From Deltaproteobacteria bacterium (GTDB taxonomy: Bacteria > Desulfobacterota > Syntrophia > Syntrophales > JACQWR01): a DNA stretch of 49,424 bases. This document shows positions 1 through 49,424 of the stretch, in pieces. The first letter of the stretch is position 1; every line of letters begins with the position of its first letter. The notes under the pieces are model-generated. The model did not search any database and was not told where the DNA came from. It was given only the letters and a program-made list of their open reading frames with translations. Both the position numbers and the translations under genes were made by a program. Where the stretch lies: the NCBI GenBank assembly GCA_026388415.1, contig JAPLJV010000011.1:1-49424 (forward strand). The letters run 5' to 3'.

Positions 1-306
1 CGAAGATGCTCTGCTCTGCAGGAGAGGTGCGCCCATCAATATGGGCTATTTGCGAAAATACGGGTAAATAATAACCAGTCACCCTCTCTGAAGTGAGAAC
101 GGCAGAAAAACAGCAAGGGAATCGTGATAACCCTCGTAACAATGCTCATTTTGCAAGAGGCTCATATTATAGTAGATATCTTTATTCCTCGGATGGTGTA
201 GGCAATCCTCACCCCGATGTTGTCGATATTATTAGTTAAAGCGATAATAAATATATGTAAAAAATGAAGTATCGTATTCACCCGTATCGTATTTGATAAG
301 ATCTCT
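1..306. other. Left-edge stretch without a recognisable gene
   Basis: No reading frame here carries a recognisable family signature. Two short frames enter from the left edge and close near positions 68-110, so the tail of an upstream gene cannot be excluded. A small hairpin (GCCCAT, loop CAAT, ATGGGC, 31-46) is not followed by a T-run. The rest is AT-rich and lies downstream of the minus-strand DedA gene. Confidence 0.4.
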
Positions 307-900
307 TTATTCCTTTTTTGCTTTTACCGTATTCCAGTAGATGCCTATGATTAAAACAATAATTGATAATAGAACCAAAGGAATGATGAACCGGTGTAAG
401 TACATATAGACATGGTGCCATTTCTCTCCCAGGAAATAACCAAGACTCACCAGAGTAATCGTCCATAATAAACCACCTGTGTAGGCAAACAGTGCGAAGG
501 TACGGTAGGGCATAAGGGAAGTGCCGGCAATAATTGCCGTCAAGTGCCGTACCCCGGGAATAAAGTAGCCGATGAATAAGGCGAATCTTCCATATCGGTT
601 ATAAAGAATTTCTGCATCGTGAATGTCGTCAGGATTTACGTGCATCTTCGCTGCACATTTTTTTATGAGCGGGTTGCCCAATGTCCTGCCAAGAACATAC
701 CCAATCGTAATGCCGCATGAAGTTCCCATAAAGGCAACCAGGATGGTATAAAGATAGTTCAGTTTGCCTTGAAAAACCAAAAAACCAGCATATGCCATCA
801 ATGTCTCGTCCGGAACAGGCAAACCGACGATGCCAAGTCCCAGGGCAATGAAAATTTCGAAGTAAGAGTATTTCGTGATGCTGAGCAGCAGAGAATGCAT
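307..900 (-). CDS. DedA/SNARE-associated family integral membrane protein
   Basis: This 197-residue inner-membrane protein belongs to the DedA family, whose members act as lipid scramblases/flippases or affect envelope stress and proton-motive force. Visible hallmarks are the re-entrant segment with PVPDET near residues 28-33 (acidic E32), a glycine-rich segment around 57-75, and the signature YFIPGVRH at 112-119. Two strongly hydrophobic segments close the protein (about 140-158 and 171-190). The length fits the usual 190-220. The ATG at 900 has AAGAAGG about six bases upstream, but that Shine-Dalgarno lies inside a hairpin. The next gene upstream is separated by about 160 bp, so it appears to be a single-gene unit. 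The substrate cannot be assigned from sequence. Confidence 0.85.
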   Translation of the reverse strand: MHSLLLSITKYSYFEIFIALGLGIVGLPVPDETLMAYAGFLVFQGKLNYLYTILVAFMGTSCGITIGYVLGRTLGNPLIKKCAAKMHVNPDDIHDAEILYNRYGRFALFIGYFIPGVRHLTAIIAGTSLMPYRTFALFAYTGGLLWTITLVSLGYFLGEKWHHVYMYLHRFIIPLVLLSIIVLIIGIYWNTVKAKKE

Positions 901-926
901 GGATGACCTTCTTTTCAGTCATCCAT
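898..926 (-). promoter_or_regulatory. Hairpin covering the dedA start codon and ribosome site
   Basis: In the mRNA, AUGGAUGAC pairs perfectly with GUCAUCCAU (9 bp). The loop of about ten bases contains the GAAGG Shine-Dalgarno, and the 3' arm includes AU of the initiation codon. This is seen directly in the sequence; a role in limiting translation initiation is inference. Confidence 0.45.
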
Positions 927-1058
927 ATCACAATTATTGAGGGAAGGACATCATTGATAACCGTTCGAAGTCTTGCATTTTTATCAAGGCCAGCGTTTTG
1001 CAACTTTCAGGAAGTAACTAATACCCCTGATCATCGGAATTAAGCAAATTCTAACTTA

Positions 1059-2435
1059 CTAAAAATGCGTAAGGGCGGCCTTGCCGATCGGGTAGACATT
1101 AAAGCCAATATCGAAACATTTCTGGTGATCAATAATGTTTCTACCATCGAAAATGTAGGCAGGCTTTACCATCTGTTCGAAAATATTCTGGAAATCAAGC
1201 TCCTTGTAGATTGGCCATTCCGTGAGGACCGCAATTGCGTGGCAGCCGCGGGCCGCCTCATAGGGATCCTGTTGATAGCTGATCGTTCCTTCCACCCCCT
1301 CCAGATCCTTCCGGGCATTGGGCAGGGCATGGGGATCGGAAATGATGAGTTCGGCCTTTTCTTCCAGCAGGCGTTTGGCAATATAGATCGCCGGGCTTTC
1401 GCGGGTGTCTCCAGTATTGGCCTTGAAGGCAAAGCCGAGCAGGCATATTTTTTTGCCGTTTAGCGTATTGAACATGGCTTGCAGCATGGTCGAGACAAAA
1501 CGCTCCCGTTGATAATCGTTTATTCTGACGACACTTTCCCAGTAGGCGGCCACCTCGTTGAGACCATACTGCTGGCAGAGGTAGGTAAGGTGCAGAATGT
1601 CTTTTTTGAAACAGGAACCGCCGAAACCGACACTGGCGGCTAAGAATTTGGGACCAATGCGGCTGTCCATACCGACGGCCCGGGCCACCTCGCCGACATT
1701 GGCCTCCGTTTTCTCGCAGAGGGCGGAGATGGCGTTGATGGAAGATATGCGCTGGGCCAGAAAGGCATTGGCCACGAGTTTGGATAATTCACTGCTCCAG
1801 ATATTGGAGGTGACGATTTTATCTTTTGGAACCCAATGGGCGTAGATGTCCACGAGTTCCTGTCTTGCCTTTAAGCCGCTTTCCGTTTCCCGGGAGCCAA
1901 TGAGGATGCGATCCGGTTGTTCCAGGTCTTTTATGGCGGTGCCCTCGGCGAGAAATTCCGGATTGGATAGGACCTCGAATTTCAGATGCTCCGGCGCACT
2001 CTTGAGGATTATTTCCATCGCCTGGGCGGTTTTGACGGGCAAGGTGCTTTTTTCTACCACGATCTTGGAAGATTGGGAGTGTTCCAGGATCAGGCGGGCG
2101 GTTTTTTCCCAGTATTGCAGATCGGCCGCCATCCCGGCGCCCATGCCGAATGTCTTGGTGGGCGTGTTCACACTGACGAAAATGATATCGTTTTCTTGGA
2201 TGCCGCCTTCGATATCACAGTTGAAAAAAAGGTTTTTACCCCTTGCCTGCTGCACAATTTCAGCGAGGCCCGGTTCATAAATGGGCAGATTATCCGAGTT
2301 CCAGGCCGCGATTCTTTTTTCATCTATATCAACCACCGTTACCCGGCAGTGGGGGCATTTCTGGGCGATGATGGCCATAGTGGGACCGCCGACATAACCG
2401 GCGCCGATGCAGAGGATTTTTTTTGTAAACGTCAT
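1059..2435 (-). CDS. ugd: UDP-glucose 6-dehydrogenase, animal-type
   Basis: Cytoplasmic NAD-dependent oxidation of UDP-glucose to UDP-glucuronate. The N-terminal Rossmann motif GAGYVGGP is at residues 11-18, and NTPTKT and EKSTLP are near 90 and 128. NPEFLAEGTAIKDL is near 158-171, and the catalytic cysteine is C275 in GFGGSCFKKD. The whole length (458 aa, against 390-440 for common bacterial Ugd) and phrases such as WVPKDKI, SSELSKL and GFAFKANTGDTRES track the metazoan UGDH family more closely than E. coli-type Ugd. It lies 9 bp downstream of the UDP-xylose synthase gene on the same strand, so the two form a UDP-glucose to UDP-glucuronate to UDP-xylose pathway for a xylose-containing glycan. 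Function is confident; the phylogenetic placement is a recollection of the family, not a tree. Confidence 0.95.
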   Translation of the reverse strand: MTFTKKILCIGAGYVGGPTMAIIAQKCPHCRVTVVDIDEKRIAAWNSDNLPIYEPGLAEIVQQARGKNLFFNCDIEGGIQENDIIFVSVNTPTKTFGMGAGMAADLQYWEKTARLILEHSQSSKIVVEKSTLPVKTAQAMEIILKSAPEHLKFEVLSNPEFLAEGTAIKDLEQPDRILIGSRETESGLKARQELVDIYAHWVPKDKIVTSNIWSSELSKLVANAFLAQRISSINAISALCEKTEANVGEVARAVGMDSRIGPKFLAASVGFGGSCFKKDILHLTYLCQQYGLNEVAAYWESVVRINDYQRERFVSTMLQAMFNTLNGKKICLLGFAFKANTGDTRESPAIYIAKRLLEEKAELIISDPHALPNARKDLEGVEGTISYQQDPYEAARGCHAIAVLTEWPIYKELDFQNIFEQMVKPAYIFDGRNIIDHQKCFDIGFNVYPIGKAALTHF

Positions 2436-2444
2436 GGGAGCCTC

Positions 2445-3377
2445 TCAAATAATAGTGCGGAAATAATCAATGGTATTTTTTAATCCCTCTACCAGGCCGA
2501 TTTCCGGTTGCCACCCCAGTAACTGTGCGGCCAGAGAAATATCCGGTTTGCGCTGCGTCGGGTCGTCGGGGGGCAGGGGGCTAAAAATTATTTTGGAGCG
2601 GCTGCCGGCCAGACGGATGATCGCCTCCGCCAGCTCCATAATGGTAAACTCCGTAGGGTTGCCGATATTGACGGGACCGGTGACGTCATCGTCGGTAGCC
2701 ATCATTTTAATCAGGCCCGAGATCAGATCGTCCACATAGCAGAAGGACCGGGTCTGCAATCCATTGCCATAAACAGTAATGTCTTCCCCTCTCAGGGCCT
2801 GGACGATGAAATTGCTTACCACCCGTCCGTCGTTGATGGCCATGCGTGTTCCATAGGTATTGAATATTCTAGCAATTTTAACCTTAACCCGGTTTTGGCG
2901 GTGATAATCCATCATCAGGCATTCGGCCGCCCTTTTCCCCTCGTCGTAACAGCTCCGGATGCCGATCGGATTGACCTTGCCCCAGTAATCTTCCCTTTGG
3001 GGATGGACTTCGGGATCACCATAAACCTCCGAGGTGGAAGCCTGAAGGATTTTCACGTTCAGGCGCTTGGACAGTCCCAGGACGTTTATGGTGCCCATGA
3101 TATTGGTTTTAATGGTCTTGATGGGGTTGTGCTGGTAGTGCACCGGAGAGGCCGGACAGGCAAGATGGTAGATCTGGTCCACCTCCAGATAAAGGGGATT
3201 TATGATGTCGTGACGGATCAGCTCAAAACGGGGGTTTCCCAGGAGGGGGAGGATGTTCAGCTTGTTACCGGTAAAAAAATTATCCAGACAGATAATCTCA
3301 TGTCCTGCCTGCATAAGACGTTCGCAGAGATGAGAACCCAGGAAACCGGCGCCACCGGTGATGAGAATCCGCTCCAT
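2445..3377 (-). CDS. uxs: UDP-glucuronate decarboxylase (UDP-xylose synthase)
   Basis: Short-chain dehydrogenase/reductase that decarboxylates UDP-glucuronate to UDP-xylose using bound NAD. The nucleotide motif GGAGFLG is at residues 8-14. [13 protein letters not shown] near 115-127 gives the substrate-loop signature of UXS, and the catalytic pair is Y144/K148 in [18 protein letters not shown] and [10 protein letters not shown] follow. The start at 3377 (ATG) is preferred over an upstream in-frame TTG at 3392, because GAGG of the Shine-Dalgarno sits just upstream of 3377, overlapping that alternative start. Length is 310 aa, as in soluble bacterial and animal UXS catalytic domains. It is cotranscribed with ugd. 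No glycosyltransferase using the product is visible in the window. Confidence 0.93.
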
Positions 3378-3484
3378 GATCAATAACCTCAAATTCTTTT
3401 GTATTTAGTGGCAATTACCTCGTAACTTTGTTATTAAAGCCTGAAATGCTGTCGTATGTCAATAAATAACTTGGTCAGGCAATT

Positions 3485-4381
3485 ATGTATAATAGTAAGA
3501 AGTTAGCCGGACAATCAACCGGGCCGGGGCCCGTAGCAAACGGGCCAGGCTCATTATATATCGTGGCCACTCCTATCGGCAACCTGGAGGATGTAACCTT
3601 ACGGGCCATAAAGGTTCTAAAGGAGGTTCATCTGATTGCGGCCGAGGATACGCGCCGGACAAAAAAACTCTTGCACGCCTGTCAAATCGACACGCCTCTG
3701 ACCAGCCTTTTCGAGCATAATGAACTTAAAAAAAGCGGCGCGGTGATTGCGAAAATACTGGCCGGTGCGGATGTGGCTTATGTCTCGGACGCCGGCACAC
3801 CGGGCATATCGGATCCGGGCTATCTGCTTATTAAGGAGGCGCTGGTCCATGATATTAACATTATTTCCATCCCGGGCGCTTGTGCCGCCATCGCCGCTCT
3901 GAGTATTTCCGGATTGCCCACGGACAGCTTTGTTTTCCATGGTTTTTTGCCGGCCAAAGCCGGTAAGCGGCAGCATTTTATCAAATCCCTGGCGGATGAG
4001 ACAAAGACCATGATTTTTTACGAATCACCCAACCGGCTTATAACGACTCTGCGAGACCTGCTGGCTATTCTGGGAAACAGGCAGGTGGCGGTGAGCAGGG
4101 AATTGACAAAGATATATGAGGAAACGGCCAGGGGCATGCTGGCCCAGGTAATTGATGCCTGGTGCGGCAGGGCATTAAAGGGGGAAATAACCCTTGTTGT
4201 GGCGGGGAAAGATAAATCTGATGCGCCCTGTTCCGAAGGTGATATCCAGGAGCTGCTGCGGCGGTACAAGGAAAGCACCGAACTTCCCGAAAGAGACCTG
4301 ATTGAAAAAATAGCACAGGAAACGGGGGCGCCCCGAAAGATGGTGTACCGGATCGTCATGAAGGCTAAAGGCCGAATATAA
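3485..4381 (+). CDS. rsmI: 16S rRNA (cytidine-1402 2'-O)-methyltransferase
   Basis: RsmI uses SAM to methylate the ribose of C1402 in the ribosomal P site. The tetrapyrrole-methylase fold is recognised by YIVATPIGNLEDVTLRA (about 23-39), AAEDTRRTK (about 52-60), SDAGTPGISDPG (about 101-112) and SIPGACA (about 128-134). A C-terminal helical extension contains the DLIEKIAQETGAPRKMVYRIV segment. Length 298 is slightly above the usual 280-290, because about 20 residues rich in Gly/Pro precede the usual start. No alternative start codon exists between them, so the ATG at 3485 is kept. It is divergent from uxs and starts the rightward gene series. Confidence 0.95.
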   Translation: MYNSKKLAGQSTGPGPVANGPGSLYIVATPIGNLEDVTLRAIKVLKEVHLIAAEDTRRTKKLLHACQIDTPLTSLFEHNELKKSGAVIAKILAGADVAYVSDAGTPGISDPGYLLIKEALVHDINIISIPGACAAIAALSISGLPTDSFVFHGFLPAKAGKRQHFIKSLADETKTMIFYESPNRLITTLRDLLAILGNRQVAVSRELTKIYEETARGMLAQVIDAWCGRALKGEITLVVAGKDKSDAPCSEGDIQELLRRYKESTELPERDLIEKIAQETGAPRKMVYRIVMKAKGRI

Positions 4382-4507
4382 AAGGGCTTCATTTCCCTTG
4401 AACTGTTAAGGGCGGTATGATAGACAAGGCACCATTGTCAACGTTGACAGGGATATATTGCCGACCCGGGCAATACGATTGACGGTTGAGAAAGGCGGAC
4501 GGACGGC

Positions 4508-4855
4508 ATGTTAGCTGAAAAAAGATTGTTACAACCAACAGATCAGATTTACGATCTTGTGGACGTGGTGGAAGGCAAATCACCGGAAACAAAGGACCGG
4601 CAGGAAGTAATCGTCATTGATGGTCGTGGCTACGATCGGGTTTTAAGACCGGAAGATAAGATATACAACCTCCATGATGTATTTGCGGAAGGGCCGGGGT
4701 CCAGCCTCCGTGAGGGGGCTATGGATGAGGAGACCCGAAAAATTGTGCTGGCAATGGCGGAAAAGATTGCCCGAGAGCTCATCCCGGAAATTGCCGAACG
4801 GGTTATCAGGGCAGAGATCGAAAAATTGAAAAGTGATCTTGATAAAGGTGTTTAG
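4508..4855 (+). CDS. Small uncharacterised protein with duplicated acidic motif
   Basis: I do not recognise a named family. The 115-aa soluble protein has no signal peptide or membrane segment. Its first half contains two copies of a similar unit, LLQPTDQIYDLVDVVEG (about 7-23) and VLRPEDKIYNLHDVFAEG (about 45-62), separated by a charged linker. The C-terminal third (about 73-113) is a predicted amphipathic helix with IARELIPEIAERVI and many Glu/Lys. Similar helices occur at the ends of deltaproteobacterial regulatory proteins, suggesting oligomerisation. It lies 126 bp after rsmI and 39 bp before an exported protein on the same strand. The start is the only ATG giving the full repeat. The duplication and reading frame support a real gene. 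Confidence 0.7.
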   Translation: MLAEKRLLQPTDQIYDLVDVVEGKSPETKDRQEVIVIDGRGYDRVLRPEDKIYNLHDVFAEGPGSSLREGAMDEETRKIVLAMAEKIARELIPEIAERVIRAEIEKLKSDLDKGV

Positions 4856-4894
4856 TTTTATCCCGGTTATCGGGGTTGGTTTTGAGAATAGATA

Positions 4895-5572
4895 ATGAAG
4901 CGGTATATTTTGCCAGGCCTTTTTTCCCTCATGATATTATGTGCCTTCTTCCCCGGCGAATCATTTCCCTCGGAAAATGCTGTTGTTGTTACCGATGTGG
5001 AAAGCAGCGCCCCGGTGAAAAATGAAGCTGTGGCGGAGGCCCGCAGCGATGCCATTCAGGGTGCATTGCAGAAGGCGGTGGAACAGGCAACGGGCAGCTT
5101 GCTGACGCCGGAAATCATGAGAGAGAAGGGCAAAACCTTAAGGGGAAACATCTTTCTCAAGGCCGATCAGTATATACTGAATTACCGTATTTTAAGTGAA
5201 AGAGCCTCTGCTGGTGTTTATAACGTCATTGTCCGGGTTACCGTTTCCCTGGAAAGTATAAAAAATGATATCCGCACCCTTGGTCTGATGAAAGAGTTGC
5301 CCCCTGGATTACCATCGGCGCCCGTTTTTATTACTATTCGCGGTATTAAAAGTTATCAGGATTATTCGCAGTTTAGAGAATTTATGAAGACTGGTATCAA
5401 AGGTGTGGACGAGATTCATCCCCGCAGCATCGCTTGGGGGACGGCAAGCATGGAAGTGTATATTCAAGGAGGCGCCGCCGTCATGGCTGCTGAATTGGTC
5501 AAAGTAAAACAATTCCCTATCAAAACAACCATGGCAGGGGATAATGCCATAGAAGTTGTTTTTGTAAGGTGA
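4895..5572 (+). CDS. Exported protein with FlgT N-terminal-like domain
   Basis: A 225-residue protein beginning with a signal peptide (MKRY, hydrophobic 5-20, likely cleavage after about residue 25). The segment EARSDAIQGALQKAVEQATGSLLTP (about 48-72), followed by ILNYRILSERASAGVYNVIVRVTVSL, matches the pattern of the FlgT N-terminal/LPP20-related fold found in flagellar-basal-body or outer-membrane-associated proteins. The second half (about 115-225) resembles a second alpha/beta periplasmic domain. It overlaps the next lipoprotein gene (TGATG), so translation is probably coupled. No flagellar genes are nearby, so an envelope-assembly role with its neighbours is more likely than motility. 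That is inference. Confidence 0.7.
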   Translation: MKRYILPGLFSLMILCAFFPGESFPSENAVVVTDVESSAPVKNEAVAEARSDAIQGALQKAVEQATGSLLTPEIMREKGKTLRGNIFLKADQYILNYRILSERASAGVYNVIVRVTVSLESIKNDIRTLGLMKELPPGLPSAPVFITIRGIKSYQDYSQFREFMKTGIKGVDEIHPRSIAWGTASMEVYIQGGAAVMAAELVKVKQFPIKTTMAGDNAIEVVFVR

Positions 5573-6147
5573 TGGGTGACGCAAGGATGGTGAAAAGAGC
5601 GGTTCTGTTAGGGGTTGTTTTTTTGCTGGCCGGGTGCTGGTTCCGGGCGACACCTGTTGCTGTGCCTGAGTACGCAAAAAAAACCAGGTTGGTGGTTTTG
5701 ATGCCCGTTAACGATCAGGCCAACGATAAAACAGCGGCGCGGATGCTACGGGAAAAGATGCTGGAAGAACTCTATTACAAAGGCTATCCTAAAATTCCCC
5801 TAGATCTGATAGATGCGCAGCTTCTTAAACTTGGCCAGGGGAATATCACCCCTCAGGCGGTGGGGGACCTGCTGAAAGTAGACGCCGTCATGTACTGCAC
5901 TTTGAGTAAAAGCAGCACCTCGCAACATTTCCTTTATGCCCCCACTTCCATCTCCGCCTTGTGTGAGCTTAAGAGTGCGAAAACAGGCGAAATCTTCTGG
6001 AAGGGAAGCTACGGCATTGTGGAACGGAATTTTGGCTACTCCCGTTATGATGCGGGAAGGAAGGCAGTACAGGTTTACGAAGCGGCGATTCAAAAAATCG
6101 TGAATAAATTCATGGAAACAATTCCCGATGGCCCCGATCTTTCGTAA
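5572..6147 (+). CDS. GNA1162/DUF799 family lipoprotein
   Basis: Outer-membrane or periplasmic lipoprotein. A signal peptide VLLGVVFLLAGC ends in a lipobox (LAGC), followed by WFR. The mature domain contains RLVVLMPVNDQANDKTAARMLREKM, a YPKIPLD segment and LLKVDAVMYCTLSK, typical of the GNA1162-like (DUF799) family, which is structurally related to the TolB N-terminal domain. The ATG at 5572 overlaps the upstream stop by one base. An in-frame ATG at 5587 would give a tidier signal peptide (MVKRAVLL) and is equally possible. Its place between a FlgT-N-like protein and a FecR-domain protein suggests the three work together at the envelope. The molecular role of the family is poorly known. Confidence 0.8.
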   Translation: MGDARMVKRAVLLGVVFLLAGCWFRATPVAVPEYAKKTRLVVLMPVNDQANDKTAARMLREKMLEELYYKGYPKIPLDLIDAQLLKLGQGNITPQAVGDLLKVDAVMYCTLSKSSTSQHFLYAPTSISALCELKSAKTGEIFWKGSYGIVERNFGYSRYDAGRKAVQVYEAAIQKIVNKFMETIPDGPDLS

Positions 6148-6180
6148 CTACTTATGAGGAGATATAAGGAGAAGATTGTA

Positions 6181-6939
6181 ATGAAAAAGATAATCGTGAT
6201 GGTTCTTTGCCACCTGCTGGTTTTATTGTGGGCGCAGCAAGGTGATGCCGCCAGAGTCATGACCGTCAAGATCGGCAGGGGTGAGGTCGCGGTTGCCCAT
6301 CTTGAAGGTTCGGTGCAGGTGTTATCAGAGGGTAAGGATGGTCCCCGGGCGCTTAAAGTCAATGATTTATTGAAAAAAGGAGATGAGGTAAGCACCGGAC
6401 CGAAAGCAAAGCTGGAGCTCGTTATGCCCGATAAATCCCAATTGCGCTTTGCCGATAATTCACGTTTCAGGCTGGTGCAGATGGATGCTGGTGAGGAACA
6501 GGCGAGGGATGTAAAGGTGCATGTGGCTATCGGCAAAGCCTGGGCTAATGTCAGTAAGTCAATTGCCGGTAAAAGCAATTTTGAGTTGACCTGCGAAAAT
6601 GCCGTTGCCGGTGTCCGAGGCACTGTTTACCGGATGAATGTCAACGAAGACAAATCAGCGTTGATTAAGGTGTATGACGGGACGGTCAATGTTGCCGGCG
6701 GTGGGCCGGCATTTGCGCCCCCTACGGTTGTTGGTCCGCCTCAGAAGATTGCCGGGCCCCATACCGTTGCCGGCCCGAGAAAAGTCACCATGGAAGAATG
6801 GACATTCATCATCAAGGCGATGCAGCAGATCGTGATCAGAGGCGATGGCACACCCGAGAAGCCGAGGGATTTTACGGAGCAGGAAGATCGCGATGCCTGG
6901 GTTGACTGGAATAAAAAACGGGACAGCGGCCTCGACTAA
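6181..6939 (+). CDS. Exported FecR-domain protein
   Basis: The signal peptide (MKKIIVMVLCHLLVLLW, cleavage likely after GDA) is followed by a FecR domain: HLEGSVQVLSEG, LKKGDEVSTGPKAKLELVMPD and NSRFRLVQM, then a second beta half ending in GVRGTVYRMNVNEDKSALIKVYDG. This fold is a periplasmic beta-jellyroll found in anti-sigma regulators and in envelope scaffold proteins. There is no transmembrane anti-sigma N-terminus and no ECF sigma gene nearby, so a structural or ligand-binding role is more likely than signalling. The tail is Pro/Gly-rich (about 170-195). The start at 6181 is chosen over 6154 because AAGGAG lies nine bases upstream and the signal peptide begins there. Confidence 0.85.
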   Translation: MKKIIVMVLCHLLVLLWAQQGDAARVMTVKIGRGEVAVAHLEGSVQVLSEGKDGPRALKVNDLLKKGDEVSTGPKAKLELVMPDKSQLRFADNSRFRLVQMDAGEEQARDVKVHVAIGKAWANVSKSIAGKSNFELTCENAVAGVRGTVYRMNVNEDKSALIKVYDGTVNVAGGGPAFAPPTVVGPPQKIAGPHTVAGPRKVTMEEWTFIIKAMQQIVIRGDGTPEKPRDFTEQEDRDAWVDWNKKRDSGLD

Positions 6940-6961
6940 TTAAATAAGTGAGTTGTGAAAC

Positions 6962-7498
6962 GTGAGCATACCTAATTTCCTATCCCTGTTCAGGATTATT
7001 CTTGTTCCGGTCACGGTGATCCTCCTTATTGACGGATCGTTTTCAACCGCTCTGGCGACTTTTACTCTGGCGGGTGTGACTGATGCCCTGGATGGTTTTC
7101 TGGCTCGGGTCTTGAGTCAAAAAACCGTCCTGGGCGCCTACCTGGATCCCATTGCCGACAAAGCATTGCTTACGAGCTGTTTTGTGACGTTATCTATCCT
7201 GGGCATCATTCCCGGTTGGCTCACCGTGATCGTGGTGAGCAGGGACTTCATCATTCTTTTCGGTATTTCCATTTTTTTTATGGTGTCGGTTCCGTTTGAA
7301 ATTCGACCGATATTTGTCAGTAAGGTAACTACGGCAGTGCAAATTATTACGGTTTTTCTTGCCCTGGCATTGAAAACGCTGGGGGGTGATGGCCAACCCT
7401 TATTAATCCATTCCCTGCACTGGCTGACGGCAGGATTCACTACCATTTCTGGATTTCACTATATTCTGAGGGGCATCAAGGCCATCAATAACTCATAA
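6962..7498 (+). CDS. CDP-alcohol phosphatidyltransferase (PgsA-like)
   Basis: Integral membrane enzyme that swaps CMP on CDP-diacylglycerol for an alcohol phosphate, most likely glycerol-3-phosphate, to make phosphatidylglycerol phosphate. The family signature D-x2-DG-x2-AR-x8-G-x3-D-x3-D is complete at residues 41-66 (D41, D44, G45, A48, R49, G58, D62, D66). The four acidic residues bind the metal ions. It starts at a GTG with IPNFLSLFRI, as in PgsA proteins. The 178 residues and about five hydrophobic segments match PgsA/cardiolipin synthase (CMP-forming). Which alcohol is used cannot be decided. It follows the FecR-domain gene by 22 bp and may share its transcript. Confidence 0.85.
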   Translation: MSIPNFLSLFRIILVPVTVILLIDGSFSTALATFTLAGVTDALDGFLARVLSQKTVLGAYLDPIADKALLTSCFVTLSILGIIPGWLTVIVVSRDFIILFGISIFFMVSVPFEIRPIFVSKVTTAVQIITVFLALALKTLGGDGQPLLIHSLHWLTAGFTTISGFHYILRGIKAINNS

Positions 7499-7537
7499 GT
7501 ATGGGAAAGGCAAAGGAGAAAATTTATGACATTTGCC

Positions 7538-7566
7538 TTGACATAACAACGTTTTATTGTTAGGGA
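7538..7566 (+). promoter_or_regulatory. Possible sigma70 promoter for tRNA-Val
   Basis: A perfect -35 box TTGACA (7538-7543) is followed after 17 bases by TAGGGA (7561-7566), a weak -10. Position about 30 bases upstream of the mature tRNA is suitable. The weak -10 keeps confidence low. Confidence 0.4.
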
Positions 7567-7595
7567 TGCGGACTTTTTTTGAGAGGAAATACCGT

Positions 7596-7670
7596 AGGCA
7601 CGTAGCTCAGTGGGAGAGCGCCATCCTGACGCGGTGGATGTCCAGGGTTCAAATCCCTGCGTGCCTACCA
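7596..7670 (+). tRNA. tRNA-Val (anticodon GAC)
   Basis: The full cloverleaf can be folded by eye. The acceptor stem is AGGCACG (7596-7602) with CGTGCCT (7660-7666), the D-stem is GCTC/GAGC, and the anticodon stem is CCATC/GGTGG. The loop CTGACGC gives anticodon GAC at 7628-7630. The variable loop has five bases, the T-arm is CAGGG-TTCAAAT-CCCTG, the discriminator is A7667, and CCA is encoded at 7668-7670. The first pair is A-U instead of the usual G-C, and position 37 is G. Confidence 0.93.
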
Positions 7671-7718
7671 TTTTTTTGTGTCTTTAATATTTATTGAGAA
7701 GTTTTGCAGGCTTGAAAA

Positions 7719-9641
7719 TTGAGTATTGAGAAATTTGAAATTACCCTGCCCGCCAATGCCAAGGTGCCTTGTCAGTTCGATACGACCATCAGGGAAGCAA
7801 TTGCGAAGTGGGATCAAGGTGAGTTGGCATTTGCCGTTGCCGCCCGGATGAATCGGGACTTGGTGGATTTAAGCTATCCCTTGCGTGAGGCGGTTAACCT
7901 CGAAATAATCAAGTCTTCCTCCCGGGAAGGTTTGCAGATTCTCCGCCATAGTATCGCCCATGTCATGGCCCAGGCGGTCCAGGAAATCTTTAAGGGAGTT
8001 CAGATCGCTATCGGGCCGGCCATTGACGATGGTTTTTACTACGATTTCGATTATGCGGAATCCTTTACGCCGGAAGACTTGGAGAAGATCGAAGCCAGGA
8101 TGAACGAGATCATCGCTGCTGATCATCCTTTTCAGCGTCGCGAATTATCCCGGGCAGAGGCCTGCTCTCTCTTTCAAACAAGGGGGGAGTTATACAAGGT
8201 GGAGCTGATCAATGATCTGCCCGCGGATGTTGCCACTGTTAGTATTTACAGCCAGGGAGGCTATCTGGATCTTTGCCGGGGGCCGCACATACCTGCCACT
8301 GGTATGATCAAGGCGTTTAAATTGTTGAATATTGCCGGCGCCTATTGGCGGGGCGACGAGCGCAACAAGATGCTGCAACGCATCTACGGAACAGGATTTG
8401 CCGATCAGGAGGCGTTACAAGAGTATCTCAATCTGCTTGAAGAAGCTAAAAAGAGGGACCATAGGCGCTTAGGCAAGGAACTGGACCTTTTCCAGGTTAA
8501 TGAAGAGGCCGGGGCGGGTCTGATCATCTATCACCCCAAAGGCGCCCTCTTGAGGACTATCATCGAAGATTGGGAAAAAAAGGAGCATCAAAAACGGGGC
8601 TACGACCTGGTCATGGGGCCTCAGATTCTCAAAGTAGACCTGTGGAAGAAGTCCGGCCACTTTGATCATTATCGGGAAAATATGTATTTTACCGAGGTGG
8701 AGGGGCAGAACTACGGCATCAAGCCCATGAACTGTCTGGCCCACATGCTGATATATAAAGCAAAGACGAGGAGTTACCGCGACCTTCCGCTGCGATTCTT
8801 TGAACTGGGCACGGTGCACCGCCACGAAAAAACAGGAGTCCTGCACGGGTTGCTGCGGGAGCGGCAGTTTACCCAGGATGACGCCCATATCCTCTGCACG
8901 CCGGAGCAGTTGAATGGAGAAATCAAGGCAGTCGTGGATTTTGTTGATTATGCCATGACGGTATTCGGCTTTGATTATGAAGTGGAGCTGAGTACCAGGC
9001 CGGAGAACTCGATCGGATCAGATCTCGACTGGGAAATGGCGGAAGCGGCGCTGCGGCAGGCCTTGAACGATAAGGGTCTTGCCTATGACATCAATGAAGG
9101 TGATGGCGCATTTTATGGGCCGAAGATTGATTTCAAACTGAAGGATGCCCTGAAAAGAAAATGGCAATGCGCTACGATACAGTGTGACTTTACCTTGCCG
9201 GAACGATTTGAGCTCGCCTATATTGGCGCGGATGGTGAAAAACACCGCCCCGTCATGTTGCACCGGGTAATTCTCGGTGCGATAGAAAGGTTTATGGGAG
9301 TTTTAATTGAGCATTATACCGGCGCCTTTCCGGTTTGGCTTTCCCCGGTGCAGGCCGTCATCGTAACGGTAACAGACAGCCAGATCCCTTATGGTGAGAC
9401 GGTTTACAGGGATTTGCTGGAGGCCGGAATCCGGGTCGAGAAGGACTTCCGTAATGAAAAATTGGGGTACAAGATCAGAGAGGCGCAGGTACAGAAAATT
9501 CCCTATATGCTCGTTATCGGTAACCGGGAGGTAGAAGGGGCAAAAGTTTCCCCCCGCCAGAGGGATGGCAAGAATCTGGGCAGCTTAAGCATCGGCGAGT
9601 TTATCGCGCTGGTAACCGAAAAGTGTCGTCAATATGAGTAG
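7719..9641 (+). CDS. thrS: Threonyl-tRNA synthetase
   Basis: Cytoplasmic class II synthetase charging tRNA-Thr. At 640 aa it matches the bacterial length (about 640). Domains in order are TGS (1-65), the editing domain with HSIAHVMA near 77 and the CRGPH motif near 187, the catalytic core with MNCLAHM and [14 protein letters not shown] (zinc-binding Cys and His, class II motif 2), and motif 3 [15 protein letters not shown]. The C-terminal anticodon-binding domain (about 540-640) contains [26 protein letters not shown]. The start is a TTG at 7719, giving [10 protein letters not shown], with AGG eight bases upstream. The gene opens the translation operon running to merR at 15 kb. Confidence 0.97.
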
Positions 9642-9681
9642 TGGCGATTCATAAATCGCCCTTACATTCAGGAGGTGATGT

Positions 9682-10185
9682 ATAGCTAAGGATTTAAGAA
9701 TCAATCGTGATATCAAGGCAGTTACGGTCAGAGTCATTGATGAAGGCGACCAGTTCATTCTGAGCATAGCGGATGCATTGGCCATGGCAGCAAAAGTCGG
9801 GCTTGATCTGGTCGAGGTAGCTCCCAATTCTGCCCCGCCTGTGTGCCGGGTCATGGATTACGGGAAGTACAGATATCAGCAAAGTAAAAAACTTCAGGAT
9901 GCCAGGAAAAGCCAGACGACGATCCAGGTTAAAGAGATCAGGATCAGACCGAAGACCGAGGAACACGATTTAGAGGTAAAGATAAAACATATTAAAAAAT
10001 TCCTCAGCCAGGGTGATAAAGTAAAGATAACGATGATGTTTAGAGGTCGTGAAATCGCTTACACCGATATTGGCAGAAGGATGATGGAGGAGATAAAGAC
10101 AGCCCTGGATGGTTTCTGCGCGATAGATCAACAACCACGGCTGGAGGGTAGAAATATGATTATGATCGTCGCGCCGAAGAAATGA
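9682..10185 (+). CDS. infC: Translation initiation factor IF-3, AUA start codon
   Basis: IF-3 binds the 30S subunit and rejects wrong start codons. A conventional ATG-only reading begins at 9778 and would cut off the conserved N-terminus. The frame is open from 9679 and reads, from an ATA codon at 9682, AKDLRINRDIKAVTVRVID, which is the family N-terminus. A strong GGAGGTGAT Shine-Dalgarno (9671-9679) leaves six bases between GGAGG and the ATA. No ATG, GTG or TTG lies between them. Use of AUU as start in E. coli infC, enabling IF-3 autoregulation, is established; AUA here is its likely equivalent. Further motifs are GLDLVEVAPNSAPPVCRVMDYGKY, IRPKTEEHDLEVK and FRGREIAYTDIG. Total length is 167 aa. 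rpmI and rplT follow, the classical IF3-L35-L20 order. Confidence 0.92.
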   Translation: MAKDLRINRDIKAVTVRVIDEGDQFILSIADALAMAAKVGLDLVEVAPNSAPPVCRVMDYGKYRYQQSKKLQDARKSQTTIQVKEIRIRPKTEEHDLEVKIKHIKKFLSQGDKVKITMMFRGREIAYTDIGRRMMEEIKTALDGFCAIDQQPRLEGRNMIMIVAPKK

Positions 10186-10221
10186 ATCACAGATGGACAA
10201 AAATTATAACGAGGTGAGATA

Positions 10222-10419
10222 ATGCCGAAAATAAAGACACATCGAGGGGCCGCCAAGCGTTTTTCCCTGACCGGAACAGGCAAGGTAAAGCGCAATAAGG
10301 CCTTTGCCAGCCACATCCTCACAACGAAGACTACCAAACGGAAGAGGAATTTGAGAAAATCTGCCGTTATGGATAAGGCCAACGCGAAGGCGATTAAAAA
10401 AATACTGCCTTATCTTTAA
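10222..10419 (+). CDS. rpmI: 50S ribosomal protein L35
   Basis: 65 residues, highly basic, starting [24 protein letters not shown], with the family end [21 protein letters not shown]. The motif HRGAAKRF (7-14) is diagnostic. It has GAGGTGAG as ribosome site and sits between infC and rplT. In many bacteria this operon is repressed by L20 binding its leader. I did not find an obvious L20-mimic structure in the short 36-bp gap. Confidence 0.97.
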
Positions 10420-10468
10420 TAACAAATATTTTTTAGTGCCGGAATGCAGTTAGAAGGAGATATGTAAA

Positions 10469-10828
10469 ATGCCGAGAGTTAAAAGAAGCATTACTGCCAA
10501 GAAGAAAAGAAGAAAGATATTTAAGATGGCCAAGGGTTTTTTTGGCGCCCGCAGTCGTTTATTGAGAACGGCTACGGAAGCCGTTGACCGGGCCATGAAA
10601 TACGCCTATCGTGACAGAAGGGTGCGCAAGCGGGAGTTCCGCAAACTGTGGATTGCGAGGATTAATGCTGCTGCCCGTGGTTACGATATTTCCTACAGCC
10701 GTTTGATAGACGGGATGAACAAGGCTTGCGTGGCCCTCGACCGTAAAATTCTGGCGGATTTAGCTGTCCACGATCCGCAAGGATTTGCCGCTGTCGTCAA
10801 CATTGCCAAGGGTGAGTTGGCAGCATGA
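10469..10828 (+). CDS. rplT: 50S ribosomal protein L20
   Basis: 119-aa basic RNA-binding protein needed early in 50S assembly. Family landmarks are [30 protein letters not shown], split at about residue 20, then [26 protein letters not shown] in the middle and the C-terminal [20 protein letters not shown]. The stop overlaps the pheS start (ATGA), implying translational coupling. It is preceded by AGAAGGAG. Confidence 0.97.
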
Positions 10829-11841
10829 CGAAGGCGCTTTCTGATCTTCAACGAGCGGCGGAAACAGAACTGTCGGCAGCCGACACGGAAGAAGATCTAC
10901 AGGCTATTCGGATAAGGTACCTGGGCAGGAAGGGGCTTTTAACAACAATGCTGCGCGACATCAGCAGTGTTGACCCCAAGGAACGCCCTTTCTTTGGTAA
11001 GCGCTGTAATGAGATTAAAGATTTACTTACCGCCGCGATAGATTCGGCCCTGCAGGAAAAGACGCGTTTAGCAAAAGCGAAACTGCTCCTGCAGGAAGGA
11101 ATTGATATTACGCTGCCGGGTCGTGGTGTCAGACCGGGAAGACTCCATCCCATAACTCAGGTTCTTAACGAGGCCTGCGCTTTCTTTACCGGGTTCGGGT
11201 TTTCTATAGAAGAAGGGCCGGAAATTGAGCTGGATTACTATAATTTCGAGGCGCTGAATATCCCTCGGAATCATCCCGCCCGGGACATGCAGGATACCTT
11301 CTATGTTGAGGAAAATATTGTCCTGCGCACCCATACCTCACCCGTGCAGGTAAGGACTATGGAAAAAAGAAGGCCCCCCCTGCGCATACTTTCGCCCGGA
11401 CGGGTCTACCGCCGTGATTCCGATATTTCCCATACCCCCATGTTTCATCAGATAGAGGGTTTGCTGGTTGACAAAGGCATTACCTTCAGCGACCTGAAGG
11501 GGCTTCTTACGGCCTTTTTGAAAGATATGTTCGGGGGGGACACGGAGCTGCGATTCCGGCCCAGTTTTTTCCCCTTCACCGAACCTAGCGCGGAGGTGGA
11601 CATCCGGTGCGTCATGTGCGGCGGTACGGGTTGTCGCGTTTGCGGTCAAGGCGGCTGGCTGGAAATTCTGGGGTCGGGCATGGTTGACCCGGCAGTTTTC
11701 CAGAATGTGGGTTACGATAGCGAGGAATTTTCCGGTTTTGCCTTTGGGCTGGGATTGGAACGAATCGCTATGCTGAAGTACGGTATCTCGGATATCAGAA
11801 TGTTTTTTGAGAATGATAAAAGATTTTTAGAGCAATTTTAA
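10825..11841 (+). CDS. pheS: Phenylalanyl-tRNA synthetase alpha subunit
   Basis: Catalytic subunit of the alpha2-beta2 synthetase. The 338 aa carry an N-terminal coiled-coil (about 1-85) for tRNA contact, then the class II core with [31 protein letters not shown] and [21 protein letters not shown] (motif 2). The end is [15 protein letters not shown] (motif 3). [17 protein letters not shown] near 257 is the usual four-cysteine region. It overlaps rplT by four bases and is followed after three bases by pheT. Confidence 0.97.
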
Positions 11842-11844
11842 ATT

Positions 11845-14319
11845 ATGCAAGTAAGTCTCAGATGGCTCAAAGATTACGTTGATATTGATATAGCGCCGGA
11901 GACTCTGGCCCAGAAGCTGACCATGGCCGGGCTGGAGGTGGAGGCCGTCGAAAGGAGGCAGCCCGCCTTTAGTGGCGTGGTGGTGGCAAAAATTCTTGCC
12001 AAAAAACAGCATCCAAATGCGGATAAACTGTCTCTGTGCGATGTTACCGATGGTGAGAATGTTTATTCCGTCGTTTGCGGGGCGCCGAATATCCTGTCAG
12101 GCGATATTGTCCCTTTGGCCAAGACAGGCGCCCTGCTTCAGGGCGGGGCAACTATCAAGGAAACCAGGATCAGGGGCGAGCTTTCTGTCGGCATGCTCTG
12201 TTCGGAAGTGGAACTGGGTATTAGCAGCGAATCCTCTGGAGTTATGATACTGTGGCGTCCGTCCGGTGATGGAAGTCTGGACGGATGTAGTTTTGCCACA
12301 TCCGAAGTGGATAAGAAGCCTTTGACCCTGGGCGAGGAATTAAGCAGCGCACTGGATTTGCAGGATATAATATTAAACGTCGGCATCACGCCCAATCGTC
12401 CCGATTGTCTCTCCGTTATAGGGATAGCACGGGAGATCGCGGCTCTGACGGGTAAAAAACTGAAACTGCCCGAAACTGCCCTGGCGGAGAATGGAGAGAA
12501 AGTAGAGCAGTTGACGTCAGTTACGGTTGATGATCCGGATCTTTGCCCGCGTTATTCCGCCCGTATCGTCAAGAACATCGAGATTAAGCCTTCCCCTCTC
12601 TGGATGCGGCTCAGGCTGGAAGGGTCAGGCATGCGGGCGATCAGCAATATAGTTGATGTCACCAATTTTGTGATGCTGGAGATGGGCCAGCCTCTCCATG
12701 CCTTCGACTATCGTTATCTGACGGAGGGGCGTATCGTAGTAAGAAGATCCAGGGCCGGGGAGATATTCACCACATTGGACGGCAAAGAGCGGGAGCTCAA
12801 ACCCGACATGCTGCTTATCTGTGATGGTGTAAAGCCGGTGGCCATCGGCGGCGTCATGGGCGGCATTAATTCCGAAGTTAATGATGATACGGAAACCGTC
12901 CTTCTGGAGAGCGCTTATTTTGATCCCGCCTCCATACGCACGTCGGCCAAATGGCTGGGCATGAGTACCGATGCCGCCTTCCGGTTCGAAAGGGGCATTG
13001 ATCCGGAAGGAGTGATCAAGGCGCAAAACCGCGCTGCCCGTCTGATGGCCAAACTATCCTCCGGGACGATCTGCCGGGGCATTATTGATTGTTACCCGAG
13101 TCAGGTCAAGACAGCAGCAAACATTCCTCTGCGAGTCAGGCGGGTCGGCGAAATCGTCGGCGCCGAGATCAAGGCCGATGAAATTGTTACAGCCCTGGAA
13201 AGCTTGGAGATGAAGGTTCGTAAAGACGATCAGGCCGAAAACGCCTACCTGGTCACACCTCCCACTTTCCGCAGGGACATTGAACGGGAAATAGATTTGA
13301 TTGAGGAGATCGTCCGGATCCGTGGATACGAATCCATCCCGGCGACCTTGCCGTTAGTTACTCTTGAACCGGTCCGGCGGGGGAAAAGAAAAATCGTTGA
13401 GGACATGATCCAGGGGAATTTAACGGGCAATGGCTATTCAGAAGTCATTACCTATAGTTTTGTTTCACCGCAATGGATTCGCCGTCTGGGTATTGAGGAA
13501 GGTGATGATCGGTCACGTCTGGTACACATTAAGAACCCGCTTACCGAAGATCAATCAGTTATGCGCACCACCCTGCTTTGCGGTCTCCTGGAAACCATGA
13601 AAAGAAACGTACGTCTGAGCTCATGTGATCTGAAGATATTTGAGACAGGGAAGGTTTTTATCGCCCAGGGGAAAGACGAGCTTCCCCGCGAAAGGAACCA
13701 CTTGGGTTGTCTGCTGACGGGGATACAGGACGAAGACTCCTGGCAGTCAAAAAAAGTTGCCGATTATTACGACCTGAAGGGATGCGCGGAAAGCATCCTG
13801 GCCGCTCTCAGAATCGGAGCTGTTAAATTCAGCTCTGGTACCAAGGAGCCATTTCTCCACCCGGGAAAGTCCAGCGGGATTATGGTTGGGTCAAGATATG
13901 CCGGTTTTCTGGGCGAACTGCATGGCGATGTTCTGGAGGCTTTCGATCTTAATAATACCGCTTTCGTCATGGAAGTTGATCTGGACGTAATCACAGACGT
14001 GTTTTCCAGTCAAATTTCCTTCCGGGAAGTTTCCCGTTTTCCTGCCATTAACAGGGATGTGGCTCTGTTGGTTACCAAGCAGATCGAAGCGGATAGAGTG
14101 CTGTCCTTGGTTCGCGAGGGAAGTGAAGAATTGCTTGAAAAAGTGTGCATTTTTGATGTATATGAAGGGAAGGGGGTTTCAGAAGGTCTGCGGAGTTTAG
14201 GGTTGAGGTTCACCTATCGTTCCCCTGAAAAGACGTTGACGGATGATGAAATTACCGGCATACACAGCAGAATTGTAGAAAGAGTTATCTCGGCAACAGG
14301 GGCCTGTATCAGGGGATAG
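11845..14319 (+). CDS. pheT: Phenylalanyl-tRNA synthetase beta subunit
   Basis: 824-aa beta subunit carrying the editing site. Visible domains are the N-terminal MQVSLRWLKDYVDI, the EMAP/OB fold with HPNADKLSLCDV and VVCGAPNI (about 50-160), and B3/B4 with ITPNRPDCLSVIGIAREIAAL, MGQPLHAFDY and FRFERGIDPEG. The catalytic-like region has TPPTFRRDIEREIDLIEEI, and a C-terminal ferredoxin-like anticodon-binding domain has RFPAINRDVALLV and SLGLRFTYRSPEKTLTDDEI. An extra stretch of about 20 residues rich in Gly/Ser/Asp (near 138-158) is present in the OB region relative to the commonest family members. Confidence 0.97.
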   Translation: MQVSLRWLKDYVDIDIAPETLAQKLTMAGLEVEAVERRQPAFSGVVVAKILAKKQHPNADKLSLCDVTDGENVYSVVCGAPNILSGDIVPLAKTGALLQGGATIKETRIRGELSVGMLCSEVELGISSESSGVMILWRPSGDGSLDGCSFATSEVDKKPLTLGEELSSALDLQDIILNVGITPNRPDCLSVIGIAREIAALTGKKLKLPETALAENGEKVEQLTSVTVDDPDLCPRYSARIVKNIEIKPSPLWMRLRLEGSGMRAISNIVDVTNFVMLEMGQPLHAFDYRYLTEGRIVVRRSRAGEIFTTLDGKERELKPDMLLICDGVKPVAIGGVMGGINSEVNDDTETVLLESAYFDPASIRTSAKWLGMSTDAAFRFERGIDPEGVIKAQNRAARLMAKLSSGTICRGIIDCYPSQVKTAANIPLRVRRVGEIVGAEIKADEIVTALESLEMKVRKDDQAENAYLVTPPTFRRDIEREIDLIEEIVRIRGYESIPATLPLVTLEPVRRGKRKIVEDMIQGNLTGNGYSEVITYSFVSPQWIRRLGIEEGDDRSRLVHIKNPLTEDQSVMRTTLLCGLLETMKRNVRLSSCDLKIFETGKVFIAQGKDELPRERNHLGCLLTGIQDEDSWQSKKVADYYDLKGCAESILAALRIGAVKFSSGTKEPFLHPGKSSGIMVGSRYAGFLGELHGDVLEAFDLNNTAFVMEVDLDVITDVFSSQISFREVSRFPAINRDVALLVTKQIEADRVLSLVREGSEELLEKVCIFDVYEGKGVSEGLRSLGLRFTYRSPEKTLTDDEITGIHSRIVERVISATGACIRG

Positions 14320-14370
14320 TTGAACTAATAAAAAGAGTAATTTTTAACTTACAAAAGGGGAGGAACGGTA

Positions 14371-14643
14371 ATGACTAAAATTGATATCATTAAGAATGTG
14401 AACGAAAAATTGGGGTTTTCCAAAAAGGATTCGACGGCCATTGTCGAGTCGGTATTTGAAATCATCAAGGATAGCCTGGCACAGGGTGAGAAGATAAAAA
14501 TTTCTGGCTTTGGTAATTTTGTGGTGAAGCAAAAGAATTCTCGTCGCGGCAGGAATCCCCAGACGGGAGAGGAGATAGAAATATCTTCCCGCCGAGTGCT
14601 GAATTTCAAGGCCAGCCAGGTGCTCCGCAAAGCGCTGAATTAG
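14371..14643 (+). CDS. ihfA: Integration host factor alpha subunit
   Basis: 90-aa histone-like DNA-bending protein of the HU/IHF family. Key features are the helical dimerisation N-terminus (MTKIDIIKNVNEKLGF), KISGFGNFVVKQK, and the minor-groove intercalating arm RGRNPQTGEEIEI with Pro65. It ends ASQVLRKALN. Position directly after pheT identifies it as IHF-alpha rather than HU. IHF is relevant to sigma54 promoters, which occur elsewhere in this window. A GGGGAGG ribosome site precedes the ATG. Confidence 0.93.
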   Translation: MTKIDIIKNVNEKLGFSKKDSTAIVESVFEIIKDSLAQGEKIKISGFGNFVVKQKNSRRGRNPQTGEEIEISSRRVLNFKASQVLRKALN

Positions 14644-14672
14644 AAGTAAGCTAGCAATTATTCTTTAGCAGT

Positions 14673-15005
14673 ATGGTTGATTTAATTCCCGAGAAGTCGT
14701 ATTTTCGCATTGGCGAGGTAAGCAAGCTACTCGGTGTGGCTCCTTATGTAATAAGGTACTGGGAATCGGAATTCAAATCAATCAGACCCATGAGGGCCAA
14801 GTCCGATCAGCGGCTCTACAGGAAAAAAGACGTAGAGGAGCTGATGGCCATCAAGGAGCTCCTCTATAGCGAAAAATTTACGATCAGCGGCGCGAAAAAG
14901 CGTTTGACGGAAATTAAGGAACAAGTTGAGGCCGCAGGCAGTGAGCAAAGACTGCTGACGGCGATTAAAGAAGGTCTCCAGGAACTCAGAAAAATCGTGA
15001 GTTAG
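14673..15005 (+). CDS. MerR-family transcriptional regulator
   Basis: 110-aa DNA-binding protein. The winged-helix HTH is at 10-75: YFRIGEVSKLLGVAPYVIRYWE, then QRLYRKKDVEELMAIKELLY, with the conserved arginine-tyrosine-tryptophan of the MerR fold. A short helix (about 83-110) replaces the effector domain, so no ligand is suggested. Its position immediately after ihfA is common in Desulfobacterota and gives an operon-end regulator of unknown targets. A strong terminator follows after eight bases. Confidence 0.9.
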   Translation: MVDLIPEKSYFRIGEVSKLLGVAPYVIRYWESEFKSIRPMRAKSDQRLYRKKDVEELMAIKELLYSEKFTISGAKKRLTEIKEQVEAAGSEQRLLTAIKEGLQELRKIVS

Positions 15006-15012
15006 ATCGTGT

Positions 15013-15044
15013 AGCCGGTTAAAATAGATTTTAACCGGCTTTTT
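15013..15044 (+). terminator. Rho-independent terminator of the thrS-merR operon
   Basis: Perfect 12-bp stem AGCCGGTTAAAA / TTTTAACCGGCT with a four-base loop (TAGA), followed directly by TTTT. It lies just past the merR stop. Confidence 0.9.
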
Positions 15045-15065
15045 CTCAGCTTTGCGTGTTCTGTT

Positions 15066-15347
15066 TTAATGTTTGTTGGCCCGCTTCGATGCCTTAAGCG
15101 GATTGATTTTCTGAGTGCTCTCTATGATTGCGCTTTTGGTGTGCGTAGCCGTCGGGCATTTTCCGGTCGTCCATTTGCTGGCCGGGTTGGGGTAAACCAG
15201 GCAGTACTTGCCGGTGGGAACAGCCAATACCTTGCTACAATCACCGCACAACTCCAAAATAGTATGACAGCTTCCGCCATTGAATCCACAACCTTTCTTG
15301 GTCATGAAGCTGCAGTCCTTTCCTTCTTTGATGGTTTGACAAATCAT
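15066..15347 (-). CDS. PxxKW family cysteine-rich protein
   Basis: 93-aa cytoplasmic protein with nine cysteines. The pattern MICQTIKEGKDCSFMTKKGC, then CHTILELCGDC, CLVYPNPASKWTTGKCPTATH and the terminal KINPLKASKR match the PxxKW cysteine-rich family, named for the PASKW motif (about 55-59), which is typical of anaerobic Desulfobacterota. Function is unknown; cysteine spacing suggests metal or FeS binding. The start has GAAGGAG ten bases upstream. It is a monocistronic gene convergent with merR and divergent from the PTS genes. The family identification is from memory of its diagnostic ends. Confidence 0.85.
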   Translation of the reverse strand: MICQTIKEGKDCSFMTKKGCGFNGGSCHTILELCGDCSKVLAVPTGKYCLVYPNPASKWTTGKCPTATHTKSAIIESTQKINPLKASKRANKH

Positions 15348-15591
15348 GGTAAATCAACTCCTTCAGTTTATTATTATTTTTGGCCCCGATGATACGAAGA
15401 CGTCAAAACGGAGCGCTGACTAACAAATATCAGGGCGCCTGTCAAGGGAAAATATTCGCCGCCAGTTATATTTCCCAATGACTGTTTTTAGCCCGTTTCA
15501 GACCCTGATTTTTGACTTCCCGGGATAATTATGTTAATGAACTCGCCAACGCAGCAAAGAGGCGGTAATCCGCAGTAATCTAAAGGTGATA

Positions 15592-16419
15592 GTGAGTATT
15601 GTGCAGGTTTCTAATCAACCATCGGGCGATGGAATTCATCCACCAGAGAAAATATCCTTATTTTGCCAGGCCCGTGGAAGCGCCGGCGTGGCGCGCAAAA
15701 TTTTTTTAAGCTCCCTTTTTATCCAGTCTTCGTTTAATTATCGCGGCATGCAGAATTTGGGGTTTGCCTTTTCCCTGCTGCCTCTGGCGAGGCGGCTGGC
15801 GGGCGATGAAGAACGTCTGGCCGCCCTCTTAACGAGGCATTTGCAGTTGTTTAATACCCATCCTTATTTATCCGCGCCCATTATTGGTTCCGTTGCCCGT
15901 ATGGAAGAGGACAATATGGAAGCGGACAAGACCGGTGCGGCGGCAGTAAATTTAAAAAATGCACTTATGGGGCCTTATGCGGCCTTAGGGGATTCCTTTT
16001 TCTGGGGCGCCTTGAAACCATTGGCTGCTGTATTTGGCGTTCTGCTCGCTTTGCAGGAATATCTTCTGGCGCCTTTGGCTTTGCTTCTCATATATAATCC
16101 CGGCCATCTCTGGGTGAGAGTTCGGGGATTTATAGAAGGGTATCGTCGCGGTAAAGAAGGGATAGATTTTATCAGGTATCTGGAACTTCCCTGGCTTACG
16201 GGGCGGATAAGGTGGCTTTCTTTATCGGGACTTTCGGCAATAGCTGCCCTGATCAGCCACTCTATCCACACCCCCTCGCTGGGGCGCCCGCTTGAGTTTC
16301 TTGCGCCGGTTGCTATTTTGTCCTTGATTATTCTTTGTTATTGGGGGATTAGGAACGGGATATCCCAGGTAAAGATAATCTACGGGATGTTTATTATCAG
16401 TTTCATGTTATCCTATTGA
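15592..16419 (+). CDS. PTS mannose-family IID component
   Basis: Membrane component of mannose-type phosphotransferase permeases (EIID). Evidence: SLFIQSSFNYRGMQNLGFAFSLLPLARRL near residues 40-68, FNTHPYLSAPIIGSVARMEE, LKNALMGPYAALGDSFFWGALKPLAAVFGVLLA, and a C-terminal hydrophobic pair ending IIYGMFIISFMLSY. Length is about 275, as in the family. The GTG at 15592 is chosen because AAAGG lies five bases upstream; GTGs at 15586 and 15601 are alternatives. It is normally encoded with IIA, IIB and IIC, but none of these is present here. It overlaps functionally with ptsH and ptsI, which follow with almost no gap. Confidence 0.9.
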   Translation: MSIVQVSNQPSGDGIHPPEKISLFCQARGSAGVARKIFLSSLFIQSSFNYRGMQNLGFAFSLLPLARRLAGDEERLAALLTRHLQLFNTHPYLSAPIIGSVARMEEDNMEADKTGAAAVNLKNALMGPYAALGDSFFWGALKPLAAVFGVLLALQEYLLAPLALLLIYNPGHLWVRVRGFIEGYRRGKEGIDFIRYLELPWLTGRIRWLSLSGLSAIAALISHSIHTPSLGRPLEFLAPVAILSLIILCYWGIRNGISQVKIIYGMFIISFMLSY

Positions 16420-16420
16420 T

Positions 16421-16690
16421 ATGGTAGAAATAAAAACATTTGAGATAATAAATAAATTTGGACTGCATGCCCGTCCGGCTGCCAAATTAGTAAGTATATC
16501 CACTCAATATAAAGCCAGGATTTTTTTTGAGAGGGATGGTCAGCAGATTAACGGCAAAAGCATGCTTAGTGTTTTGACCATGGCCTGCCCCCAGGGCAGC
16601 AGGATTACGATCCGGGCCGAAGGAAGGGATGCCCGGGAAGCCGTCATGGCTTTGGGGAAAGTGATTGAGGATAAATTCGGAGAAGATTGA
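16421..16690 (+). CDS. ptsH: Phosphocarrier protein HPr
   Basis: 89-aa carrier that moves phosphate from enzyme I to EIIA proteins. The active histidine is H16 in GLHARPAA. The regulatory serine site is S47 in NGKSMLSV, in the context recognised by HPr kinase/phosphorylase. So HprK is expected elsewhere in the genome (inference). It begins one base after the EIID stop and overlaps ptsI by one base (TGATG). Confidence 0.96.
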   Translation: MVEIKTFEIINKFGLHARPAAKLVSISTQYKARIFFERDGQQINGKSMLSVLTMACPQGSRITIRAEGRDAREAVMALGKVIEDKFGED

Positions 16691-18477
16691 TGGAATCTCG
16701 TGATGCCAAGCGGACGATGGTGATTAAAGGGGTTGGTGTATCGCCCGGAATTGTGATCGGCAAGGCTTATCTTTTCGATCGTTTCGATACGCAGGTGCCC
16801 TTGTATCATTTGAGAAACAAGGCACTTGTCTCTCAGGAGATAAGGCGATTCAAGGCCGCTCTCAAGGAAACAGAAATACAGCTCCAGGAATTGAAAAATA
16901 AGCTTAGTGATCTGGGCGGCATGGAGCCGCTGTATATCATTGATGTTCACATCATGATCATGAAAGACCGCCGGTTTATCGAAACGACGGTGGCAAACAT
17001 TCGCGAGCAGTCCGTCAATGCTGAATGGGCGCTCCGCATTACGATAGATAAGTATCGGGAAATATTTGATAAAATGGAAGAAGATTATCTGCGGGGGCGG
17101 ATCAGCGATATTCAGTTCGTTGGCCAGGGGATCCTGAGAAATCTGGCGGGGGAAAAGCGGGAAACTGCTAAGGACATTGGCGAAGCGGTGATTCTGGTGG
17201 CCAAAGAGCTTTCTCCGGCCGACACTGCGCAAATCAAGATTGATAAATTTCTCGGTTTTGCCACCGACTTTGGGGGGAGAACTTCCCACACGGCGATTGT
17301 CGCCCAGTCAATGGGCATTCCCGCCGTTGTTGGTCTGGAGAAGATAACCCGGGAAGTAAAGACCAACGATGATCTCATTATTGACGGTTCGTCCGGGGTG
17401 GTGATTGTGAACCCTGATCCGGAAATATTAAAGAGATATGAAGGCAAGAAAAAACATTATGCCGATGTGAAGGCGATTTCCATCAGTGACGCCGGCTTGC
17501 CTGCTGTCACCCGGGATAACTGCCGGGTAGATATCGGGGGTAATATTGAGTTTACCGAAGAAATGCCCTCCGCCCTGGAGCACGGAGCGGAAAACATCGG
17601 TCTTTACAGGACTGAATTCATTTATATAAATCGAGAGCGATTGCCCACCGAGGAGGAGCATTTTACCCACTACCGATCTATTGTCGGCGTGCCCGGCTTG
17701 GCATGGACAACCATCCGTACATTCGACTTGGGAGGGGAGAAATTTTTTTCCGATCCCAAGCTGGGCAGAGAAATGAATCCTCAAATGGGGCTCCGGGCCA
17801 TCCGCTTCTGCCTGAAAGAAATCGAATTGTTTAAAGTGCAACTGAGGGCCATAGCCCGGGCCAGTTATTACGGGAAGACGAGGTTGCTCTTCCCGATGAT
17901 TTCCGGTGTGGAAGAGATTCGTCAGGCGAAGCAGACCTTTCAGGAAGTGTGTGACCAACTTGACGCGGCAGGTGTCCCCGTTGGTAAGGACATAGAAATC
18001 GGAGTCATGATAGAGGTGCCGGCGGCGGTTGTTATTGCCGACGAACTGGCGAAGGAAGTTGATTTTTTTAGTATTGGAACAAATGATTTGATCCAGTATG
18101 CCCTGGCGATTGACCGCGTCAATGAGCGTGTTGCCTATCTTTATGAGCCCCTTCATCCGGCAGTTTTGCGGCTTGTGTCGCAGGTTGTGAAAACTGGTCA
18201 CGAGGCGGGAATCAAGGTGGCAATGTGTGGTGAGATGGCCGGTGAGCCGTCCTATGCCATGATACTGCTGGGCCTCGAACTGGATGAATTGAGTATGACC
18301 CCATCCGCTATCCCGCGGATGAAAAAGATCATCAGGGGGTCGTCTCGTCAAGAATCAAAGCAGTTGCTGGACAAGGTTATGACTTTTTCTCTGGCTGCCG
18401 AGATTCGGGAGTATGTGGAAAGATACATGCGCGAGCGATTCCCCGAAGAATTCTTAGAAAATAATGGTAATTCTTGA
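16690..18477 (+). CDS. ptsI: PTS enzyme I (phosphoenolpyruvate-protein phosphotransferase)
   Basis: Autophosphorylates from PEP and passes phosphate to HPr. It has 595 aa from the ATG at 16690 (a TTG at 16687 is less likely). Order: the N-terminal HPr-binding helical domain, the phosphohistidine site GGRTSHTAIVAQ with H200, and the swivel (GIPAVVGL). Then comes the PEP-binding TIM barrel with GLYRTEFIYINR, RTFDLGGEKF, NPQMGLRAIRFCL, LLFPMISGVEEI, GVMIEVPAA, FFSIGTNDLIQYALAIDR and VAMCGEMAGEP. All catalytic segments are intact. In this operon the pathway ends in EIID only, consistent with a regulatory rather than a sugar-importing PTS, or with partners encoded elsewhere. Confidence 0.97.
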   Translation: MESRDAKRTMVIKGVGVSPGIVIGKAYLFDRFDTQVPLYHLRNKALVSQEIRRFKAALKETEIQLQELKNKLSDLGGMEPLYIIDVHIMIMKDRRFIETTVANIREQSVNAEWALRITIDKYREIFDKMEEDYLRGRISDIQFVGQGILRNLAGEKRETAKDIGEAVILVAKELSPADTAQIKIDKFLGFATDFGGRTSHTAIVAQSMGIPAVVGLEKITREVKTNDDLIIDGSSGVVIVNPDPEILKRYEGKKKHYADVKAISISDAGLPAVTRDNCRVDIGGNIEFTEEMPSALEHGAENIGLYRTEFIYINRERLPTEEEHFTHYRSIVGVPGLAWTTIRTFDLGGEKFFSDPKLGREMNPQMGLRAIRFCLKEIELFKVQLRAIARASYYGKTRLLFPMISGVEEIRQAKQTFQEVCDQLDAAGVPVGKDIEIGVMIEVPAAVVIADELAKEVDFFSIGTNDLIQYALAIDRVNERVAYLYEPLHPAVLRLVSQVVKTGHEAGIKVAMCGEMAGEPSYAMILLGLELDELSMTPSAIPRMKKIIRGSSRQESKQLLDKVMTFSLAAEIREYVERYMRERFPEEFLENNGNS

Positions 18478-18504
18478 CCCCGATAAACGGGATAAGTTCC
18501 TTAA

Positions 18505-18534
18505 AGAGCATGCTTTCTGTCGAAAGCATGCTCT
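18505..18534. repeat. Perfect 13-bp inverted repeat between ptsI and plsB
   Basis: AGAGCATGCTTTC and GAAAGCATGCTCT flank a four-base loop (TGTC). No T-tract follows on either strand, so it is not a canonical terminator. It may be an mRNA-processing or partial-termination hairpin, or a protein-binding palindrome. Confidence 0.6.
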
Positions 18535-18558
18535 AACTCACTAAGGGGTTTATTTTAC

Positions 18559-20358
18559 TTGAAGTCCAGAAAAGAAATGATGGAAATGGTTCTGGCGGCC
18601 CCCGGGTTGCAGCGAACGATAGCAAGATTAGCCGGAGTTGGAGATGGAGATGAGCAAACCTGCCGGGAAAGGGCCCGAAAATGTTTTCTGGAAATTGCCT
18701 CCGACTACAGTGAGCGATGGCTCGGCATCTGGGAGAGGACTTTAAGCCGTCTGTGGCGTAACATATACGATGATTTCATCATAGATCAAGACGGTATAGC
18801 CAATATCCGGGAAATCACCCGCCGGATGCCCTGTGTAATCCTTCCCTGTCACAGAAGTCACGTAGATTATCTCATTCTATCCTACATCTTTTACCAGCAT
18901 CAAATCCCCTTGCCCCATGTTGCCGCCGGCGACAACATGAATTTCTGGCCTTTAGGATACGTCTTCCGACAATCAGGCGCCTTTTTCTTGCGTCGCCGCT
19001 TCCAGGGCGATGATCTTTATGCGGATGTCTTTGCGACTTATGTGGAGACCCTGTTGAGAGAAGGCGTGCCGATAGAGTTTTTCCTGGAAGGGGGGAGAAG
19101 CCGCACGGGAAAAATGGTGATGCCCAAGTATGGCATGATTTCCATGATCCTGCGCGCCTATCAGGATAATGTCAGTGACGATATCGCCTTGCTTCCCGTT
19201 TATCTCGGTTATGATCGCATCATCGAGGAACATTCCTATCTTGCGGAGTTGAGCGGGGCGGCGAAAAAAAGTGAATCGGCGCTGGATGTAATAAAGCATA
19301 CGAGAATAATGATGCATCGTTACGGTCGCGTCTATGTGAATTTTGGCGCCCCCATCTCTTTGAAGTCTTACTTTGCCGCGCAGACGAAAAATTTTGCCGA
19401 ATTGACCGCGGCTGAGCAGCAGGCCACTTACCGAGATGTCGGTTACCGGGTGGTTGCCGAGATCAACAGGATTGCCACGGTGACACCGGTTGCTATTGTG
19501 GCGTCTGCTCTCCTCTGCCATGGAGGCCGAGAGACGAAAGGCAGTGTGCTGGCGGAGACATTCAGCGCCTTCCATGATTACTTAAAGTACAGAAGGGTTA
19601 ATATGGCCCCCTCGCTGGTCATGAAGGACAATGCCCTGGCTGCTGCCATACAAACCTTTATTGAGTGGGCCTGTCTGGTCCGTAAGGAAAATCCGGATGA
19701 AAGAAATGGGGCGGCGGATTCATATCTGCTCCCCGATGACAAGCGTTTACGCATGGAATATTATAAAAATAACATTATCCACCATTTTATTTCCCTAAGC
19801 TTCCTGGCCACAGCAATTCTCGCCTGTCCGGAAGCAGTAATATCCTTCCGACTCGTCAGAGATGACTACATTTTTTTAAAAAGAATTTTTTCGCTGGAGT
19901 TCATGATGGGGGACGATCATGACGGTGAATTAGAGGAATCTCTCGCTTACCTGCGTTGCTGCGGTATGTTGCAAATGGACGAGGGAAAGGATGACTGGGA
20001 ATTGGGGGAGGGCGCCCGGGAACGGCTTTCAATATTTTCCGGACTTGTGGGAAGCTATCTGGAATCTTACCGGGTGGTAATTAAGGTCTGTTCGCAGTTT
20101 CATCATGAACTGGAAATAGAGAAAGACCAGCTCAGTTACATGCGGGAATGGGCGGAAAAAATGTACGCTCGGGGCGAGATAGTCCGGGCCGAGTCCATGT
20201 CCGGGGTGACTTATGCAAATGCCTTGAAATTCCTGCGGGTGGAAGCGATTATAAGCCCGGCCAGTTCACGTGCGGAAGAACAAGCTGAAGGCATCGGCGC
20301 GGTAATAGACAAAGAAGGCTTGGCAACTCTCCAGAGTCACTTGGCCAGATTCTCATAA
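18559..20358 (+). CDS. plsB: Glycerol-3-phosphate 1-O-acyltransferase, PlsB-type
   Basis: Membrane-associated enzyme making 1-acyl-glycerol-3-phosphate. The four acyltransferase blocks are present: I, HRSHVDY (H-x4-D) near 95-101; II, GDNMNFWPLG near 118-127; III, FLEGGRSRTGK near 175-185; and IV, LLPVYLGYDRIIE near 213-225. At 599 aa it is shorter than E. coli PlsB (about 807), lacking most of the N-terminal extension, and near the size of mammalian GNPAT-like relatives. The TTG start at 18559 has AAGGGG ten bases upstream; an ATG at 18577 is an alternative. The C-terminal half is divergent helical sequence. It is separated from ptsI by the hairpin. Exact acyl donor (acyl-CoA or acyl-ACP) is not decided. 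Confidence 0.88.
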   Translation: MKSRKEMMEMVLAAPGLQRTIARLAGVGDGDEQTCRERARKCFLEIASDYSERWLGIWERTLSRLWRNIYDDFIIDQDGIANIREITRRMPCVILPCHRSHVDYLILSYIFYQHQIPLPHVAAGDNMNFWPLGYVFRQSGAFFLRRRFQGDDLYADVFATYVETLLREGVPIEFFLEGGRSRTGKMVMPKYGMISMILRAYQDNVSDDIALLPVYLGYDRIIEEHSYLAELSGAAKKSESALDVIKHTRIMMHRYGRVYVNFGAPISLKSYFAAQTKNFAELTAAEQQATYRDVGYRVVAEINRIATVTPVAIVASALLCHGGRETKGSVLAETFSAFHDYLKYRRVNMAPSLVMKDNALAAAIQTFIEWACLVRKENPDERNGAADSYLLPDDKRLRMEYYKNNIIHHFISLSFLATAILACPEAVISFRLVRDDYIFLKRIFSLEFMMGDDHDGELEESLAYLRCCGMLQMDEGKDDWELGEGARERLSIFSGLVGSYLESYRVVIKVCSQFHHELEIEKDQLSYMREWAEKMYARGEIVRAESMSGVTYANALKFLRVEAIISPASSRAEEQAEGIGAVIDKEGLATLQSHLARFS

Positions 20359-20377
20359 ATTAAATCAGGCGGGAGCA

Positions 20378-20401
20378 AGGGGCATGGCGAGCCACGCCCC
20401 T
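20378..20401. terminator. Hairpin between convergent plsB and eno
   Basis: AGGGGCATGGC and GCCACGCCCCT form a stem with one mismatch and a very tight loop, sitting between two convergent genes. No clear T-run, so the call as a bidirectional terminator is tentative. Confidence 0.45.
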
Positions 20402-20411
20402 CACCTGTTAC

Positions 20412-21725
<1,314 letters not shown>

Positions 21726-21852
21726 TTAGCAATACCTAGTTGCGGAATTCCGTCCTGCATGGGCGGGACAATTTGTGAGAATTGTGTAGAGAACTAAAAC
21801 ATTACTTGATAATTTTCAAGGCAATTATGAAGTCGTAAGGGTCTAAATGAGC

Positions 21853-21881
21853 TTGATATGATTGTCAAGGTCAGGTAATAT
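21853..21881 (+). promoter_or_regulatory. Likely sigma70 promoter for smpB
   Basis: TTGATA (21853-21858), 17-base spacer, TAATAT (21876-21881). The predicted transcript start near 21888 gives a leader of about 45 bases before smpB. Confidence 0.5.
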
Positions 21882-21932
21882 CCGGGAATGGCAAGCGGGT
21901 AACTAATTTTTGAAGGGGAGAAAAGGAACAGA

Positions 21933-22409
21933 TTGGGTAAAGAGGATGTGGCTCAGAAGATCATCTGCCAGAATAAATTAGCGAGATTGAATTATTTTAT
22001 TGACGATACCTATGAAGCAGGGATCGTGCTGGTTGGTACGGAATTGAAGGCGCTACGCGCGGGGAAAGCGAATGTAAAAGACAGCTATGCCCTCGTGCAG
22101 CGCGGGGAAGTCTTTCTCTATGATCTGCATATCGGCCCCTATTCGCACGGTAACCGTGCCAATCATGAGCCTTTGCGGGTGAGAAAATTGCTGTTGCATA
22201 AAAGGGAGATAAAACGTCTGTATGGCAAGTCGCAGGAAAGGGGCATGTCGCTTTTTCCACTAAAACTATACTTCAAGAACGGCAAGGTCAAGGTAGAGAT
22301 CGGCGTTGGCAAGGGTAAAAAGCTTTACGATAAAAGGGAGGATATGAAGAAGAAAGACGACATGAGGGATGTGGAAAGAGGACTCCGGTCAAGGCATCGT
22401 GAGGGATAG
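21933..22409 (+). CDS. smpB: SsrA-binding protein SmpB
   Basis: Partner of tmRNA in rescue of stalled ribosomes. 158 aa; family marks are [43 protein letters not shown] and [13 protein letters not shown], and the basic C-terminal tail [15 protein letters not shown], which enters the decoding centre. The start is TTG at 21933 with an AAAAGGAA ribosome site. No tmRNA gene is adjacent. A methyltransferase gene follows after 39 bp on the same strand. Confidence 0.97.
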
Positions 22410-22448
22410 ACTGAGGTAATTTTAATAAAAAGGAAGATTGCGATATAT

Positions 22449-23207
22449 ATGAAAATGACGGAAATCATACACAGTTATTCCGACACGGGTTTCCACAGAA
22501 CCATCGGCGAGATGATAAAGAGGCACTCCGAGAACAAGGATGACATACGGTCAATAGTGGTTAAAATGATCGCTTGGGACGGGATAAAAGACGTTCTCGA
22601 TCTCGGGTGTGGTTATGGATGGTTCGAAGAGGGATTGCGGGGCGGATTCGATATTGTAAGCGGCATTGACTGCCTTGCCGAAAACGAGACCCCCTTTTTG
22701 AAGGCTGCTCGCGGAATATCGAAAACCGCACTGTTTCAAAAACGTGTCCTTCCCTGCCCCATAGATGTGCCTGACGGCTCCTTTGATCTTGTTGTCTCTG
22801 CCTATTCACTGTATTTTTTCCCCGAAGAGATAGAAGAAGCAAAGAGAGTTTTACGACCCGCGGGTATTTTTCTTGCCATAACACACAGTGAGTCAATGCT
22901 TCAGGAGGGAGAAAGGTTTTTCGATTTTACAAACCTGCGGCAAGTGATCAGGAATTTTTCTGCCGAAAACGGCGAGGAAGCCCTGAGGGCACACTTTCGG
23001 AATGTCCAATACATTGATTACAGGAATGCCATCGTCTTCAGCAGACCCGAGAAGAAGGACCTTGCCGATTATATAGATTTCAAGAGGGAATACATATCGA
23101 GAGATGTAGACCCGGAAAGGGTCTTGACAACAATTCTCAATGAACTGAAAAGAAAAGGGACCATGAGGTTTAATAAGGACGACCGGATATTTCTGGCAAG
23201 AAAATGA
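22449..23207 (+). CDS. Class I SAM-dependent methyltransferase
   Basis: 252-aa Rossmann-fold methyltransferase. Motif I is VLDLGCGYGWFEEGL (about 49-63), the acidic ribose ligand is in GIDCLAEN, motif IV is FDLVVSAYSLYFF (about 110-122), and the post-motif AKRVLRPAGIFLAI is near 130-143. The C-terminal part (about 150-252) is specific and unassigned, so the substrate is unknown. The stop overlaps the start of the NUDIX fusion gene (ATGA). That tight coupling suggests a shared small-molecule or nucleotide substrate (inference). Confidence 0.85.
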   Translation: MKMTEIIHSYSDTGFHRTIGEMIKRHSENKDDIRSIVVKMIAWDGIKDVLDLGCGYGWFEEGLRGGFDIVSGIDCLAENETPFLKAARGISKTALFQKRVLPCPIDVPDGSFDLVVSAYSLYFFPEEIEEAKRVLRPAGIFLAITHSESMLQEGERFFDFTNLRQVIRNFSAENGEEALRAHFRNVQYIDYRNAIVFSRPEKKDLADYIDFKREYISRDVDPERVLTTILNELKRKGTMRFNKDDRIFLARK

Positions 23208-24238
23208 AAAAAAAGAATTATTGCACAACGTGCGGCAAGACGCTCGAAACCGATACACTTGATGGTAAGGAAAGGCAGGTCTGCTCAAATTGCAGAGAGG
23301 TTTTTTACGAAAATCCCTTGCCGGTTGCAACTGTTATCCTGCCAGGCCTAAACAGGGAAATTCTCCTGGTAAAAAGGGCCAGGGAGCCCTTTAAAGGCAT
23401 GTGGTGTTTCCCCATCGGCTTTGCCGAGGTTGGTGAGAGCATTGAAGATGCTGCGCTGAGAGAGCTTAAGGAAGAAACCGGCGTGGAAGGGAAAATAGTC
23501 CAGCTTATTGATGTAAGTACTCACAAAAATCCATTTTACGGCGACCTCCTCATTGTCAGTTTTGAGGCGGAGAAGATCGGTGGGGAAGAGGAACCAGGTG
23601 ATGATGCATCGGACTGCAGGTATTTCCCGGTTATGAGTCTTCCGAAGCTTGCCTTTGATTCACAGGTCAGGGCGATAGAAAAGTTTATTGGACTCAAAAA
23701 GGACCTCTGGAACTTGCATGATTCATTGGAAATGTTTGTCGAGGGGATTATACAGAACAAAATCATATACCCGAGCAACCTCCTTTCTGATGAGCTTATC
23801 AATGCAGTCCAGCAAAACTCAGAAAAAATTGTGAGCCTCTGGCTTAATGATATCTTTACGAATCCCACCACGAGAGGATATCACCAATTTGACAAAGAGG
23901 ATCTTTTTCAAAGAGCTATGTTCGTCATAGGTCAGTTTGGGGTATGGCTTAAAGGGGAAAAGAGTGAGAGCGAGTTCAAGAAGTTTTATACAGATCTTGG
24001 TTCCCACCGGCGCAAAGACGGGATACCCCTCGAGGAGATTATGAGCTCCCTGAGCCTGTTGAAAAAACACATCTGGATGTTTACATATTCCTTCGGCGTC
24101 TGGGAAAAGGCATTGGACATCTACCGCATGTTTGAGCTTGGCGAAAGGCTTGTCTATTTTTTTGATCGTGCAGCGTATTACACAGTAACGGGATACTTTC
24201 AGAAAGTTACATCCCCAGAGGTTTTAGAATCTACATAG
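23204..24238 (+). CDS. Zinc-ribbon/NUDIX hydrolase fused to an RsbRD-type sensor domain
   Basis: 344-aa three-part protein. Residues 7-30 carry a CxxC...CxxC zinc ribbon (C7, C10, C27, C30), as in NudC-type NUDIX proteins. Residues 40-160 form a NUDIX domain with a textbook box G72-x5-E78-x7-R86-E87-L-x-E90-E91-x-G93, which binds the metal and cleaves nucleoside-diphosphate-linked compounds. Residues about 165-335 match the RsbRD N-terminal (globin-like sensor) domain, with SEKIVSLWLNDIFTNPTTRGY, KEFKK-like helices, GIPLEEIMSSLSLLKKHIW and FFDRAAYYTVTGYF. That domain usually heads stressosome or histidine-kinase proteins, so a C-terminal position behind a hydrolase is unusual. It overlaps the methyltransferase gene by four bases. 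Substrate is unknown. Confidence 0.85.
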   Translation: MKKKNYCTTCGKTLETDTLDGKERQVCSNCREVFYENPLPVATVILPGLNREILLVKRAREPFKGMWCFPIGFAEVGESIEDAALRELKEETGVEGKIVQLIDVSTHKNPFYGDLLIVSFEAEKIGGEEEPGDDASDCRYFPVMSLPKLAFDSQVRAIEKFIGLKKDLWNLHDSLEMFVEGIIQNKIIYPSNLLSDELINAVQQNSEKIVSLWLNDIFTNPTTRGYHQFDKEDLFQRAMFVIGQFGVWLKGEKSESEFKKFYTDLGSHRRKDGIPLEEIMSSLSLLKKHIWMFTYSFGVWEKALDIYRMFELGERLVYFFDRAAYYTVTGYFQKVTSPEVLEST

Positions 24239-24315
24239 TGCGCGAGAAGAGGAGATCATTCAAACCATGAGACAACTGCTTTAAACATGGCCTTGAGAGG
24301 CGGATACAACTTTCA

Positions 24316-25206
24316 TCAAGACAGGAGCCCGGTATTTTCCCGATACCCACCCAATAAATCCACCAGTTCGGCGCCAAAAAGATGCAACTTCTCACCCGGC
24401 AACAAGCCTCTCTCCTTCAGCTCATTGACAGAATCTACCTCCAGAGCGGAAAGCAAAACCAGATCCTGATCCGATAAGATCATGAAGATTGCCCGGTTAA
24501 TTTCCTTGGCCTTCCCATACCGCCACCGGAAAAGGTGTTTTAAGCGTTCTTTCTGGGTGTCCGTTAAGGTATAGTAGCGCGCGATTTTTTTATAGCCGTC
24601 GTTATCGAGATCCTTTTTGTGCCACTTGATCTTGGTCATGTCCGCAAAAATTCGGGCCGCCTCATCGCCCAGCCCGGCCTGCTGCAGCTCCTCTTCCAGC
24701 CGGTGGTATAAATCCGGGAGATGGGCCGTGTCCAAAGCGGCATAATGCAGTTGTTCTTCCGTCAAGGGACGTAAATCCCAGCGGGAACGCTGCATCTTTT
24801 TCTTTTTCTCAAATTCAATGCCCAGATACTGGCCCACGACGTTCACCAGAGAAAGATGGCTGGAGCCTAAAAGCGAGGCGGCCCGATAGGTATCGAAAAT
24901 GTTTTTGAAGATAAAACCATAATCCCGCTTCAGGATGCGGATGTCATTGTCCCCGGCATGCACAACCTTTAACAGGGAAGGAGCGGCAAAGTACTGGCCC
25001 AGGAAGGAAAGGTCCAGGTTGCCGAGCGGATCAAAGAGATAGGTTTTTCTGTCTGCTCTTATCTGAATCAGGCATAGTTTTTCACGAAAGTAGCGCAGGG
25101 AGTCGTACTCCGTGTCCATACAGATCACGGTCGAGCTGCCGATATCCTGTCTGGCTTCCTCGGCTTCGGATTGCGTTTTCACGACAATCCACGGATTATG
25201 CTGCAT
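24316..25206 (-). CDS. rnd: Ribonuclease D-type 3'-5' exonuclease
   Basis: 296-aa DEDDy exoribonuclease trimming tRNA and other small RNA 3' ends. Catalytic acids: D31 and E33 in CMDTEYDS, D88 in VHAGDNDIRIL, and D159 with Y155 in HYAALDTAHL. An HRDC-like helical domain covers about 205-285 (ERLKHLFRWRYGKAKEINRA). It is shorter than E. coli RNase D (375) with only one HRDC. GAGG lies seven bases before the ATG. It is convergent with the NUDIX gene. Confidence 0.9.
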   Translation of the reverse strand: MQHNPWIVVKTQSEAEEARQDIGSSTVICMDTEYDSLRYFREKLCLIQIRADRKTYLFDPLGNLDLSFLGQYFAAPSLLKVVHAGDNDIRILKRDYGFIFKNIFDTYRAASLLGSSHLSLVNVVGQYLGIEFEKKKKMQRSRWDLRPLTEEQLHYAALDTAHLPDLYHRLEEELQQAGLGDEAARIFADMTKIKWHKKDLDNDGYKKIARYYTLTDTQKERLKHLFRWRYGKAKEINRAIFMILSDQDLVLLSALEVDSVNELKERGLLPGEKLHLFGAELVDLLGGYRENTGLLS

Positions 25207-25286
25207 TGGTCATCCTCTTTTCTAATCCCTTCAAATCACAGGCGGGAAAAACCGTCAAGATATTTTATTCGCTTATTATTATCTGG

Positions 25287-26612
25287 TTACTTTGGCAAAT
25301 CTTTTTTGATGCGCTCGGCAATCTGCCTTACCTGCGCCATGACCTCTCTTTCATCAATCGTGAGCAGATGACGGTTTTTCATAACGAGCCTCCCGTTGAT
25401 CATGGCCGTATCCACATCGGCGCCGCCGGCGGCATATACCAGGTGCGAATATTCATTGTAAAGCGGCGTCAGATGAGGCTTGTTCAAAGGGATAATGATG
25501 AGGTCGGCTTTTTTCCCGGCCGTAAGCGTCCCTGCCATCTTCTCCAGACCTAAGGCCCTGGCTCCCTCGCAAGTGGCCATCCGGAGGACCGTTCTGGCAT
25601 CCATGACCGTGGGGTCCAGACTGTTTATCTTATGGAGCTTGGCCGTCATGTCCATTTCCCTAAACATATCGAGATCATTATTGCTGGCGCAGCCGTCGGT
25701 GCCCAGCCCCACCGTAATGCCGGCGGCCAGCATCGCCGGCACCGGGGCGACGCCGGAGGCCAGTTTCATGTTGCTTTCCGGGGTGTGAACCACTTTGCAG
25801 CCCTGATCGGCAAAAAGTTCAATATCATGCTCATCCATGACGACACAGTGATAAGCCAAGAAGCGATCCGTCAGGTATCCTGTATTCTTCAGGAATGCCA
25901 GGGCCTTTTGGCCGAACATTTGTTGCAGTTTCACACTTTCCGCCTTATTTTCCAGCAAATGCAGGGCATAGGGCAAATTATATTCGTCGGCAATTTCTTT
26001 GGCAGCGGTAAGCGCCGCGGGCGAGCAGGCATAAAGCGAGTGTGGGTGCACAATGATATTTATCAGCGGCTCGTCTCCCCACTTTTCAATGAGCTTGCGG
26101 GTGCAGACCAACCCGTCGGTCGTTGTTGCCGCAGCGGGCGAAGGGAAATCCAGCAATCCTTCGCCCAGCACGCAGCGTATCCCGGCCTGCTTAGCCGCCC
26201 GCGCCACTTCATCTTCAAACAGGTACATGTCGCAGAAGGTTGTCGTTCCCGACTTGATCATTTCCGCGGCGGCCAGCAGGCTTCCCCAGTAGACCATCTC
26301 CCGGTTGATGTGCTTGGCCTCGAGGGGGAAGATGTAGTTATTAAGCCAGATCATAAGTTCCAGATCGTCGGCTACACCCCTGAAACAGGTCATGGCAGCA
26401 TGGGTGTGGCAGTTTACCAGACCGGGCATTACCAGACAATTCTCAGCCTCCAGCAGCGTGCGGCCGACAAACTGGCTCTTGATGGCCGCCGAGCTGCCTG
26501 TTTGCACGATGGTGTCACCATCAATAGCCAGGGCGCCATTGACAATCCTGGTATCCTGCTCATCCAGAGTCAGGATCGTCCCGCCAGCAATAATCGTATC
26601 AACTTCTCGCAT
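25287..26612 (-). CDS. mtaD: 5-methylthioadenosine/S-adenosylhomocysteine deaminase-type amidohydrolase
   Basis: 441-aa metal-dependent amidohydrolase of the MtaD/SsnA group, probably deaminating methylthioadenosine or SAH in SAM recycling. Metal ligands are H69 and H71 in NCHTHAAMTCFRG, a third in VHPHSLYACS, a fourth in LAYHCVVMD, and an aspartate in GLGTDGCASNNDLDMFREM. The ends are beta-sandwich sequence (VDTIIAGGTILTLDE; AGKKADLIIIPLNKPHLTP). The exact nucleobase substrate cannot be proved from sequence, and guanine- or other adenosine-type deaminases share the fold. It lies 158 bp downstream of the Hdr operon and 80 bp upstream of rnd. Confidence 0.87.
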   Translation of the reverse strand: MREVDTIIAGGTILTLDEQDTRIVNGALAIDGDTIVQTGSSAAIKSQFVGRTLLEAENCLVMPGLVNCHTHAAMTCFRGVADDLELMIWLNNYIFPLEAKHINREMVYWGSLLAAAEMIKSGTTTFCDMYLFEDEVARAAKQAGIRCVLGEGLLDFPSPAAATTTDGLVCTRKLIEKWGDEPLINIIVHPHSLYACSPAALTAAKEIADEYNLPYALHLLENKAESVKLQQMFGQKALAFLKNTGYLTDRFLAYHCVVMDEHDIELFADQGCKVVHTPESNMKLASGVAPVPAMLAAGITVGLGTDGCASNNDLDMFREMDMTAKLHKINSLDPTVMDARTVLRMATCEGARALGLEKMAGTLTAGKKADLIIIPLNKPHLTPLYNEYSHLVYAAGGADVDTAMINGRLVMKNRHLLTIDEREVMAQVRQIAERIKKDLPK

Positions 26613-26770
26613 GGCAGGGGCCTTAGCATCTTATGTGCTGCACGTCAACAAAATAATTAATAATTATCAATCAATATCAATTAGTTAATCGCTGTTGGCT
26701 CTAAATCGCCGCAGGGAAATATCCTGAGGAGGGAATTGAAGAAGTAAATCTCCTGGGCGGAAGATGCTTT

Positions 26771-28507
26771 TCAGGGAAAGCTGATTACATCCGCTGGGCA
26801 GTTGGATGCACATAGGCCGCAGCCTGTGCAGGTGTCTTCCTTGACGTGAGCAACAGGTACACCTGCGGGTGTCAGGGGGCCGAAGATCGCGATCTGCCGT
26901 TCTTGCATTTCCATCTCTATTGCACTGGCAGGACAGGCCTCCTTGCAGGAGCCGCAGCCACTGCAACGTTCCTCATTTACCTGGGGCAATACGCGATCCA
27001 TTTCGTTATCGAGGAGCATCTCGCCCAGGGCGCCGAGGATTTCCCTTTTCTCCCAGCGCAGCTCCCGGGGATGCCGGATAAATCCCGCATGGTATTTCTT
27101 TCTTCCCCATTTTGTGGGCGACCACCGGAGCTGGGGCTCGGACCGGTAGAGGGAGAGAAATTCCCTCCCCTGCAAGCGCTCGGCGTAGTCGTCGAAGCGG
27201 ACGATTGTGTCGGCGTTGATAACCAGTTCCCTGTCTCCCCGCGTAATAGAGACCCGGTTACCAGTAAAGAAAAAACGTTCATCCTCCTCAAGATGGATGA
27301 AGATGATACCTTCCCTTCTTGCCAATTCATAGGCAAGCTCACCGTAAGAAGGGGTAACCATGTTGCGCGTCAACACGTAGACGGTCTTACCGGCTTTTCT
27401 TAGGGCTCTCGCTGCCTCAATAAACTTTGCGGAGATGAATTCAGAGAATATGGCGTAACCGGGATTATCTGTACCCAGATAGAAGAGATAGGTTGGGGAT
27501 CCTCCCTCGGGAAGAGCAAAATCAGGTTCATCTTCACGGTAAAGCCGCTCGTCTTGCCGTTCGGCTTTGGCGAGGATTTCCGGCCCTTTGACAGCGATCA
27601 ATCCGGCGCCAAACCCCGTGAGAATAGCATCCTTGATATTCATCGGCTCCAGGGCCCCGCCGGAGACGTAAACACCTTCGACATCCGTCTGAAGCGGCGC
27701 CTTTTCATTGACAAATCCATGGGCATTCAACGAAAAACCGAACAGCTTGCTCAACTCTGCCAGCTCGGGGTTGGGCCGGAGTCCGATGGCCAGAACAACG
27801 TAGCTGAAGCGCTCTTCTCTTAATTGTCCGCCGGCGTAATACCTTACCGTCACACCGTCCTCATCCTCCTCGAAATACCGGGAATTGGCCCGGATAAACC
27901 GCACCCCTGCATCGCGGTAAGCCTGCTCCATGTAATATTCCTGGCCGAACAGCCGGAGGTCGTTGTAGAATACGGTCATCTCCGGTTTTGCCCTCTGGAG
28001 CGTCCACTTGATTTCACGGATCGTATAGGAACAACATACTGATGAGCAGAGGGGATTTTCCTGAGAACGGGACCCGACGCAGAGAAAAAAACCGATCTTG
28101 TGGAAATCGCGGGGAAGCTCTCCTTGCCGCTGGTCAATGAGCGCGTCGTATTCAAGGCTCGTCATGACCCTCTTACCCTTGTATTCAACGGGATCGTAGG
28201 GCAAAAGCCCGGTGGCGATGATCACCCTGTCGGCAGTGAGCGTCCGTCCATCTTCCAAAGTCACGATGAAAAGATTGTCCTTTTTAGCGACGGAGACAAT
28301 TTTCCCTTCCCTTACCACCGTCAAACGGGGATCATCCCTTATCTCGTCAAAAAATGTTTTGAACCCGATGCGGCAATTGGCAATGCGGGCCATGAGACCG
28401 CCGGGTTCCGCCGAGGACTCAAGGATGGTGACGGTATGGTTTGCCTTCAGGGCGACCTTCGCCGCCGAGATGCCGCTGATGCCGCCGCCTATTATCAATA
28501 CGCTCAT
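26771..28507 (-). CDS. HdrA-like flavoprotein with C-terminal 2[4Fe-4S] domain
   Basis: 578-aa last gene of the electron-transfer operon. The FAD-binding GGGISGISAAK starts at residue 7; LVVLAIGL-type strands and CVGSRSQENPLCSSVCC (about 165-181) are hallmarks of HdrA/QmoA-B flavoproteins. An extra domain (about 340-500: YLFYLGTDNPGYAIFSEFIS, TVYVLTRNMVTPSYGELAYELARREGI) is not found in the other two HdrA-like proteins here. Two ferredoxin motifs close it: CSGCGSCKEACPASA and CTGCGLCASNCPADVI. It lacks the MvhD-like tail of true QmoB. The start overlaps the hdrB stop (ATGA). It is likely a flavin branch point in a multi-subunit complex. Confidence 0.85.
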   Translation of the reverse strand: MSVLIIGGGISGISAAKVALKANHTVTILESSAEPGGLMARIANCRIGFKTFFDEIRDDPRLTVVREGKIVSVAKKDNLFIVTLEDGRTLTADRVIIATGLLPYDPVEYKGKRVMTSLEYDALIDQRQGELPRDFHKIGFFLCVGSRSQENPLCSSVCCSYTIREIKWTLQRAKPEMTVFYNDLRLFGQEYYMEQAYRDAGVRFIRANSRYFEEDEDGVTVRYYAGGQLREERFSYVVLAIGLRPNPELAELSKLFGFSLNAHGFVNEKAPLQTDVEGVYVSGGALEPMNIKDAILTGFGAGLIAVKGPEILAKAERQDERLYREDEPDFALPEGGSPTYLFYLGTDNPGYAIFSEFISAKFIEAARALRKAGKTVYVLTRNMVTPSYGELAYELARREGIIFIHLEEDERFFFTGNRVSITRGDRELVINADTIVRFDDYAERLQGREFLSLYRSEPQLRWSPTKWGRKKYHAGFIRHPRELRWEKREILGALGEMLLDNEMDRVLPQVNEERCSGCGSCKEACPASAIEMEMQERQIAIFGPLTPAGVPVAHVKEDTCTGCGLCASNCPADVISFP

Positions 28508-29184
28508 AAGGCTTGTTTCTCTCCCATTATATAGAGGAGGAGGTCCGTGAAGTAGATGACCTTTCTCGTGTTCGAGAATGTCTTCATCGCCATGTGACAG
28601 AGCGGGCAGAAGACAACGATCGTTCCTTGTGACTTCTCCAGAATCAGTTTGGACAGCTTTTCCGTGACGGACTTGTTGATGAAAATCTGGTTGCCGCCGC
28701 AGCAGCGGTCTTTCACCTTTTCACCGGCCACTTCACCGCCGAAACGGCTAATTACCTCTTCCATGACCGTATTCCTCTGAATTGCCGTTTCCCGTGGGCG
28801 CAGGAGGATGCAGCCATAATATGGCGTAAAGACCTGCTCCTTCAGATCCCGCGCCGGTTTTAGGGAAGAAAGGAAGGCATCATCGAAAAGGTCGAGGGGG
28901 TGGGAAATGATGAATTCTTTTTGCTCGTCGGCCTCGCGCAGATTCTTGTAGCAGGCGGGACAGGGAGCGACGATCTCAATGAAGAGACCCGCGGCCTTGG
29001 CCAGGTTCTTCTTTGAGAATTCCGTCAATTCCTTTCTGTCGCCGTATTCAAAAGCGCCACAGCAGTTCCAGTCCGGGATTTCCTTGAGGGTATGCCCCTG
29101 TTTCCCGAAGACCTTGCGTAGCCCTGTATCCAGTTTGCGGGCTGAGCCGGTGAGGGAGCAGCCCGGGTAATAACCGTAGTTCAT
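28504..29184 (-). CDS. hdrB: HdrB-like CCG-domain subunit
   Basis: 226 aa with two complete CCG cysteine motifs, the non-cubane [4Fe-4S] sites that reduce heterodisulfide in HdrB. The first uses YYPGCSL (C9), NCCGAF and CPAC. The second uses YYGC, RCCGGNQ and CPLC. No membrane segment. Start overlaps hdrC (ATGA) and stop overlaps the next gene, so it is tightly coupled. In bacteria without methanogenic cofactors the disulfide partner is unknown. Confidence 0.9.
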   Translation of the reverse strand: MNYGYYPGCSLTGSARKLDTGLRKVFGKQGHTLKEIPDWNCCGAFEYGDRKELTEFSKKNLAKAAGLFIEIVAPCPACYKNLREADEQKEFIISHPLDLFDDAFLSSLKPARDLKEQVFTPYYGCILLRPRETAIQRNTVMEEVISRFGGEVAGEKVKDRCCGGNQIFINKSVTEKLSKLILEKSQGTIVVFCPLCHMAMKTFSNTRKVIYFTDLLLYIMGEKQAL

Positions 29185-29648
29185 TTAGTCCTCTTTACGT
29201 TGTGGGGAAGATGAATGCCCGCATATTCCAGCCATTTAGACAGGTGTTTTATGTATCCTCCCTTAAGAAGGAAAGGGATCGCCTTGATAATCACGTATGG
29301 TTCGTAAACCCTTCCCCAGATTGAAACAGAGTCCTTAAAGGCCTTTTCAAAGGGCGACGCAGCGGCGAGCTCTTCCCGGAGCGCCCGGATAACCTCCGGA
29401 ATCCGTATATTCCACGGACAGGCGTCGGTGCAGCGGTAACACCCCGTGCAGTAACGAACGAGAGGATCATCGGCAAGAATGTTATTGCCGAGAAAGAGCT
29501 GCTGGAGAATTTCCTGCGGGTTGGTATTTTCCGCAAGATCATTCACCGTACAAACTGAGGCGCAGATTTTACAGCCCAGACAGACAGAGAAATCCTGTCG
29601 CTCGTAATCCGTTAAAGCAAAGACCCTGCTCTGGTCATTGTTTTTCAT
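29181..29648 (-). CDS. hdrC: HdrC-like dicluster ferredoxin subunit
   Basis: 155-aa protein with two [4Fe-4S] motifs CLGCKICASVC and CTGCYRCTDACPW, followed by helices (RIPEVIRALREEL). This is the HdrC pattern of passing electrons from HdrA to HdrB. The ATG at 29648 is preferred to a TTG at 29663, because GAGGATGGA gives it a ribosome site. It is directly upstream of hdrB. Confidence 0.9.
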   Translation of the reverse strand: MKNNDQSRVFALTDYERQDFSVCLGCKICASVCTVNDLAENTNPQEILQQLFLGNNILADDPLVRYCTGCYRCTDACPWNIRIPEVIRALREELAAASPFEKAFKDSVSIWGRVYEPYVIIKAIPFLLKGGYIKHLSKWLEYAGIHLPHNVKRTK

Positions 29649-29702
29649 TCCATCCTCGTCCAATGTGTAAAGGAAGAAAAATTGGCCGGTTCACTTAATC
29701 TC

Positions 29703-30713
29703 TCAATCTTCCGCATCTTTCAGCTCATCCTCAAGAAAGGTAAGGTACGGTATGGGGTCATCGAAATTCTGCCCGGACATATAAAAAAACATGCCCTGGA
29801 GCCTCTCCGAGGTGCCCTTGAAGTATTTCGTCAGGGGGATGCCCTGTGGACAGGCCTCTTCGCAGGCTCCGCAGCCCACGCAGGTTTGGGAAACATGAAA
29901 CATCCGGATCAGTTGGAAGAGTTCTTTGCCCTGCGGCATAGTGGTGGAACCGGTCCGCAGAACCTTGTTCAAGAGCGCATCCCCTTTGGGCAGGTATTCA
30001 TCGCCATGAAAAACACAGTCAATACAGTAGCATACCGGGCACATCGCCATGCAGTTCTTGCACATGATGCACTTTGAAAAATCCTTCGCAAAATCGTCCA
30101 TATCGGTCTGGAACTGGGGAGGCGGTTCCTTCTCGCCGACAAGCATCTCTTTGGGAGCTTCTTCGAGGTTGCCCTCCATCAGGGAAAGAAAGGTCTCCCC
30201 TTTTTCCGTGTAAGAAAAGGCCCAGAAGGCCCCGCGTTTATCAATTCTGATCCCGGCGTCTCCCACAATACCTCTTGGTTCCCGGCAGACCTGGCAGGCC
30301 CACCGCATTTTGTCGGTTTCCTGCATGTAGGTAAAAAGCTCACGCGCCTCCGTCGGTATTGCGCCAATCTCCTCTTTTGTGGAAACCGTGCCGGGACAAT
30401 CAACGGAAACAGCGATGATATCCTCGCGTTCAATCTGGGTAAGTTTGACCAGCTCCACATACGCCCGAATCTCGCAAGGTCTCAGCAGAAGGATGATCTG
30501 CGCCCCTTTGGCAAAGAGACGGCGCAGAAACAAGGCGCCGCTTACGCTGAAAAGCGGATTTAATAGGGAGTATTGTTCGAGGCTGTTTTTGAATATCCGA
30601 TGACTTACCCCATTCTTGTCCTTTTCAAAACCGAGGACCAGGTGTTGTTCATCCTTCAGAAACTCCGTGAGCGCGCCTTCTACCGCACCGTTCTTAAGCT
30701 TTTTTGCCTGCAT
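29703..30713 (-). CDS. FrhB/FdhB-family flavin and iron-sulfur subunit
   Basis: 336-aa member of the coenzyme F420 hydrogenase/dehydrogenase beta-subunit family. Recognised by LLRPCEIRAYVELVKLTQIEREDIIAVSVDC-type core (about 95-127), a WACQVCREP pair, and ferredoxin motifs CIMCKNCMAMCPVCYCIDC (about 216-234) and CVGCGACEEACPQG. In characterised relatives this subunit holds FAD and exchanges hydride with F420, or in bacteria possibly with NAD(P)H or a formate dehydrogenase. The partner here is not shown by sequence. It overlaps mvhD by 20 bases. Confidence 0.88.
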   Translation of the reverse strand: MQAKKLKNGAVEGALTEFLKDEQHLVLGFEKDKNGVSHRIFKNSLEQYSLLNPLFSVSGALFLRRLFAKGAQIILLLRPCEIRAYVELVKLTQIEREDIIAVSVDCPGTVSTKEEIGAIPTEARELFTYMQETDKMRWACQVCREPRGIVGDAGIRIDKRGAFWAFSYTEKGETFLSLMEGNLEEAPKEMLVGEKEPPPQFQTDMDDFAKDFSKCIMCKNCMAMCPVCYCIDCVFHGDEYLPKGDALLNKVLRTGSTTMPQGKELFQLIRMFHVSQTCVGCGACEEACPQGIPLTKYFKGTSERLQGMFFYMSGQNFDDPIPYLTFLEDELKDAED

Positions 30714-31110
30714 TTTTCTTTTCCTTTAGCTCTGCGTGCATGACCGTTACCTTCTCCACAAAGCGCCGCGCTTCCGCCGCACTTACCCAGAAAAGCTTCA
30801 GTCTATCCTTCATGGAGAAGGCGTCGAACATCTCTTTCAGGGCCGCTATCTTTCTGCGCGTGTAATAGTTGCCTTTGATATAGTGGCAGTCTCCGGGGTG
30901 GCAGCCGGCGACAAAGACGCCATCCGCCCCCTCAGTTATGGCCTTGATAATGAAGGCCGGATCAACCCTGCTGGAACAGGGCACCTGGATGAGCTTCACC
31001 CCATCCGGGTATTTCATTCTCAAGCTTCCGGCCATCTCGGACGCCTTAAAAGTGCAGTGCGAACAGGCGAAACCGATGATCTCGGGGTTATTCCGGGTTT
31101 GATCTTCCAT
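30694..31110 (-). CDS. mvhD: MvhD-like [2Fe-2S] linker subunit
   Basis: 138-aa FlpD/MvhD-family protein that connects an electron-input module to HdrA. Conserved cysteines are in FACSHCTFKAS (about 15-18), VPCSSRVDP and GCHPGDCHYIKGN, the family signature. No hydrogenase large or small subunit lies in the window, so the FrhB-like subunit encoded next is the likely input/output partner, as MvhD pairs with FdhB/FrhB in other clusters. AAGGAAGG precedes the ATG closely. It is the first gene after the palindromic mini-element. Confidence 0.92.
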   Translation of the reverse strand: MEDQTRNNPEIIGFACSHCTFKASEMAGSLRMKYPDGVKLIQVPCSSRVDPAFIIKAITEGADGVFVAGCHPGDCHYIKGNYYTRRKIAALKEMFDAFSMKDRLKLFWVSAAEARRFVEKVTVMHAELKEKKNAGKKA

Positions 31111-31127
31111 AGCCTTCCTTCCGAGCC

Positions 31128-31249
31128 AATTGCTAAACGTTTTGTCATGCCCGAATGTTTCTGTCGGGCATCCATGATTTCATACAGCTACAAACTGGAT
31201 TCCCGCCCAAAAGAGTCGCGGGAATGACAGAATTGGGAGTTTAGCAATT
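31128..31249. repeat. 122-bp palindromic mini-element with 11-bp terminal inverted repeats
   Basis: AATTGCTAAAC (31128-31138) and GTTTAGCAATT (31239-31249) are perfect terminal inverted repeats. Inside are two REP-like hairpins: ATGCCCGA/TCGGGCAT (31147-31171) and TTCCCGC/GCGGGAA (31200-31224). These belong to the widespread 'ATTCCCGC...GCGGGAAT' style of intergenic palindrome. The element fills the only sizeable gap in an otherwise overlapping operon. Its right end encodes the last codons (Asn-Cys-stop) of hdrA. Confidence 0.75.
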
Positions 31250-32938
31250 ACCTCCTCTGTTAATCTTATCCGCCTCCGTAAAGGCGCTTATCTCGTCATC
31301 AATCATGCTGTCCCCATAGCCTTTTAAACTTATCGCCGATGAGGGGCACGTGCTGTTGCAGAGGCCGCACCCCGTGCAGGCCGCTTCCTCCACCCGGGCA
31401 ACCCGCGTTGTCTCGTCAAACGTTATCGCCTTGGCAACACAGGCCTGCTCGCACATCCGGCAGCCGCTGCACCGCTTCGGATCAACGCAGGAAATGAAGG
31501 GATCAACCGCTGCATAGCCGAGATTCAGGAAGCCAAAAAGTTTCACCGCCGCCGCCCTGCCGTGGTTGAGCGATTCTTCCACATCCTTGGGGCTCGAACA
31601 TGACCCGGCGATAAAGATCCCTTTCACCGCCGTGTCAAAGGGCCGAAGCTTGATATGGGCCTCCAGGAAGAATTTATCCTTATCAAGGGTAATCTTGAGG
31701 AGTGAGGCGATCAACCGGTTGTCCACGGGGGGAGACATACCGATGGAGAGCACTACCAGATCGAACTCTCGCTCAAAAGTCTCGCCAAAAAGCGTATCCT
31801 CTCCACGGATTACAATGCCCGTTGGTGACGGATTGATCTCCGCAACATTTGCCCGCGTAAAGAGCACTCCCTTTTCTTGCGTATCCTCGAAATACTCCTC
31901 ACCGCCGCGGGAATGGGCCCGCACATCCAAGTAAAAGGACTCCACGTATGAGTCCCTATATTTATCCTTGATTGCTTCCCCGACGCGTAACGCATTGATA
32001 CAGCAAACTCTGGAGCAGTAAGGTTTCCCGATCTGTTCATCACGCGATCCGACACAATGGAGGATGGCCACCCTCGGCTTTTCGGGAAGCTGCAAAGTGT
32101 CGCCGCCGTGCTCGAACTCCAGGGTGGTGATGATTCTTTCATCCTTCCCGTAATTTAATTCCGGCTTGATGATTGGATCAAAGGGTGAAAACCCGATGGC
32201 GACAATCACTCCTCCTACGGTCAGTTTTTGCTCGCCTTGCGGGGTATCGAGCGTCACTGCATAGTTGCCGAAGGAACCCTCAAAGCCACTGATGGTCGTT
32301 GAAGTGAATAGCTCAACGTTATCTCTTGCGGCCAATTCTTCGCTCATTGCGAGGATGATGCTTTTGCCGTCTTTTCCTGCAGGCCAGATATTTTTCAGGT
32401 TCTTTACCTGGCCGCCCAATTCAGCTTTTTTTTCTACCAGATAGACCTGTATGCCCATTCGCGACAGGAACAGGGCCGCGCTTAAACCTGCTACACCGCC
32501 ACCAATGATCAGGGCGGCCTTCTTGACGGCTACCATCTTCTCCTCAAGAGGAACGTAGTGGGCCGCCGAATAAAACCCTGCCAGAATCAGCCGCTTTGCC
32601 TTTTCCGTATTTTTTTCAATATCATCCCCGATCCAGGAACAATGTTCCCGGATACCGACCCTTCGCAGGAGAAAGGGGTTGAGATTTGATTTTTTCAAAA
32701 CATCCTGGAACAGTTCGCCGTGCAGCGAAGGTGTGCAGGCGGCGATGATGACGCGGTCCAGCCCTTCTTCGGCAATGTTTTTGCCGATCAGCTCCTGGCC
32801 GGGCTCGGAGCACAAAAAAACATAATCCTTTGATACAGTTACATTGGGGCATTGTTTGAAGTGTTCACTCAACTGCTGCACATCAACGGTGTGTTTGATA
32901 TTATGACCGCAATGACAGATAAAGATTCCGGTTTTCAT
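31241..32938 (-). CDS. hdrA: HdrA-type flavoprotein with C-terminal 2[4Fe-4S] domain
   Basis: 565-aa HdrA. The N-terminal domain GIFICHCGHNIKHTVDV with YVFLCSEPGQELI and IIAACTPSLHGELFQ (1-135) is canonical for HdrA. The FAD-binding motif GGGVAGLSAALFLSRMGI is near 145; CVGSRDEQIGKPYCSRVCC near 295 and GIFIAGSCSSPKDVEES follow. Ferredoxin motifs CSGCRMCEQACVAKAI and CTGCGLCNSTCPSSAI are at about 488-535. The inserted DCSxC segment of archetypal HdrA is absent here, but present in the neighbouring 437-aa paralogue, so the two may share one HdrA role. The C-terminus is altered by the mini-element. Confidence 0.93.
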   Translation of the reverse strand: MKTGIFICHCGHNIKHTVDVQQLSEHFKQCPNVTVSKDYVFLCSEPGQELIGKNIAEEGLDRVIIAACTPSLHGELFQDVLKKSNLNPFLLRRVGIREHCSWIGDDIEKNTEKAKRLILAGFYSAAHYVPLEEKMVAVKKAALIIGGGVAGLSAALFLSRMGIQVYLVEKKAELGGQVKNLKNIWPAGKDGKSIILAMSEELAARDNVELFTSTTISGFEGSFGNYAVTLDTPQGEQKLTVGGVIVAIGFSPFDPIIKPELNYGKDERIITTLEFEHGGDTLQLPEKPRVAILHCVGSRDEQIGKPYCSRVCCINALRVGEAIKDKYRDSYVESFYLDVRAHSRGGEEYFEDTQEKGVLFTRANVAEINPSPTGIVIRGEDTLFGETFEREFDLVVLSIGMSPPVDNRLIASLLKITLDKDKFFLEAHIKLRPFDTAVKGIFIAGSCSSPKDVEESLNHGRAAAVKLFGFLNLGYAAVDPFISCVDPKRCSGCRMCEQACVAKAITFDETTRVARVEEAACTGCGLCNSTCPSSAISLKGYGDSMIDDEISAFTEADKINRGGNC

Positions 32939-32951
32939 GACAGTTCACTAT

Positions 32952-34250
32952 TCACTGAGTTATATACTCCATACAGCTTGCCACCGCTTCTCCGCCGGAG
33001 GCGACGGTATCGGGAATATCTTTCGGCCCCGAGGCCATCCCGCAGACAAATATTCCGTCCACATTTGTTCGTGATGGCGTCATCGAGTCCACTTTAATGA
33101 AACCGTATGCATCTTGTTCTATAGCCATAATATTGCAGAGTTCTTCGGTCCCCGGGCGAGGCCTCACCCCGTTGGCAAGAATGACAATATCCACTTCAAT
33201 CTCGCGCATTTCACCGCTGAACATGTCCTCCACCCTGACCAGCAATCCATTTTCGCTCTTCGTGATCTCTCCGGGAATCCCCCGTATATAAAAGACCCCA
33301 CTTTCCTGGGTGCTTTTGTAAAACTCTTCGTAGCCCTTGCCATAAGCCCTGACGTCTATGTAGGATACGTAAATCTCTGCACCTTTGATTCTGTCCTTTA
33401 CGATACTGGCATGTTTGGCCGTGTACATACAGCATACCCGGGAACAGAACCGGGCATCGCTTTGTCGATCCCGGGAGCCGACACACTGGATAAAATAGAA
33501 TCGTTGCGGGGCTTTTCCGTTTAATACAATATCGCCGCCTGTCGGTCCCGTAACCGAGCAGATCCGCTCGAACTCGATGCCCGTAACAACACCTTCCAAC
33601 GTGCCATAGCCGTATTCCTTCTTTTCAGCGGCGTCATAGAGGTCAAAACCTGGTGCCAGCACAACAGCATCAAAGTATAGCTCAACAATTTCCTCTTGCT
33701 CATCAAAATTTATGGCCTTTGGTTCGCACGCATCGAGACAGGGTTGCTTGCATTTCCCCCTGGAGAGAAAGAGGCAGCCTTCAGCATCAACAAGGTATTT
33801 CTGTGGCGCCGCTTGGGGAAAGGGCAAGTAAATCGCCGCCCTCTTTGACAAACCCAGATTGAATTCGTCGCTTAGCCGGCCTTTCATGATGCATGACTCT
33901 GAACAAAGTCCGCAGGCAGTGCATTTTTTCATGTCCACAAAGCGCGGTTTCTTCTGTATGCGGATATCGAAGCCCTTCCCGCTTCGTTGCATACCGACCA
34001 GTTTCGCCATGGTAAATAGGGATATATTGGGATTTAAGGAAACCTCGGACATTTTTGGTGAAAGGGTGCAGGTGGAGCAGTCGAGCGTGGGAAAGGTTTT
34101 GTCGAGCTGGATCATCCTGCCGCCAATGGATGGACCAACTTCCAGCATGGTCACGTGGACCCCGCACGATGCCAGCTCAAGGGCTGCGGTGATACCGCCG
34201 ATACCTCCACCAACGACAAGGACGTGTTTCATGTTATCATTCAATACCAT
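32952..34250 (-). CDS. HdrA-like flavoprotein lacking N- and C-terminal HdrA domains
   Basis: 432 aa from ATG 34250 (AAAGG five bases upstream; an ATG at 34232 is also possible). GGGIGGITAALELA is the FAD motif. TLDCSTCTLSPKM is the HdrA-specific cluster-binding insert, and CTACGLCSESC plus GKCKQPCLDACEP form an inserted ferredoxin (about 110-190). CVGSRDRQSDARFCSRVCC and GIFVCGMASGPKDIPD complete the flavoprotein core. It ends there, without the C-terminal ferredoxin domain, and it lacks the N-terminal CHCG domain. It is complementary to the 565-aa HdrA, which lies 13 bp downstream. It begins just after the etfA stop. Confidence 0.87.
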   Translation of the reverse strand: MVLNDNMKHVLVVGGGIGGITAALELASCGVHVTMLEVGPSIGGRMIQLDKTFPTLDCSTCTLSPKMSEVSLNPNISLFTMAKLVGMQRSGKGFDIRIQKKPRFVDMKKCTACGLCSESCIMKGRLSDEFNLGLSKRAAIYLPFPQAAPQKYLVDAEGCLFLSRGKCKQPCLDACEPKAINFDEQEEIVELYFDAVVLAPGFDLYDAAEKKEYGYGTLEGVVTGIEFERICSVTGPTGGDIVLNGKAPQRFYFIQCVGSRDRQSDARFCSRVCCMYTAKHASIVKDRIKGAEIYVSYIDVRAYGKGYEEFYKSTQESGVFYIRGIPGEITKSENGLLVRVEDMFSGEMREIEVDIVILANGVRPRPGTEELCNIMAIEQDAYGFIKVDSMTPSRTNVDGIFVCGMASGPKDIPDTVASGGEAVASCMEYITQ

Positions 34251-34251
34251 A

Positions 34252-35190
34252 TTAACCTTTAACAATATCTCTCAGTTTATCCCTTACCTTGTGGATATCG
34301 GCAATGATGCCGAAATGCGCGTACTGAAAAATTGGTGCGTCCGGGTCTTTATTCACGGCAATGATGCAATCGGAATCTTTCATGCCGGCAATATGCTGAA
34401 ATGCGCCGCTGATACCCATGGCGAGGTACACTTTCGGCTTGACGGTTTTTCCCGAAGTGCCGACCTGGCGTGGCTTGGGAAGCCACATTTTATCAATCAC
34501 CGGCCGTGAACCGGAAAGCGTTGCCTTTAAAAGATCGGCAAGTTGTTCATAGTCCGGTATTTCATCCTTGTTCCCGATCCCCCGGCCCACGGAAAGAAGA
34601 AATTTGGCCTTGGTAATATCAATTTCTCCCTTTTCTTCCTCCACGTATTCCAGGAAGGTTCTCCCTGCGGCAACAGGCAACCCTTCCATTGTCTCAATAA
34701 CTGGGGACGACGACTTTTCAACGGCATGCTCTTTAAAACTGCCGCTCCTGACGGTGATGACAAAAGGCCCCGGCCCGGCATTTCTAAATTCCCCGAAAAT
34801 TTTATCGGAATAGTAACTCTTAGAAAAAACATTCCTTTCTTTGTCAAAGCCGTTCACGTCCGTGATCAGGGGCAGGTCGAAATACCCGGCCACGTACGAT
34901 GCAAGCTCGGCCCCTGAAGACGAATGCGTAAAGACTATGACGTCAGGTTTTTCCCGGGAATCCATCATTGTTTGCAGGACGCCCACCATGTTTAACGGGT
35001 TCAGAAAGAGGGCTTCTTCTATTTTTACCCTGACGATGGCGTTAACCAACTTTTCATTCATAGCGTAGGCGCCGTCAGCGACGAGAAGAGAAATATCTTT
35101 TTCCATTAGGGCACACAGACCAATAGCATCGAAATTCCTTTCTTCAAAGACACCGCGTCTTACCTCTGCTACAACGAGTGCATAACTCAT
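34252..35190 (-). CDS. etfA: Electron transfer flavoprotein alpha subunit
   Basis: 312-aa FAD-binding ETF subunit. The C-terminal FAD domain is complete: LLSVGRGIGNKDEI, SGSRPVIDKMWLPKPRQVGTSGKTVKP, YLAMGISGAFQHIAGM and IIAVNKDPDAPIFQYAHFGIIADIHK. The N-terminal domain (about 1-180) is divergent. It overlaps etfB by four bases. Within this operon it should accept electrons from acyl-CoA dehydrogenase and hand them to the Fe-S proteins encoded on either side. Whether the ETF is bifurcating is not decidable by eye. Confidence 0.96.
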   Translation of the reverse strand: MSYALVVAEVRRGVFEERNFDAIGLCALMEKDISLLVADGAYAMNEKLVNAIVRVKIEEALFLNPLNMVGVLQTMMDSREKPDVIVFTHSSSGAELASYVAGYFDLPLITDVNGFDKERNVFSKSYYSDKIFGEFRNAGPGPFVITVRSGSFKEHAVEKSSSPVIETMEGLPVAAGRTFLEYVEEEKGEIDITKAKFLLSVGRGIGNKDEIPDYEQLADLLKATLSGSRPVIDKMWLPKPRQVGTSGKTVKPKVYLAMGISGAFQHIAGMKDSDCIIAVNKDPDAPIFQYAHFGIIADIHKVRDKLRDIVKG

Positions 35191-35966
35191 TGGTACACCC
35201 CCTTTTCCTTCAAAATTCCCAGAAGCTCTTTGCAGGCGTCTTCAATGCCCCCGGAGAGCATTATTGCCCCGGTCATCTTGGGCGGGTAAATCCATTTTAC
35301 GGCCTCTATCTTGCTCACCACATTTTCCCGATAATCTGCCGCCTTGAAGACTTTCCGCTCAACTTTTGAGGCCTTCCGCACTCCCATGATGGAGACGTAC
35401 CGCGGCTCATTGATTCCGGTCTGAATAGAAATAACGCAGGGAAGCATGACCTTTACCCGCTCCTGGAGGCCGCCTTCGAGCTCTCTTCTCACGATGAAGT
35501 GACCGCTTTCCACGGCATCAATGCCGATCACCATGGACACGAAGGGAAGTCCGAGCCTGGCGGCAAGAATACCGCCCATAGCGCCGAACTGATCATCCTC
35601 GGACTGTACGCCCGTAAAAATCGCATCAAAAGGAACGCTTTCCTTTTTCAGGAAATTCCGTATCAAGGTTGCCCGTGTACCAGGATCGTGGAGGACATCG
35701 CCCGTCTCAATTAGAAAGCCATCATTGGCGCCCATGGCGATAGCCCTGCGCAAGACCTCGTCGGACTCGGCATCCCCGATGGAGACCGCGGTCACCGTGC
35801 CGCCCGTCTTTTCAACGATACGGACAGCCTCTTCAACCGAGTAGTTGTCCCAGTCATTTACTTTGAAGGGCACTTTCGATAGATCAACCACCTTCCCGTC
35901 GTCAATAATGCGGAGTTCCTCTTCCTGTGTTGCCGGCACTCTTTTCGTGAAAACCAACATATTCAT
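35187..35966 (-). CDS. etfB: Electron transfer flavoprotein beta subunit
   Basis: 259-aa ETF beta. Marks: FTKRVPATQEEELRI at the N-terminus, DNYSVEEAVRIVEKTGGTVTAVSIG, VLRRAIAMGANDGFLIE, DAIFTGVQSEDDQFGAMGGILAARLGLP (nucleotide site, about 110-140), and INEPRYVSIMGVRKASKVERKVF, the contact loop for acyl-CoA dehydrogenases. Two bases separate it from the HdrD-like gene, and it overlaps etfA. Confidence 0.96.
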   Translation of the reverse strand: MNMLVFTKRVPATQEEELRIIDDGKVVDLSKVPFKVNDWDNYSVEEAVRIVEKTGGTVTAVSIGDAESDEVLRRAIAMGANDGFLIETGDVLHDPGTRATLIRNFLKKESVPFDAIFTGVQSEDDQFGAMGGILAARLGLPFVSMVIGIDAVESGHFIVRRELEGGLQERVKVMLPCVISIQTGINEPRYVSIMGVRKASKVERKVFKAADYRENVVSKIEAVKWIYPPKMTGAIMLSGGIEDACKELLGILKEKGVYQ

Positions 35967-35967
35967 T

Positions 35968-37062
35968 TTATAATACCTCCATTAAAATCTCGGACAGCTC
36001 TTTCACCGCGATCCCTTTTTCCGTTGCCGGGTCTTCCAGGGTCATAAGGCAAAAAGGGCAGCTCGTGGCAATCACTTCAGCTCCTTTTTCCACTGCCTCA
36101 AGAACTCGCACCTCGGCGTTTCTCTGATAGGCAGCCTCCACCTCAAAAAACATCCTGCCGCCACCGCCTTCGCAGCATATGGAGTTCTCCCTGTTCCTCT
36201 GAAATTCCAGGAGGCTAAGCCCCTCTATCGAATTGAGTATATATCGTGGTTCGTCAAAGATGCCGTTTTGTTTCCCAAGGAAACAGGGGTCATGATAGAT
36301 AACTTTTTTACCGAACGATCCATTGGGCGCCAGAGAGCCTGCCTTGATCATTGCCGCCAACACTTCCGTGTAATGGACAATCCTGATGCCCAGGTCGCCA
36401 TACTCCTTTTTGAGCGCATTCATGCAGTGCGGGGAGAGCGCAATAATCTCCTTGACGCCATATTCTTCCAAGGCAGCCTTGTTCTCTTCCTGGAGTTCTT
36501 CAAAAAGACCCGTTTCCCCGATCCTGCGTATCTCATTTCCGCAGCAAGCCTCTTCTTCACCAAGCACACCGAACTCTATGCCGCCTTTGTTAAGTATCTT
36601 CGCCACGTTTTGCGGTATAACCATGCAGCGGGGATCATAGGCCTGGATGCAACAGGTAAAAAGCAGTATCTTCGAATCCGTTTCGCTGATATGGGGGACT
36701 GCAATATCGAGTTTATCGAACCAAGCTCCTCTCTTTGCTCGCGAACGACCCCAGGGGTTCTTCTGCACATAAGTGTTTTCAAGGGCTTTCTGGATAGTTG
36801 CCGGGATCGCTCCGTTTTCCACCAAAGCAGACCTCATTTCGATAATGACTTCCGAAGGTTTTACATCCCGTGGACATCTAAGGGTACAAGCGCCGCATGA
36901 CGTGCAGTACCAGGGAAGCGATTCCTCAACCACGCGCTCAAATTGTTTTTTTCTCATGAGCAGGCGGGTATTGAAGGGAGTTTTTCCTGCTTCCGGACAA
37001 CTGCCCGTACATTTCCCGCACTGGATGCAGGTTAATACCCTGGTCTGGGTCTGATTAACCAT
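35968..37062 (-). CDS. HdrD-like (HdrC+HdrB fused) Fe-S oxidoreductase
   Basis: 364-aa first gene of the operon. The N-terminal HdrC-like half has CIQCGKCTGSCPEAG and CTSCGACTLRCPRDV. The C-terminal half has two CCG-type motifs: the first is FTCCIQAYDPRC, EACCGNEI and SPHC, and the second is HDPCFLG, ICCEGGGGRMF and CPFC. In the first, a serine replaces the first cysteine of the classical CxxC (SPHC). There is no transmembrane region, unlike the membrane-bound ETF:quinone-type FeS oxidoreductases next to etfAB in Syntrophomonas and others. The direct etfB linkage suggests it takes electrons from ETF, and it may exchange with the Hdr core. Confidence 0.88.
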   Translation of the reverse strand: MVNQTQTRVLTCIQCGKCTGSCPEAGKTPFNTRLLMRKKQFERVVEESLPWYCTSCGACTLRCPRDVKPSEVIIEMRSALVENGAIPATIQKALENTYVQKNPWGRSRAKRGAWFDKLDIAVPHISETDSKILLFTCCIQAYDPRCMVIPQNVAKILNKGGIEFGVLGEEEACCGNEIRRIGETGLFEELQEENKAALEEYGVKEIIALSPHCMNALKKEYGDLGIRIVHYTEVLAAMIKAGSLAPNGSFGKKVIYHDPCFLGKQNGIFDEPRYILNSIEGLSLLEFQRNRENSICCEGGGGRMFFEVEAAYQRNAEVRVLEAVEKGAEVIATSCPFCLMTLEDPATEKGIAVKELSEILMEVL

Positions 37063-37100
37063 ACTGTTTGCACCTCTCTATTTGCACTAATCATAATATT

Positions 37101-37118
37101 CCGCAACTTATATACCAA
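37101..37118 (-). promoter_or_regulatory. Sigma54-type promoter of the ETF-Hdr operon
   Basis: On the minus strand the sequence TTGGTATATAAGTTGCGG has GG and GC separated by exactly ten bases, with TGG-A at the -24 side and TTGC at the -12 side (consensus TGGCAC-N5-TTGCW). It lies about 40 bases upstream of the first gene's ATG. The second position C and the A/C at -22 are not consensus. Confidence is raised by a second such promoter in this region and an NtrC-type regulator. Confidence 0.6.
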
Positions 37119-37210
37119 GGGAAAATCTAAAAAAATAGACAATTTTTCAGCAAATAATGGGCAAACTACAATTTTGCAAAGGTCAAGATTTTTTGTAATC
37201 CCTACTTAGT

Positions 37211-38356
37211 TCACCATACTTTTTTTAACAATTCTGCTCCAATTATGGCTTTTTCAACCTCTTTCGAACCTTCATAGATTTCGACGATCTTTGCATCTCT
37301 GTAAAACCTCTGTATATCATACTCACTTATATATCCGTATCCGCCATGGAGCTGCAAGGCCTGATTTGTTACATATACCGCTGTATCCCCTGCATTCCAT
37401 TTTGCCATGGAGATTAGCATCGGGTCGGGTTTCCCTTTATCCACCGAATGTGCTGCTCTCCAGTAAAGGCCTCGGGCAGCCTCAATCCTTGTTGCCATCT
37501 CTGCAAGCATAAACTGTATTCCCTGCAAGCGGGAAAGTGTCCCCCCGAAGGCCTTCCTCTTCTTTACGTGGGATATGGCCAGTTCGAGCGCCCCCTGAGC
37601 AACACCAACACCCTGAGCTGCAACGTGATTTCGTGTCTTGTTAAAAAAATCCATAAGCTGGTAAAAACCCTGCCCTTGCTTTCCCACGAGGTTTGTTAGT
37701 GGCGCTTCGACGTTGCTCAGGCTTATTTCTGTTGTATTTGATGCCCTGATACCCAGTTTCCCGTGTATCTTCGTTGCCTCATATCCTGGCTGATTCGTAT
37801 CTATAAGTATTGCGCTATGTCTTTTATGCGTATTCTTTTCGTCAGGGTCGGTGAGACAGAGGAGAAGGAGATAATTTGCCAGAGACCCGTTTGTGGTGAA
37901 CATCTTTGACCCGTTGATGATATACTTGTCACCCTGCTTTTCAGCCCGTGTTTTGATGCCTGCTGCATCGCTGCCTGCATCCGCTTCGGTGATACCGAAC
38001 CCCATAATGGCCTCTCCATTTGCAAGGGGTGGCAGATATTTCTTTTTCAGCTCTTCACTGCCAAAGGCCTGTATCATTTCAGAACCAAAGGTACAGGAAA
38101 GAACGGCCTGTCCACATCCCGGGTCAACCCGCCAGAATTCCTCTGATATTAAAGAGTGTTCAAAATATCCCAAACCTGCTCCGTCATACTCCTCTTTTAT
38201 AAACGTGCCCACAAAACCGTTTTCACAGGCCTTTTTCCATATAGATAAATCAAAATCCTCTTTCTCATCAAATTCCTTTGCCCTTTCCCTGAACTCTCCT
38301 TCGGCAAATTCACGTGCTGCCTTTCTAATGTCCAATTGCTCCCGGTTTAGTTCCAT
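37211..38356 (-). CDS. Acyl-CoA dehydrogenase
   Basis: 381-aa FAD enzyme oxidising acyl-CoA to enoyl-CoA. It has FAD/substrate segments FGITEADAGSDAAGI and KYIINGSKMFTTNG, the loop RASNTTEISLSNVEAP, and RKAFGGTLSRLQGIQFMLAEMATRI. It ends QLHGGYGYISEYDIQRFYRDAKIVEIYEGSKEVEKA, with the catalytic glutamate in YEG. Substrate chain length is not readable. AAGGAG precedes the ATG. It is oriented with, and upstream of, the ETF-Hdr operon, 148 bp away, so its electrons most probably enter that ETF. Confidence 0.95.
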   Translation of the reverse strand: MELNREQLDIRKAAREFAEGEFRERAKEFDEKEDFDLSIWKKACENGFVGTFIKEEYDGAGLGYFEHSLISEEFWRVDPGCGQAVLSCTFGSEMIQAFGSEELKKKYLPPLANGEAIMGFGITEADAGSDAAGIKTRAEKQGDKYIINGSKMFTTNGSLANYLLLLCLTDPDEKNTHKRHSAILIDTNQPGYEATKIHGKLGIRASNTTEISLSNVEAPLTNLVGKQGQGFYQLMDFFNKTRNHVAAQGVGVAQGALELAISHVKKRKAFGGTLSRLQGIQFMLAEMATRIEAARGLYWRAAHSVDKGKPDPMLISMAKWNAGDTAVYVTNQALQLHGGYGYISEYDIQRFYRDAKIVEIYEGSKEVEKAIIGAELLKKVW

Positions 38357-38413
38357 GTATATCTCCTTAGTGTGTAATGTTTAGAATCACTATTATATGG
38401 TTGCAAGTCAATT

Positions 38414-38473
38414 TTAGTGGCTGGCAACAGGCACAGGGGCACCGCTTGCCCATCTTTCTTCTGGTGATGACAT
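38414..38473 (-). CDS. Possible 19-residue peptide ORF before acyl-CoA dehydrogenase
   Basis: ATG at 38473 sits four bases after AGGAGGG, an ideal ribosome site, and encodes MSSPEERWASGAPVPVASH before a TAA at 38416-38414. It lies between the broken acyl-CoA ligase and acyl-CoA dehydrogenase. It may be a leader peptide, a genuine microprotein, or the start of a deleted gene. I recognise no family. Confidence 0.4.
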   Translation of the reverse strand: MSSPEERWASGAPVPVASH

Positions 38474-38526
38474 TTACCCTCCTGAAGATTTTCGAGTTTC
38501 TCTGTAAGCATTACCTATCGTTGCTG

Positions 38527-39992
38527 CTATTTCGCGTTCGCATACTGCTCCCTCAGTTCCCTTTTCAGAATCTTGCCGGCGGCATTACGGGGCAACTCAG
38601 GAACGATATGAACTATCTTCGGCACCTTATATCCTGCAATCTTCCCTTTGCAGAAATTAGTGAATTCATTAAGTTCCACTTCGTTTCCATTCTTAAGAAC
38701 AATAATGGCCGCAACTGCTTCCCCCCATACGGGATGGTGTGCGCCTATTACACATGACTCCTTGACAGCCGGATGGGTGTGCAGAACCTTTTCCACTTCC
38801 GCAGGATAAACATTCTCTCCACCGGTAATGATCATATCTTTTAGCCGGTCTATGACCCTGATGTATCCTTTTTCATCAATGGAACACACATCCTCCGTAT
38901 GAAACCATTCTCCTTCAAAAGCCTTCCTAGTTGCTGCTTCCTTTCGCCAGTAGCCGAGAGACATGCCGGGCCCCCGTATGATCATCTCACCAACACCACC
39001 ATTCGGAACCGCTTTATTATTTTCGTCAACGACGAGAACTTCCATGTCGTAGCTTGCTCTGCCGCAGGATTCAAGGATATTGTAATCCCCCCTCTCGAAG
39101 GCTTCTTTGATATCCCGGATCGAGAGGTTTGTCGTAACACCCGTTGATTCTGTGGTTCCATGGTGTTCGCCTAAGATATTGCCGAAGGTATCTATAAACT
39201 GTTTGTAAACAGACGGTATAATGCCCGCGCCGGCAAACCAGAGGGTTCTCCAGCTTGAAACATCGTACTTTTTGTAATCGGGGGAATCGAGCATCATCAT
39301 TACCATGGGTGTTGCAAACATGCCGGCTGTTAATTTTTCTTTTTCGGTGTTTGATAAGAAGAGGTTCACGTCCCACCGCGCAAAGATATAAGCCGGACAT
39401 GCCGTGTAGAAACTCCCGAAAAAGGTGTAGTGAGCAGTAATGTGGTACATGGGACAGATAATGAACATACGGTCATCCATGGTTAAATCATTGTTTTTAG
39501 AACATACGCGGCCAGCATGATAAAAGTTCGCGTGGGTTTGCATGACCCCTTTAGGAAGTCCTGTTGTGCCGCTTGTATACAAAAATATATAAAGTGTCTA
39601 ATTGAAGGGATAAACTCTATTATCTTCTCTACAATTTCAACAAACTGTTGCTGAACTAAGAGTATCGTTGGCTCTGCATCAGCAAGCACGGCAGCTATTT
39701 CCGGCGGCGCCAGCCTGAAATTACATACAACGAAGATAAGCCCTGCATTCGGTATGTTAATTGCCGATTCCATGTATTCTAAGCTGTTCTGGCTAAGTAT
39801 AGCCACACGGTCACCTTTTCTTGCCCCTATTTCATACAATGCATTTCCCACCCTGTTTGCCCTATCCTTCATCGCCTGATAGGTTAAAGTTCTATCTCCT
39901 TCCACTTCTTTCATTGCGATCTTGTCCGGATATAACATTGCATTTCTGTTTAGCAACGTTCGTATTGTAGAAAATGTTCTTCCTGTTGACAT
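38527..39992 (-). pseudogene. Acyl-CoA synthetase (FadD/AMP-ligase family), internally deleted and frameshifted
   Basis: ATP-dependent acyl-CoA ligase in two frames. The N-terminal part starts at ATG 39992 (AAGGAGG eight bases upstream) with FSTIRTLLNRNAMLYPDKIA, and reads to FIPSIRHFIY near 39597. The C-terminal part is in the -1 frame, open from 39597, beginning LYTSGTTGLPKG (AMP-binding A3 motif) and including RLKDMIITGGENVYP and NAAGKILKRELRE (catalytic lysine). Intact relatives have roughly 35-50 residues between these two segments, so a deletion with frame loss is the simplest reading. A T5 run at the junction could also hide a sequencing error. Coverage is about 480 of an expected 515-530 residues. 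It heads the acyl-CoA dehydrogenase side of the locus. Confidence 0.75.
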
Positions 39993-40040
39993 GGGGCGTC
40001 CCTCCTTTTTGGGATTAATATTAACTCTTATGTTTAATTG

Positions 40041-40056
40041 AGCAATTATGATGCCA
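40041..40056 (-). promoter_or_regulatory. Sigma54-type promoter of the acyl-CoA ligase gene
   Basis: The minus-strand sequence TGGCATCATAATTGCT matches the -24/-12 consensus closely, with GG-N10-GC spacing and full TGGCA and TTGCT blocks. The start of transcription would fall near 40030, about 38 bases before the ligase ATG. Confidence 0.75.
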
Positions 40057-40131
40057 AAATGATTTTTCCTAATAATAGACCATGTTCCAAGCGTTTTCTG
40101 GTTTCCGGTCAGGACGTTTTGCTGTATAAAG

Positions 40132-40150
40132 TGAATACACGATGTATTCA
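40132..40150. promoter_or_regulatory. Perfect palindrome, probable activator binding site
   Basis: TGAATACA-CGA-TGTATTCA, an 8-bp inverted repeat with a three-base spacer, about 80-90 bases upstream of the sigma54 promoter, where NtrC-type activators bind. A near-half-site TGTATTGA at 40166-40173 overlaps the -35 of the divergent kinase promoter. Binding by the adjacent response regulator is inference. Confidence 0.6.
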
Positions 40151-40169
40151 AAACGGTCAGGGGGGTGTA

Positions 40170-40198
40170 TTGAAAATAGCCACATATAATAATATATT
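40170..40198 (+). promoter_or_regulatory. Sigma70 promoter of the histidine kinase gene
   Basis: TTGAAA (40170-40175), 17-base spacer, TATATT (40193-40198). It gives a leader of about 30 bases before the ATG at 40238. Confidence 0.5.
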
Positions 40199-40237
40199 GA
40201 TTGCAAAATTACATGATTCTATGGTCAATTATTGCCG

Positions 40238-41431
40238 ATGATGGATAACAGGAGAAAAACAAAACAGCAGCTCTTACAGGAGCTGGTTGAGATGGACCGT
40301 CGGATTACCGAAAAGCAAAAGGCGGAAAACGATCTGCGTATTCTCAACGAGTTCAATAAGGCCATTATTGATAATGCCCCCGTTGCTATTTTTACCCTTA
40401 ACAAAGATGGCATGTTCACCAGTATAAATCCTGCCCTTGCCTCTCTTTCAGGCCTGGGTTTGAAGGCTGAAGAAAAACTCATCGGATTCAATTGGCTTAG
40501 AAACCAATACACGATACAATGCGGTCTTGCCCGACATATCGAGGGGGGATTGCGTGGTGAACCCTTCCAGTTATCGAATTTCCCTTTTATGAATTACAGG
40601 GGTGACAGAAACATCTTCATTGATTTTCAAGGGGTTCCTTTAAAGGGGAAAAACGGAGAAATTGAAGGGCTTCTCTGTATTATTGAGGAAACAACGGACC
40701 GAGTGAAGACGCAGGCAAAATTGATGCAGGAAGCAAAGATGTCTGCTATCGGAAAGCTTGCTGCCAGCATTGCCCACGAGTTGAACAACCCTCTTGGCAC
40801 ACTGGTGGCTTACTCTGAACTTGCCGGCAACTGTTTTACGTCGCTTCGGGGGCCAGCGACAAAACAATCTGAATTACAAAAACTTAAGGGGTATCTTAAA
40901 GTAATTGAGGAAGAAGCCTTCCGATGCAAAAATGTAACCACTGATATCCTCAGCCTGTTTCAAAAAGAAGGCCTGGAAATCACCAGGATAGACGTCAATC
41001 AGCTTCTCAGCACTATTCTTGAACTCATGAATACGGATAAATCGAATATAAGATTTATTATGGAAGTGTCTTCGCCTTTACCTTTTATTATGGGTGACAG
41101 AAATGCCCTCCGACAGGTTTTTGTAAATATCATACACAATGCAATGGATGCTACCGAAGGGAGAACAGATGCGACAATATGGCTGCGGACAAAACTGGCC
41201 AACAATCTGGTGGTTGTTGAGATAGATGACAATGGAACGGGTATCCCTGCTTCGATCATTGATAGGATTTTTGAACCATTTTTTACAACAAAAGAGCCTA
41301 AAAAAGGTACAGGGCTCGGTCTTTTCCTGTGTTATGATCTTGTGAACGACATGGGAGGGACTGTCAAGGCAAAAAGTAAGCCCGGATACAGAACAACATT
41401 CACCATTTCTTTCCCGGCACTAAAAATTTAG
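40238..41431 (+). CDS. PAS-domain sensor histidine kinase
   Basis: About 397 residues, cytoplasmic (no membrane segments). A short N-terminal coiled coil (about 5-35) is followed by a PAS domain with [20 protein letters not shown] and a PAC-like [17 protein letters not shown]-type end. The kinase core has the H box [16 protein letters not shown], the N box [11 protein letters not shown], the G1 box DDNGTGIP and [20 protein letters not shown]. All essential residues are present. It is 14 bp upstream of an NtrC-type regulator and divergent from acyl-CoA ligase, so it likely senses an internal metabolic signal related to acyl-CoA metabolism. Start ATG at 40238 has no good ribosome site; a TTG at 40232 and an ATG at 40241 are alternatives. 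Confidence 0.92.
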
Positions 41432-41445
41432 AAGGATGAACAAAG

Positions 41446-42822
41446 ATGATCCGTGTTCTGATTGTAGACGATGAAACAAGGCTTGTTGATGCCTTTACGG
41501 TGCATTTAACCGAAGAGGGAATGAAAATATTTACTGCGTCCAGTGCGCGGGAGGCCCTTTCTGTATTGAAGAAAGAGAACATTGATGTTGTGGTTCTCGA
41601 TATACGGCTTCCCGACACTGATGGTGTCGAACTGCTTTTGAAACTTAAGCAGATGGAACCCACTACAGAAGTGATAATGCTTACCGGCTTTGCATCAGTA
41701 GCCACAGCCATTCGATCCATGAAACTCGGCGCCTATGATTATCTGACCAAGCCATGTAAAATGTCGGAGCTTTCCAGCGTAATTTCAAGGGCGTATGAAA
41801 AAAAGATGCTGCAGGTAAAAACTATCGTGCTGGAAGAACATCTCCACAGGATGGGGATTCACGACGACTTTGTCGGGACAAGCAAGGAAATGGAAAAGGT
41901 AAGGAATCTCGTCTCGCTGGTGGCCCTTTCTAATGCCCCTGTGCTCGTCCTGGGTGAAACGGGCACAGGAAAAGAACTTGTTGCAAGGGCCATACACGAC
42001 CTAAGTCCACGATCTCGCCAACCATTTGTTTCCATAAACTCAAGCGCATTACAGGAGACCATGCTTGAGAGCGAGCTCTTCGGGCGTAAAAAAGGGGCAT
42101 TTACAGGGGCAGATAGTGACAAGCTTGGCCTTCTCGAAATAGCTAATCATGGCACCTTTTTTGTAGACGAAGTGGGCGATATGGGCGTGAGCATCCAGGC
42201 AAAGGTTTTACGGGCACTTGAGACGGGTGTATTCAGAAAACTGGGAGACACAAAGGAGACAAAGGTGGATGTCCGCTTCATATTTGCAACCAATAAGGGA
42301 CTCAAAAGAGAAGTCGAGGAAGGCAAGTTTCGTAAGGATCTCTTTTTCAGGATAAACACCTTTGTTATCAATCTTCCGCCCCTGAGGGAGAAAAGAGAGG
42401 ATATTCCCCTGCTGATTAACTATTTTGTTAATAAATTTACCAAAGGGGGCAGGAAAAAACGGTTTTCCCAAGGGGCGATAGATATACTTACAGCATACGA
42501 ATGGCCTGGCAATGTCCGGGAGCTTGCCAATGTCGTTGAGAGATCTGTCCTGATAAGCAGCCATCGTGAGGAGATAGTTGCAGATGATCTTTCCGAAGGA
42601 CTTAAAAATGAGGTGTCATGCATAATAGATACTGAGAAACCACAGTCAGAAGGCAGGATACTAACGCTTGCCCGGATGGAAGATGAATATATTCAAAGCG
42701 TCTTGAGTTCTGTTAAAGGTAATAAAAGCAGAGCTGCCCGGCTTTTAGGTATAAGCCGGAAAAATCTTTACGATAAGATCGGGGCAAGTCTTGGAGAAAC
42801 AGATAAGGAACCAGAAGATTAA
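41446..42822 (+). CDS. NtrC-family sigma54-dependent response regulator
   Basis: 458 aa. The receiver domain has VDDETRL (acidic pair 8-9), phospho-acceptor D52 in VVVLDIRLPD, T in MLTGFAS and K in LTKPCK. The AAA+ domain has Walker A GETGTGKE, the sigma54-contacting GAFTGAD loop, Walker B TFFVDEVGDM and the sensor segments ATNKGLKREVEEGKFRKDLFFRI. A Fis-type HTH (NKSRAARLLGISRKNLYDKI) closes the protein. It is the natural activator for the two sigma54-type promoters at about 40.05 and 37.1 kb. It forms an operon with the kinase gene. Confidence 0.95.
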   Translation: MIRVLIVDDETRLVDAFTVHLTEEGMKIFTASSAREALSVLKKENIDVVVLDIRLPDTDGVELLLKLKQMEPTTEVIMLTGFASVATAIRSMKLGAYDYLTKPCKMSELSSVISRAYEKKMLQVKTIVLEEHLHRMGIHDDFVGTSKEMEKVRNLVSLVALSNAPVLVLGETGTGKELVARAIHDLSPRSRQPFVSINSSALQETMLESELFGRKKGAFTGADSDKLGLLEIANHGTFFVDEVGDMGVSIQAKVLRALETGVFRKLGDTKETKVDVRFIFATNKGLKREVEEGKFRKDLFFRINTFVINLPPLREKREDIPLLINYFVNKFTKGGRKKRFSQGAIDILTAYEWPGNVRELANVVERSVLISSHREEIVADDLSEGLKNEVSCIIDTEKPQSEGRILTLARMEDEYIQSVLSSVKGNKSRAARLLGISRKNLYDKIGASLGETDKEPED

Positions 42823-42862
42823 ACTGCTACCTAATTCTGGCCAATTAGGGAATACATAAATG

Positions 42863-43351
42863 CTAATATACCGCTAAATCGGTTAACCCATTTGTTGGAT
42901 CCCCCTCCGACAGCATTTGACTTAGGACCTTACGCTCTTCAACTCCAGGCACAATACCGCTGATCTCTGCTTCAATCACGGTAGCACCATCTTCTTTGGT
43001 AATTGTGACGGATGCTTTGGCTCGACCATTTTGACCTATAGTCGTGATTACCCAACTGCATGTGATCGTTTCACCGACATACACAGGTCCTTTGAATCGG
43101 AAATTCATGGCAGACCCCAGCCATCCAATCTGCCCGCCAATCTCGGTAACCATGCTTGCCGTTAGCAGTCCATGGCAAATCGGTGCTGGGAGATTCAGCG
43201 CTTTAGCAAAGCGGGCATCGAAATGAACCGGGTTATAGTCTCGCGATATCTTGGCGAAACGAATAACGTCATCATCTGTAAAGATTCGTGAGGTTCTGAA
43301 TGAGTCCCCTACTTGAAGGCCCTCAGCGGCCCGCTGCCTGAAGCCTACCAT
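42863..43351 (-). CDS. MaoC-like (R)-specific enoyl-CoA hydratase
   Basis: About 162 aa hotdog-fold hydratase. The hydratase motif is in FAKISRDYNPVHFDARFAK, with the catalytic Asp and His in DYNPVH, followed by HGLLTASMVTEIGG. It adds water to trans-2-enoyl-CoA. The ATG at 43351 is chosen over an upstream in-frame ATG at 43408, because the family fold begins just after it and GGAAGGGA is nearby. It ends with an unusual tail (about 140-162). It is convergent with the response regulator gene, which suits the local acyl-CoA theme. Confidence 0.88.
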   Translation of the reverse strand: MVGFRQRAAEGLQVGDSFRTSRIFTDDDVIRFAKISRDYNPVHFDARFAKALNLPAPICHGLLTASMVTEIGGQIGWLGSAMNFRFKGPVYVGETITCSWVITTIGQNGRAKASVTITKEDGATVIEAEISGIVPGVEERKVLSQMLSEGDPTNGLTDLAVY

Positions 43352-43457
43352 TTCTAAGGCGTCCCTTCCGTGATCGCGATTGAAGCATAACAGCGAGATA
43401 AGCGGCACGGAGATAGCCGTGTCCGCTTGATTGACTGGTTATCATCTTCCGAAACCT

Positions 43458-44021
43458 TTATTTTTTTAAACTCTTTCCGATATTCCATGCCTTGCCGAGA
43501 TTTTCACCGACAGACCAGTAATGATTGTCCGGCATTGTCAGTGTGAACGGATTTACTTTTTTAATATCCAACATATTATCCGTCATATATTTTTCTTCTG
43601 TAAAAACCTCTTTAGGCTCCCCTATGTATAGCGTGTTAGACGGCAGTTTGACTGTATCATATAAAGAAAATGACATACAAACCGGACATTCTTCAATCAG
43701 TGGCGCTTTGCCTAAATCACCGTAGAAAACATTGAAAAATTCGGATTTATCTGTTTTACCTCCGGAAGCCAGTCCGCAATAATCGGTTTTCTCAATTAAC
43801 GAAACATCGGGAATATTGATACTGAATTCTTTGTTTTCTTCAATGCCTTTATTTGTATGATGCGGTCCTAATGCTATCGCAAACAAAGGCGGCTTGGAAT
43901 TGACTCTTGAAACCCAGCCTACAGCCATGAAATTTACTTTCCCCTCAACAACAGAGCCTGCCAATACCATCGGCATTGGATATAAAAAAGCCGAATAACT
44001 CTCAATTTTGATTTTTTTCAT
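43458..44021 (-). CDS. Flavin reductase/flavoredoxin family protein
   Basis: 187-aa FMN-binding split-barrel protein. The N-terminal YPMPMVLAGSVVEGKVNFMAVGWVSRVNSKPPLFAIALG and the HTNKGIEENKEFSINIPD segment are characteristic of flavoredoxins, which carry FMN and pass electrons in anaerobic Desulfobacterota. VDYCGLASGGKTDKSEFF-type sequence follows (C82). Strong AAGGAGG before the ATG. The physiological partner is unknown. Confidence 0.88.
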   Translation of the reverse strand: MKKIKIESYSAFLYPMPMVLAGSVVEGKVNFMAVGWVSRVNSKPPLFAIALGPHHTNKGIEENKEFSINIPDVSLIEKTDYCGLASGGKTDKSEFFNVFYGDLGKAPLIEECPVCMSFSLYDTVKLPSNTLYIGEPKEVFTEEKYMTDNMLDIKKVNPFTLTMPDNHYWSVGENLGKAWNIGKSLKK

Positions 44022-44064
44022 ACTGTCCCCTCCTTGTTATTTGATTACAAAATGAACACAAAGC

Positions 44065-44098
44065 TCACCTGCCACGCGCTTTTGGGCGGTCAGGTGGA
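44065..44098. terminator. Imperfect hairpin between brnA and flavoredoxin
   Basis: TCACCTG and CAGGTGGA pair, with a further GC-rich interior, in the gap downstream of brnA. Tail is GCTTTGTGTT on the minus strand, so it is only a weak terminator candidate. Confidence 0.35.
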
Positions 44099-44122
44099 GT
44101 GATTAGTTAGAGATTTTATTAT

Positions 44123-44347
44123 TCAAGACGCCTTTTCAAGACGCTCTGCTACCCAAAATTTGATAATAGATTGTCTGGGTACACCCAAACGCCTTGCTTC
44201 TTTATCCAGTAATTGAATCATCCACACGGGAAAATCTACATTCACCCTTTTCTGTCCCTGCTCCGGCCGTCTTGCCTTTGACATATCAAGATGCTCGGAA
44301 ATATCCCCGCCCTCATCAAATTTTTTGTCAAACTCACGAGCCTTCAT
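44123..44347 (-). CDS. brnA: BrnA-type antitoxin
   Basis: 74-aa DNA-binding antitoxin. MKAREFDKKFDEGGDI is the toxin-binding N-terminus, and RVNVDFPVWMIQLLDKEARRLGVPRQSIIKFW is a CopG/ribbon-helix-helix-like DNA-binding end. GGAGG nine bases before the ATG at 44347 supports this start over a TTG at 44356. It overlaps the toxin gene by 14 bases, as usual in brnTA, where the toxin gene comes first. Confidence 0.9.
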   Translation of the reverse strand: MKAREFDKKFDEGGDISEHLDMSKARRPEQGQKRVNVDFPVWMIQLLDKEARRLGVPRQSIIKFWVAERLEKAS

Positions 44348-44597
44348 ATATATCAACCTCCTCTTTTCTGGATCGCCGCACCGAAATAATTCTTATCTTT
44401 TCAGACCGATAAGTAATAACGCCTGACCAGTACTTCCCTGAAATATTGCCGATTACCAGAAATCTTGGTTCATCGCTGGTTATAACCGGAATCTCAATTA
44501 GATCAGGATCATTCCACAGGGTTTGAGCTTCACAAAAGTCAATCCCATGTTTTTCCTTATTGCTGTTACTTTTTATCGGATTAAATTCAAATTCCAT
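44334..44597 (-). CDS. brnT: BrnT-type ribonuclease toxin
   Basis: 87-aa RelE-like toxin of the BrnT family. Landmarks are the F-x-P-x-K start (EFEFNPIKS), NKEKHGIDFCEAQTLWND and the terminal ISVRRSRKEEVDIYE. Its catalytic basic residues (R and K of RRSRKEE) are kept, so it appears intact. It inhibits translation by RNA cleavage unless BrnA binds it; the complex represses its own promoter in known systems. The ATG at 44597 follows a promoter so closely that the mRNA would be almost leaderless. Confidence 0.9.
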   Translation of the reverse strand: MEFEFNPIKSNSNKEKHGIDFCEAQTLWNDPDLIEIPVITSDEPRFLVIGNISGKYWSGVITYRSEKIRIISVRRSRKEEVDIYEGS

Positions 44598-44598
44598 A

Positions 44599-44634
44599 GT
44601 ATAATTATTATACCTTCGTTATACATAGAGTCAA
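44599..44634 (-). promoter_or_regulatory. brnTA promoter with overlapping palindromic operator
   Basis: Minus strand TTGACT (44634-44629), 16-base spacer, TATAAT (44612-44607). A perfect 15-bp palindrome GTATAATAATTATAC (44599-44613) overlaps the -10 box. The expected start near 44600 is only about three bases from the toxin ATG. Confidence 0.75.
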
Positions 44635-44801
44635 TAAATTTTTTAGGCTAACGTAGCGATCACCGGCCAGCGGAACGCGGGCAAAAACTGCCGGTTGTTT
44701 TTTCAGTGGAAGAGAGGGATTGACAGATTGATTCGGACAACTGAGGAAAAAATTCGAATCGGAGAGCTGGCGAATCGGCGAATGAGACCACTAAAGTTGT
44801 A

Positions 44802-45290
44802 TTATCCGAATAGTGACAGAAAATATTCCTTAATCTCCGGCGATGCGTGGCTGAAGTCAAATTTATTGATGAAATGTTCTATAGGTAAATCTTTAGCCTC
44901 TCTGAAGAGGGCGTCTATCCTGGCACAAACCTCGCCCTGATCGTTTTCCAGCCATGCCGTTGCATGGATATCCCTGTCCTCAATTCTTAGAAACCGGCCC
45001 TTGGCAATGTAAGGACTGCCGCACATTACAGGTTTAAAAAATTCCATCTTAGTTTGTCTTGTCATGCTGATCTTTTTCGTTTCCATAAAGATTACATACC
45101 AGATAATGACATCCAGAATGCCGAAAATCATCCCACCGTGCAAAACATCCGTATAACCCTCAAAGCGGTTGTCGAGGTTCACATCACAATAGACCAGCCC
45201 GGGTTCATACATCATCCGAAGCCTTAATCCGTCTTCCCTGTTAAATCCGCAAAAGAACGAATCCTTATAAACCGGAAGCACACCTTTCAT
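44802..45290 (-). CDS. PaaI-type hotdog thioesterase family protein
   Basis: 162-aa hotdog-fold protein, probably hydrolysing an acyl-CoA thioester. The core has FEGYTDVLHGGMIFGILDVIIWYV (HGG motif near 51-53, as in PaaI-like thioesterases), then TKMEFFKPVMCGSPYIAKGRFLR. A 25-residue helical extension follows. GGAGG before the ATG. The specific thioester is unknown. It stands alone between the toxin-antitoxin module and the ABC-F gene. Confidence 0.83.
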   Translation of the reverse strand: MKGVLPVYKDSFFCGFNREDGLRLRMMYEPGLVYCDVNLDNRFEGYTDVLHGGMIFGILDVIIWYVIFMETKKISMTRQTKMEFFKPVMCGSPYIAKGRFLRIEDRDIHATAWLENDQGEVCARIDALFREAKDLPIEHFINKFDFSHASPEIKEYFLSLFG

Positions 45291-45448
45291 TCTGTTTCCT
45301 CCATTTTCAAGTCGTTAGCGATTGGCAAAAAACAACCAAATTTGTTTTTCCCGGCTGACCGCTAACTGCTGAATGCTGAATTTATTGTTTCGCGTTGCGC
45401 AATTGAACTTTCGCATTTTCCTTGCGATATGCAGCAATCTCTAACTTA

Positions 45449-47353
45449 CTAACGGTCAAATTTCGCGGCCAGTTCCTCCAGATCACCCCAGCGCCGGTAG
45501 GTCTCATCGAGCTCCCTTGTCAACGCTGCTAATTGTTCATTGGCGGCCTTTATTTTCAGGACGTCATTCTTGACGTAGAAATCAGGGGAATTTAAGGTGG
45601 CCGTCAGGTTCTGGATGTCCTTTTCCAACGCGGCTATTTTCTGTGGCAACCCTTCCAGTTCGTGCGTCTCCTTATAGGAAAGTTTGCGCTTCTCCCGGGG
45701 TGGTCGGGGTTGTTTTTTACTCCCCGGTTTCAGCGAGGTCTGGGATGGCCAGGCTGCGGCGGACCGCTGGCGGAGCCAGTCGTCGTAGCCGCCCACGTAT
45801 TCCTGAAGACGGCCCTCGCCCTCAAAGACAATCGTCGAGGTGACCATGTTATTGAGAAAGGCCCGGTCGTGACTGACCAAAAGGACGGTGCCGCCGTATT
45901 CCAGGAGCCTGTCTTCCAGCAGTTCCATGGTTTCGGCATCGAGGTCGTTGGTAGGCTCATCCAGAACCAGGACATTCGAGGGGACGCTGAAGAGCTTCGC
46001 CAAAAGCAGGCGGTTGCGTTCGCCGCCCGAGAGGCTCTTGACGGTGGCCATGATCTGAGCGGGCGAGAAGAGAAAATCCTTGAGGTAGGCGATGACATGG
46101 CGCGGTGTGCCGCCGACAAAGACCTGGTCGCTGTCGCCGGCGATATTCTCTTTTATGGTCAGCTTCTCATCAAGTTTGTTCCGCAGTTGATCGAAGTAGG
46201 CGATATTGAGGCGGGCGCCTAAGCGGATATTGCCCTGCTGTGGCGCCAGCTCGCCGAGCAGAAGCTTGATAAGGGTGGTTTTGCCCGAACCGTTGGGGCC
46301 AATTATCCCTACCCGGTCCCCCCGGATGATGTTGGTGGAGAACTGAGCAACGATCTTACGGTCGTCATAGGAGAAGCTGATTTCTTCGACGTCCGCAACG
46401 AGCTTGCCACTACGCTCGGCTTGTTGGATTACCAGTCTGACGCTGCCATCCTGGTCCCTCCGGCCGGCCCGTTCTTTACGCATCTGCAGGAGAGCCCGCA
46501 CGCGACCTTCATCCCGGGTACGGCGGGCCTTGACGCCGCGCCTGATCCAGGCCTCCTCCTGATTCAGCTTTTTATCGAAATCGTGCCGCTGCTTTTCTTC
46601 CGCCTCCAGCATGGCCTGGCGGCGTTCTAAGTATGTAGCGTAATCGCAGGCAAAGGACAGCAGGTGGCCCCGGTCAATCTCCACGATGCGGGTGGCCAAT
46701 TTCTGGAGAAAGGCCCGGTCATGGGTTACGAAGATGATTGTCCCGTCATACTTCAGCAGAAAGTCTTCAAGCCATAAAATAGCATTGATATCGAGGTGAT
46801 TCGTTGGCTCATCCAACAGCAGGAGGTCCGGTTCGTTGACGAGCGCCTTGGCCAGAAAAACGCGGCGCTTCAATCCGGCCGACAGGAATTGGAAGAGGGC
46901 GTTGGCATCCAGTTCCGTCCTTGCCATTACCGCCTCGACCCGCTGGTGGTAGCGCCAGGCGCCGGATGTCTCCAGCCGGTGTTGAATCTCGGCGAGCTTT
47001 TTGAGCAGGCCGACATCGCTTGTCTGGGTCATCTGGTTGGTCAGGGTGCGGTATTCCCGGAGCAGATCCAGATGCTCCTGACTGCCCGAGGCCACTACAT
47101 CATAGACCGTTCCGGGCAGGTCGTCGGGGACCTCTTGGGGCAGCATGGCGACGCGGAGATTGACGGCCCTGATGATCGCGCCCTGATCGGGAACGATATC
47201 GCCGCGGATCAGCCTCAGGAGCGTGGATTTACCGGCGCCGTTGCGGCCTGACAGCCCGATTCGCTCGCCGGCATCAATCTGCAGGGTAGCGCCGTCTAAA
47301 AGCAGCGGCCCGCCAAAGCTTACCGAAATATCATTGAGCGCGATTATTCCCAT
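45449..47353 (-). CDS. uup: ABC-F ATPase, Uup-like
   Basis: Soluble duplicated ABC ATPase (634 aa from ATG 47353) without membrane domains, of the ribosome-associated ABC-F group. First cassette: Walker A GRNGAGKST near 35-43, signature in LSAGLKRRVFLAKAL, Walker B LLLLDEPTNHLD. Second cassette: GPNGSGKTTLIKLLLG, LSGGERNRLLLAKLF, VLDEPTNDLD. A linker with ERRQAMLEAEEKQRHDFDKK lies between them. A C-terminal coiled coil (about 570-634) with two heptad-rich helices resembles that of Uup, which acts at ribosomes/branched DNA. The reading frame extends 36 codons further upstream, but the canonical start MGIIALNDISVSFGG is at 47353. Confidence 0.9.
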   Translation of the reverse strand: MGIIALNDISVSFGGPLLLDGATLQIDAGERIGLSGRNGAGKSTLLRLIRGDIVPDQGAIIRAVNLRVAMLPQEVPDDLPGTVYDVVASGSQEHLDLLREYRTLTNQMTQTSDVGLLKKLAEIQHRLETSGAWRYHQRVEAVMARTELDANALFQFLSAGLKRRVFLAKALVNEPDLLLLDEPTNHLDINAILWLEDFLLKYDGTIIFVTHDRAFLQKLATRIVEIDRGHLLSFACDYATYLERRQAMLEAEEKQRHDFDKKLNQEEAWIRRGVKARRTRDEGRVRALLQMRKERAGRRDQDGSVRLVIQQAERSGKLVADVEEISFSYDDRKIVAQFSTNIIRGDRVGIIGPNGSGKTTLIKLLLGELAPQQGNIRLGARLNIAYFDQLRNKLDEKLTIKENIAGDSDQVFVGGTPRHVIAYLKDFLFSPAQIMATVKSLSGGERNRLLLAKLFSVPSNVLVLDEPTNDLDAETMELLEDRLLEYGGTVLLVSHDRAFLNNMVTSTIVFEGEGRLQEYVGGYDDWLRQRSAAAWPSQTSLKPGSKKQPRPPREKRKLSYKETHELEGLPQKIAALEKDIQNLTATLNSPDFYVKNDVLKIKAANEQLAALTRELDETYRRWGDLEELAAKFDR

Positions 47354-47499
47354 AGTCTTAATTATCAACCCTGTTCCACATATCTGCAACCGGCGACCTG
47401 TGTCAAGCAGGAAAACCCTTTTACTTGACAGCGCACAGCTTGCTTCATATACTCCACACATGGATGACCACGGGCATCAGTCTGGCGGCGAGGGGAAAG

Positions 47500-47607
47500 G
47501 CGCCGATTTCAAAGACCCTGCAGGAGACCGGTGACGATCGCACCCGGGCCTCCGGCATCAACCGCCGCACCCGGCAAAATAAACTCAAGGAGTACGGTAT
47601 CCAATGA
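47500..47607 (+). pseudogene. Degenerate C-terminal Fis-type HTH fragment of an NtrC-family regulator
   Basis: The frame ending at 47607 reads [32 protein letters not shown]. This aligns by eye with the HTH tail of sigma54 activators (typically ...[32 protein letters not shown]), with a few residues deleted and substituted. Nothing upstream resembles the AAA+ domain, so only a remnant survives. Its TGA overlaps the LysR start. It may have supplied a translation leader. Confidence is limited by the short length. Confidence 0.5.
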
Positions 47608-48533
47608 ATAATTTCAAGAACATCACCCTCCAGCAATTGGAAAGTCTCATTGCCCTGGTTGAAGTGGGCAACTATACCAAAGCGTCGGTTAGTCTCTTTC
47701 TCTCGCAGTCTGCCCTGACCAAACATATTCAAAACATGGAAGACGCGGCAGGAACGAAGCTTGTTCAGCGGAGCAGCGCCGGAATTACCCTGACGCCGGA
47801 AGGGCAGGTTCTTTACGGCTATGCCAAGCGGGCAGCGCGACTGCGGGACGAAGCCCGAGAGCGCGTGGAACGACTGAAAAATCAGGATTCCGGTCATATC
47901 TACATCGCCGCCAGCACGACGCCGGCGACCTATATTCTTCCCCAATTGCTGACATATATGCTGCCCGCGCATCCGGAGATAAAAGTACATATCCAGATGC
48001 ATGACAGCGAAGAAGTTTTACAGATGGTGCTTAACAATCAGGCCGAGATCGGTTTCATCGGGAAGGAGACAGCAAATAAAAAAATTGAATCGGTGCGACT
48101 TTGCCGGGATAAACTCGTGCTGGCCGTTCCCCCGCAGCATCGGCTTGCCGGGCAACCGTCCGTGACCATTGCCGAGCTTGCTCAGGAAGCCTTTGTCATC
48201 CGGGAGCATGGTTCCGCAACGAGGGCTATTTTTGAAGGCTTCCTCCAGCAGCAGGGCGGCAATCGCCTGTCCCAGTTTAGCGTGATTTGTGAAATGGGAA
48301 GCACCGAGGCCGTGAAGGAAGCCATCTTGGCCGGTCTCGGCATTTCGATTCTTTCTGTTTTTGCCATCAAGCGTGAGCTGGAGCAAGGTTTGCTCATGCC
48401 GGTGGACATCGCCGCCTGTTCCATGGAGAGACATTTTTATATTATCTACCGGAAAAATTTTCCTTTTAGAAAACATCACCGGCTTTTTCTGGAAATTATA
48501 AAAAAACTATCGGCGTCGCTGGTAATCTCATAA
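47604..48533 (+). CDS. LysR-family transcriptional regulator
   Basis: 309 aa. The N-terminal HTH is ITLQQLESLIALVEVGNYTKASVSLFLSQSALTKHIQNMEDAAGTKLVQRSSAGITLTPEGQ, split at about residue 30. The effector-binding domain has GHIYIAASTTPATYILPQLL, EIGFIGKE, SVTIAELAQEAFVIREHGSATR and ILAGLGISILSVFAIKRELEQG. CysB/CbbR-like. Effector and targets are unknown; the divergent ABC-F gene (about 250 bp away) or a gene outside the window are candidates. It overlaps the 3' end of the restriction gene by six bases in convergent orientation. Confidence 0.92.
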   Translation: MNNFKNITLQQLESLIALVEVGNYTKASVSLFLSQSALTKHIQNMEDAAGTKLVQRSSAGITLTPEGQVLYGYAKRAARLRDEARERVERLKNQDSGHIYIAASTTPATYILPQLLTYMLPAHPEIKVHIQMHDSEEVLQMVLNNQAEIGFIGKETANKKIESVRLCRDKLVLAVPPQHRLAGQPSVTIAELAQEAFVIREHGSATRAIFEGFLQQQGGNRLSQFSVICEMGSTEAVKEAILAGLGISILSVFAIKRELEQGLLMPVDIAACSMERHFYIIYRKNFPFRKHHRLFLEIIKKLSASLVIS

Positions 48534-49424
48534 CAAACACCGCGAGGAATGACAAAATCTCTTAGCTAAGCCATCCAAAGTGATGTTTTCCGCGATCTCA
48601 TCATGAGGAATGAGCAGATAACGCCAGGGTTTGCCTCCGTTACTGAGGGCATGGTTCGATGCGTTGGCGCACCACGCAACGGCAATCTTCTTTTTAGCCA
48701 AAACGATGGCATCTTCCATCTGGTTCTTGGCTTTTGGTTCGAGCATGAAAATCGTTTCCGACGTCTCGGCCACAAAATCCGGCTGATATTCGAGGTGATC
48801 GGCGCCAACACGATAAAAAATTTGAAACTGGCCCTTGGCGGGTTTGAACCATTTGATGGTATCCCTGTCGAGGATCACGGCCAGCTTACGTTCCGCCTCC
48901 GAGGCGAACTTTTGCACGGGATAGAGGCACCGGGTGAAACCATTGAAGAGATATTTCGCCATGTTGCTCTTATCTGAGGGAGACACATGGTAATCAAGGG
49001 GCGGCTCCGTTATGGAATATGTATAGGCGCTTTCCTTAAGCTCGGTATAGCCTTTGCTGATGATCACTTCGTACCCGGCCACATCCTCCCAGTAATGGGT
49101 TAGCATCTGCGAGTGTATAAACCGCGCGATATCACGCTGATAGCAGCGAAGCACCTTGCGCGTGTCTTCCTCGGAAAGATAGGTTTTAAAATGTTCCACT
49201 GTCTGTGCGGCCAGATCATAGAGCAGATCGGCATGGTCGTCATAGGAAATATCATCGAAATCAACCAGGCCGCTAACCACATAGTCCTCTAAACGTGATT
49301 CCTCAATTCCGCCGCGGCTCAGCGCCAGCACTTCTAATTGATGGGTCCGGAGGTGTTGAATCCATAGCTCGTCGGAGACGGCCGGATATTTCAGCGCCTC
49401 CAAGGACAGCATAAAGGGTTTGAA
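48528..49424 (-). CDS. Type III restriction endonuclease, Res subunit, C-terminal part (runs off window)
   Basis: The frame is open through the right edge, so only the C-terminal 298 or so codons are seen. The recognised segment is the Res endonuclease domain: AERKLAVILDRDTIKWFKPAKGQF, YRVGADHLEYQPDFVAET and IFMLEPKAKNQMEDA. It carries the PD-x..-ExK catalytic triad (PDF, then E-x-K), then KPWRYLLIPHDEI. In type III systems this subunit carries helicase and nuclease activity and needs the partner Mod methyltransferase, which would be upstream of the window edge. No lesion is seen in this part. Confidence 0.88.
   Translation of the reverse strand, partial: FKPFMLSLEALKYPAVSDELWIQHLRTHQLEVLALSRGGIEESRLEDYVVSGLVDFDDISYDDHADLLYDLAAQTVEHFKTYLSEEDTRKVLRCYQRDIARFIHSQMLTHYWEDVAGYEVIISKGYTELKESAYTYSITEPPLDYHVSPSDKSNMAKYLFNGFTRCLYPVQKFASEAERKLAVILDRDTIKWFKPAKGQFQIFYRVGADHLEYQPDFVAETSETIFMLEPKAKNQMEDAIVLAKKKIAVAWCANASNHALSNGGKPWRYLLIPHDEIAENITLDGLAKRFCHSSRCLL

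Follow-up and report, generated by a model that had tools for sequence, protein, structure and literature searches.

The AtoS-AtoC system, in which a PAS-type kinase and an NtrC-type activator act on short-chain acyl-CoA metabolism from a sigma54 promoter, provides the best-scoring named models for both proteins of the two-component system considered here; AtoS is membrane-anchored. The wider NtrC/NifA/DctD class shares with the locus the activator architecture, i.e. REC, AAA+ (with GAFTGA) and a Fis-type HTH, as well as an enhancer about 100-140 bp upstream (at the locus, a predicted one) and a -24/-12 promoter, and TGT/ACA-type dyads are known for NifA. Sigma54 regulons of the Clostridiales have reportedly been reconstructed by the same class of comparative inference as that used in this work. 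The reconstruction of the sigma54 regulon of Desulfovibrio vulgaris (PMC4641369) belongs to this class of inference as well, and its accessible text mentions neither an acyl-CoA regulon nor a TGTAT/ATACA motif. In the accessible text of a cross-phylum sigma54 survey (PMC12316311), the beta-oxidation and Etf genes are placed under predicted sigma54 control, mainly in Bacillota. A further parallel, by function from the literature and not by sequence, is BamV-BamW of Geobacter metallireducens, from the broader deltaproteobacterial group, where a two-component system controls anaerobic acyl-CoA degradation; BamVW and the sigma54 control of the bam genes for aromatic acid degradation are cited in the accessible text of PMC11497800. 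A known regulon of the kind described below was not found in those parts of the sigma54-regulon literature that were searched, and it is poorly known how the organic-acid-oxidising anaerobes turn on the electron-transfer modules that enable their metabolism.

The acyl-CoA oxidation module and its two-component system

The window, i.e. the whole stretch of 49,424 nucleotides analysed, carries on its minus strand an acyl-CoA oxidation module in which the electron-transfer part is elaborate. The predicted target operon begins with the gene for an AMP-forming acyl-CoA ligase (38527-39992), followed by an acyl-CoA dehydrogenase (37211-38356; domain and family matches), a 4Fe-4S/CCG-domain protein (35968-37062), whose orthologue is the commonest gene behind the dyad and sigma54 promoter in relatives, the EtfB/EtfA-type electron-transfer flavoprotein subunits (34252-35966, comprising 35187-35966 and 34252-35190), and a run of Hdr-like electron-transfer genes recognised by family matches (26771-34265). 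The latter includes two HdrA2-like flavoproteins, FlpD/MvhD-like, 4Fe-4S, HdrC-like and CCG (HdrB-like) proteins and another HdrA-like protein; the designation FixC for 32952-34265 was rejected, as NCBIfam puts its product with HdrA. Gaps of 170 nt after the ligase and 148 nt after the dehydrogenase leave room for other promoters.

The ligase gene is interrupted: by comparison with its orthologue in the relative G520, 112 nt immediately ahead of the nucleotide-binding motif are missing, at the junction 39582/39581, and the frame is lost afterwards. A chimera of two genes was rejected, since the two halves match a single orthologue at 75-82% identity, and a second close ligase copy was not found in the window's own genome, where the next best ligase is 36% identical. 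Either the ligase gene, and perhaps the operon, is in decay, or the break reflects an assembly error.

On the plus strand, the PAS-HisKA-HATPase histidine kinase (40241-41431; domain matches) likely starts from the ATG at 40241 and not from the TTG at 40232, as judged by the orthologue at the locus L071, and no transmembrane segment is predicted in it (maximum 19-residue hydropathy 0.89). The gene behind it (41446-42822, plus strand) encodes a response regulator with the domain set of the NtrC-type sigma54 enhancer-binding response regulators: REC, the sigma54 AAA+ domain with GAFTGA in the translation, and a Fis-type HTH (PF00072, PF00158, PF25601 and PF02954, all above cut-off), the HTH being conserved across the relatives.

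The 155 genomes of the window's own class, its own included, contain no other kinase orthologue at E<=1e-50, and for the 4Fe-4S/CCG protein they likewise gave none besides the window's own at E<=1e-120; the kinase search of the genome contigs gave distant kinases only, and a search of the window's own relatives with the regulator gave just paralogues of about 38-45% identity. Clear kinase orthologues occur outside the class but within the phylum, in the family f74 (identities of 71, 70, 63, 62, 60% and so on), in which the kinase-regulator pair usually adjoins the ligase, acyl-CoA dehydrogenase, Etf or Hdr-like genes; at the closest orthologous loci, the kinase is 70-71% and the regulator about 74% identical.

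Two variants of these proteins were observed among the relatives. Most members of a second kinase clade (L075-L086, about 47-54% identical) possess an N-terminal PAS region with a conserved C-x2-C motif (e.g., PCxxCPA) preceded by another Cys; this feature is absent from the window's kinase and may serve in metal or redox sensing. In G467 (contig C105, 7822-9267; locus L087), one open frame joins the kinase PAS region (query residues 8-167) to the regulator AAA+/HTH (residues 109-446), without the kinase and receiver domains, and would seem to be a naturally occurring one-component form of the regulator.

Probable control region between the ligase and the kinase

Every feature that a previous, sequence-only reading had placed within 40041-40198 was found there. 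The -24/-12 element, TTGGCATCATAATTGCT, lies between the ligase and the kinase on the minus strand (40057-40041) and is the sole match to YTGGCAN6TTGCW on both strands of the 49 kb window; it has the GG and GC elements at the fixed spacing of a sigma54 promoter (YTGGCAYN5TTGCW) and is aligned with the corresponding elements of the orthologous loci in G467 and G520. The transcript is predicted to start near 40030, and the ligase ATG is at 39992-39990, minus strand. The reported palindrome, TGAATACA-CGA-TGTATTCA (in full, TGAATACACGATGTATTCA), is present and perfect at 40132-40150, with the centre about 86 bp from the -24 GG, and its right half is the third of the conserved half-sites described below (TGTATGA in the orthologues). 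It is unique in the window even with up to three mismatches allowed, and a search for further copies throughout the 2.79 Mb genome gave it as the only match with fewer than three mismatches, all others having three and being uninformative, at the level of the reversed control. The palindrome by itself is, however, indecisive evidence, because 8% of the shuffled 248-nt intergenic sequences contain a perfect inverted repeat with arms of 8 bp; the case for function comes from conservation. The half-site said to cover the kinase -35 box, TGTATTGA, is located at 40166-40173 (plus strand) and is aligned with TGTATGAA in G467 and TGCATTTA in G520. The putative -35 that it overlaps belongs to a weak sigma70-like kinase promoter, TTGAAA-17-TATATT (40170-40198, plus strand), such matches being found at chance frequency (2 versus 2.2 expected).

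In G467 (kinase 71%) and G520 (kinase 70%), the kinase faces the orthologous ligase, and the intergenic alignment shows three half-sites in register, TGTATA-N3-TGNATACA-N3-TGTAT, a fourth one nearer the kinase, and the retained sigma54 element (ACGGCATCGTTATTGCT and ACGGCACTGTTATTGCT, respectively), while the sequence between these conserved parts is scrambled. In the window and in both relatives, the common core, TGTAT-N7-ATACA, is separated from the sigma54 element by 64-66 bp. In the window, the conserved unit is the dyad TGTATAAAGTGAATACA (40123-40139, minus strand), which is predicted to bind the regulator, lies 65 bp upstream of the sigma54 element with its centre at about -101, and overlaps just the left part of the perfect palindrome. 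The exact TGAATACA-N3-TGTATTCA palindrome is not conserved before the orthologous ligases, which have TGTATACA-N3-TGTATGA with non-complementary outer arms, and it represents a local variant. At six more distant loci (L074, L110, L111, L113, L115 and L116; kinase 57-62%), the kinase faces a 4Fe-4S/CCG-Etf operon, and 94-96 bp separate the dyad from a sigma54 element belonging to this operon, a distance greater by about three helical turns. In G552, whose kinase (71%) is as close as that of G467, the dyad was not found before the kinase.

Whole genomes were searched for the composite of the dyad and the sigma54 element separated by 60-121 bp, with the reversed pattern as a control. Thus, 29 matches against none of the reversed pattern were obtained in the 39 genomes of f74; about a dozen of them are the loci used for defining the pattern, and the independent matches before predicted genes include G520:C5, G554:C226, G431:C268, G551:C45, G536:C54, G542:C313, G544:C17 and G534:C227, among others. 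Twenty-four of the 29 are just upstream of an Fe-S/Etf/Hdr operon, ligase, kinase or TRAP-type binding protein: 15 precede orthologues of the 4Fe-4S/CCG protein (67-90% identical), three the ligase, two the kinase, and four a DctP-type TRAP binding protein, the rest falling before a saccharopine-dehydrogenase-like gene (one match, named by eye) or without a convincing gene (four). The composite site is found in 19 of the 27 f74 genomes with the kinase versus 3 of the 12 without it (one-sided Fisher p=0.011); the 154 kinase-free genomes that make up the rest of the window's class give 10 matches in all, and the window's site is the sole one in its own genome. In the loci selected solely for their kinase homology (627 kb), 15 composites were counted versus 0 in each of 20 Markov shuffles. 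The spacing is 63-103 bp for nearly all composite sites. What is observed directly is the set of sequence elements, how they are conserved and spaced, and that across genomes they go with the module genes, and the layout is real and conserved and, on this comparative ground, very probably functional.

The DctP solute-binding (TRAP-type) genes stand directly behind the dyad and sigma54 promoter, in or near acyl-CoA gene clusters, at the loci L134, L135, L140 and L153, and their products may import the acid degraded by the regulon.

Predicted regulation and competing explanations

The sequence-only reading, in which an NtrC-type regulator acts at the sigma54 promoter of a divergent acyl-CoA operon, is well supported in this part, the dyad and the sigma54 element being conserved and recurring before the genes of the same module, and is not supported with respect to the exact palindrome as the conserved element. 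The best explanation, which we consider likely with considerable confidence, is that of a shared divergent control region, through whose dyad and sigma54 promoter the kinase-regulator pair would switch on the operon; the regulator very probably activates the ligase/Etf-Hdr operon, as far as the comparison of genomes can tell. We infer the following course of events. The cytoplasmic PAS histidine kinase (40241-41431) would get a signal and phosphorylate the NtrC-type regulator (41446-42822), which in its phosphorylated form would occupy the dyad at 40123-40139 together with the half-sites next to it; bound about 100 bp upstream of the sigma54 promoter at 40057-40041, the regulator would hydrolyse ATP and open this promoter, with the ligase, the acyl-CoA dehydrogenase and the Etf-Hdr operon being turned on. 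The gene content and neighbourhood suggest the regulator's tie to acyl-CoA oxidation, and the signal may reflect the acid or acyl-CoA that undergoes oxidation, or else its redox state.

The regulator was also expected to repress its own operon; on such autoregulation, the relatives point both ways. In G412 and G534 (L074, L127, L128), one dyad is accompanied by sigma54 promoters in both directions, into the 4Fe-4S/Etf operon and into the kinase, so that the kinase would be activated; at five other loci, the dyad sits where the kinase gene begins, next to a sigma70-like -10, so that binding would repress the kinase.

Another binding protein is the alternative that survives best, though we regard it as unlikely: the promoter would be sigma54-dependent, but the dyad would be occupied by a different NtrC-family activator of the genome or else by a repressor of another family, e.g. 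an acyl-CoA sensor of the FadR/TetR type. The window's own genome encodes at least three further NtrC-type regulators with receiver domains, at 38-40% identity; however, the composite site co-occurs with and adjoins this kinase clade and is rare in a class that has many NtrC-type proteins without this pair, while the observed distance from the sigma54 elements suits an enhancer and not a blocking site. Still less probable, to a degree that we give it little weight, is that the dyad serves mainly as the autoregulatory operator of the kinase/regulator operon, with the sigma54 promoter of the target operon driven from elsewhere. The five relatives with the dyad at the kinase start and the window's half-site over the putative -35 would agree with this, but the dyad-sigma54 pair also precedes the Fe-S/Etf operons and DctP genes away from the kinase (G520:C5, G554:C226, G431:C268), and in G412 and G534 it is the same dyad that has sigma54 promoters on both sides. 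That the palindrome and the sigma54-like string arose by chance in A+T-rich intergenic DNA and regulate nothing is hardly credible, since, for all the frequency of equally good palindromes in shuffles and the chance-level match of the kinase promoter, the half-sites, the sigma54 element and their spacing are conserved across loci whose kinases are 57-71% identical and recur genome-wide before the same genes, and the scrambled flanks argue against neutral conservation of the alignments.

The module and two-component system at 26.8-42.8 kb are apparently absent from the rest of the class, at the E-value cut-offs given above for the kinase and the 4Fe-4S/CCG protein, and closely related to those of f74, which suggests a horizontal transfer of the operon, regulator and operators together; by their distribution, and not by a tree, the module, the regulator and the control region look acquired as a unit. 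It may be speculated, with more doubt than confidence, that a dedicated, horizontally mobile cassette of the cytoplasmic PAS kinase, the NtrC-type regulator and the TGTAT-N7-ATACA/sigma54 operators travels between classes with the Etf-Hdr acyl-CoA oxidation module, detects an intracellular cue from acyl-CoA oxidation, for instance an acyl-CoA or how far the Etf/Hdr carriers are reduced, and controls a pathway that runs near its energetic limit.

Comparison with the known systems

The kinase-regulator pair would work like AtoSC but is not classed as such, because its scores are far under the NCBIfam equivalog cut-offs (kinase 202.9 versus 646 bits, regulator 412.7 versus 714 bits), although AtoS and AtoC are the nearest named models, and two other features of AtoSC are lacking: the kinase has no predicted transmembrane sensor region, with the hydropathy given above, and the adjacent operon is of the ligase/acyl-CoA dehydrogenase/Etf/Hdr-like type and not atoDAEB (acetoacetate CoA-transferase and thiolase). 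As to the difference from BamV-BamW, genes for benzoyl-CoA reductase are missing from the annotated part of the operon. With the NtrC/NifA/DctD class it shares also a DctP transport gene among the targets in the relatives, whereas its dyad (TGTAT-N7-ATACA) and target set are different.

A specific candidate regulator is offered here, with a defined predicted binding motif at a fixed spacing and a predicted regulon (the ligase, the Fe-S/Etf/Hdr operon, the regulator itself and the TRAP transporter) for some twenty relatives with sequenced genomes, many in draft form; these may be used for substrate assignment and prediction of co-regulated genes where genetics is impossible. The control is of a known kind, that of a sigma54 enhancer-type two-component system, and since the same arrangement recurs in the relatives of the gene cluster, the locus is a new example rather than a new mechanism; what is new in comparison with the described systems is the motif and the predicted regulon for an anaerobic acyl-CoA/Etf-Hdr module.
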